DNA from: a bacterium
GTDB taxonomy: Bacteria; Patescibacteriota; Minisyncoccia; Phycocordibacterales; Zambryskibacteraceae
Assembly: GCA_030650605.1 (NCBI GenBank)
Contig: JAUSDP010000018.1
Coordinates: 1-35,025, forward strand
Direction of reading: 5' to 3'
DNA length: 35,025 bases
Each line of letters starts with the position of its first letter. Within the stretch, counting starts at the first letter, position 1. Shown piece after piece: positions 1 through 35,025 of the stretch. The notes beneath the pieces are model-generated. The model was not told the origin of the DNA, made no database searches, and saw nothing but the letters and a program-made list of their open reading frames with translations. A program made the translations under genes and the position numbers.

Positions 1-13
1 CGTTCGGTGGATT

Positions 14-83
14 GCGTGCCTCACTTTTCTCCTTTGGAGAAATGCGTACACGCCTGCCCGCCTTTGGCGGGCGCGAGGCACGC
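14..83. repeat. Nested palindromic repeat upstream of prfB
   Basis: Nine-base arms GCGTGCCTC (14-22) and GAGGCACGC (75-83) enclose two smaller perfect hairpins, TCTCC/GGAGA around TTT (28-40) and GCCCGCC/GGCGGGC around TTT (56-72). The layout is cruciform-like. The 56-72 hairpin resembles GC-rich palindromes found inside several coding genes of this window. There is no T-run after it, so a terminator is unlikely. No upstream gene is visible in the first 141 bases. Confidence 0.6.
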
Positions 84-141
84 TGGAGATTTTCAGCTAT
101 TTTTGATAAAGTAGGTTCTAGCGGTATCGTAAAGGTACTCC

Positions 142-1038
142 ATGAGTAAAGAAGAAATTCAAAATAAAATAGAAGAAATAGAAACCGACATGTCCTCGGC
201 TGATTTCTGGCTGGATAAAAATTCGGCGCAATCCAAGATTAAAGAGCTTCAGGAATTAAAAAATGCTTTGGCCGGAGTAGGGAAGTATGACAGTGGGGGA
301 GCCGTCATGACAATATTCTCTGGTGCTGGTGGGGATGATGCGGAGGACTTCTCGCACATTCTTCTTGAGATGTATTTGAAATTTTTCGCTAAGAAAAAGT
401 GGAGATATTCGATAATTCATAAAAACGAGAATGATCATGGGGGGTATAGGAATATTACTTTAGAGATCACTGGTAAAAGCCCGCCTGCCGGCGAGGCAGG
501 TGTTTATGGCACACTCAAGGGTGAATCCGGAGTTCATCGCCTAGTACGAATTTCTCCCTTTAATGCTAAATCATTGCGTCATACTTCGTTCTCTATGGTG
601 GAAGTGATTCCGAAATTTGAGAAACCAGATGAGGTAAAAATTCCGCCGGATGATATAAAGACCGAATATTCGAGATCGTCTGCTCCGGGAGGACAAAATG
701 TTAACAAACGTGAGACGGCAGTACGTCTAGTTCACATTCCTACTAATTTGGCAGTGCATGTCGAATCGGAACGTTCACAAATGCAGAACAGGGAAAAAGC
801 GCAAAGTATGCTTGAAGCTAAACTGTACAAACTACTCGAAACGGAACGTAAAGCGAAAGAAAAAGGGATGTATATTTCCAAAACGACCCAAATAGAGTGG
901 GGTAATCAAATCCGTTCATATGTATTGCATCCGTACAAAATGATCAAAGACCATCGTACAAACGTCGAAGTTCGTGATGTGGAGAAGGTGCTCGATGGCG
1001 AACTAGATGAATTTATAGAAGCGGAGAAAGATTTATAA
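142..1038 (+). CDS. prfB: Peptide chain release factor 2 (RF2), short N-terminal domain
   Basis: RF2 releases the finished peptide at UAA and UGA codons on the ribosome. The SPF tripeptide that reads the stop codon in RF2 is at residues 138-140, and the catalytic GGQ is at 183-185 inside SSAPGGQNVN. At 298 aa it is shorter than E. coli RF2 (365 aa); the missing part is the N-terminal coiled-coil domain. An in-frame TAA at 130-132 rules out a longer N terminus, and there is no programmed frameshift site, so RF2 autoregulation by frameshifting seems absent. AAAGG at 131-135 is a weak ribosome binding site for this ATG. Residues 114-120 (PPAGEAG) come from a 21-bp palindromic insertion. It leads a block with rpsP, khpA and trmD. 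Confidence 0.95.
   Translation: MSKEEIQNKIEEIETDMSSADFWLDKNSAQSKIKELQELKNALAGVGKYDSGGAVMTIFSGAGGDDAEDFSHILLEMYLKFFAKKKWRYSIIHKNENDHGGYRNITLEITGKSPPAGEAGVYGTLKGESGVHRLVRISPFNAKSLRHTSFSMVEVIPKFEKPDEVKIPPDDIKTEYSRSSAPGGQNVNKRETAVRLVHIPTNLAVHVESERSQMQNREKAQSMLEAKLYKLLETERKAKEKGMYISKTTQIEWGNQIRSYVLHPYKMIKDHRTNVEVRDVEKVLDGELDEFIEAEKDL
484..500. repeat. GC-rich palindrome inserted in frame in prfB
   Basis: CCTGCC (484-489) and GGCAGG (495-500) form a hairpin that encodes PPAGEAG. RF2 homologues run straight from the preceding strand to the YG..K.E.GVHRL segment, so these seven residues look inserted. It belongs to a dispersed set of similar palindromes in this window. Confidence 0.65.
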
Positions 1039-1075
1039 AATTGACTGATGCGGCATTTATTGTTAGTCTACTCCC

Positions 1076-1459
1076 ATGCTTAGAATCAGATTACAAAGGG
1101 TGGGCAGGAAGCACGAGCCGAGCTTCAGGCTTGTTTTGACCGATTCAAAGAATTCAACCAAGAGTGGTCGCTTCAAAGAAATTCTAGGTTCTTATGACCC
1201 TCGTAAGTCAAGCGACCCCGCCGTCAATGGCGGGGCAAGTGCTCTCAATACCGAACGTATCAAATATTGGCTTTCTCAGGGTGCTAATCCGACTGATACT
1301 ATCCATAATCTTTTAGTAAAACATAAGATTATCAATGCTAAAAAAATCAATGTTTCAGCCATATCAAAGAAAGCTCCTGTGGCAAAGGTGATTAGTGATA
1401 TAATAGAGCCGGTAGTACTTGCCCCGAGCAAAGTCGAGGGGGGGAAAGAGACTGTCTGA
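1076..1459 (+). CDS. rpsP: 30S ribosomal protein S16 with extended tail
   Basis: bS16 is a small-subunit assembly protein. The core is recognised by MLRIRLQRVGRKHEPSFRLV at the N terminus, LGSYDPR in the middle and RIKYWLSQGANPTDTIHNLL near residue 75. At 127 aa it is longer than usual (about 80-90 aa): residues after about 90 form a low-complexity tail rich in K, I and V. Two GC-rich repeat insertions add DPAVNGG in the loop after DPRKSS and LAPSKVEGG at the extreme C terminus. No clear Shine-Dalgarno site precedes the ATG. It lies 37 nt after prfB, and the next gene begins 25 nt after its stop, the usual rpsP-KH-trmD order of bacteria. Confidence 0.95.
   Translation: MLRIRLQRVGRKHEPSFRLVLTDSKNSTKSGRFKEILGSYDPRKSSDPAVNGGASALNTERIKYWLSQGANPTDTIHNLLVKHKIINAKKINVSAISKKAPVAKVISDIIEPVVLAPSKVEGGKETV
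1216..1235. repeat. GC-rich palindrome inserted in frame in rpsP
   Basis: CCCCGCC (1216-1222) and GGCGGGG (1229-1235) form a seven-base stem encoding DPAVNGG, in a loop where S16 homologues are shorter. A second, imperfect element (GCCCCGAGCAAAGTCGAGGG, 1421-1440) encodes the LAPSKVEG tail of the same protein. Confidence 0.6.
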
Positions 1460-1484
1460 TTATTCCTTAACTAAAGAGAAGATT

Positions 1485-1835
1485 ATGATTGATGATGTCC
1501 AGTTTCTAGAATATGTTGTAAAGGCGCTGGTGGATTACCCAGACGATATTAAGATCAAAAGAACCGTTGATGAAATGGGTGTGCTTATGAGTCTCGATGT
1601 TCATCCAGATGATATGGGCAAGGTCATAGGTCGAGCTGGTAATACTGCCAAAGCTATCAGGATACTTCTACGCGTGGTAGGTATGAAGAATAATGCCCGT
1701 ATAAATCTCAAGATTAATGAACCTTCTGGCGGGCAGTCATGGCACTCAAATAGTTCCACCTCTTCCGCCATAGGCGGATCCGCCTCGGGCGGAAAAACTC
1801 TCGATGAAGCAATGGAAGATTTGAATTTAGAATAG
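1485..1835 (+). CDS. khpA: KH-domain RNA-binding protein, KhpA family
   Basis: A single type II KH domain fills residues 1-80, with the GxxG RNA-binding loop as VIGRAGNTAKAIRILLR. KhpA-type proteins bind RNA and are linked to ribosome function and, in some bacteria, cell division. I chose ATG 1485, preceded by AAAGAGAAG, over an in-frame start at 1419 that would overlap rpsP and encode repeat-derived sequence. Length is 116 aa versus about 75-80 for the family; the extra C terminus includes SAIGGSASGGK encoded by a double GC-rich hairpin. The trmD start codon is one base after its stop, suggesting translational coupling. Confidence 0.9.
   Translation: MIDDVQFLEYVVKALVDYPDDIKIKRTVDEMGVLMSLDVHPDDMGKVIGRAGNTAKAIRILLRVVGMKNNARINLKINEPSGGQSWHSNSSTSSAIGGSASGGKTLDEAMEDLNLE
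1764..1793. repeat. Double GC-rich hairpin inserted in khpA
   Basis: Two successive stems, TCCGCC/GGCGGA at 1764-1778 and TCCGCC/GGCGGA at 1779-1793, are read in frame as SAIGGSASGG in the low-complexity C-terminal tail of the KH protein. They resemble the palindromes in prfB, rpsP and typA. Confidence 0.65.
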
Positions 1836-1836
1836 A

Positions 1837-2502
1837 GTGCATTTTCACATTATCACCCTTTTTCCCAAAGCGTTTGGCTCATATCTCGGTGAGTCTATTT
1901 TAAAGCGCGCGATAGAAGATAAAAAAATTAGGGTATCTTTCTATAATCCTCGTGATTTTGTCCCTCACGTTCGCTCGGGACCTGCGGCCAATAAGACTGT
2001 GCGTATCGACAAACCACCTTATGGAGGTGGTCCAGGTTTGGTCATCCAAGCCGAGCCAGTGGTGAAGGCAATTGCTGTCGCTGTCACCAAAGCTCGAGGA
2101 AAGCATAAAATCATATTTTTGAGTCCAAGTGGAAAACAATTTACTAATTCTTACGCGGCAAAAGTAGCGAAAAAATATAAGAATGTGATAATCGTTTGTG
2201 GTAGATATGAAGGTATTGATGCTCGGGTTAAAAAAGTTTTTAAGGTAGATGAAATATCAGTTGGACCATTTGTGTTGACCGGAGGTGAGTTGCCGGCCAT
2301 GACGATTATAGATGTCATGGCTCGGCAGGTGCCCGGTATTTTGGGTAATTTCGATTCGCTTGAAGAGCGACGAGTATCGAGTTCGGAAGTTTATACTCGT
2401 CCAGAAGTTTTTTCCTATAAAGGGAAGTCATATCGCGTGCCCAAAGTTCTTCTCTCCGGCCATCGTGCCAAGATAGAGGAATGGAAACGAAAACACAAGT
2501 AA
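1837..2502 (+). CDS. trmD: tRNA (guanine-N1)-methyltransferase TrmD
   Basis: TrmD methylates G37 next to the anticodon of some tRNAs using S-adenosylmethionine, preventing frameshifting. Diagnostic motifs are PPYGGGPGLVIQAEPV (about residue 61), CGRYEGIDAR (about 127) and VGPFVLTGGELPAMTIID (about 147), which builds the trefoil-knot SAM site. The 221 aa length is slightly below the usual 230-250. Translation starts at GTG one base after the khpA stop, so the two are probably coupled. It ends the prfB-rpsP-khpA-trmD block. Confidence 0.96.
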   Translation: MHFHIITLFPKAFGSYLGESILKRAIEDKKIRVSFYNPRDFVPHVRSGPAANKTVRIDKPPYGGGPGLVIQAEPVVKAIAVAVTKARGKHKIIFLSPSGKQFTNSYAAKVAKKYKNVIIVCGRYEGIDARVKKVFKVDEISVGPFVLTGGELPAMTIIDVMARQVPGILGNFDSLEERRVSSSEVYTRPEVFSYKGKSYRVPKVLLSGHRAKIEEWKRKHK

Positions 2503-2524
2503 TTGGTCATAGATTTGCATTGAA

Positions 2525-2554
2525 TTGATATTATTGATAGTGTGATTTTAGAAT
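2525..2554 (+). promoter_or_regulatory. Sigma-70-type promoter for the 2604 gene
   Basis: TTGATA (2525-2530) and TAGAAT (2549-2554) are separated by 18 bases, each matching consensus at five of six positions. The predicted start near 2561 leaves a 5' leader of about 43 nt ending in a strong Shine-Dalgarno site. Confidence 0.55.
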
Positions 2555-2603
2555 AAATAGGATGGCCTAGGAAATCACATCTCTTACTAAGGAGGAACAT
2601 AGT

Positions 2604-2993
2604 ATGACCATGGTACAGTCCGTGCTTTCTGAGGATGTTTTTGCCGGTGTTGCATGGAGTGTAGCCGATACACTCTGTGCACTAGAGAAGCTCTGCGAGG
2701 GTCGTCCGTTATGTGACGCAGATCGTAACAGTATCAAGGAAACGGTGGGGTTTGTGAACTCGTTGTTATTACCTCCCGAAGACCATTTTTCAAAAGAGTT
2801 CCGTCGCTTCTCGCTCTTCTGTGAGATGTTTGTCACCCAAGATCCACAACCTGACCTATTTACCCTTGCTCAAGATCTCAACGGTATTTGCCAATCTGAC
2901 CCTATACCATTGGATGGGAAACAGTTGGTGAACATACAGGAGAAGGTACTGAACATCCTCAAGATAATCAACCTTTGTCGTTGGCGTGGTTAA
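2604..2993 (+). CDS. Hypothetical protein in its own SD-led transcription unit
   Basis: I do not recognise the 129-aa product. It appears soluble and helical, with five cysteines spread along the chain and no signal peptide or membrane segment. The gene looks real: TAAGGAGGA at 2588-2596 is a near-perfect ribosome binding site eight bases before ATG 2604, a promoter lies upstream at 2525-2554, and a strong terminator follows at 3013-3073. It sits alone between trmD and rpoB. The same architecture (own promoter, strong SD, own terminator, unknown product) recurs elsewhere in this window. A start at ATG 2610 is possible but further from the SD. Confidence 0.75.
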   Translation: MTMVQSVLSEDVFAGVAWSVADTLCALEKLCEGRPLCDADRNSIKETVGFVNSLLLPPEDHFSKEFRRFSLFCEMFVTQDPQPDLFTLAQDLNGICQSDPIPLDGKQLVNIQEKVLNILKIINLCRWRG

Positions 2994-3012
2994 TGCCGAT
3001 GCTTCCCATCGT

Positions 3013-3073
3013 AGCCCATGCCGAGAACCTCTACTCATCAGAGTGGTCGGTTCTCGGCCGGGCTGTTTTTTAT
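3013..3073 (+). terminator. Rho-independent terminator after the 2604 gene
   Basis: GCCGAGAACC (3020-3029) pairs perfectly with GGTTCTCGGC (3049-3058), and the stem is extended by AGCCC (3013-3017) with GGGCT (3060-3064). A TGTTTTTTATTT tract follows directly. Confidence 0.9.
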
Positions 3074-3087
3074 TTCTTATCAAATCT

Positions 3088-3129
3088 CATATACTATAAA
3101 ATAATGCGGTCGCACTAAAGTATCGTATG
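3088..3129. repeat. Degenerate copy of the CATACGTTA inverted repeat
   Basis: CATATACTATA (3088) and AGTATCGTATG (3119-3129) flank a TGCGGTCGCA inner palindrome (3105-3114). The right half (GCACTAAAGTATCGTATGCG) resembles copies at 13969 and 15054 (GCATCAAAGTAACGTATGGC), and the inner palindrome resembles the CACGGTCGTG core of the copies at 20506 and 22400. Pairing of the outer arms is poor. Confidence 0.4.
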
Positions 3130-3159
3130 CGCTAAAATGTTATGGACGGATACAGGGTG

Positions 3160-3189
3160 TTGACAAGAAATAGGCTTTTGAGGTAGGAT
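3160..3189 (+). promoter_or_regulatory. Likely promoter of the rpoBC operon
   Basis: A consensus TTGACA (3160-3165) is followed after 18 bases by TAGGAT (3184-3189). The predicted start near 3196 gives an rpoB leader of about 105 nt containing the hairpin at 3248-3288. The rest of the roughly 300 bases between 2993 and rpoB holds the terminator and repeat listed separately. Confidence 0.55.
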
Positions 3190-3247
3190 AGCGATAACGA
3201 TTGAGTTACGGCAAATAGGGGTTTTTTAGTACAATTTAATAACCTTC

Positions 3248-3288
3248 TTCGAAGACACAGCGATTGGCGAAGTGTTTCGAATTTTTTT
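3248..3288 (+). terminator. Hairpin plus T-run in the rpoB leader, possible attenuator
   Basis: TTCGAA (3248-3253) pairs with TTCGAA (3276-3281), and ACAC (3255-3258) pairs with GTGT (3272-3275), with one bulged G. A run of seven T follows at 3282-3288. This intrinsic-terminator shape lies between the predicted promoter and the rpoB ATG, 11 bases before it, so it could attenuate rpoBC transcription. No terminating gene lies directly upstream. Confidence 0.55.
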
Positions 3289-3299
3289 GTTTTATAATA

Positions 3300-6200
3300 A
3301 TGCCATCATCAAATTCTAATATTAAAGATCTGACAACTACGCCTCGGATAAAGAAGTATTTCGGTCGGTTTAGAGCACCTTTGACCGATATACCGAATTT
3401 GGTGATATCGCAAGTAGAATCGTTTAAATGGCTAATTGAAAAAGGCCTCAAAGAAGTTTTTGAAGAATTCTCGTCTATCAAAGATTTTTCAGCAAAAAAG
3501 TTTCAGCTTGATTTTACCAGCTTTGAGTTAGCGGAACCAAAATTTGATGAATACACAGCCAAGAATAGAAAGCTTTCTTACGAGGCACCTTTAAAAGTGC
3601 GGGTACGGCTAAAGAATCTAATTATGAACACGGAGAAAGAACAAGAAATCTTTATGGCCGACTTTCCCCTTATGACCTCTCATGGCACTTTTATTATCTC
3701 TGGTATTGAACGTGTGGTAGTGCCACAGCTTGCTCGTTCGACCGGGATATCCTTCACCGCTCAAGAATTGAAAGGCAAAAAAACTTTTGGTGCCAAGATC
3801 ATACCTAGTCGCGGAGCTTGGATTGAACTTGAGACTGATCTGGATGGAACTTTATATGTACGTATTGACCGTAAAAGGAAGTTTCCTATTACTACTCTTC
3901 TTCGTGTTTTTCTGCCTGCTGGGACGAGTGGTGTGGTTTCAAATGAGAAAATTTTTGATCTTTTTAATGGTGTTTCTGGAGCCAAGGATTTTATTGAGAA
4001 GACTTTGGCGAAAGATCATACCACCACTATCGACGAGGCTTCTATAGAAATCCACAAACGTTTGCGTGATGGTGATTTGGCCGCTGCCGACAATGCGCGT
4101 GAGTTCGTGCATTCCATCTTTGACAAAGAACGCTATGACCTTTCTCGCGTCGGACGTTTCCGATTCAATAATCGTTTTGATATCAAAGAGACTGCTAAAG
4201 AGATGGAACGTCGCACTCTCTCACTTTCCGATTTAGTTTTTATCATCTCTCATATCATTCATCTTAATACCACTCCCGGTTCTATGGCAGATGATATCGA
4301 TCACTTAAGCTCTCGAAGAGTGCGTCTTGTAGGAGAACTTTTCCAACAGAAGATTCGTGTCGGCATGGCTCAAATAAAAAGAAATATTCAAAATCGGATG
4401 TCCACTATAGATACTGATGTTACTTTGCCGGTACAATTTATTTCTCCTAAACCTCTACAGGCAAGGATGAAAGAGTTCTTCACGACTAATCAACTTTCGC
4501 AATTTATGCAACAAACCAATGCTCTAGAAGAACTCGAACATCTTCGCACCGTCTCTGCTCTCGGTGCTGGTGGTCTCAACCGTGCTCGCGCCGGTTACGA
4601 AGTGCGTGATGTCCACCCTTCACACTATGGTCGTCTCTGCCCGATTCAGACTCCAGAAGGTCCGAATATTGGTCTTATCTTGCGTCTAGCCGCATATGCT
4701 CGTGTCAACGAATTCGGTATGATCGAGACCCCCTATGCGGTGGTTTCGAAGGGTAGACTTACTGGAGAAGTTAAGTACCTCAATGCCTTGGAGGAAGAAA
4801 ACTCAATTATTGCTCACGCGGCGATTCAAGTTGAAGACAATAAAATAGTTCCCGAAATGGTTGAAGTACGCGTCAAAGGAACACCCCAAACACTTCCTAA
4901 GAATGAGGTCAATTTCATTGATGTGGCGACCAATCAAGCTTTCTCGATAGCGACCTCGATGATTCCGTTTCTCAATCACGATGATGCTAACCGCGCGCTC
5001 ATGGGCTCCAACATGCAGAAACAGGCCACACCCTGCATAGTTCCGGAAGTACCTTTAGTGGCTACCGGTATCGAGGAAGTGGCGATTCGTGATACTGGTC
5101 GTGTAATTTTCTCAAACGTGGATGGGGTCGTATCTTATGTGGATGGCAAGTTAGTCATAATCAAGGACGGTAAGGGTAATCTTCATAAGTTTCCACTTGT
5201 AAATTTCTCCATGACCAATGGTTTTACTACTTTCCACCAAAGACCTTCGGTTGAATTGGGACAAAAGGTTAAAAAGGGTTCTGTCTTAGCTGACTGTTCC
5301 TCTTCTTCTGACGGTCAAATGTCTATTGGTCAGAATGTTTTGGTAGCATTCATGTCCTGGTCGGGAGCTAATTACGAAGATGCCATTATCATATCCGAGC
5401 GTTTGGTAGAGCAAAGCAAATTTAGCTCAATTCATATCGAGGAGTTTACGGTTAATGTTAGAGATACCAAACTTGGACCAGAGATGACGACTTGTGATAT
5501 CCCAAATGTCGGAGAATCAAAGCTAAAGAACTTGGCCGAAGATGGCATTATTAGGGTTGGTGCCGAAGTACGTTCCGGCGATATTTTAGTAGGTAAAATT
5601 ACTCCCAAGGGTGAATCCCAACTAACTCCAGAAGAACGTTTGCTTCGTTCTCTTTTCGGTGAAAAGGCTCGCGATGTTAAGGATACCTCTAAGCGTATGG
5701 AGGGGGGCAAGCGAGGTCGGGTTATTTCAGTGCAAGTTTTTACTCGCGAAACCGGGGATAAACTTGATTCGGGAATTCTAAAACAGATTCATATACAAGT
5801 AGCACAATTGAGAAACGTTTCCGTGGGTGACAAGTTGGCGGGTCGACACGGTAACAAGGGTGTTATTTCTAGAATTTTGCCGATTGAAGATATGCCTTAC
5901 ATGGCCGATGGTACTCCTATTGATGTGATCCTTACTCCACTTGGTGTACCTTCCCGTATGAATCTCGGGCAAATTTTAGAAATGCATTTAGGTCTGGCAG
6001 CACACACTCTCAATTATCAAGCAATCGTGCCGCCATTTGCCGGTGCGACTGATGATGAGATTAAGGAGGAACTTGTCAAGGCAAACTTTAAAGAGTCTGG
6101 CAAGATCAAACTTTTCGATGGTCGTACCGGCGAATCGTTTAATCAGGAAATCGCTATTGGTTATATGTATATACTGAAACTTCACCACATGGTTGAAGAT

Positions 6201-6530
6201 AAGATACATATGCGATCTATTGGCCCATATTCTCTCATCACGCAACAACCATTGGGAGGCAAGGCTCAAAATGGTGGTCAGCGTTTTGGGGAGATGGAGG
6301 TTTGGGCTCTACTTGGTCACGGTGCAAGTCACACTCTCCGTGAAATGTTAACTATCAAATCCGATGATATCTTAGGTCGTAGTGCCGCTTTCGACGCGAT
6401 AGTTAAAGGGGAAAAGATTCCCGAACCACATCTACCGGCATCGTTTCATGTTTTATTGAATAATCTTCGTGGTCTTGCGCTTGATGTGGAGTTAAAGAAG
6501 AAACCAGATAATCCTAAAAATAATGCCTAA
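3300..6530 (+). CDS. rpoB: DNA-directed RNA polymerase beta subunit
   Basis: Beta forms one jaw of the core RNA polymerase active cleft. Signature segments include CPIQTPEGPNIGLI, GANYEDAIIISERLV, KLAGRHGNKGVISRILP and QPLGGKAQNGGQRFGEMEVW. Length is 1076 aa, compact relative to E. coli (1342) because lineage-specific insertions are absent. I start at ATG 3300: an in-frame start at 3264 would lie inside the leader hairpin and add a hydrophobic stretch unlike RpoB. No SD is visible, and TATAAT at 3293-3298 is too close to the ATG to serve it. In the rifampicin-binding segment (QLSQFMQQTNALEELEHLRT) E. coli D516 is Q and R529 is T. The stop overlaps the rpoC start by 8 nt. Confidence 0.97.
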   Translation: MPSSNSNIKDLTTTPRIKKYFGRFRAPLTDIPNLVISQVESFKWLIEKGLKEVFEEFSSIKDFSAKKFQLDFTSFELAEPKFDEYTAKNRKLSYEAPLKVRVRLKNLIMNTEKEQEIFMADFPLMTSHGTFIISGIERVVVPQLARSTGISFTAQELKGKKTFGAKIIPSRGAWIELETDLDGTLYVRIDRKRKFPITTLLRVFLPAGTSGVVSNEKIFDLFNGVSGAKDFIEKTLAKDHTTTIDEASIEIHKRLRDGDLAAADNAREFVHSIFDKERYDLSRVGRFRFNNRFDIKETAKEMERRTLSLSDLVFIISHIIHLNTTPGSMADDIDHLSSRRVRLVGELFQQKIRVGMAQIKRNIQNRMSTIDTDVTLPVQFISPKPLQARMKEFFTTNQLSQFMQQTNALEELEHLRTVSALGAGGLNRARAGYEVRDVHPSHYGRLCPIQTPEGPNIGLILRLAAYARVNEFGMIETPYAVVSKGRLTGEVKYLNALEEENSIIAHAAIQVEDNKIVPEMVEVRVKGTPQTLPKNEVNFIDVATNQAFSIATSMIPFLNHDDANRALMGSNMQKQATPCIVPEVPLVATGIEEVAIRDTGRVIFSNVDGVVSYVDGKLVIIKDGKGNLHKFPLVNFSMTNGFTTFHQRPSVELGQKVKKGSVLADCSSSSDGQMSIGQNVLVAFMSWSGANYEDAIIISERLVEQSKFSSIHIEEFTVNVRDTKLGPEMTTCDIPNVGESKLKNLAEDGIIRVGAEVRSGDILVGKITPKGESQLTPEERLLRSLFGEKARDVKDTSKRMEGGKRGRVISVQVFTRETGDKLDSGILKQIHIQVAQLRNVSVGDKLAGRHGNKGVISRILPIEDMPYMADGTPIDVILTPLGVPSRMNLGQILEMHLGLAAHTLNYQAIVPPFAGATDDEIKEELVKANFKESGKIKLFDGRTGESFNQEIAIGYMYILKLHHMVEDKIHMRSIGPYSLITQQPLGGKAQNGGQRFGEMEVWALLGHGASHTLREMLTIKSDDILGRSAAFDAIVKGEKIPEPHLPASFHVLLNNLRGLALDVELKKKPDNPKNNA

Positions 6531-9500
6531 TTACAAAACAAAAGCTAATGTAGCTAAAGAGTTTGATGTTATAAGCATTAAACTCGCTTCTCCTGATCGC
6601 ATTAAAGAATGGTCATATGGCGAAGTGACTAAACCAGAGACCATAAATTATCGTACGCAAAGAAGCGAACGCAACGGTCTTTTTGATGAAAAAATTTTTG
6701 GGCCTGACAAAGATTTCGAATGTTATTGTGGCAAATATCGTGGTATTCGATACAAAGGTATTATATGTGAAAAGTGTGGCGTTGAAATTACTCGTTCTAT
6801 AGTACGACGTGACCGTATGGGTCATATAGAGCTTGCTACTCCTGTGGCTCACATCTGGTTTCTAAAAAATGTTCCTTCGAGGATTTCATTAGTCATGGGT
6901 ATCCCTGTCTCAGACCTTGAAAAGGTTGTCTACTTTGCTGGTTATATAGTCACTAGTATTTCGGAGACAGAAAGGGCCCGAGTTCTTAGAGATTTAGAAT
7001 CTGAATTTAAGTCCAAAATGAAAACTCTTCAAGATGACAAGAGTAAGCTCGCTCTCAAGGAGTTGGCGCTTGCTACTCGACGTGATATCGAGGCTCTGCT
7101 GCCAGGTCGAGTGCTTAATGAAATCGAATATCATCGATCGTCTATGAAATATCCCACTATTTTTGAAGCAGGGATTGGCGCGGAAGCGATATATAATATT
7201 TTAAAAGAGATTAATCTTGAGAAACTCTTAAAAGAGCTAGAAGTAGAACTCGAACATGCTCCTGCGACAGAAATTCTTCGTTTGAACAAGCGTCTCTCGA
7301 CTATCCAATGGATGATTAATGCTGGCAATAGGCCGGAATGGATGTTTCTAATACGTATTCCTGTCATTCCACCGGCTATTAGACCGATGGTGCCTCTTGA
7401 TGGAGGACGTTATGCTACATCTGATGTCAATGATCTTTATCGTCGCGTTATTAACCGTAACAATCGTCTCAAGAAGCTTAAAGAGATAAATGCTCCGGAT
7501 GTTATCTTACGTAATGAGAAAAGAATTCTCCAGGAAGCAGTCGATGCTCTGATAGACAACACTATTAGACATTCAAGTATTTCTGGTAATCAATCTCAGC
7601 GTCGGCCACTAAAATCATTGTCGGATAATCTTAAGGGCAAGAGAGGTCTTTTTAGGCAGAATCTCTTGGGTAAGCGTGTCGATTATTCTGGTCGTTCGGT
7701 TATTGTAGTTGGCCCGGAATTGAAGCTTCATCAATGTGGTCTTCCTAAACATATGGCTCTGGAACTTTTCAAGCCATTTATTGTTTCTGAACTTTTGAAG
7801 CGCGAGCTCTCATATAATATCCCTGGTGCCCGTCGTCTCATTGAAGATGCTATCCCGGAAGTTTGGGCGATTCTCGAAGAAGTTATCCGAGGGAAATACG
7901 TTCTTCTTAATCGTGCCCCCACTTTGCATCGTCTAGGTATTCAAGCTTTTCAGCCGATACTTATCGAGGGTAATGCTATTCAACTTCATCCACTTGTTTG
8001 TACCGCTTTTAATGCTGACTTTGATGGTGATCAGATGGCTGTTCATGTGCCTCTTTCCGAAGAAGCTCAAGCCGAAGCACGTTTAATTATGGCAGCAGAT
8101 AAAAATATTTTGAAGCCGGGTAATGGTGAACCAGTGATTTCGGCTAAACTACTCGATATTGTGCTCGGTACTTACTGGATGACTCGCATACTTCTCGGTG
8201 AGAAGGGTGAGGGTAAGTATTACTCCAATCCCAATAGCGCTATCACTGCTTATGAATTTGGGGCTGTCAGTCTTCGTGCTAAAATTTCTGTCTTGCCGAC
8301 TGATACGGAAAGATACAAATCTTTTGGAGGTAAATTATTTGAAACTTCTGTGGGACGATTGTTATTTAATGTTATTTTGCCACAGGATTATCCTTTCCTA
8401 AATCATGAAATGAACCGTAAGAAGATGTCGGAATTAGTTGATGATTTGATTGAACGTTATGGTATCGAAAATATTCCACCAATTATGGATAAGATTAAAA
8501 ATTTCGGTTTTCGTTACGCTACTTGTTCTGGAGTTACTTGGGGACTGGAGGATGTAAAAATTCCTTCGGGCAAGAAAGTTATTATTGATAAAGGTCGAGT
8601 AGCAGTTAATGAAGTAATTGGTCAGTATAGAGAAGGTCTTTTATCTGAATCTGAACGTATTACTAAATCGGTTGAAATTTGGCAAGGAATTAAATCTGAA
8701 GTCGAAAAACTTATTCCTGCCACTCTCGGCATCAATGATTCCGTCTACGATATAACTTATTCGGAAGCTAGAGGTTCTCTCGGTAATCTCAACCAAATGG
8801 CAGGTATGAAAGGTATTATCCAAAATGTTGCGGGCGTTGCTCTAGAGTTTCCCATCTTATCATGTTACAAGGAAGGATTAACTCCACTGGAATATTTTAT
8901 CACCACTCACGGTAGTCGTAAGGGTCTAACTGATACTGCTCTTAATACTGCTAAGGCTGGGTATCTAACCCGTCGACTCTTTGATGTAGCGCAAGATGAA
9001 ATTGTGACCGAAGAAGATTGTGGCGCTAAAGAGGGTACGATTATTCGTAAGAAAACTGCTTCTGGTATTGAAATGTTATTATCAAAAAATATTAAAGGCA
9101 GGATTCTTGCTACTGATCTATCCGACAGTGCCGGCGTGTTATTGTTTAAGCGCGGACATCTTTTTACCAAGATAGATGCGGAAATAGTGGACAAAGCTTC
9201 GGTCGAGTCCGTAAATGTCCGCTCGCCCCTCGCTTGCAAATCTATACATGGTGTTTGCGTTAAGTGTTATGGTGTTGATCTTGGTAATAATAAGCTAATC
9301 GAATTGGGTGAGGCGGTGGGTACAGTAGCGGCTCAAGCTATTGGTGAGCCAGGAACACAGTTGACTATGCGCACCTTCCACGCTGGTGGAATTGCCTCGG
9401 CCGGAGGCGATATTACTGCCGGTTTACCACGTGTTGAAGAAATATTTGAGAAGCGCAAGCCAAAAGTGGCTGCAGTTATCAGTCATCTTGATGGAATGGT

Positions 9501-10209
9501 GACTGAAATTAAAGTACTTGGTCACGATAAACTCATAGTTATTACTCCCGATCTAGGAGAAACGAAACCTGCCAGAACTACTGTTCGGGCGAGCGGGACA
9601 AAGAAACTCGATAATGAATATACCGTCCCCGCTTCTAGATTTCTTCTGATCAAAGTTGGTCAGAATGTCAAAAAGGGTGATTTTATGACGGATGGTTCGG
9701 TAGATCTAGACGAACTTTTCCGTTACGCTGGTCGAGAAAAAACAGAGAATTATATTATTCACGAAGTCTCAAAACTCTACGAGCTTCAAGGTGCTGCGGT
9801 GTCGCGTAAACATATTGAGCTAATCGTGCGCCAAATGTTTGCTCGTCGCAAAATTAAAGATTCAGGGGATACCCACTTTACTCATGGGGATATTATTGAA
9901 GTTTCTCTATTTACTGAAGTTAATGATCAAATGAATAAAGGGGGACTTAAGGAGGCAACAGCTGACGCTGTCATCATGGGTATCACGGAAGTTTCGCTCT
10001 CTCGTTCTAGTTTCCTATCCGCCGCTTCATTTCAGCATACGCCTCGTGTGCTGATTCAAGCTGCTATTCGGGGTGCTGAAGATAATCTTGTTGGTTTGAA
10101 AGAAAATGTTATCATCGGCCATCTTATACCAGCGGGTACTAGTTTCAAGAATGGCTATAAAGAAAAATTGATATGCGAGGCGATGTCAACACAATCAAAG
10201 AACGGTTAG
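6523..10209 (+). CDS. rpoC: DNA-directed RNA polymerase beta' subunit
   Basis: Beta' carries the catalytic magnesium site, [16 protein letters not shown] (about residue 495), with three aspartates. The N-terminal zinc site is [20 protein letters not shown] (about residue 66), and a second zinc site is built from the cysteine in EEDCGAKEG and [13 protein letters not shown]. The trigger-loop region [16 protein letters not shown] is intact. Length is 1228 aa (E. coli 1407), without large insertions. ATG 6523 overlaps the last codons of rpoB (ATGCCTAA), so translation is probably coupled. Its 3' end overlaps dnaG by 37 nt, unusual packing that ties transcription and replication genes into one operon. 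Confidence 0.97.
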   Translation: [1228 protein letters not shown]

Positions 10210-11795
10210 ATATAGCCGAGATAGTTTCAGGATATATCAAACTAGAAAAGGCGGGAACTAGTTTCAAAGCACGTTGCCCATTCCATAACGAAAAGACGCC
10301 ATCCTTCTTTGTCTCACCTGTGCGTCAAAGTTTCTTTTGTTTCGGTTGTGGTGCCAAGGGAGATATTTTCACTTTTATGGAAGAAGTAGAGGGTTTGGAT
10401 TTCCGTGGAGCCTTAAAACTTCTAGCAGAGAAAGCGGGAGTAGAGATCGAATACCGTAGTGATGAATCAAAAACGGAAAAAGACAAAATTTGGAACGTTC
10501 TTGAAGAGGCCACAAAGTTCTTTGAAAAAGAATTAACTGATAATAATCTAGCACTCGGTTACATCGCTTCGAGGGGAATAAGCGAAGCGTCAATCAATGA
10601 GTGGCGTATGGGCTATGCACCAGCCGAATGGCGCTCACTCTATACTTATCTTCGAGATCATGGCCATGAAAAAGATATAATACTGAAGGCGGGCCTCGCA
10701 AAAATTAGTGATACAAGTTCGAGTCAAGAACCTTATGATGTTTTTCGAGACCGTATCATTTTTCCACTTGCGGATTCGAATGGTTCAATTATTGCTTTTT
10801 CTGGTCGAGCCTTGTCGAAAGAAACTGAACCGAAGTACTTAAATAGTCCTGAGACCATTCTCTTTACTAAAAGCGAAGTATTATATGGTCTAGATAAAGC
10901 TAAAGACCAAATACGTAAGAAAGATTACACCATTCTTGTAGAAGGGCAAACAGATTTGGTGCTTTCTCACCAGTCTGGAGTCAAAAACACTGTGGCTTCT
11001 TCCGGTACTGCATTTACTCGTATGCATCTCGAGCGTCTAAAACGTTTTTCTTCACGAATAATTATCGCATTTGATGGAGATTTGGCTGGTGAAAAAGCAG
11101 CTGAAAAAGCAAGTATGCTTGGAATTGTCTTGGGTCTGGAAGTAAAAGTGGCGAATCTACCAAAAGGTCTTGATCCGGCAGAGGTAGTACGAACAAATCC
11201 TCAAAAGTGGAAAGATATTATTCGTGAGTCGCTTCCAGCTGTAGAGTTTTTCTTCAATAAGATAGAAGAAAGAGAGAAAGATTCAAGAAAACTTGGCAAG
11301 CAGATTGAAAAAGCAATTCTTCCGATGATTCAACTTATTAGGAGTACCATTGAACAATCACACTTTGTCTCGATGCTTGCCAAGCGTACAGGTATCAAAG
11401 AAGAAATATTTTGGGAAGATTTAAAGAAGGTTAAAAGGGTTGATGTTTCTCAAAGGTTAGATCTTGGGGATTCAAAAAGATCCAGCTCTAGTTCTAAGGA
11501 AGAACCTCTTCTATCACAGAGGGATCAGATTGAAAAACGTCTAGCCGAAATTAAACTATGGCAAAAGGAATTACCCGAGTCTATTTCTGAAGGACTTGTT
11601 CTTAAGAAGGAAGAATCAGAACTCATGAATAATCTCTCTAAGCTCATGTTACGCGATAATCTTAGTCAGTTACAATCCGAACTTTCACGAGCCGAAGCGT
11701 CTAAAGATGGCAAGTTGATTACAAACTTGACCATTATGATACAAAAGGTGCATAGTCAAATGAGGGCTCTCGAGGAAAAAAAGAAAGCGTTATAG
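10173..11795 (+). CDS. dnaG: DNA primase
   Basis: DnaG makes RNA primers at the replication fork. The CHC2 zinc finger is CPFHNEKTPSFFVSP with CFGCGAKGD (residues about 35-65). The TOPRIM core has ILVEGQTD with the catalytic Glu and IIIAFDGDLAGEKAAEKA with the DxD pair (about residues 255-315). The C-terminal region (after about 430) is charged and helical, as expected for the helicase-binding part, but shorter and divergent; full length is 540 aa. ATG 10173 lies inside the rpoC coding end (37-nt overlap), and the N-terminal IKERLDIAEIVSGYI matches DnaG starts. rpoD follows after 16 nt, an order similar to the classic dnaG-rpoD macromolecular synthesis operon. Confidence 0.96.
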   Translation: MRGDVNTIKERLDIAEIVSGYIKLEKAGTSFKARCPFHNEKTPSFFVSPVRQSFFCFGCGAKGDIFTFMEEVEGLDFRGALKLLAEKAGVEIEYRSDESKTEKDKIWNVLEEATKFFEKELTDNNLALGYIASRGISEASINEWRMGYAPAEWRSLYTYLRDHGHEKDIILKAGLAKISDTSSSQEPYDVFRDRIIFPLADSNGSIIAFSGRALSKETEPKYLNSPETILFTKSEVLYGLDKAKDQIRKKDYTILVEGQTDLVLSHQSGVKNTVASSGTAFTRMHLERLKRFSSRIIIAFDGDLAGEKAAEKASMLGIVLGLEVKVANLPKGLDPAEVVRTNPQKWKDIIRESLPAVEFFFNKIEEREKDSRKLGKQIEKAILPMIQLIRSTIEQSHFVSMLAKRTGIKEEIFWEDLKKVKRVDVSQRLDLGDSKRSSSSSKEEPLLSQRDQIEKRLAEIKLWQKELPESISEGLVLKKEESELMNNLSKLMLRDNLSQLQSELSRAEASKDGKLITNLTIMIQKVHSQMRALEEKKKAL

Positions 11796-11811
11796 AATAA
11801 AGAACTTTTGC

Positions 11812-13014
11812 ATGAAAAAAAACAAAAAACACAAGAATAAAGAGAAACATCAAGCTTTGAGAAAAAAGATGCTAAAAAAGATTAAAAAAGGTCCCAAGTC
11901 TAAGAAACAGACTAAACAGAAAGCCAAATCGCTCACCAAAAAGAAAATTGATGAAGTGCTCAAAATGGAACGTCTTGCCACGCGTGGTAAAGAACGCGGT
12001 TTCGTTACCTACGATGAAATTCTTAAAGAGTTTCCAACTATTGAGACTAATATAATGTTTCTTGATAATCTGTATGAGAAACTACACGTTCTCGGTGTCG
12101 ATATTCTTGAAGGTGGAGGGTTGTTGGAGATGCCTAAAGAAGAGACTGGTAAGCACTACGCCTACTCAAGAGGTGATTCGTCTTATGATTCTATTCAAAT
12201 GTACCTTAGGGAAATCGGTCAGTATCCTCTAATTGCCGGTTCAATAGAAAAGGAGTTGGCTAAAAGAATTGAGGGGGGAGACGAGGATGCCAAGAATTTA
12301 TTAATGAAAGCCAATCTCCGCTTAGTAGTTTCGATTGCTAAGAAATATGCTAATCGCAGTCCTGATCTGACTCTACTCGATCTGATTCAAGAAGGAAATT
12401 TGGGATTGCACAAAGCAGTGGAAAAATTTGATTGGACCAAGGGTTTCAAATTTTCTACCTATGCAACATGGTGGATTAGGCAAGCCATTACTCGCGCTCT
12501 GGCTGATCAGTCACGTACTATTCGTGTGCCAGTGCACATGGTCGAGACTATTGCTAAGTATAAACAGGTTGTTCGGCGCTTGTCCCAAGATCTTGGGCGG
12601 GAGCCCTTGCAAGAAGAAATTGCATTAGAGATGAATTTGGATGTGGAAAAAATTTATCAGATTGAGAAAATCGACCAATCTACGATTTCTCTCGAGAGCC
12701 CGGTAGGCAATGACGGCGAAGACGACAAAAGTAAACTCGGAGATTTCTTGGCAGATGATAAAATTCTTTCTCCAGATCAGGATTCGTCACGGCGTATTAT
12801 TTCCGACCAGGTGCGTGAGATTTTAAACGACCTGCCTCCAAAGGAGAGGAAAATTTTGGAGATGCGTCATGGGCTCTTAGACAGTTACACTCATACTCTC
12901 GAAGAAGTGGGAAAGGTTTTTGGTGTTACTCGTGAACGCATTCGTCAGATAGAAGCCAAAGCGCATGAAAAAATCCGCCAACATGAGAAAATTAATCGTT
13001 TGAGGGGGTATTAA
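11812..13014 (+). CDS. rpoD: Primary sigma factor RpoD (sigma-70)
   Basis: This is the housekeeping promoter-recognition subunit. A lysine-rich N terminus (residues 1-50) precedes a short region 1.1-like helical segment. Region 1.2/2 begins at MYLREIGQYPLI, with LDLIQEGNLGLHKAVEKFDW and FKFSTYATWWIRQAITRALA as region 2 (core binding, -10 recognition). Region 4 ends the protein as EEVGKVFGVTRERIRQIEAK, the -35 helix-turn-helix. At 400 aa it is complete but lacks the large non-conserved insert of E. coli RpoD. A near-identical copy of its last 37 codons lies at 13806-13916, beyond the MntA/HepT genes. Confidence 0.97.
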   Translation: MKKNKKHKNKEKHQALRKKMLKKIKKGPKSKKQTKQKAKSLTKKKIDEVLKMERLATRGKERGFVTYDEILKEFPTIETNIMFLDNLYEKLHVLGVDILEGGGLLEMPKEETGKHYAYSRGDSSYDSIQMYLREIGQYPLIAGSIEKELAKRIEGGDEDAKNLLMKANLRLVVSIAKKYANRSPDLTLLDLIQEGNLGLHKAVEKFDWTKGFKFSTYATWWIRQAITRALADQSRTIRVPVHMVETIAKYKQVVRRLSQDLGREPLQEEIALEMNLDVEKIYQIEKIDQSTISLESPVGNDGEDDKSKLGDFLADDKILSPDQDSSRRIISDQVREILNDLPPKERKILEMRHGLLDSYTHTLEEVGKVFGVTRERIRQIEAKAHEKIRQHEKINRLRGY

Positions 13015-13022
13015 AATTTAAT

Positions 13023-13032
13023 GTGCTATAAT
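13023..13032 (+). promoter_or_regulatory. Extended -10 promoter for mntA/hepT
   Basis: A perfect TATAAT (13027-13032) is preceded by TG in the extended -10 position (TGCTATAAT). No good -35 is visible. The predicted start is only about 5 nt before the mntA ATG at 13044, and there is no SD, so the message would be nearly leaderless. Confidence 0.55.
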
Positions 13033-13043
13033 TGCTAGGCATT

Positions 13044-13334
13044 ATGCAAATAAGCGAAGTTAAAGAAAAAGTAACCCCGATTTTACGGGAATACGGCGTT
13101 AAAAAAGCGTCAGTTTTTGGCTCTGTCTCCCGAGGGGACAGCCACCCTGATAGCGACGTGGATTTGCTCGTGGAACTAGGGCCCGGGCCGATGGGGATGT
13201 TCAGGTATATGGAATTGATTGGAAAATTAGAAGATAGTTTAAACAAGAAAGTCGATTTGGTTACGGAGGGGAATATAATTTCTCATTTTGAATCGTACAT
13301 TCGATCAGACTTGAAAAAAATATATGAAGAATGA
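13044..13334 (+). CDS. mntA: MntA-type minimal nucleotidyltransferase antitoxin
   Basis: The protein (96 aa) has the exact GSx10DxD nucleotidyltransferase motif, GSVSRGDSHPDSDVD, near residue 26. In characterised MntA/HepT pairs the MNT enzyme neutralises the HEPN toxin by adding AMP to its active-site tyrosine. The hepT start overlaps its last codons (ATGAAGAATGA), as is typical. ATG 13044 is chosen over an upstream TTG at 13032, which lies inside the -10 region. The pair sits directly after rpoD and before a duplicated rpoD tail, so it arrived as an inserted cassette. Confidence 0.85.
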   Translation: MQISEVKEKVTPILREYGVKKASVFGSVSRGDSHPDSDVDLLVELGPGPMGMFRYMELIGKLEDSLNKKVDLVTEGNIISHFESYIRSDLKKIYEE

Positions 13335-13644
13335 TCAGGCCTATCTTAATTACATTTTAGATTCTGTAAGAAAGATAGAAAAATATACCTCGGACATAGA
13401 TGAGAAGTCTTTTAAGGAAGATGAGTTGAGACAAAGCGGCGTTCTCATGCAACTAACTTTAATTGGAGAAATCTCAAAGAAAATCTCCGATGAAACTAAA
13501 AACAAAGTTAAACTTCCATGGAAAGACATCATTGGTTTTAGAGACCGGGCTATCCATAACTATTTTGATATGAAAGTAGATGTGATTTGGGATACAGTCA
13601 AGAACGACATCCCTATTCTCAAGAAAGAGCTCTCAAATAATTAG
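13324..13644 (+). CDS. hepT: HepT-type HEPN RNase toxin
   Basis: This 106-aa helical protein carries the RX4HXY motif as RDRAIHNY (about residue 72), the HEPN RNase active site with the tyrosine that MntA modifies. LPWKDIIGFRDRAIHNYF is typical of the HepT/DUF86 family. It overlaps mntA by 11 nt, consistent with a two-gene toxin-antitoxin operon in which the antitoxin is first. The motif is intact, so the toxin should be active unless modified. A small minus-strand ORF overlaps its last 26 nt. Confidence 0.85.
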   Translation: MKNDQAYLNYILDSVRKIEKYTSDIDEKSFKEDELRQSGVLMQLTLIGEISKKISDETKNKVKLPWKDIIGFRDRAIHNYFDMKVDVIWDTVKNDIPILKKELSNN

Positions 13645-13768
13645 TTTTCTCTTTCTCCCATCTACACAAAGATTCCAGTTCTTTTTCTGACCAGCGGCAA
13701 GAATGGCCAGTCTTATTTGGTTTGCAAAGTGGGCAGGAATGGCGTTTGGATTTCAGACGTTTTCTCAT
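13619..13768 (-). CDS. Small Cys-rich protein (zinc-ribbon-like)
   Basis: This 49-aa ORF starts MRKRLKSKRHSCPLCKPNKT and continues GHSCRWSEKELESLCRWEKE. It has a CxxC plus two further cysteines in a very basic N terminus, as in small zinc-binding proteins. I recall similar short KxKRxSCxLCKPxKxGxxxRW proteins but cannot name a family with certainty. No SD precedes the ATG. It is convergent with hepT and overlaps it by 26 nt; it may be cargo of the same cassette. Confidence 0.5.
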   Translation of the reverse strand: MRKRLKSKRHSCPLCKPNKTGHSCRWSEKELESLCRWEKEKTNYLRALS

Positions 13769-13805
13769 AGAGTTATATTACTATCAGTAATGAACAACGG
13801 TTTCG

Positions 13806-13916
13806 ATAGTTGGTAAAGTTTTCGGAGTCGCTCGCGAACGTATTCGTCAGATAGAAGCCAAAGCGCATGAAAAAATCCGCCAACACGAGAAAATTAATCG
13901 TTTGAGAAGGTATTAA
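13806..13916 (+). pseudogene. Duplicated 3' end of rpoD (37 codons)
   Basis: The translation reads VGKVFGVARERIRQIEAKAH and continues to NRLRRY and a stop, differing from the end of rpoD (12906-13014) by only two residues (T to A, G to R) and a few silent bases. The fragment has no start codon or upstream sigma sequence. It marks the far side of the MntA/HepT insertion: either the original rpoD tail displaced by an incoming copy, or a duplication. A small hairpin TCAAAGA/TCTTTGA (13919-13935) and an inverted repeat at 13969 follow. Confidence 0.9.
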
Positions 13917-13968
13917 TGTCAAAGATCGTCTTTGATATGTGAAATGTCCTAAGCTAAATTTTAGACAC

Positions 13969-14006
13969 ATACGTTATAATAATGCTATAGCATCAAAGTA
14001 ACGTAT
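13969..14006. repeat. CATACGTTA-family inverted repeat, copy A
   Basis: ATACGTTA (13969-13976) pairs with TAACGTAT (13999-14006) around a perfect 12-base inner palindrome ATGCTATAGCAT (13982-13993). It follows the duplicated rpoD tail by 52 bases. The inner part and right arm are nearly identical to the copy at 15054. Confidence 0.8.
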
Positions 14007-14036
14007 AGCGATATATCCTTATTTTATTAAACACTT

Positions 14037-14075
14037 TTAAAAAAGAAACCCGCTATGTCCGAAGACGTAGCAGGG
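14037..14075 (-). terminator. Terminator for the 14111-14326 gene
   Basis: Read on the minus strand, a stem of 11 pairs with one bulge (CCCGCTATGTC at 14049-14059 with GACGTAGCAGGG at 14064-14075, plus-strand letters) is followed by a U-rich tract (14037-14048). It lies about 36 nt past the stop of the small membrane protein gene. Confidence 0.75.
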
Positions 14076-14110
14076 AGCGAAATTGCTCTATCGGCTTGAT
14101 CAGGACGTGA

Positions 14111-14326
14111 TTATTTGGACCGTCTTGCATAGCCATTCAGTATTGAGTACATGACAAGCTCATGCTTGTTCATCGCGTTATCTAGGCCCTGCTCAATCAC
14201 AGGACCCCCCACGCTTGTCTTTAATCGGGGGCTCATGAAAACCGTAATCGCGATTAAAATAAAAACAATTAAACCAACAACAAGCCCAATGCAGGGACCA
14301 TCGCCATCAGAAAAAGGGCGAGACAT
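14111..14326 (-). CDS. Small single-pass membrane protein, SD-led
   Basis: The 71-aa product has a short polar N terminus (MSRPFSDGDGP), one hydrophobic helix (CIGLVVGLIVFILIAITVFM, residues 12-31) and a soluble tail with no recognised domain. AAGGAGGT six bases before the ATG is a near-ideal ribosome binding site, and a promoter and a terminator bracket the gene, so it is a self-contained unit. Function unknown. It lies in the accessory region between the duplicated rpoD tail and the duplicated DUF2779 gene start. Confidence 0.75.
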   Translation of the reverse strand: MSRPFSDGDGPCIGLVVGLIVFILIAITVFMSPRLKTSVGGPVIEQGLDNAMNKHELVMYSILNGYARRSK

Positions 14327-14380
14327 AAAACTACCTCCTTGAGTTTATTTGCTGAGCCTATTTTTTTACTTCTACTTTAG

Positions 14381-14409
14381 AGTTTAGCACCTTTTAGGTT
14401 GTATGTCAA
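14381..14409 (-). promoter_or_regulatory. Promoter of the 14111-14326 gene
   Basis: On the minus strand TTGACA (14409-14404) is followed after 17 bases by TAAACT (14386-14381), with TG in the extended -10 position. The leader to the SD-led ATG is about 50 nt. Confidence 0.65.
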
Positions 14410-14485
14410 CCACCTGTCCAGTTAACCCTATGAGGTGACATTCTTGCGCGATTAGGGTGACAAAGGTTAACTAAAGGGTCTAAGA

Positions 14486-14577
14486 CAGAATTCATGATGT
14501 TTCTGAAGCATCCGGCGTGGCTGTGGTTTAAGAAATATCCTAAGCTCAGCTTATGGATGATGTTGAAAGGGTGGTAA
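14486..14577 (+). pseudogene. Fragment of the 5' end of the DUF2779 gene
   Basis: CAGAATTCATGATGTTTCTG and the following 35 or so bases match the start of the DUF2779 gene (from 16160), giving EFMMFLKHPAWLWFKKY against EFMMFLKHPTWLWLKKY. Similarity stops near 14545 and the frame ends at a TAA near 14577. The fragment and the intact gene form direct repeats around a 1.6-kb block with hicBA, a membrane protein and the RNA candidate. Confidence 0.8.
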
Positions 14578-14620
14578 GTAAGTATTGTAATTTTCCGGCG
14601 TTTTAGATAATATAGTGAAC

Positions 14621-14842
14621 ATGACAAATTCTTATACTGCTTTATATAAAAAGTCTGGAGGGTGGTATGCCGCTTGGATAGAAGAAATATCTGGTGTTAA
14701 TACTCAAGGCAAGACTTTAAAGGAAGCTAGAGAAAATCTCAAAGAAGCTCTAACATTAGTTATAGAAACTAATCGTTTATTCAATAAGCTCAAAAATTCC
14801 AAAGGTGTTATTCGTGAATCTGTTTCTGTGTCCCGTGCATGA
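14621..14842 (+). CDS. hicB: HicB-family antitoxin
   Basis: The 73-aa protein starts MTNSYTALYKKSGGWYAAWI and has the partial RNase H-like HicB fold (EISGVNTQGKTLKEARENLKEAL). HicB binds and blocks the HicA mRNA interferase and usually represses its own operon; no separate DNA-binding domain is visible in this short form. ATG 14621 is preferred over GTG 14615. GATAAT at 14606-14611 lies nine bases before the ATG with no SD, suggesting a very short leader. Its stop overlaps the hicA start (ATGA). Confidence 0.8.
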   Translation: MTNSYTALYKKSGGWYAAWIEEISGVNTQGKTLKEARENLKEALTLVIETNRLFNKLKNSKGVIRESVSVSRA

Positions 14843-15028
14843 AAAGGATTGATTTAGTTCGATATCTGATTAAAGAAGGCTTGCACTCTTGTGCGTGAAG
14901 GATCACGTCACAGTATCTTCATTAATATGGTAACTAGGCGTTCTTCTTCCGTTCCTCGTCACAAAGAGATTAACAATTTCACAGCTCGTAAAATTTGTAG
15001 AGATCTCGGTGTTACAGAAATGCCATAA
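14839..15028 (+). pseudogene. hicA: HicA-like mRNA interferase toxin, frameshifted
   Basis: The frame opens MKRIDLVRYLIKEG and would stop after 19 codons. Removing one T from the TT at 14881-14882 restores a HicA-like protein: KEGCTLVREGSRHSIFINMV followed by SSVPRHKEINNFTARKICRD. The GSRHSIF segment holds the catalytic histidine of HicA, and VPRH..EI is typical. So this is either a toxin gene killed by a +1 frameshift or a sequencing error. The antitoxin gene is intact, as expected after toxin decay. Confidence 0.8.
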
Positions 15029-15053
15029 AATTTACTTCACTGTGTATTTACTG

Positions 15054-15093
15054 CATACGTTATAACAATGCTATAGCATCAAAGTAACGTATG
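15054..15093. repeat. CATACGTTA-family inverted repeat, copy B
   Basis: CATACGTTA (15054-15062) pairs perfectly with TAACGTATG (15085-15093) around the same inner palindrome ATGCTATAGCAT (15068-15079) as copy A. It lies 25 bases after the hicA remnant. A further inverted repeat, AATGTTAAA (15109-15117) with TTTAACATT (15138-15146), encloses a direct repeat of ACTGAGTATTT. Confidence 0.8.
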
Positions 15094-15157
15094 GCGAAAT
15101 AGCGCTATAATGTTAAACACTGAGTATTTACTGAGTATTTAACATTGACGATGTACA

Positions 15158-15213
15158 AAAATAGAAAAGCCCCACGTTGTAAAGCCGGAGCTTTCCTACG
15201 CGGAGGCTTGAAT
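15158..15213 (-). terminator. Probable terminator for the 15228-15473 gene
   Basis: Plus-strand letters show AAGCCCC (15169-15175) and GGAGGCTT (about 15203-15210) around an inner AAAGC/GCTTT hairpin, with an A-rich stretch (15158-15169) that becomes the U-tract on the minus strand. Confidence 0.5.
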
Positions 15214-15227
15214 CTGCAGAAGAGTGG

Positions 15228-15473
15228 TTATGATGAGGAAGGGCAGTTTCTCTTAAGGAGCTCTCTTCTCACCCACAGGATTCCCACCCACAGGAAGAGT
15301 AACCCCATCACGATCATAATAACAAGAGAAAGCCATTCCCCAGCCGTAATTCTCTTCTCAATGATGAGATAGATGATAAACTGACTTACGGCCGTGAGGA
15401 CGGCAAGTGACCCGGTACCAAACATCAGGATGACTCCGACTTTGTCGCGGGTGCGCACCAAAAATGGTTCCAT
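15228..15473 (-). CDS. Small two-pass membrane protein, SD-led
   Basis: The 81-aa product starts MEPFLVRTRDKVGVILMFGT and has two hydrophobic helices, about residues 13-38 and 46-67 (WLSLVIMIVMGLLFLWVGIL), then a basic tail ending in PSSS. I do not recognise a family. GAGGAGG lies eight bases before ATG 15473, which decides this start over longer in-frame options. A probable terminator follows the stop. It is another isolated SD-led unit in the accessory stretch. Confidence 0.7.
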   Translation of the reverse strand: MEPFLVRTRDKVGVILMFGTGSLAVLTAVSQFIIYLIIEKRITAGEWLSLVIMIVMGLLFLWVGILWVRRELLKRNCPSSS

Positions 15474-15667
15474 ATTATTCCTCCTCATATTTATTCGTTG
15501 TTCGGTTTCTGGCTTACAAATGTATTGCTTGTCTACCGTTAGTAATAGCATATTAGACCGTAAAAATCAACCTTTTCGTAATCCCCAATACTTTAGACTA
15601 GAAGCTATTTCTGCTGAGGTAGTGTTAAACTCTTGAGAGGATTACAGCTTTTGTAAATTAAAAATTA

Positions 15668-15703
15668 GAAATAAAAAAGGCCGACGATATGCCGTCGAGC
15701 CTT
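15668..15703 (-). terminator. Terminator of the RNA candidate
   Basis: AAGGC-CGACG (15677-15686) pairs with CGTCG-A-GCCTT (15693-15703) with one bulge. On the minus strand the stem is followed by a UUUUUUAUUU tract. Confidence 0.8.
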
Positions 15704-16050
15704 GTGGAAGTAGGATGTGAGCTGGCAGCTAGATTATTACCAACTCACATCCCTAAAAACAATATCCAGGTTGTCATCGGTTATCGTAACTTAAGTCGCG
15801 ATAACTCTGACGGGTTCCACCTCGTATTACGGTGGCCATGGATTACCTTAGCGGGAATTTACCCCCCCCGTGGAGTGCGGAATAAAGAGGCAGCCGCACA
15901 CTCTACAGATCAGTTTCAAGATGAAGTCTAGCTCCTTCATGCTTGTGACAAGTCCTTCCGGCTTGTCAAACCGCTCTGGCCTCTTGACGATCTGCCTTTC
16001 TGGCGTCTCAATCGTTATTGGCGCCGGGCGATCGTTTTCGTACTTCCTAC
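15668..16050 (-). ncRNA. Candidate structured noncoding RNA of about 380 nt
   Basis: A strong promoter (16083-16056) and a terminator (15703-15668) bracket a stretch with no convincing ORF but dense perfect stems. In plus coordinates: ACGAT 15987/16011, TGACAAG 15946 with CTTGTCA 15962, CAAGATGAAG 15917 with CTTCAT-G-CTTG 15935, GAGTGCGG 15873 with CCGCACACTC 15894, CCACC 15817/15831, GTTATCG 15780 with CGATAAC 15799, and GATGTGAG 15714 with CTCACATC 15744. The ends also pair: TCCTACTT (16045-16052) with AAGTAGGA (15708-15715). I looked for RNase P RNA, tmRNA, SRP and 6S signatures and found none. Overlapping ORFs on both strands lack SD sites and cross the hairpins. Identity unknown. Confidence 0.6.
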
Positions 16051-16055
16051 TTGAT

Positions 16056-16083
16056 AGTATAGCATAACCAGTTTTATTGTCAA
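16056..16083 (-). promoter_or_regulatory. Promoter of the RNA candidate
   Basis: On the minus strand, consensus TTGACA (16083-16078), a 16-base spacer and TATACT (16061-16056) with an extended TG form one of the best promoters in the window. The predicted start is near 16049. Confidence 0.75.
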
Positions 16084-16125
16084 GGATTTTTGGGACTTGG
16101 AAAATATGGCTAAAAATCATGATTT

Positions 16126-16136
16126 TATGGTATTAT
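16126..16136 (+). promoter_or_regulatory. Extended -10 element of the DUF2779 gene
   Basis: TGGTATTAT places a -10 box (TATTAT, 16131-16136) seven bases before ATG 16144, so transcription should start at or next to the A of the start codon. No -35 match and no SD are visible. Confidence 0.45.
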
Positions 16137-16143
16137 AACAGCA

Positions 16144-17694
16144 ATGGTAATATCCAAATCAGAATTCATGATGTTTCTGAAGCATCCGACATGGTTGTGG
16201 CTTAAGAAATACGACAAAGATAAGTTACCCCTTCCAGACGAGGGATTACAAGCACTTTTTGACGAAGGTAGTCTCTTTGAGCAATATGCTGAGAAACTTT
16301 TCCTGCCTGCGCAGGCAGGTCCCAACGCCGTCAAACTTGGTTATAAGAACGGTAATGAATTTAGCGGTACGAAGTATTATGCTCTACCTGATCTGACAAA
16401 GAAAGAAATTGAGAAGGGGACAGAGGTAATTCTGCAAGGTAGATTTGAGGTTGACCCCGCCCTTGGCGGGGCAGGCAGTATCACGTCTATCTTCGATGTC
16501 TTGGAGAAAGTAGGTGATAAAGTTTACGATTTATATGAAATCAAATCTTCTACCAGCGTTAAGCCAGAACATATTCCCGATCTTGCCTTCCAGACCATTG
16601 TGCTTGAGAAAGCCGGATTAACTGTTCGAAATATGTATGTACTCCATGTGAACAATAAATATGTGAGACAGGGTGAAATTGATCCAGCAAGTATCAGTGA
16701 GAAATCGGATGTGACAGAGGAGGTACGCGAAAGTCTTCTAGAAACGCGCGAGAATATCTCAAAAGCGTTTAAGGTTCTTAAGGAAAAGGAGATGCCAGAT
16801 ATTTCTCCCCGTCATCTTAAAAGTGGTGGGGACACGCTGAAAGAATGGCTAAACATTTTCCAAGCGATCAAAGGTGAATTGCCCCGCTACAGTATTTATA
16901 AGCTTTGCAGTCCAGATCCGGATACAATTGCTTGGCTCGAAGATAGTGGCATAGAATTGTTGAATGAGATTCCGCTCGATGGTCCACTGACAGCAAAGCA
17001 ATTACGGCAAGTCGAAGCTATGAGGTCTGGAGTTCAGCATATAAATAGCGAAGAGATCAGAAATTTTCTCGATGCTTTAAAATACCCATTACATTTCTTA
17101 GATTATGAGACCATGGCTGGTGTCATACCAGCCTTCGATGGTTACCGACCATATCAGCAAGTGCCTTTCCAATACTCACTCCATATTTTGGATAAGCTGG
17201 GAGGCAAATTAATACACAAAGAATATTTACACACAGACAATTCCGATCCTGTGCCTACTCTTCTTGAACATCTCCAAACTGATTTTTCTGGCAAGGGTTC
17301 TGTAATTTCTTGGTTCATGACTTTTGAGAAAAATAGAAATTTAGAAATGGGGAAAATATGTCCCAAATACGAAAAATTTCTGACTGGGGTAAATGAGAGA
17401 ATGGTTGATCTGATGACCCCGTTTGCTAAAGGTTGGTTTGTGGATAAAGAATTTTTTGGGAAGGCATCAATCAAGTTTGTTCTACCAGCTCTTTTGCCTG
17501 AATTGAGTTATAAAGAACTCAACATCTCTAACGGTGGGCAAGCTCAGCGCGTGTGGATGCAAACTGTACTGGAGGGCAAAAATCCCGAGAAGAAACAGCA
17601 AATCATGAATGACATGAGAGAATATTGCGGGCTAGATACCTATGCTATGTATGCTATCCTCAAGTATCTTGAGGAAACCTGCCCGACCAGATGA
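16144..17694 (+). CDS. DUF2779 protein: PD-(D/E)XK nuclease plus DEDD exonuclease-like domain
   Basis: The 516-aa protein combines two nuclease-like modules. The N-terminal half has a Cas4/RecB-like PD-(D/E)XK core ending in YEIKSST (about residue 131), the E-x-K of the active site. The C-terminal half, the DUF2779 region, starts HFLDYETMAG (about 318, D-x-E) and ends with YCGLDTYAMY (about 493), the Y-x3-D of DEDDy exonucleases. The role is unknown; DNA or RNA processing is inferred from the folds. GC-rich palindromes are inserted in frame twice (LPAQAGPNA and DPALGGAGS), and a third overlaps the stop. The start appears leaderless. A copy of its first 55 or so bases lies at 14486. Confidence 0.8.
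   Translation: MVISKSEFMMFLKHPTWLWLKKYDKDKLPLPDEGLQALFDEGSLFEQYAEKLFLPAQAGPNAVKLGYKNGNEFSGTKYYALPDLTKKEIEKGTEVILQGRFEVDPALGGAGSITSIFDVLEKVGDKVYDLYEIKSSTSVKPEHIPDLAFQTIVLEKAGLTVRNMYVLHVNNKYVRQGEIDPASISEKSDVTEEVRESLLETRENISKAFKVLKEKEMPDISPRHLKSGGDTLKEWLNIFQAIKGELPRYSIYKLCSPDPDTIAWLEDSGIELLNEIPLDGPLTAKQLRQVEAMRSGVQHINSEEIRNFLDALKYPLHFLDYETMAGVIPAFDGYRPYQQVPFQYSLHILDKLGGKLIHKEYLHTDNSDPVPTLLEHLQTDFSGKGSVISWFMTFEKNRNLEMGKICPKYEKFLTGVNERMVDLMTPFAKGWFVDKEFFGKASIKFVLPALLPELSYKELNISNGGQAQRVWMQTVLEGKNPEKKQQIMNDMREYCGLDTYAMYAILKYLEETCPTR
16302..16319. repeat. Perfect 18-base palindrome inside the DUF2779 gene
   Basis: CCTGCCTGCGCAGGCAGG is fully self-complementary and encodes the inserted-looking LPAQAG. 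A second palindrome, CCCCGCC/GGCGGGG at 16455-16471, encodes DPALGGAG in the same gene and is nearly the same element as in rpsP. Confidence 0.7.
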
Positions 17695-17710
17695 CTCCGG
17701 TCATTCGGGC
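17681..17710. repeat. Palindrome between the convergent DUF2779 and dsbA-like genes
   Basis: GCCCGA (17681-17686) pairs with TCGGGC (17705-17710), with an inner TGAC/GTCA stem around TCCG. It covers the last codons and stop of the DUF2779 gene. There is no T-run on either side, so it is more likely a repeat element than a standard terminator. Confidence 0.6.
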
Positions 17711-17722
17711 GGGGAGCCCACT

Positions 17723-18415
17723 CTATTTAAGCAGGGCGTCAATTTTCGTTTTAACCATGGCAATAGGTTCAGCTCCATTTATAAGTATTTTTTGTCCATC
17801 TTTGGTAAGGATAATGGAATAAGGTGTGCCTAACGCGCCAGCTTTTATCGCTTCCGCCACACTTTTTTTCACAAATTCAGTATACCTGCCGCTTGAGAGG
17901 CAGCTATTAAAGGCAGTCACATCAAGGCCTACGGCTGTCGCTATTTTTGGTAGTTCGCTTGGGTCAAGTGAGTTATTGGAATTAGTGGTTGCAAAAATAT
18001 TATCAAGATATTTCCAGAAGGCTTGGTTACCGCCGAGCTCATTAGCACACTCTGTCGCTTCCGCCTCCTTGATGGCTTTGGTGTGTAATTGGGCGATAGG
18101 GAAATGCCTATAGACCCAAGCAACTTCTCCATCATAAGTTTGCACTATCTCCTTCATAGTGTAGTGGAAGGTTTTACAAAAAGGGCATTCAGTATCTGAA
18201 TACTCGACTATCACTAATGTAGCATCTCTACTACCCAGGATATGGTCCTTCTCCGTTACGGGGACAAGATTGATTTCTGTATTTTGTGGGTCAGTATTGA
18301 TAGTAGTTGTCGGACTACCAGAGTCAGTGCCGAAATAAATAGCAGCAGCGACGAACCCACCAGCTACCACTATAGCCAGAGGAATAAGAAATGTATTTTG
18401 TTGATTTTGTTCCAT
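17723..18415 (-). CDS. Membrane-anchored DsbA-like thiol oxidoreductase
   Basis: This 230-aa protein has an N-terminal membrane anchor (residues 10-28, FLIPLAIVVAGGFVAAAIYF), a low-complexity linker and a DsbA/thioredoxin-fold domain on the outer side. The active site is CPFC (in YSDTECPFCKTFH, about residue 76), the cis-proline loop is GTPYSI near residue 195, and two further cysteines (TECANEL and SSCLSS-like positions) are present. It probably makes or rearranges disulfides in exported proteins. It is convergent with the DUF2779 gene. Its promoter lies between perfect 14-bp inverted repeats, one of which ends on the ATG, so expression might be switchable. Confidence 0.88.
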   Translation of the reverse strand: MEQNQQNTFLIPLAIVVAGGFVAAAIYFGTDSGSPTTTINTDPQNTEINLVPVTEKDHILGSRDATLVIVEYSDTECPFCKTFHYTMKEIVQTYDGEVAWVYRHFPIAQLHTKAIKEAEATECANELGGNQAFWKYLDNIFATTNSNNSLDPSELPKIATAVGLDVTAFNSCLSSGRYTEFVKKSVAEAIKAGALGTPYSIILTKDGQKILINGAEPIAMVKTKIDALLK

Positions 18416-18494
18416 CCCGTACGAAGTTATTGCTTACTAATCACTATATAATAATAGATACTCGCGACTTATTCAAGGTTACTTCGTACGGGAT
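18414..18494. repeat. 14-bp perfect inverted repeats flanking a promoter
   Basis: ATCCCGTACGAAGT (18414-18427) and its exact reverse complement ACTTCGTACGGGAT (18481-18494) enclose 53 bases that contain the dsbA-like promoter. The inner arm touches the dsbA-like start codon. The architecture matches invertible promoter cassettes, but no invertase gene is in view. Confidence 0.7.
18448..18476 (-). promoter_or_regulatory. Promoter of the dsbA-like gene
   Basis: On the minus strand TTGAAT (18476-18471), a 17-base spacer and TATTAT (18453-18448) predict a start near 18441 and a 26-nt leader without SD. If the segment were inverted, this promoter would point away from the gene, antisense into the 3' end of the exonuclease gene. 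Confidence 0.6.
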
Positions 18495-18527
18495 CCATAA
18501 TTTTATGTTAGACAGATATTATATCAT

Positions 18528-19103
18528 TCAAAAAGGTAAGGAGAAAGTGAGTTTGTGATTGTTGGGCTTTTCCCATTCGGAAGTGTCTAACTTAATTTTG
18601 TTGAGTGCACCGCCCTCTTTGAATACAAGTGAATTGTTGGCAAGAGCGTAGTCGTAAAGTTCTTTAGTGAGTTTAACATCGTTTGTACAATAGGCACGAA
18701 CTCTCTCCACCTCACCGGCTTTCCACCAGTTTATGGCATCGTCGCCGTGACCTGTTTTATTTTGACCTAAGGTGCCTTCCGCCAATTGGTCAAGACGCAT
18801 TCGACGTCCGTAGGAATTTTTTATTTCTTTTAAAATATCTAGACTTCTTATTTTCTTTAAATCTCCTGGGTAGTATTTGTTGAGAAGAGGGATATCGAAA
18901 TGGTCTGAATTAAAGCCAATGAGTATGTCGGCCCGCTCAAGTATTGGCCAGAGTTTAACCAATTCTTCCTCTAAGTACGAAGAATACGAATCAGTTAAGG
19001 AATCGTGAATAGCAACTAAAGCAATATCTAAAAGAGCTGGATCATTTTTACCGACATCTTGAAAGAAGTTTTTTGTTTCTATATCAAGTACTATTTTACG
19101 CAT
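18528..19103 (-). CDS. DnaQ/YprB-like DEDDy 3'-5' exonuclease
   Basis: The 191-aa protein is a stand-alone RNase H-fold exonuclease. The first acidic pair is LDIETKN (D6/E8), the second aspartate is in IGFNSDHFDIPLL (about residue 63), and YCTNDV (about 138) is the final Y-x3-D. This resembles the YprB ribonuclease H-like family. The substrate cannot be told from sequence. ATG 19103 overlaps the hisS stop by 8 nt, so it is probably translated from the hisS transcript. HisRS and an exonuclease have no known functional link; the coupling may reflect compaction. Confidence 0.75.
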   Translation of the reverse strand: MRKIVLDIETKNFFQDVGKNDPALLDIALVAIHDSLTDSYSSYLEEELVKLWPILERADILIGFNSDHFDIPLLNKYYPGDLKKIRSLDILKEIKNSYGRRMRLDQLAEGTLGQNKTGHGDDAINWWKAGEVERVRAYCTNDVKLTKELYDYALANNSLVFKEGGALNKIKLDTSEWEKPNNHKLTFSLPF

Positions 19104-19962
19104 TTAGTTTCAATTTGTGCGTCTCCAGAAAATCACGAATGGTAATATCTCCCATACCGAAACCAACTGCTGGTATAGGGTCCACATCAAATATTTCCAG
19201 CAGGTTGTCGTATCTGCCTCCACCAAAAAGAGAACGGTGATTGTCTTCGTGAGTGTCAAAAACCTCAAAGACCATCCCAGTGTAGTAGTCGAAACCCCGC
19301 ACAATTTTAGGATTAAATTTCACATTTTGAATATCTTTCCTATTCAATTTTTCGAGAATGGTGTGTATTTCTAGAGTCTCATCTATGTTAATGTCTATTT
19401 CTTCTCCGCGGTCTATTTTACGAATGGTTTCCATAGTTACGCCTTCAGGTATTGCTTTTCTGCTGTTTATTTGTATCGAGAAATCTTCGTCTTTTGCTCC
19501 AAAGGCTTTCATTATTGCGTGTGCCAAGGAAATAATCTCCACCTCCGCTTCGATACCAGCGATCCCCATAAGGTCGCAATTCAGTTGCCAGTGTTCACGT
19601 CTTCTTCCTCGTTGAGGTCGTTCATAACGAAAGACATTGGGTATGGAATACCATCTCAGCGGAAATTTTAGATTTCTACGACGGGCAGCAACCATTCGAG
19701 CCAAAGTTGGGGTCATTTCTGGCCTAAGGGCTACTTCACGCTCACCTCGGTCAGTAAAGGTAAACATCTGTTCATTGACTATCTCTTCGCTAGTTTTGCT
19801 TTTGTAGAGTTCGCTCGGCTCAAGGATGGAAGCGCTATATTCAACATATCCACTATCCTCAGCCACCTTTCTCCAGGTGTTGAAAATATAATTCTGGATT
19901 TTCATATCTTCCGGGTAGAAGTCCCTGACTCCTTTGTACGGGTCGGTTCCCAGTTTTGCCAT
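19096..19962 (-). CDS. hisS: Histidyl-tRNA synthetase catalytic core, lacking the anticodon domain
   Basis: HisRS charges tRNA-His. Motif 1 region (DPYKGVRDFYPEDMKIQNYI), motif 2 with FRYERPQRGRRREHWQLNCD, the histidine-binding VRGFDYYTGMVFEV and motif 3 region AVGFGMGDITIRDFLETH are all present. The protein stops at 288 aa, eight residues after that segment, whereas HisRS is normally about 420 aa with a C-terminal anticodon-binding domain. The exonuclease gene overlaps the stop, so no frameshift can restore the domain. HisZ also lacks it, but the intact HisRS motifs favour a synthetase. ATG 19962 follows TATAAT by six bases, so the message seems leaderless; longer in-frame starts overlap the promoter. 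Confidence 0.85.
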   Translation of the reverse strand: MAKLGTDPYKGVRDFYPEDMKIQNYIFNTWRKVAEDSGYVEYSASILEPSELYKSKTSEEIVNEQMFTFTDRGEREVALRPEMTPTLARMVAARRRNLKFPLRWYSIPNVFRYERPQRGRRREHWQLNCDLMGIAGIEAEVEIISLAHAIMKAFGAKDEDFSIQINSRKAIPEGVTMETIRKIDRGEEIDINIDETLEIHTILEKLNRKDIQNVKFNPKIVRGFDYYTGMVFEVFDTHEDNHRSLFGGGRYDNLLEIFDVDPIPAVGFGMGDITIRDFLETHKLKLNA

Positions 19963-19974
19963 GTCGATATTATA
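19962..19974 (-). promoter_or_regulatory. Leaderless promoter of hisS
   Basis: TATAAT (19974-19969, minus strand) is followed by ATCGAC and the ATG, placing the predicted transcript start on the A of the start codon. A similar TGTATAATATTGGCATG arrangement occurs at 21270-21287. Confidence 0.5.
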
Positions 19975-19999
19975 CAACCTTCGGTTCATAGCGAAGCAC

Positions 20000-20028
20000 T
20001 TGACATAGTAATTTGAATATGCTAGTCT
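20000..20028 (+). promoter_or_regulatory. Promoter of the 20077 gene
   Basis: Consensus TTGACA (20000-20005), a 17-base spacer and TAGTCT (20023-20028) with an extended TG. The start near 20035 gives a leader of about 40 nt with a strong SD. It is divergent from hisS, whose -10 lies only 25 bases away. Confidence 0.5.
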
Positions 20029-20076
20029 ATTAGTAGACAGAATAAAATAATCTAACAAATTTACAGGAGGAAAAAA

Positions 20077-20412
20077 ATGAAGATAGCCGTTGTGACCGTT
20101 TCCACTAAAGTGAAACTGGTTGAGCTCCACCAAGAAGGTAAGTTTCCAGTGGCCATGAGATTAACCCCAACTCCTACCCTTTACTCTGAAGTCAGAGAAA
20201 GGTACATGAAGGAAGGAGATTACTACGAGAGGTCCACACGCAATCTTAAAGTTGTCTTGGATCTCAGTATCTTGGCAAATGAGATAGAAGATGCTGTGCT
20301 TCATAAGTGCGGGGGAAGAGAGGGGATGAACAATATTAGTGAAGTCATGGTCAATCTTCCAAGAACTTCCACTCTTCTGATCACCTGCATCAACAAGCCT
20401 ACTGAAGTCTAG
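20077..20412 (+). CDS. Hypothetical protein, SD-led single-gene unit
   Basis: I do not recognise this 111-aa protein. It begins MKIAVVTVSTKVKLVELHQE and looks soluble with mixed alpha/beta structure; two cysteines and no signal peptide are seen. ACAGGAGG six bases before the ATG is a strong ribosome binding site, a promoter lies at 20000-20028 and a clear terminator at 20449-20483. It stands alone between hisS and the typA-tail mosaic, and repeats the pattern of the 2604 gene without obvious sequence similarity to it. Confidence 0.72.
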   Translation: MKIAVVTVSTKVKLVELHQEGKFPVAMRLTPTPTLYSEVRERYMKEGDYYERSTRNLKVVLDLSILANEIEDAVLHKCGGREGMNNISEVMVNLPRTSTLLITCINKPTEV

Positions 20413-20448
20413 AAGATTCTTTAAATCTTTCTGACGTGGGTTTGCACT

Positions 20449-20483
20449 GGGCGCAAGAGAAATCTTGCGTCCTTTCTATTTTT
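20449..20483 (+). terminator. Terminator of the 20077 gene
   Basis: GGGCGCAAGA (20449-20458) pairs with TCTTGCGTCC (20463-20472) at nine of ten strict positions with a GAAA loop, followed by TTTCTATTTTT. Confidence 0.88.
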
Positions 20484-20505
20484 AAATATTTTTACTCGAT
20501 TCCTC

Positions 20506-20545
20506 CATACGTTATCATCTCACGGTCGTGAGTGATTAACGTATA
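20506..20545. repeat. CATACGTTA-family inverted repeat, copy C
   Basis: ATACGTTA (20507-20514) pairs with TAACGTAT (20537-20544) around the inner hairpin CTCACG-GT-CGTGAG (20519-20532). It lies immediately 3' (minus strand) of a typA tail fragment, as does copy D at 22400. Confidence 0.8.
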
Positions 20546-20559
20546 AGAAAATTTAAAAG

Positions 20560-20631
20560 CTACTTAGCTTTTCTCTGAGCTTTTGAACGGGCTTGCTGGG
20601 TTAAAAGAATTTTTCGCAGGCGAACGGCGGT
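20560..20631 (-). pseudogene. typA 3'-end fragment, copy 1
   Basis: On the minus strand it reads TAVRLRKILLTQQARSKAQR and KAK, then a stop, matching the end of TypA (AAVRLRKIHLTQIERSKAQR, KAV, stop). There are 24 codons and no upstream TypA sequence. The bases match at most positions, so it is a relatively recent copy or a displaced tail from a related allele. Confidence 0.88.
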
Positions 20632-20659
20632 TGAGATGCTGCGTCAGAAATGATATACT
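20631..20659 (+). promoter_or_regulatory. Promoter of the antitoxin-toxin pair
   Basis: TTGAGA (20631-20636), a 17-base spacer and TATACT (20654-20659). The predicted start near 20666 gives a 9-nt leader without SD. The -35 box abuts the typA tail fragment. Confidence 0.6.
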
Positions 20660-20674
20660 TGCGACATTAATCAC

Positions 20675-20893
20675 ATGGCCACTAAAACAACCATACAGCC
20701 GATAAGTCCTTTAGCGCTTGAGGAAGCGAAGGACGCAGTCACAAAGCTTAAGAGTATTAAGCCTTTTTTGACGCGTGCTGATGAAGAAACACTCGGTATT
20801 ATCATGGACAAGGAACTTGTTAGTAATCTTTCTAAGAGCTTAAACGAAGCCAAGCGCGGAGAATACGAACCATTGGAATCAATCTTAGAATAA
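20675..20893 (+). CDS. Putative antitoxin of a RelE/ParE-type pair
   Basis: The 72-aa protein is helical and charged, ending ELVSNLSKSLNEAKRGEYEP and LESILE. That K/R-x-GEYEPLE ending is common in small antitoxins placed just before RelE/ParE toxins. No DNA-binding domain is obvious in the first 45 residues. The toxin ATG follows its stop by one base. Assignment rests mainly on position and size. Confidence 0.65.
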   Translation: MATKTTIQPISPLALEEAKDAVTKLKSIKPFLTRADEETLGIIMDKELVSNLSKSLNEAKRGEYEPLESILE

Positions 20894-20894
20894 G

Positions 20895-21179
20895 ATGTAC
20901 ACGAGAGTTGTCACTTCTACTGGCAAGAGGAGTCTAAAGAAACTTTCCATTCAGGTGCGACAAACTCTTATTAAAGAAAGTAGAATTCTTGAAACTAACC
21001 CCATGGCTGGAGAAAAACTTTCCGGCTCTTTGAACTTCCTTTACTCATTCCACTTCAAATATAAAAATGTCGATTATCGGTGTGCCTACACAATCCAAGA
21101 AGATAAAAAACTTATAGAAATTCACTTTGCCGACGTGCGTGAGAATTTCTATCAAAAATTAAGAAGAATTTTTAGATAA
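20895..21179 (+). CDS. RelE/ParE-superfamily toxin
   Basis: The 94-aa basic protein has the RelE/ParE layout: two N-terminal helices (LKKLSIQVRQTLIKESRILE), LxGSLNFLYSFHFKYKNVDY-RCAYTI strands and a C-terminal HFADVRENFYQKLRRIF. RelE members cut mRNA on ribosomes, ParE members poison gyrase; sequence alone does not decide which. It follows the antitoxin with a one-base gap. The pair lies between two typA tail fragments, so it looks like an inserted cassette. Confidence 0.78.
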   Translation: MYTRVVTSTGKRSLKKLSIQVRQTLIKESRILETNPMAGEKLSGSLNFLYSFHFKYKNVDYRCAYTIQEDKKLIEIHFADVRENFYQKLRRIFR

Positions 21180-21192
21180 CTAAGGTACTATT

Positions 21193-21241
21193 TATTTCTT
21201 TACGCTTTTTAAGCTTGTTGTATTAAAAGAATTTTTCTCAA
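21193..21241 (-). pseudogene. typA 3'-end fragment, copy 2 (decayed)
   Basis: The minus-strand reading LRKILLIQQA then degrades through two stop codons (A-stop-KA-stop-R), still recognisable against LRKIxLTQxxRSKAQRK. It is the most decayed of the typA tail copies and lies just after the toxin gene. Confidence 0.65.
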
Positions 21242-21261
21242 TGGTCTAGGGTCTAGTATCA

Positions 21262-21288
21262 AGTTTTGACATGCCAATATTATACAGC
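21262..21288 (-). other. Fragment resembling the hisS promoter and start
   Basis: TGTATAATATTGGCATG followed by TCAAAACTTG matches the hisS start region (TGTATAATATCGACATG then GCAAAACTGG) at about 23 of 27 positions, giving MSKLDTRP and a stop. It lies just upstream (minus strand) of typA tail copy 2. It may be a displaced hisS 5' end or a chance promoter match. Confidence 0.45.
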
Positions 21289-21337
21289 TTCTAAGTGTTT
21301 GCTTCTAGCTTTTCACTTTTAATAATTAAAAGACAAA

Positions 21338-21371
21338 CAAAAAAGAGGGCGTCACCATCACGGTGACGCCC
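21338..21371 (-). terminator. Terminator of the SDR gene
   Basis: GGGCGTCACC (21347-21356) pairs perfectly with GGTGACGCCC (21362-21371). On the minus strand the stem is followed by UCUUUUUUGUUUG. It lies 22 bases past the SDR stop. Confidence 0.9.
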
Positions 21372-21393
21372 ATCGGAAAACCTTAACTCAAAC

Positions 21394-22281
21394 TCATGAT
21401 CCTTCATGAGGAAATTGTCCTTTTGAGACAATATTCATCGAGGTCACATGAGCGTTCACGGAGAATGCCGCAACTGCGAGTTCTCCGATAGCTCGGGGAG
21501 AAGCGAGAGCAAGACCTTTACTTCGCCAATCGCATCCGTATTCATCAGCTATGTTGATGATGGATCTTTGTACTTCCTTGTTCTCGTATGTGCCGGTGTC
21601 GATTCCACCAGCACGGAGTGTGGTCACGTAGATACTCGATTTGTAGCCCTCAAGGGTAAGAACATTGGCCAACCGATCTAGGGCCGCTGTTGCCGCACAG
21701 TGGGACGCACCGCTTGTGTAGGATCTAATGGTACTCATTGAAGAAATGAGTACGATTCGAGTTTCCTGTTGGGTGAGAAAGATGGGCCAGAGATTTTTGG
21801 CGACATTCATTGTTGTCGTCCAAAGTGGCAACACTTCCGTCGAGAAATGTTCAGGAGTGAGTTCCCGGAATGGAAGCCATCGGTTACCGATCTCGGTCTT
21901 GTAACTACCGGCACTCATACCAGCAGAATGAAACCAATAGATTGGGAGATCGCGTCGAAGCATACTTACCCATTCTTTCACCATGGTCCCATCCATCAGA
22001 TCAACAGCAGCACACTCCGGAAGAGTGCCCACTTTCTTAAACATATTATCTTGGAGGGCTGTCAGCTTCTCTTTACTGCGCGCTACCATATGAACATAGG
22101 CACCATTTTCGGCAAATGCCATGGTGGCCGATGCTCCCATGTTCATTTTGTAGATTTCACCACCAACCACAATTTCATCGTGGCTTGGCAATCCATCGAT
22201 CCGATTCTTGAATACAGTTTGAAACTTTGTATAACCGCAACCAGTCACCACAACAAGTTTCCCTGCTAGTGCATTATTCAT
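21394..22281 (-). CDS. SDR-fold protein with altered active site
   Basis: The 295-aa protein has the short-chain dehydrogenase/reductase fold: VVVTGCG near the N terminus, MGASATMAFAENGAYVHMVA, VDLMDG, HSAGMSAG (for NNAG) and VLISSMST before helix 5. Two features are odd. About 30 residues are inserted between the TGxG strand-turn and the GAS helix, splitting the nucleotide-binding loop. The catalytic YxxxK is replaced by HCAAT in GASHCAATAALDRLA. A standard dehydrogenase reaction is therefore doubtful. GGGGGAT precedes ATG 22281; a promoter and a terminator bracket the gene. It lies between typA tail fragments. Confidence 0.75.
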   Translation of the reverse strand: MNNALAGKLVVVTGCGYTKFQTVFKNRIDGLPSHDEIVVGGEIYKMNMGASATMAFAENGAYVHMVARSKEKLTALQDNMFKKVGTLPECAAVDLMDGTMVKEWVSMLRRDLPIYWFHSAGMSAGSYKTEIGNRWLPFRELTPEHFSTEVLPLWTTTMNVAKNLWPIFLTQQETRIVLISSMSTIRSYTSGASHCAATAALDRLANVLTLEGYKSSIYVTTLRAGGIDTGTYENKEVQRSIINIADEYGCDWRSKGLALASPRAIGELAVAAFSVNAHVTSMNIVSKGQFPHEGS

Positions 22282-22327
22282 GTATCCCCCATTTCTTTTT
22301 TGAGCCAATTTTTACGGTTCTGGACGC

Positions 22328-22355
22328 ATTATACATCATTTTAAAATAATTACAA
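22328..22355 (-). promoter_or_regulatory. Promoter of the SDR gene
   Basis: On the minus strand TTGTAA (22355-22350), a 16-base spacer and perfect TATAAT (22333-22328). The leader to ATG 22281 is about 40 nt and carries the GGGGGAT ribosome binding site. Confidence 0.65.
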
Positions 22356-22399
22356 CAATGCAATGCATGCTGGTGGTAACTCTATCAATTGTTTTTTCC

Positions 22400-22439
22400 C
22401 ATACGTTATAAGTTCACGGTCGTGAGTTATTGACGTATG
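22400..22439. repeat. CATACGTTA-family inverted repeat, copy D
   Basis: CATACGTTA (22400-22408) pairs with TGACGTATG (22431-22439) with one mismatch, around TCACG-GT-CGTGA (22414-22425). The sequence is close to copy C, including flanking bases, and again lies just 3' of a typA tail fragment. Confidence 0.8.
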
Positions 22440-22453
22440 AGAGAATTTAGAAG

Positions 22454-22498
22454 TCATTGCTCTTTCCTTTGCGCTTTCGAACGAGCTTGTTGCGTTAA
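22454..22498 (-). pseudogene. typA 3'-end fragment, copy 3
   Basis: The minus-strand reading LTQQARSKAQRKEQ and stop matches copy 1 (LTQQARSKAQRKAK) and the real TypA end. It begins immediately after the murD stop (22500-22502), so murD lies exactly between the functional typA 3' end and this displaced tail. Confidence 0.85.
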
Positions 22499-22499
22499 A

Positions 22500-23921
22500 T
22501 TATTTCTCTTTAAAGACATCAGTCAGTAGTGTATTGAATTTCTCACCTCTGTCAAACTCATTTTTAAACTTTTCAAAACTTTTTGAAGAAGGGGAGAAAA
22601 GTATGATACCTTTATCCTGAAATCCGCCAACTATTTCAGTAGCTGCTTCCAAACAATCTTTTAGATTTTCAAATTCATTATATGTATTCCAACCTAATGC
22701 AGACTTCATTTTCTCAGTCGCACTTCCGCTCAGGAGAAAAAGATTCGCTGGATTGACAAATTTTTTTACTGAATCCGCCCACTTATAGAATTCAAGCTCT
22801 CTGTCTGTTCCACCAGTTATTAAAACTAAACATTTTTTCGTGTTGCCAAAACGTGAAATAGCCGCAATGGTAGCTTCCGGTGAGGTGGCGGTTGTGTCGT
22901 TGTATATGTCCATTTTTTCACTACAGTAAACCTTTTCTTGTCTGAATTTGATTTGAGGTAGTTTGAGAGTTGATTTTATCAAGTTCTCTACTGTGATCCC
23001 GAGGACATAGGCTGCTAGAGATGAGGCCATGAGATTTTCTATATTATGACCACCCCATTCTTTTTTAAAATTTTTTATATTCACAAACTTCACCTTTTTT
23101 CCCTTAATTTTAAAGTACAAATCTTCATCGGTGTCTATATAAGCACCACTTTTCTCTTTAGGTAAGATATTTGTTGAAAAGTACAATATTTTAGATTTAG
23201 GATTACAATTCACAAAAAATGGCGTCCACTCGTTATCATTATTCAATATTAAGAAGTCATTCTCTTTTTGATTTTTAAAAATATTGGCTTTTACTCCCGC
23301 ATACTCTTCTAAGCTTTTGTGTCTGTTTATATGATCGCGATACAAGTTGGTAATGATCGCAATATGAGGTGCATATTTAGAGTCGTTAGAAAGTTCAAGC
23401 TGGAATGATGGAACCTCGACGACTATACTTGTTTCTTTATCACAGTCTGAAATGCTGGCAAGGAACGGGCTAGCTGGTGAATTACCAAGGATGACAGTTT
23501 TAGGGTTATTAGATTTTATAAATTGACTTGCCCAATTGACTGTAGTTGTTTTTCCTCTCGTACCAGTGATAACCACAATATTTCTCGTCGGACAGAATTT
23601 ATAAAATAAACTAAGCTCGTTTTCTATTTGCTTGTGGTTATCTCTTGCAAGCTTTACAAATTTATTATCTATAGTGACATCCGGGTTAACTACTATAATA
23701 TCGTTACTTAAAAAGTCTTTCTTCCTATGTTCACCCAACACAAAATTTATACCATCCTTTATATCTGCAAGTTTTTTGAGAGATATCTTAAGATCATCAG
23801 CATTTTTTAGATCCGTGATAGTAATCCTTGCGCCGTGCTCAAATAAAAAGCGGGCCGTAGCCACACCTCCCCCTAAGATTCCAAGACCCATAAGCAATAC
23901 TCTTTTGCCCCTTATTTCCAT
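22500..23921 (-). CDS. murD: UDP-N-acetylmuramoyl-L-alanine:D-glutamate ligase MurD
   Basis: MurD adds D-glutamate to UDP-MurNAc-L-Ala in the cytoplasmic steps of peptidoglycan synthesis. The N-terminal UDP-binding domain starts RGKRVLLMGLGILGGGVATA, the ATP loop is VVITGTRGKTTTVNWA (about residue 125), the central GGHNIENLMASSLAA precedes domain 3, and the C terminus has LFSPSSKSFEKFKNEFDRGE. Length is 473 aa. I start at ATG 23921, seven bases after the typA stop; an in-frame start at 23963 would overlap typA. The gene is AT-rich with many AAA/TTT codons compared with typA. It sits alone, not in a dcw cluster, and between typA and a displaced typA tail. Confidence 0.88.
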   Translation of the reverse strand: MEIRGKRVLLMGLGILGGGVATARFLFEHGARITITDLKNADDLKISLKKLADIKDGINFVLGEHRKKDFLSNDIIVVNPDVTIDNKFVKLARDNHKQIENELSLFYKFCPTRNIVVITGTRGKTTTVNWASQFIKSNNPKTVILGNSPASPFLASISDCDKETSIVVEVPSFQLELSNDSKYAPHIAIITNLYRDHINRHKSLEEYAGVKANIFKNQKENDFLILNNDNEWTPFFVNCNPKSKILYFSTNILPKEKSGAYIDTDEDLYFKIKGKKVKFVNIKNFKKEWGGHNIENLMASSLAAYVLGITVENLIKSTLKLPQIKFRQEKVYCSEKMDIYNDTTATSPEATIAAISRFGNTKKCLVLITGGTDRELEFYKWADSVKKFVNPANLFLLSGSATEKMKSALGWNTYNEFENLKDCLEAATEIVGGFQDKGIILFSPSSKSFEKFKNEFDRGEKFNTLLTDVFKEK

Positions 23922-23928
23922 AGTATAT

Positions 23929-25749
23929 TTATACAGCTTTTCTCTGAGCTTTTGAACGTTCAATTTGAGTTAAATGGATTTTTCGCAGGCGGACAGCGGC
24001 AGGTGTAATTTCTATATATTCATCATCACTCATGATCTCCATGGCACGTTCAATATCAAGTTTGTAGGCAGGCGTGAGGTAAATACCTTCATCCGAACCG
24101 GAAGCACGCATGTTGCTAAGTTGTTTGCCCTTCGTCGGGTTGACATAAAGGTCCTCACCCTTTGACGTATTTCCAATAACTTGTCCAATATAGACTTCTT
24201 CAGCGGGTCCAATATATAACACCCCTCTATCTTGTAGATTATTGAGTGAGAAGGCGAGTGCCTTACCACTTTCCATAGAGATCATTGAACTGCTTTTCTC
24301 GTGTTTCATTTCTCCGGCGTGTGGTTTAAATGCGGTGAAGCGAGAAGAAAGAATGCCTAAGCCCTTGGTGTCAATCACAAATTGATTACGATAACCCAGG
24401 AGTCCGCGAGTCGGCGCTTCGAAAGTAATGCGGGTTTGCCCATCAACCGTTTTCATGTCAAGAAGTGAGGCGCGGCGTTCTGTCAGCTTAGAAATTACAG
24501 CCCCGGACATTTGTTCGGGTACATCTACCAGAATTTCTTCAAATGGTTCTAGCTTTTTTCCATTCTCGATTTTCTCGAGAACGTGTGGTTGGGAAACTTG
24601 AAGCTCAAATCCTTCTCGGCGCATATTTTCCAGAAGAATTGCAATGTGGAGCTCACCACGACCATAGATTGTTATAAATTCACCGGAAGAAAAATCTACC
24701 TTTAGACCAACGTTAACCTCCAATTCACGTTCGAGACGCTCACGAATCTGTCGACTGGTGACAAATTTACCAACTCGACCGGCGAAAGGCGAATCATTGA
24801 CTACTAGATTGAGAGAGATGGTTGGTTCATCTACCGAGATAGCCGGTAGAGCCGGAACATCTTCACTTGCTGTGATAGTATCACCGATATAAATCTGTGG
24901 TAATCCGGCAAGCATGCAAATATCTCCACTCACAACCTCTGTTACCCCTTTTCTCTTTAGACCTTCAAAAGTATAAAGTTTGCTGATTTTTCCCGCATAA
25001 GTTTCTCCAGTAGGTTTTTTGACAAAAACTTTTTGTCCGTCTTTGAGTGTACCTGCATAAATGCGCACGATAGCCAGTCTACCTAAAAAATTATCATAGG
25101 CTAGATTAAATGGTTGCGCTTGGAGTTCTGTGGCCTTGCCCGCCACAGCCTTGGCGGAGGCGGGAGGTACATGTTCTAATATAGTGTCTAAAAGAGGAGT
25201 CAGGTCTTTTGATTCATCGGTTAATTTTTTCTTGGCGATACCTTCTCGTCCAATGGCATATACGGTAGGGAAGTCTATCTGTTCATTATTAGCGCCCAAT
25301 TCTAGGAAAAGTTCGAGAACAGCTTCATGCGCGACTTCTGGACGAGCTGCTGATTTATCAATTTTATTTATCACCACGATAGGTTTAAGACCAAGTTCAA
25401 GAGATTTCTTCAGGACGAAACGAGTTTGTGGCATAGGTCCTTCTTGAGCATCTACGACGAGAAGTACTGTGTCTATGGAACGTAATACACGTTCTACTTC
25501 TGAACCGAAGTCTGAGTGTCCGGGAGTATCGACGATATTAATCTTGGTTACGGGACGTCCTGAGCTTGCCGAAGGATAAAAGATGGATGTATTTTTTGAA
25601 TAAATGGTAATACCACGCTCTAATTCAAGGGCGTTTGAATCCATCGACACTCCTTCAGCTGCAGCTCCAGTCTGACGCATTAAGGCGTCGGTAAGGGTGG
25701 TCTTGCCGTGGTCAACGTGCGCGATAATGGCGATATTTCTTATTTCCAT
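23929..25749 (-). CDS. typA: Translational GTPase TypA/BipA
   Basis: TypA is a ribosome-associated GTPase involved in stress-dependent translation and ribosome assembly. GTPase motifs are AHVDHGKT (10-17), RGIT (45-48), DTPGH and NKID; an EF-G-like C-terminal part follows, including MKTVDGQTRITFEAPTRGLL. Length is 606 aa, typical. Two GC-rich repeat insertions appear: SASSGRP between NTSIFYP and VTKINIVDTP, and PPASAKAVAGKA after the G domain. No SD is seen before the ATG. Its last 15-24 codons recur three times downstream (22454, 21193, 20560), so this 3' end seems to be an insertion hotspot. Confidence 0.95.
   Translation of the reverse strand: MEIRNIAIIAHVDHGKTTLTDALMRQTGAAAEGVSMDSNALELERGITIYSKNTSIFYPSASSGRPVTKINIVDTPGHSDFGSEVERVLRSIDTVLLVVDAQEGPMPQTRFVLKKSLELGLKPIVVINKIDKSAARPEVAHEAVLELFLELGANNEQIDFPTVYAIGREGIAKKKLTDESKDLTPLLDTILEHVPPASAKAVAGKATELQAQPFNLAYDNFLGRLAIVRIYAGTLKDGQKVFVKKPTGETYAGKISKLYTFEGLKRKGVTEVVSGDICMLAGLPQIYIGDTITASEDVPALPAISVDEPTISLNLVVNDSPFAGRVGKFVTSRQIRERLERELEVNVGLKVDFSSGEFITIYGRGELHIAILLENMRREGFELQVSQPHVLEKIENGKKLEPFEEILVDVPEQMSGAVISKLTERRASLLDMKTVDGQTRITFEAPTRGLLGYRNQFVIDTKGLGILSSRFTAFKPHAGEMKHEKSSSMISMESGKALAFSLNNLQDRGVLYIGPAEEVYIGQVIGNTSKGEDLYVNPTKGKQLSNMRASGSDEGIYLTPAYKLDIERAMEIMSDDEYIEITPAAVRLRKIHLTQIERSKAQRKAV
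25139..25164. repeat. GC-rich palindrome inserted in frame in typA
   Basis: CCCGCC (25139-25144) pairs with GGCGGG (25159-25164) with an inner GCC/GGC. It is read on the minus strand as PPASAKAVAG. A second element of another type (CGTCCTGAGCTTGCCGAAGG, 25555-25574) encodes PSASSGR in the G domain. Confidence 0.6.
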
Positions 25750-25757
25750 AAATTAAT

Positions 25758-25774
25758 CCCGCCATGGTGGCGGG
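25758..25774. repeat. GC-rich palindrome upstream of typA
   Basis: CCCGCCA (25758-25764) pairs with TGGCGGG (25768-25774). It lies 9 bases before the typA ATG in the 5' leader, where it could also fold in the mRNA. It resembles the palindromes found inside genes. Confidence 0.6.
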
Positions 25775-25830
25775 GTCGTAACAATTAAAGCATAAAAATC
25801 ACTAAAAAACAACTTTAGAAGTATAAATAC

Positions 25831-25880
25831 AAAAAGATAGAGTCCCAAGCAGAAACATGTTCTGTAAGGAGCTCTATCTT
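25831..25880 (-). terminator. Terminator of the 25907-26260 gene
   Basis: AAGATAGAG (25834-25842) pairs perfectly with CTCTATCTT (25872-25880) across a long loop; the minus-strand stem is followed by a short U-run. It lies 27 bases past the stop. Confidence 0.65.
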
Positions 25881-25906
25881 AATGTGTCGCGCCATCATAT
25901 ATAGTG

Positions 25907-26260
25907 TTACGGTTCGCTGAAAGTCAGGGCGAGCATGATAGTGAGCCATGTGAAAGTTCCATTGGCTATGATTCCTGTAAGGCCGGTGACAACTTTGTAT
26001 TTGAGTTCGCCTGGCCCAGCTAGTATCTCGCCGAGTATGCCCGTAATACCGATGATGGTGATGGCCGCCACTGGAACGAGTATCATCGCCATTATACAAC
26101 CCATCAGGTAGAGCAAGATGAAGATGGGTGTCGGTGCCTCGAATACTGGGCTAATATATGTCGCATATTTCCCGAGATTTATCGAGGTGAGCCAGATTCC
26201 GATCCCGAGCGTAGCCAGCATGACGAGTGTCTTTGCGAGGGACTCCCTTTTAGTAAACAT
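25907..26260 (-). CDS. Multi-pass membrane protein of unknown function, SD-led
   Basis: The 117-aa protein has three or four hydrophobic segments: about residues 10-28 (LVMLATLGIGIWLTSINLG), 44-75 (FILLYLMGCIMAMILVPVAA and IGITGILG) and 91-113 (GLTGIIANGTFTWLTIMLAL). No family is recognised. AAAGGAGC lies seven bases before the ATG, and a terminator follows the stop. A perfect 17-base palindrome at 26314-26330 upstream may be an operator. It is another isolated SD-led unit. Confidence 0.72.
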   Translation of the reverse strand: MFTKRESLAKTLVMLATLGIGIWLTSINLGKYATYISPVFEAPTPIFILLYLMGCIMAMILVPVAAITIIGITGILGEILAGPGELKYKVVTGLTGIIANGTFTWLTIMLALTFSEP

Positions 26261-26313
26261 TGACTGCTCCTTTCGTATTGGAATGTGCTGTTACTATGCC
26301 ACAATGACTCGAT

Positions 26314-26330
26314 TATCTGTCTGACAGATA
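26314..26330. promoter_or_regulatory. Palindromic site upstream of the 25907-26260 gene
   Basis: TATCTGTC-T-GACAGATA is a perfect eight-base inverted repeat centred 62 bases before the ATG. It has the size and symmetry of a dimeric repressor operator, with AT-rich promoter-like sequence around it. No cognate regulator is identified. Confidence 0.45.
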
Positions 26331-26394
26331 GCATATCATATTAGATATAAGAATTAAACCAATGGTTGAATGTAGCAACAACCCTCACCACGTA

Positions 26395-26943
26395 TTATCT
26401 CCCTTGAAATTCGCCGTTTTTGTAAACAAACTGCTTTGATACCGGTGTAGTTGGTTCGGTAGCGAAAGATTCTTCAGCTTTGCGGTCCAAATATTTTACG
26501 GTCACAATTTCTTGATTGATAGAAATTGATTGGGGTGCAACCCGGTCTCCAATGAAAATAGCACTTGAACCTCTGTAAGTTACGGGTCCCGAAACAAAGG
26601 CCGCCAGATATATAAATGTTCCAGAACCACTACCATAGCGAGCCAGAAAGAGAACAGTATCTTCTTTATCATCCGCATTTATATCGCCATAGGCAAATTT
26701 ATCCATCAAGATAGTTTCTTCTGTAAGCGCGCTACCTGGTTCAATCGGTTGCTCATTTCGTCCTGCCGAGAGAGTTACTTCTGCATCATCAAAGATAAAA
26801 GTGGCACTTGATGGGTCTGGATGGAAAACACTAGTTTTGCTTATCACCGGGGCCTTGGTTGTATCGGTAGGTAATTTTTCACGCGTGGCATAAATAAGGA
26901 TCGCGCCAGCGACTAAGATTATTATGATAATAATTTTCTTCAT
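26395..26943 (-). CDS. Membrane-anchored extracytoplasmic protein
   Basis: The 182-aa protein starts with an uncleaved-looking signal anchor (MKKIIIIIILVAGAILIYAT), then an extracytoplasmic beta-rich domain with a calcium-loop-like GDINADDKEDTVLF (about residue 87) and YGSGSGTFIYLAAF. I cannot assign a named family. It lacks cysteines. TAAGAT lies seven bases before the ATG with no SD, so the message is probably leaderless. It neighbours desaturase and other envelope genes but is not obviously in an operon. Confidence 0.7.
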   Translation of the reverse strand: MKKIIIIIILVAGAILIYATREKLPTDTTKAPVISKTSVFHPDPSSATFIFDDAEVTLSAGRNEQPIEPGSALTEETILMDKFAYGDINADDKEDTVLFLARYGSGSGTFIYLAAFVSGPVTYRGSSAIFIGDRVAPQSISINQEIVTVKYLDRKAEESFATEPTTPVSKQFVYKNGEFQGR

Positions 26944-26972
26944 TTACATAATCTTAACATAATACAAATAAA

Positions 26973-27010
26973 TAGTAGCCTAACCCCTCGCTAGAGGGAT
27001 TAGGCTACTA
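26973..27010 (-). terminator. Terminator of the desaturase gene
   Basis: TAGTAGCCTA (26973-26982) pairs perfectly with TAGGCTACTA (27001-27010), with an inner CCCT/AGGG stem; the minus-strand sequence continues UUUAUUUGU. It lies 16 bases past the desaturase stop. Confidence 0.8.
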
Positions 27011-27025
27011 AGAGAAAAGACCATC

Positions 27026-27763
27026 TTAAGCCATCAATTCATCGATAGTCTTACGTAAACGCCAAGCAAAACCTAAGGTCACCAGCACTTCGATGATGGG
27101 CCACGCAGGATCAATCTCACCATGCTGTTTCCAACTGAACTTTGGACTACTTGGAAAGGCGTGGTGGTTATTATGTAACCCCTCACCACCGGTCAACCAA
27201 GCCACCACTCCAATGTTCGTGGCTGTGTTGTCGAAATTCTTGTAGCCCCTGTAGTGGCACAATCCGTTAATGGATGAAGACAATACAAAAACGTACATAA
27301 ACGCGTGAATCCCGGCCGCTAGTAATCCCCAGCCGACACCGAGTATTACAATTAATAAGATGATTCCAATACTGATGCCGAGTCTCCCATAATTGAATAA
27401 CCACCGATCCCATATGTCGTCCTCAATATCTGAAGCATATTTGGTCAAGATATTCTCGTCTTTCAATGCTTTCAGATAATAAAAAACGTTACCAAACTGG
27501 ATCGACCAGAATCCTTCGAGTAATGGACTATGTGGGTCGCCATCCTGATCGGTAAAACTATGGTGCTTACGATGAACTGCCACCCACTCTCGTGTCTTCT
27601 GTCCCGTAGTGATCCATAGGATCAATCGGAATATTCGAATGACCGTAGGACGCAAGGCTAACGCATGATGCGCCATTGCCCTGTGCAAGTAGATGGTCGT
27701 GCTGAATGTAGCCATCTGCGTTACTATTAGTGCCACAACAATTGTTAGTAACAGTTGATACAT
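27026..27763 (-). CDS. Acyl-CoA desaturase-like membrane di-iron enzyme
   Basis: The 245-aa protein has the three histidine boxes of stearoyl-CoA (delta-9) desaturases: HRAMAHH (27-33), HRKHH (64-68) and HNNHH (about 198), with HSFTDQDGDPHSP after the second box. Hydrophobic segments are at about 4-25, 40-54, 128-150 and 150-175. Such enzymes insert a double bond into fatty acyl chains using O2 and an electron donor. GAGGAGG before the ATG is a strong ribosome binding site, and the gene has its own terminator. A desaturase is unexpected in CPR bacteria, which usually lack fatty acid synthesis; it may remodel scavenged lipids. Confidence 0.88.
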   Translation of the reverse strand: MYQLLLTIVVALIVTQMATFSTTIYLHRAMAHHALALRPTVIRIFRLILWITTGQKTREWVAVHRKHHSFTDQDGDPHSPLLEGFWSIQFGNVFYYLKALKDENILTKYASDIEDDIWDRWLFNYGRLGISIGIILLIVILGVGWGLLAAGIHAFMYVFVLSSSINGLCHYRGYKNFDNTATNIGVVAWLTGGEGLHNNHHAFPSSPKFSWKQHGEIDPAWPIIEVLVTLGFAWRLRKTIDELMA

Positions 27764-27871
27764 ATCAAACCCTCCTCTTTCCCTCTGAAATAAAGATCAA
27801 CTCTAATGGCTATTATATAATCAAAAAGGATAAACTACTAACTCATATTTACGACTCTTATCATTCTTATT

Positions 27872-28264
27872 TTATTCTGTAGTTTTGCCGTCAAAATGTT
27901 CCGTATCAGCTTCCGCTTCTGATTTCGTCTTATGAATTACTCCGTCACGATGATGTGGTGGCATGTAAAGAGTATAGAGCTTCATGGGGCCAGAGTCAGA
28001 ATTTAGGATATTATGTTGGGTACCTGCTGGGACGATGATAACACTGCCATCGGCAATGTCGTGAGGAATATCGTCCAAGATTGCAGTCCCTGTACCTTTC
28101 TCTATGCGCAGAAACTGGTCGACATCATGCACCTCTTTGCCGATTTCTTCTCCGGCGAGGAGCGACATCAACACTAGTTGGCTGTTTTTATCTGTATAAA
28201 GAACTTTCCTGAAATTCTCGTTTTCGAGCGAGAGTTTTTCAATGTTGGCGACGTATCCTTTCAT
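27872..28264 (-). CDS. Cupin-domain protein
   Basis: The 130-aa protein has a single cupin beta-barrel: GEEIGKEVHDVDQFLRIEKG (about 38-57) is the first motif and PAGTQHNILN (about 79) the second, giving possible metal ligands His, Gln/Glu and His. The C-terminal tail (about 105-130) is charged and probably disordered. Function is unknown; single-domain cupins of this kind include sugar-binding and stress proteins. TAAAAT with an extended TG lies six bases before the ATG (28276-28271), so the transcript appears leaderless. Confidence 0.8.
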   Translation of the reverse strand: MKGYVANIEKLSLENENFRKVLYTDKNSQLVLMSLLAGEEIGKEVHDVDQFLRIEKGTGTAILDDIPHDIADGSVIIVPAGTQHNILNSDSGPMKLYTLYMPPHHRDGVIHKTKSEAEADTEHFDGKTTE

Positions 28265-28317
28265 ACTAGTATTTTAGCACAAAAAGAAACCAGGGCTAAA
28301 TGATCAATTGGTAACGA

Positions 28318-29340
28318 TTATCTGCCACGACCATAATATTGCTTCAAAAGCGCTACATGCTCCTTATAAGTTGGAGTACAATGTAAATCGCCCTTATCAT
28401 CATGGAAATAGAATATACATGTTGTGTTCACAGGGTTAAGGGCGGCTACGATAGCGGCAATCGAAGGATTGGCTATCGGAGTCGGAGGTAAGCCACCAAA
28501 CATATAAGTGTTGTAAGGCGATTTGATGAATTTATCCTGCGGGCGAATTTCCGGCCACCAAACAGCCGTTTTTTTATTATTTACTTTGACGTATTGAAGA
28601 GTGGCATCGAGTTGGAGATTCATATTCTTAAATATTCTATTCCAAATAATTCCGGAAATGATACGCATATCGTCTGTTCCGATAGTTTCGCGTTCTATGA
28701 GAGAAGCGATAGTTAGCGCCATATTAAGTGGGACAATTTCGGCCGTTGACGTGCCGTAACGGGCGAGCACATTATTGGTAAATCGTTTATTTACCATCTC
28801 TTGTGCCTCATTCGGTGTTGCATCGCGTTTGATGGCGTATATTCCAGGGGAAAATGATCCTTCAAATAGGGGGAGATCCTGACCATCTCTAAGAGTGGTG
28901 AATTCCTTTTTTTCATTATTATTCCATCCAAGCGCTCGAGCAAAGGCGTTAGCTACTTCCTCTTTTCTCAAACCAGACGTGATAGTAACAAACCTTTCAT
29001 TGCTCACTAGAGCCAAAAGAGCCAAATTGTTATTCTCCATTATTGCAGTTATTGGTGCGATAAATTGCAAATAAATCTCTTCAAACCTAAAAGCCAAGAA
29101 AAGAGCTGCTGCCTGTACATTAAAATTTTGACTATGAAAGTAGGTGTTCACCCTCTCATCTTCAGTAATAGTTTTGTTTATCGGGTCTACAGTGACAGGG
29201 AATTGCTCTGCAAATGAAGGGGTACGATTATTTGTAATATTTATATATCGCGCTACAAGGAAAGGTGTAACGAAGAGCACTCCGACTATGACTGCAATAA
29301 ATATAATGCAGAATTTAATAAATTTGATGATGGCATGCAT
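28318..29340 (-). CDS. mltG: Endolytic peptidoglycan transglycosylase MltG
   Basis: MltG cuts nascent glycan strands at the membrane and limits their length. One N-terminal membrane helix (residues 8-30) is followed by a LysM-like region and the catalytic domain: IASLIERET (211-219) carries the catalytic glutamate, GIIWNRIFKNMNLQLDATLQ follows, and SPYNTYMFGGLPPTPIANPS is the conserved substrate-groove segment. The 340 aa length is normal. It starts 8 nt after the stop of the upstream membrane protein gene (29349-29732), so the two form an operon. Confidence 0.93.
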   Translation of the reverse strand: MHAIIKFIKFCIIFIAVIVGVLFVTPFLVARYINITNNRTPSFAEQFPVTVDPINKTITEDERVNTYFHSQNFNVQAAALFLAFRFEEIYLQFIAPITAIMENNNLALLALVSNERFVTITSGLRKEEVANAFARALGWNNNEKKEFTTLRDGQDLPLFEGSFSPGIYAIKRDATPNEAQEMVNKRFTNNVLARYGTSTAEIVPLNMALTIASLIERETIGTDDMRIISGIIWNRIFKNMNLQLDATLQYVKVNNKKTAVWWPEIRPQDKFIKSPYNTYMFGGLPPTPIANPSIAAIVAALNPVNTTCIFYFHDDKGDLHCTPTYKEHVALLKQYYGRGR

Positions 29341-29348
29341 GGCCTCTA

Positions 29349-29732
29349 CTACTTCAGAGTGTCGCTTAAATCAGAAATTTTTTTATCGAGTTTTTGAATA
29401 TCTTTCTGGACGTTGTGTAGTATGTTTGTTTCAGCATGAATTTCTGCCGCTTCTTTTTCGACGAATTTTTTTTCTTTTTTTATTCCACTTGCAATGATTT
29501 TCTCACTTATAAAATGTTCAACAAATGCTCCTGAAAGGAGCAATATAATAACGCTTGTCGTGAAGGTGACAAAGCCTGTCATGAATGAAAATTCATCTGC
29601 GATCAGCCAAACTCCTCGAAAGAAGAAAACAATACCGATACCACTGATGAGACCATAAAGAATTGGTCGTTTGCTCAAAGTAAATCTGATTTTGTCTTCT
29701 AAAACATCAAAAAATTTTAAAAAGGCTTTCAT
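29349..29732 (-). CDS. Membrane protein with C-terminal coiled coil
   Basis: The 127-aa protein (starting MKAFLKFFDVLEDKIRFTLS) has two membrane segments, about residues 25-45 and 52-75, and a charged coiled-coil tail (KKEKKFVEKEAAEIHAETNI to the end). No family is recognised. ATG 29732 is chosen because TATAAT (29744-29739) lies exactly six bases upstream, giving a leaderless start; an upstream in-frame ATG at 29747 overlaps that box. mltG follows after 8 nt, so a role near cell-wall synthesis is plausible but inferred only from position. Confidence 0.72.
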   Translation of the reverse strand: MKAFLKFFDVLEDKIRFTLSKRPILYGLISGIGIVFFFRGVWLIADEFSFMTGFVTFTTSVIILLLSGAFVEHFISEKIIASGIKKEKKFVEKEAAEIHAETNILHNVQKDIQKLDKKISDLSDTLK

Positions 29733-29771
29733 ATACCTATTATACACATTACGTAAAGGTTATAGAAACGA

Positions 29772-29816
29772 AAACCGCCCGCGTGAGCGTTCAGCTTTCG
29801 TTGGGGCGGAGGTTTG
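29772..29816 (-). terminator. Probable terminator of the 29823-30059 gene
   Basis: AAACC-GCCC on the left and GGGC-GG-AGGTTT on the right (plus-strand letters) form a bulged stem; the minus strand continues UUUUCGUUUCU. It lies a few bases past the stop. Confidence 0.6.
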
Positions 29817-29822
29817 TTTCTA

Positions 29823-30059
29823 TTAGTCTAGCCAATATGCATCAGTCCATTTCCAGATAGGTTTTCTTGTCGACCAGTTCAGACCCACTCTTCGCATAAC
29901 GCGAATCCATCTGACTGTTCGAAAACATTTAGTTTTAGTAATCTGATGCACCTTGTCTAACTTGTAAGAACTTTTGGTAGGGAGAGTTTTTGGCCAGAGA
30001 GGAAATCCCTGCAAATTCTGATGTCCGGCCCAAGATGAGACCACCTTTGCTATAAGCAT
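29823..30059 (-). CDS. Small basic Trp-rich hypothetical protein, SD-led
   Basis: The 78-aa product is strongly basic and rich in tryptophan (WAGHQN, WPKTLP, RTVRWIRVMRRVGLNW, PIWKWTDAYW). No domain is recognised. AAAGGGGT six bases before ATG 30059 and a terminator after the stop support a real gene. A nearby GTG at 30062 is less well spaced. TTGACA (30130-30125, minus) could be its -35, with only a weak -10. The composition might suit nucleic-acid or membrane binding, but that is a guess. Confidence 0.55.
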   Translation of the reverse strand: MLIAKVVSSWAGHQNLQGFPLWPKTLPTKSSYKLDKVHQITKTKCFRTVRWIRVMRRVGLNWSTRKPIWKWTDAYWLD

Positions 30060-30239
30060 CACTGACCCCTTTCTTTATTAAGACAAATCTTTCTACGACC
30101 TAAACTACTCAAAAATTTGATTATGTCAACAACCCCTAAGCCGATGGGACTGTTATATTAGGGTGTGTTATAATAAATTGCGAGATGTTACAAGTACATT
30201 GATTGAATCGTTCAAGTAATTAACTAACTAATAAAATAT

Positions 30240-31538
30240 ATGAAAAAAATTAATAAGCACTCAATACTAGCTACATTAGTCGTCTTATCTATTGTAGGTT
30301 TCACTGGGCCGAATGTTCTCCTTGCGGCTGGCCCAGCGGCGATAAATCTTGGAACAGCGGGTAATTTTGTGATTCTCTCCAAAACAGGAATTTCAACTAC
30401 CGGTTCTACCTCTATTGTTGGGGATATTGGAGTTAGTCCGGTCGCCGCAAGTTACATAACTGGTTTTGCCCTCACCCTTCCTGCCGCATCGGCATTTTCT
30501 ACATCAGCCGTAGTAACAGGTAAAGTGTACGCATCAGACTATACAAATCCTACACCTGCTAATCTGACCACGGCGGTGAGTGATATGGAAACAGCCTATA
30601 CAGATGGGGCAGGGAGGACAAATCCGACCGCGACCGAATTAGGGGCTGGCAATATTGGTGGACTTACAATAGCTCCCGGACTTTATAAATGGGGTACTGG
30701 TGTAACCATACCAACAGACGTCACTCTCTCTGGTGGTGCCAATGATGTCTGGATTTTCCAGATAGCACAGAATCTCGATATTAGTTCAGCTACGAAGGTG
30801 GTTCTTGCTGGTGGTGCACAGGCTGCTAACATTTTTTGGCAGGTCGCAGGGCAGACAACCATTGGTACGACAGCCGTCTTCAATGGAAATATACTCGACC
30901 AAACAGCGATTGTGTTGACCACCGGCGCACAATTAAATGGCAGAGCTTTGGCCCAAACTGCAGTTACATTGGATTCAAACATTGTTACCACACCAACTTC
31001 TACGGTCTCGACACCTACACCTACACCTACACCTACACCGACCCCATCATCAACACCCACTTCGACAGGTTCGACAAGCTCATCGCAATCAGGCTCCCAG
31101 CCTTCGCAAAACGCTACGGCGGGCACTGCAGGACAAGCAACTACAATACAAACACAAAATTCAACCACATTAGCATCATCAGACCCAAGAGTTATTGCCT
31201 TACAGACCAAGCTCAACGGGTTGCTAGTAACCTTGCGGGTACTACAGGCGCAGGAGGCCGCCGAGCAAGGCTCTTCCACTTTTGGCCAGCAAGTTCGGGC
31301 GATTGCAAATAATCTTGGAAAAGGTAGTAGCAACAACGAGGTAGCAATTCTTCAACAATTTTTGATCTCTCAAAATAAAGGCCCAGCCGCAAGGGCGCTG
31401 GCTAACGTTGGCGCCACTGCTTACTTTGGTGTTCTGACTCGCACTGCATTGGCCGAATTTCAAGCGAACGTAGGGATTAGTCCAGCTTTGGGAAATTTTG
31501 GTCCAATAACACGTGCATATATCAGTGCCAACTTCTAG
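30240..31538 (+). CDS. Secreted ice-binding-like (DUF3494) protein with peptidoglycan-binding domain
   Basis: The 432-aa protein has a signal peptide (MKKINKHSILATLVVLSIVG to about residue 30), a DUF3494 beta-helix of the bacterial ice-binding/adhesin type (about 34-250: NLGTAGNFVILSKTGISTTG, GDIGVSP, NLTTAVSDMETAYTDGAGRT, APGLYKWGTGVTIP, NDVWIFQI), a TP/S-rich linker (about 253-300) and a C-terminal PG_binding_1 domain (about 358-432: NNEVAILQQFL, YFGVLTRTALAEFQANVGI). DUF3494 proteins bind ice or serve as surface adhesins; the second domain would fix this one in the wall. The linker contains a CTACAC tandem repeat near 31013-31037 and a TTCGACAAGCTC element. TATAAT at 30169-30174 gives a leader of about 60 nt without SD. 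Confidence 0.87.
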   Translation: MKKINKHSILATLVVLSIVGFTGPNVLLAAGPAAINLGTAGNFVILSKTGISTTGSTSIVGDIGVSPVAASYITGFALTLPAASAFSTSAVVTGKVYASDYTNPTPANLTTAVSDMETAYTDGAGRTNPTATELGAGNIGGLTIAPGLYKWGTGVTIPTDVTLSGGANDVWIFQIAQNLDISSATKVVLAGGAQAANIFWQVAGQTTIGTTAVFNGNILDQTAIVLTTGAQLNGRALAQTAVTLDSNIVTTPTSTVSTPTPTPTPTPTPSSTPTSTGSTSSSQSGSQPSQNATAGTAGQATTIQTQNSTTLASSDPRVIALQTKLNGLLVTLRVLQAQEAAEQGSSTFGQQVRAIANNLGKGSSNNEVAILQQFLISQNKGPAARALANVGATAYFGVLTRTALAEFQANVGISPALGNFGPITRAYISANF

Positions 31539-31571
31539 CATTTGTACCTCGGGTGTTCAATCACTCTGATA

Positions 31572-31601
31572 TTGTCAAACATGTTGTCGTAACGGTATAA
31601 T
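31572..31601 (+). promoter_or_regulatory. Promoter of the DUF1059 gene
   Basis: TTGTCA (31572-31577), an 18-base spacer and perfect TATAAT (31596-31601). The leader of about 29 nt is almost all A and T, without SD. Confidence 0.6.
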
Positions 31602-31636
31602 AATAAAGATTATTAGCATTTAATAATAATAAATAT

Positions 31637-31816
31637 ATGTCAAGAAAAGTTGCCGATTGTCGTAAATTTCCAAGTGAGAAGAATTGCACCCTCACCATTT
31701 CTGGAGAGGAATCCGAAGTGCTTTCTGTAGCAGTACAACATGCTATTGATGCACATGGTCATAAAGACTCGCCAGAACTTCGTGAACAGATTAAAGGAAC
31801 GTTAGAAGATGAATAA
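31637..31816 (+). CDS. DUF1059 small protein
   Basis: The 59-aa protein starts MSRKVADCRKFPSEKNCTLT and continues SGEESEVLSVAVQHAIDAHG to a conserved acidic end. This fits the DUF1059 family, small proteins of unknown function with a KxxxDCR...C pattern, followed by a helix with HAxxxHG. It has its own promoter and a strong terminator. Confidence 0.85.
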   Translation: MSRKVADCRKFPSEKNCTLTISGEESEVLSVAVQHAIDAHGHKDSPELREQIKGTLEDE

Positions 31817-31820
31817 AAAG

Positions 31821-31847
31821 AAAAACCCCTCTGTATGAGGGGTTTTT
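31821..31847. terminator. Strong bidirectional-looking terminator
   Basis: AAAAACCCCTC (31821-31831) pairs perfectly with GAGGGGTTTTT (31837-31847) around TGTAT, followed by CTTTT. It ends the DUF1059 gene five bases after its stop. Confidence 0.92.
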
Positions 31848-31892
31848 CTTTTATCCTGAATAGTTGTGAGATATAATAAATAAACAAATAGT

Positions 31893-32582
31893 ATGACACG
31901 GTATCAAAAAGTTCTTCTGCTGATATTTGCGCTCGTATGGATCTGGGCAGCGATTAATCCTTTATTTCGTGGTGACTGGCTACTCGAAAATTATCTAGTA
32001 TTTATTTTTGTTCCCATAATACTTATATCTGGAAGGTATTTTAAATTATCAAACGCTTCTTACACACTCATCACGATATTTATGATCCTTCATGTTATTG
32101 GTTCGCATTATACTTATGAACATGTGCCGTTTGGAGTTACATTACAGCACTGGTTGGGATCTGATAGAAATATGTATGATAGGCTTGTACATTTTTCTTT
32201 CGGTTTTCTGCTTGCTTATCCAATCCGAGAAGTCTTCGTTCGAATTACTAAGGCCAAGGGATTTTGGGGTTACTATCTACCTCTCGATGTTGCTCTGTCA
32301 TTTTCAGCCATTTACGAGATTATTGAATGGCTAACTGCAGAAAATGTGGGTTCAGCTGCTGGCATAGCATTTCTTGGCGCGCAAGGTGATATATGGGATG
32401 CGCAGAAAGATATGATTGTAGCCGGAATTGGTGCCTTTGTGGCAATGTTCATTATTTTTCTTATCAACTGGCGGTATAACAAAAATTTTAGCAAAGAACT
32501 TAAAGAAAGTTTTAGGATGGACAGCTTTGATGCTCCTCTGGGGGAAGTGAAGTTGAAGCAAATGCTGAATGACGAGAAATGA
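31893..32582 (+). CDS. DUF2238 (YjdF-like) integral membrane protein
   Basis: The 229-aa protein has about six hydrophobic segments and the DUF2238 signature: HVIGSHYTYEHVPFG, RNMYDRLVHFSFGFLLAYPI, YEIIEWLTAE and FLGAQGDIWDAQKDM. The conserved histidines, glutamates and aspartates near the membrane surface could bind a metal, but no function is established. A charged tail (about 195-229) follows the last helix. TATAAT at 31872-31877 predicts a leader of about 9 nt with no SD. Confidence 0.85.
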   Translation: MTRYQKVLLLIFALVWIWAAINPLFRGDWLLENYLVFIFVPIILISGRYFKLSNASYTLITIFMILHVIGSHYTYEHVPFGVTLQHWLGSDRNMYDRLVHFSFGFLLAYPIREVFVRITKAKGFWGYYLPLDVALSFSAIYEIIEWLTAENVGSAAGIAFLGAQGDIWDAQKDMIVAGIGAFVAMFIIFLINWRYNKNFSKELKESFRMDSFDAPLGEVKLKQMLNDEK

Positions 32583-32679
32583 TTTAAAATCAGATGGACT
32601 AGCAATAACTGTTCTTGCTAATAGAGCATCTTTCTTTGTATAAAGCGTATATCGTCCACACATAAAGGTTTGTAAATAT

Positions 32680-32709
32680 TTGACAGGTAAACGTTCGTTC
32701 ACCTATACT
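32680..32709 (+). promoter_or_regulatory. lexA promoter with palindromic LexA-box candidate
   Basis: TTGACA (32680-32685), an 18-base spacer and TATACT (32704-32709) place the start at about 32716, next to ATG 32718 (leaderless). The spacer is filled by a 20-base palindrome, AGGTAAACGTTCGTTCACCT (32685-32704), with eight of nine paired positions per arm, overlapping both boxes. Such a site suits autorepression by the LexA-like product. It differs from E. coli (CTGT-N8-ACAG) and Bacillus (GAAC-N4-GTTC) boxes. Confidence 0.75.
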
Positions 32710-32717
32710 TCTTAGTT

Positions 32718-33284
32718 ATGGATAATTCCTACAAATTAAAGATAGCAAATTTCTACAAAAAGCATAGGAGAATGCCGACTTACCAAGAAATTATGGGGTT
32801 GGTTGGCTTTAAGTCTAAGAATGCAGTCTACAAACTCGTAAATAGACTTCAGGATGAGAATTTTCTACGCAAAGACAAACGAGGATTTCTTATTCCTTAT
32901 AAACTCTACGGAGAGATTCCTTTTGTGGGATTAGTCGAGGCAGGATTTCCTTCTCCCGCAGAGGACGAGCTTTCTGACACAATGAGTTTAGATGATTACT
33001 TAATCAAGAATAAAGAAGCCACTTATATTATGCGTGCTAAGGGAGACTCTATGGTTGATGCAGGGATAGTGGATGGTGACATGCTTCTGGTCGAGAGGGT
33101 TAGTGAGGCCAAGGCAGGAGAGATAGTTATAGCTCTAGTGGATGGAGATAGGACAATGAAATATCTTCGTCAAAGGTCTGGTAAATATTATCTCGAACCA
33201 GCTAACAAGAAATACAAGCCCATAGTGCCTGAAGGTGAATTAAAAATAGAAGCAGTTGTTATAGCAGTTATTCGTAAATATTAA
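32718..33284 (+). CDS. lexA: LexA-like SOS repressor (S24 autoprotease)
   Basis: The 188-aa protein has an N-terminal winged helix (residues 5-60: RRMPTYQEIMGLVGFKSKNA and RKDKRGFLIP) and a C-terminal S24 domain. The self-cleavage bond is Ala75-Gly76 in GLVEAGFPSP. Ser111 (KGDSMVDAGI) and Lys148 (RTMKYLRQ) form the catalytic dyad with the same 37-residue spacing as E. coli LexA (119/156). It should repress until RecA on single-stranded DNA triggers cleavage. A palindromic operator overlaps its own promoter. The Y-family polymerase gene follows after one base, so both are DNA-damage inducible by inference. Confidence 0.93.
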   Translation: MDNSYKLKIANFYKKHRRMPTYQEIMGLVGFKSKNAVYKLVNRLQDENFLRKDKRGFLIPYKLYGEIPFVGLVEAGFPSPAEDELSDTMSLDDYLIKNKEATYIMRAKGDSMVDAGIVDGDMLLVERVSEAKAGEIVIALVDGDRTMKYLRQRSGKYYLEPANKKYKPIVPEGELKIEAVVIAVIRKY

Positions 33285-33285
33285 T

Positions 33286-34596
33286 ATGGAACAACCTCTT
33301 AATCTCCGCTCGTTTCCACGTGCCATAGTACACATTGATGCCGATTCGTTTTTCGCTTCCTGTGAACAGGCCATGCACACAGAGTATCGTGGCAAACCTA
33401 TTATTACTGGTAGAGAGCGTGGCATAGCTTCTGCAGTGAGTATTGAGGCAAAAAAGCTTGGAATCAAGCGAGGAATGAGTATCAGAGAAATTAAAGAAAT
33501 ATGCCCAAGCATAATTCATTTACCATCAGACTACGAAACTTATAGCTTGTTTTCGAAACGAATGTTTGAGATTGTCCGCCGTTATACAAACGTTGTCGAG
33601 GAATATAGCATTGACGAGTGTTTTGCAGAGATTACTGGGCTAAGACGACCTTTGAGAATGTCTTATGTGGAAATAGTCGAGAAAATTAAATCTACTCTCG
33701 ATCTAGAACTTGGAATGACCTTTTCTGTCGGTCTAGCTCCATCAAAAGTAGTAGCCAAGATAGCATCGAAATGGAATAAACCCTCCGGAATAACTATTGT
33801 GTCGGGTAAGAAACTCCATTTATTTCTTAAGAATGTGGCTATACAGGATGTCTGGGGTATCGGTGAGCAAACGACCAAGTATATGCAGAACTTTGGAATT
33901 AAGACTGCTTTGGACTTTGTGCATAAAGATTTTAAGTGGGTAGAGAGTAAATTTACTAAGCCTCATCAAGAAATATGGCATGAATTACGTGGAACCGCTG
34001 TCCTTACTCTAGAGACCGAGGAGAAACATGACTACAAGTCTATCAGCAAGACAAAGACATTTACCCCAGCAACGTCAGATATGGCTTTCATACAAGCACA
34101 GTTATCTAAAAATACTGAGAATGCTTGCATCAAAGCACGCAGGCATAAACTAAGTGCTCGCAGAGTATTTTTCATACTTCGGACAGAAGACTATAAACAC
34201 TTAGGTTATGAGTTTAAGCTCTCAAGAGCTAGTAATATACCAAGTGAAATTATTCCTGTGATTAATTCTTATTTAAAAATCATATACAGCCCAGACACCC
34301 GTTATCGACTTACAGGCGTTGTGCTGGCAGATCTTCAAGAAGATACCGCCCATCAGATTGATATGTTTGGTGAAGCGATCAAAGCAGAGAAGATTCATAA
34401 AGTTTATGAGTATGTCGATTTGTTATCGAGCAAGTATGGTAAACATACCGTCTTTTTAGGTTCAAGCTATGAGGCCATGAAAGGTAAACAACATCTAAAT
34501 CAACGAGCAGACCTTGCTCAGAGAAAGACTGATTTATTTAAAGATGAAGATAGGCGCAAACGAATCGGTATTCCGATGTTAGGAGATGTAAGGTAG
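33286..34596 (+). CDS. Y-family translesion DNA polymerase (DinB/UmuC type)
   Basis: The 436-aa protein copies past damaged DNA. Catalytic motifs are VHIDADSFFASCEQAM (D18, D20) and VVEEYSIDECFAEITG (Asp/Glu at about 110-115). The little-finger region is at about 240-350. QIDMF in HQIDMFGEAIK (about residue 361) is a clamp-binding motif, which should tether it to the beta clamp. It is co-transcribed with lexA, reminiscent of umuDC, but the upstream gene keeps a full DNA-binding domain. Pol IV (DinB) and Pol V (UmuC) cannot be separated with confidence, so no symbol is given. Confidence 0.9.
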   Translation: MEQPLNLRSFPRAIVHIDADSFFASCEQAMHTEYRGKPIITGRERGIASAVSIEAKKLGIKRGMSIREIKEICPSIIHLPSDYETYSLFSKRMFEIVRRYTNVVEEYSIDECFAEITGLRRPLRMSYVEIVEKIKSTLDLELGMTFSVGLAPSKVVAKIASKWNKPSGITIVSGKKLHLFLKNVAIQDVWGIGEQTTKYMQNFGIKTALDFVHKDFKWVESKFTKPHQEIWHELRGTAVLTLETEEKHDYKSISKTKTFTPATSDMAFIQAQLSKNTENACIKARRHKLSARRVFFILRTEDYKHLGYEFKLSRASNIPSEIIPVINSYLKIIYSPDTRYRLTGVVLADLQEDTAHQIDMFGEAIKAEKIHKVYEYVDLLSSKYGKHTVFLGSSYEAMKGKQHLNQRADLAQRKTDLFKDEDRRKRIGIPMLGDVR

Positions 34597-34720
34597 TTTC
34601 CTACACTCTTACCATCCAATCCGTGGGGGACTAGCAAGAACTAAGTATATTAAAGTCAAGCAACAGACATGTGGAAAAAGCAGAGTTTTGAGAAAGATTC
34701 TGTTATGAAATGCAACTTAA

Positions 34721-35025
34721 CTATCTAACCTCGAAAGGAGTGTCTCGCTTCCAGATGGCATAGATGAGGTGAATCAATTTTCTTTCAATAGCACATAGAA
34801 CGCTGAAGTGATGTTTACCCTCAGCCTTTTTCTTTAAGTAATACTTTTTCATTTCAGAATTCCTATACCGAGCAACAAAGGCAACATTGAAGAGAATGTG
34901 TCTGAGATAACGATTACCCCTCTTGCTGATAAACCCCTTGCCTTTAATAGAAGTACCGCTCTCATGGACTCTAGGATCAAGACCGATATAAGCCACAAGT
35001 TTCTCAGCACACTCGAAGCGCTTGA
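34721..35025 (-). mobile_element. IS110-family transposase, C-terminal part (runs off the window)
   Basis: The minus-strand frame is open from the window edge: RFECAEKLVAYIGLDPRVHE then SGTSIKGKGFISKRGNRYLR, LFNVAFVARYRN and the C-terminal HHFSVLCAIERKLIHLIYAI. This is the Transposase_20 domain with its conserved serine, of IS110/IS1111 elements. The DEDD RuvC-like N terminus lies beyond 35025. The 124 bases between its stop and the polymerase gene should hold one end of the element; no terminal inverted repeat is visible. IS110 enzymes use a noncoding bridge RNA from an element end, which cannot be judged here. Confidence 0.88.

Follow-up and report, generated by a model that had tools for sequence, protein, structure and literature searches.

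The window, as we call the whole 35,025-nt stretch of DNA analysed here, carries a gene for a structured RNA between rpoD and the nuclease gene DUF2779, in an insertion hot spot. The DUF2779 domain belongs with presumed 3'-5' exonucleases in one clade, and a domain resembling PD-(D/E)XK nucleases is present in its family (PMC3985635). DUF2779 neighbourhoods from 61 genomes showed that rpoD and DUF2779 lie side by side across much of the genus, with an intervening space of variable content: it holds almost nothing in genomes G001, G004, G007 and G009, a short spacer in G006, HicBA-like genes in G013 and G016, and other inserts in G011. At least seven congeners have the two genes close together without the RNA.

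Several further features were noticed around the gene. The last 109 nt of rpoD are duplicated (12906-13014 and 13808-13916, 89% identical) behind an MNT/HepT toxin-antitoxin pair, and in G013 (L027) the HicBA-like insert is flanked by a comparable partial copy of the rpoD end; the 3' end of rpoD appears to be a site of insertion. DUF2779 has a second copy of its start farther upstream (14479-14537 and 16153-16211, 88%), which places a HicBA remnant, a small open reading frame (ORF) and the RNA between the two. Compared with its intact counterpart in G016 (L024), the hicA-like toxin gene at 14840-15028, beside a hicB-like gene, appears to be disrupted by a frameshift. An intergenic repeat of 68 nt with inverted ends (TACGTTA...TAACGTA), possibly a terminator or a recombination site, occurs at 13968-14035 and 15054-15121, and similar palindromes are found upstream of DUF2779 in G006 (L028) and G013 (L027). 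The minus strand of 15228-15473 encodes a predicted membrane protein of 81 aa, which lacks a Pfam match and whose ORF has a good ribosome binding site. The assembly that contains the window measures 1.14 Mb compared with 0.4 to 0.6 Mb in its genus, which reflects either a real expansion or a mixed bin.

A sigma-70 type promoter is present on the minus strand at 16056-16083. It consists of TTGACA (16083-16078), a 16-nt spacer and TATACT (16061-16056), the latter preceded by TG, and 11 of its 12 hexamer bases match the consensus. Transcription is expected to start near 16049. At the other end, an intrinsic terminator hairpin followed by a U run occupies 15677-15703 on the same strand, as judged from sequence and fold; its stem runs from 15698 to 15681 and is followed by CCTTTTTTAT. 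The RNA gene, of about 370 nt, thus extends over 15675-16049 (minus), an assignment that also draws on its fold (z -6.4), its helices and a homologue in a sister species. The plus strand folds well too, and it is the promoter and the terminator that set the minus strand as the RNA strand. The original prediction of a structured RNA bounded by a consensus promoter and a terminator is therefore confirmed.

Folding of the minus strand from 15660 to 16055 gave -147.4 kcal/mol (z -5.7), and none of 100 shuffled sequences did equally well. The transcript trimmed to 375 nt reached a z of -6.4, with none of 200 shuffles as good, and lies 3.5 standard deviations below the regression of minimum free energy on GC content for the window, the next most extreme 375-nt segment lying 2.7 below. 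The z of -5.0 obtained for the plus strand is explained by the perfect stems. Those stems had been described before, and we found them in the sequence where they had been placed. A helix joining the 5' and 3' ends, also part of the original prediction, was recovered with 7 bp and a mean pair probability of 0.95; its 5' arm GGAAGUA (16041-16047, minus) pairs with UACUUCC at 15706-15712, and the 3' arm of the homologue falls in an assembly gap.

Within this closing helix, all on the minus strand, domain a (15987-16035) is a long irregular hairpin whose predicted topology is similar in the homologue. Domain b (15885-15985), the best conserved part, is a three-way junction with hairpins at 15947-15967 and 15921-15940 and the conserved sequence GAGGCCARANCGGUUU ... 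AGCUAGAYUUCA ... GCCUC. Domains c, d and e (15752-15882) make up a variable middle, which is shorter and different in the homologue, so that the middle thirds of the two RNAs fold differently. Domain f (15714-15751) is a 14-bp hairpin. It and several other hairpins have pair probabilities of 0.96 or more, and pairing in parts of the middle (15815-15882) is uncertain, with probabilities of 0.2 to 0.8.

The longest ORFs that overlap the RNA encode 90 aa (minus strand) and 80 aa (plus strand). Neither has a Pfam match or a counterpart in the homologue, and no reading frame is common to the two sequences. A protein-coding reading of the region was therefore rejected, in keeping with the earlier statement that no ORF with a ribosome binding site fits.

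The RNA matched no known family. Rfam 15 yielded no match in the window at the gathering score, and at E values up to 10 the sole match was rli40, with 10.7 of 100 bits, which lies beyond the RNA on the opposite strand. In length and in their paired ends, RNase P RNA (RF00010) and tmRNA (RF00023) resemble the RNA; it matched neither family at E up to 10, and both are encoded elsewhere in the genome, RNase P RNA on contig C79 (8031-8448, 67.8 bits, E 7.8e-21) and tmRNA on contig C78 (5655-6060). ARAGORN found neither tRNA nor tmRNA in the window. SRP RNA was rejected because there was no match at E up to 10 and because the RNA is present in only 2 of the 17 genus genomes searched; its GGAA hairpin loop is not conserved in the homologue. 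The absence of signatures of RNase P, tmRNA, SRP and 6S RNA reported in the original prediction thus holds, the exclusion of 6S and large SRP RNA being by way of the cmscan of the window and the patchy distribution only. As a separate observation, the small bacterial SRP RNA (RF00169) was not found in any of 21 genomes, namely that of the window and 20 relatives, whereas most control genomes matched; the SRP RNA of the Zambryskibacteria lineage may be highly diverged.

The sister species, Candidatus Zambryskibacteria bacterium RIFOXYD2_FULL_43_10 (G003, locus L034), harbors a diverged second RNA in its rpoD-DUF2779 space, on the same DUF2779 side, in the same orientation and with a promoter of the same kind (TTGACA...TATGAT) at the same distance. 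The 285 nt available fold with a z of -7.2, and the 3' end lies in an assembly gap. In both carriers the RNA start and the DUF2779 start are about 95 nt apart and divergent, and the flank between them is 82% identical over 124 nt, including the DUF2779 start. We built a covariance model from the window sequence alone and its predicted structure, which makes for a non-circular homology test. Among 72 loci (382 kb), in which the sister locus is present twice (L034 and L060), that model detected the sister locus (E 0.002) and nothing else up to E 10.

We then compared the two structures. In domain b, aligned by hand and fitted to the structure, 11 of the 33 pairs carry changes on both sides yet still pair, and 1 of 61 cells is unpaired, compared with 0 or 1 pairs changed on both sides and kept in slid controls. 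No pair of hairpin f is broken: 3 have changed on both sides and 1 on one side, and the sister RNA has one extra base pair, added on both arms. Over domain b and hairpin f, 14 pairs were changed on both sides and kept and 1 was broken, counts that come from two sequences in a structure-guided alignment with an incomplete sister end. Outside helices and loops the sequence is poorly conserved. The RNA gene looks real and fast-evolving, and its earlier description as an unassigned structured RNA is borne out by compensatory changes relative to a syntenic homologue and by the lack of an Rfam family.

That homologue goes beyond the original prediction, as does a complementarity between two hairpin loops. 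Loop AGCUAGA (15927-15933, minus), in the second hairpin of domain b, is complementary to loop UCUAGCU (15727-15733, minus) of hairpin f, over 7 bp in the window RNA and 8 nt in the sister RNA. When all hairpin loops were compared within each predicted fold, only one pair reached 5 complementary bases, and it was the same pair in both RNAs. For these stretches, duplex energies of -6.7 to -9.4 kcal/mol were calculated. Their letters are identical in both RNAs, which is conservation rather than covariation. The two conserved loops probably form a kissing loop. An intramolecular kiss would join domain b to domain f and lock the fold; an intermolecular one would give an oligomer.

The RNA is single copy in each carrier and, among the Patescibacteria genomes sampled, was found in these two species only. 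By blastn, 61 relatives and 384 genomes of the class yielded only terminator-like or chance matches, as inspected by eye. Covariance model R1 detected the sister RNA only, both in 119 relatives and in 397 genomes of the order, apart from a match inside a sugar-transferase-like gene that was rejected as false. Model R2 found no further member in 40 relatives searched with permissive filters, in 384 genomes of the class or in 380 genomes of the phylum; all samples searched with R1 and R2 overlap, the wide searches used stricter filters, and the first pass may lose distant members. A pattern search of genome contigs gave one true match, the sister genome. From a search of viral contigs with four patterns, L049 was checked with R1 and 100 listed loci with R2, and none of these was a member; phage and plasmid records gave none either. 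In a DUF2779 tree the two carriers group as sisters (support 0.975), which makes a single gain before their split the simplest history. The RNA was thus probably gained once, before the two sister species separated, at a variable site beside rpoD, and it is probably dispensable for the genus. It is not a housekeeping RNA, since it is missing from most of the genus. Its absence there and the variable toxin-antitoxin inserts at the locus fit the proposal of an accessory RNA in a mobile, toxin-rich region.

The RNA is bounded by a dedicated promoter and terminator, is predicted to fold into a very stable, closed multi-helix structure, and shows compensatory evolution and a conserved loop-loop complementarity. 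In our opinion it is quite likely the product of an independent non-coding RNA gene that acts in trans, most likely in a structural or protein-binding role rather than as an antisense or cis-regulatory element, with loops that kiss within or between molecules, gained once and dispensable. Regulation by base pairing, with the divergent DUF2779 gene or the island's toxin-antitoxin genes as targets, would agree with the close divergent starts in both carriers and the well-conserved flank between them. Nevertheless, DUF2779 is kept without the RNA in most congeners, the RNA is poorly conserved outside helices and loops, and the toxin genes of the island were not seen between rpoD and DUF2779 in the sister genome, so we regard this role as unlikely. 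It appears very improbable that the RNA is a cis-acting leader or riboswitch for the membrane-protein ORF that follows it (15473-15228, minus). That ORF lies on the same strand with its ribosome binding site about 200 nt past the terminator; yet it has a possible promoter of its own nearby, identified by eye, and is absent beside the sister RNA; there, a gap of about 100 nt separates the RNA from the 3' end of the convergent rpoD, and no gene on the RNA's strand intervenes.

The position in an island with duplicated ends of rpoD and DUF2779 would also suit the RNA part of a mobile element, such as a retron ncRNA, an omega RNA or an intron, either as a remnant or as a stand-alone RNA kept without its protein. 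In retron ncRNAs (msr-msd), a helix joins the 5' and 3' ends, and there are several hairpins, one of them long, an outline that the window RNA resembles. However, reading of the ORF translations revealed no reverse transcriptase in the 35-kb window or beside the sister RNA, and no TnpB or IscB among the window ORFs. The sole transposase-like ORF is 18 kb away at the window edge, no Rfam match to such RNAs appeared at E up to 10, and the RNA is single copy; compensatory change that preserves its helices argues for a present function. We therefore give such an origin a low probability, slightly below that of the base-pairing regulator.

The RNA can also be compared with GOLLD, ROOL and OLE, which are stand-alone, highly structured RNAs of poorly understood function, and in such ornate RNAs kissing loops within and between molecules help to stabilise RNA-only oligomers (PMC12286853). 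The window RNA likewise stands alone and is highly structured, with a loop complementarity, intra- or intermolecular, that is predicted here from sequence. In contrast to GOLLD and ROOL, it is only about 370 nt long, the ROOL studied measuring 659 nt and many GOLLD RNAs exceeding 800 nt (PMC12286853). It also differs in being absent from phage records and not near tRNA genes, and the Rfam models of the three families showed no sequence-structure similarity to the window. A limited literature search turned up no paper on structured RNAs peculiar to the Candidate Phyla Radiation. With its ends closed, several stable helices and a lock between loops, the RNA would have a compact tertiary fold, and it may act as an object in trans, bound by protein or self-assembling. 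A bolder version, which is possible but on balance doubtful, holds that it defines a new, compact class of ornate RNAs in Patescibacteria, of about 370 nt, in which the AGCUAGA/UCUAGCU contact builds an RNA-only homo-oligomer or a ribonucleoprotein in a minimal-genome organism.

The RNA is probably a new, lineage-specific orphan ncRNA, and we infer a function as a trans-acting scaffold or protein-bound RNA. As its sequence is defined, in vitro work can address its fold, multimer state and partners, with no need to grow the host. Its carriers, a groundwater bacterium with a tiny genome and a sister species, possess an RNA of a kind absent from the RNA family library. Its maintenance through compensatory change, as a large accessory RNA in a minimal genome, suggests that RNAs of this sort are worth their cost even in such a genome.
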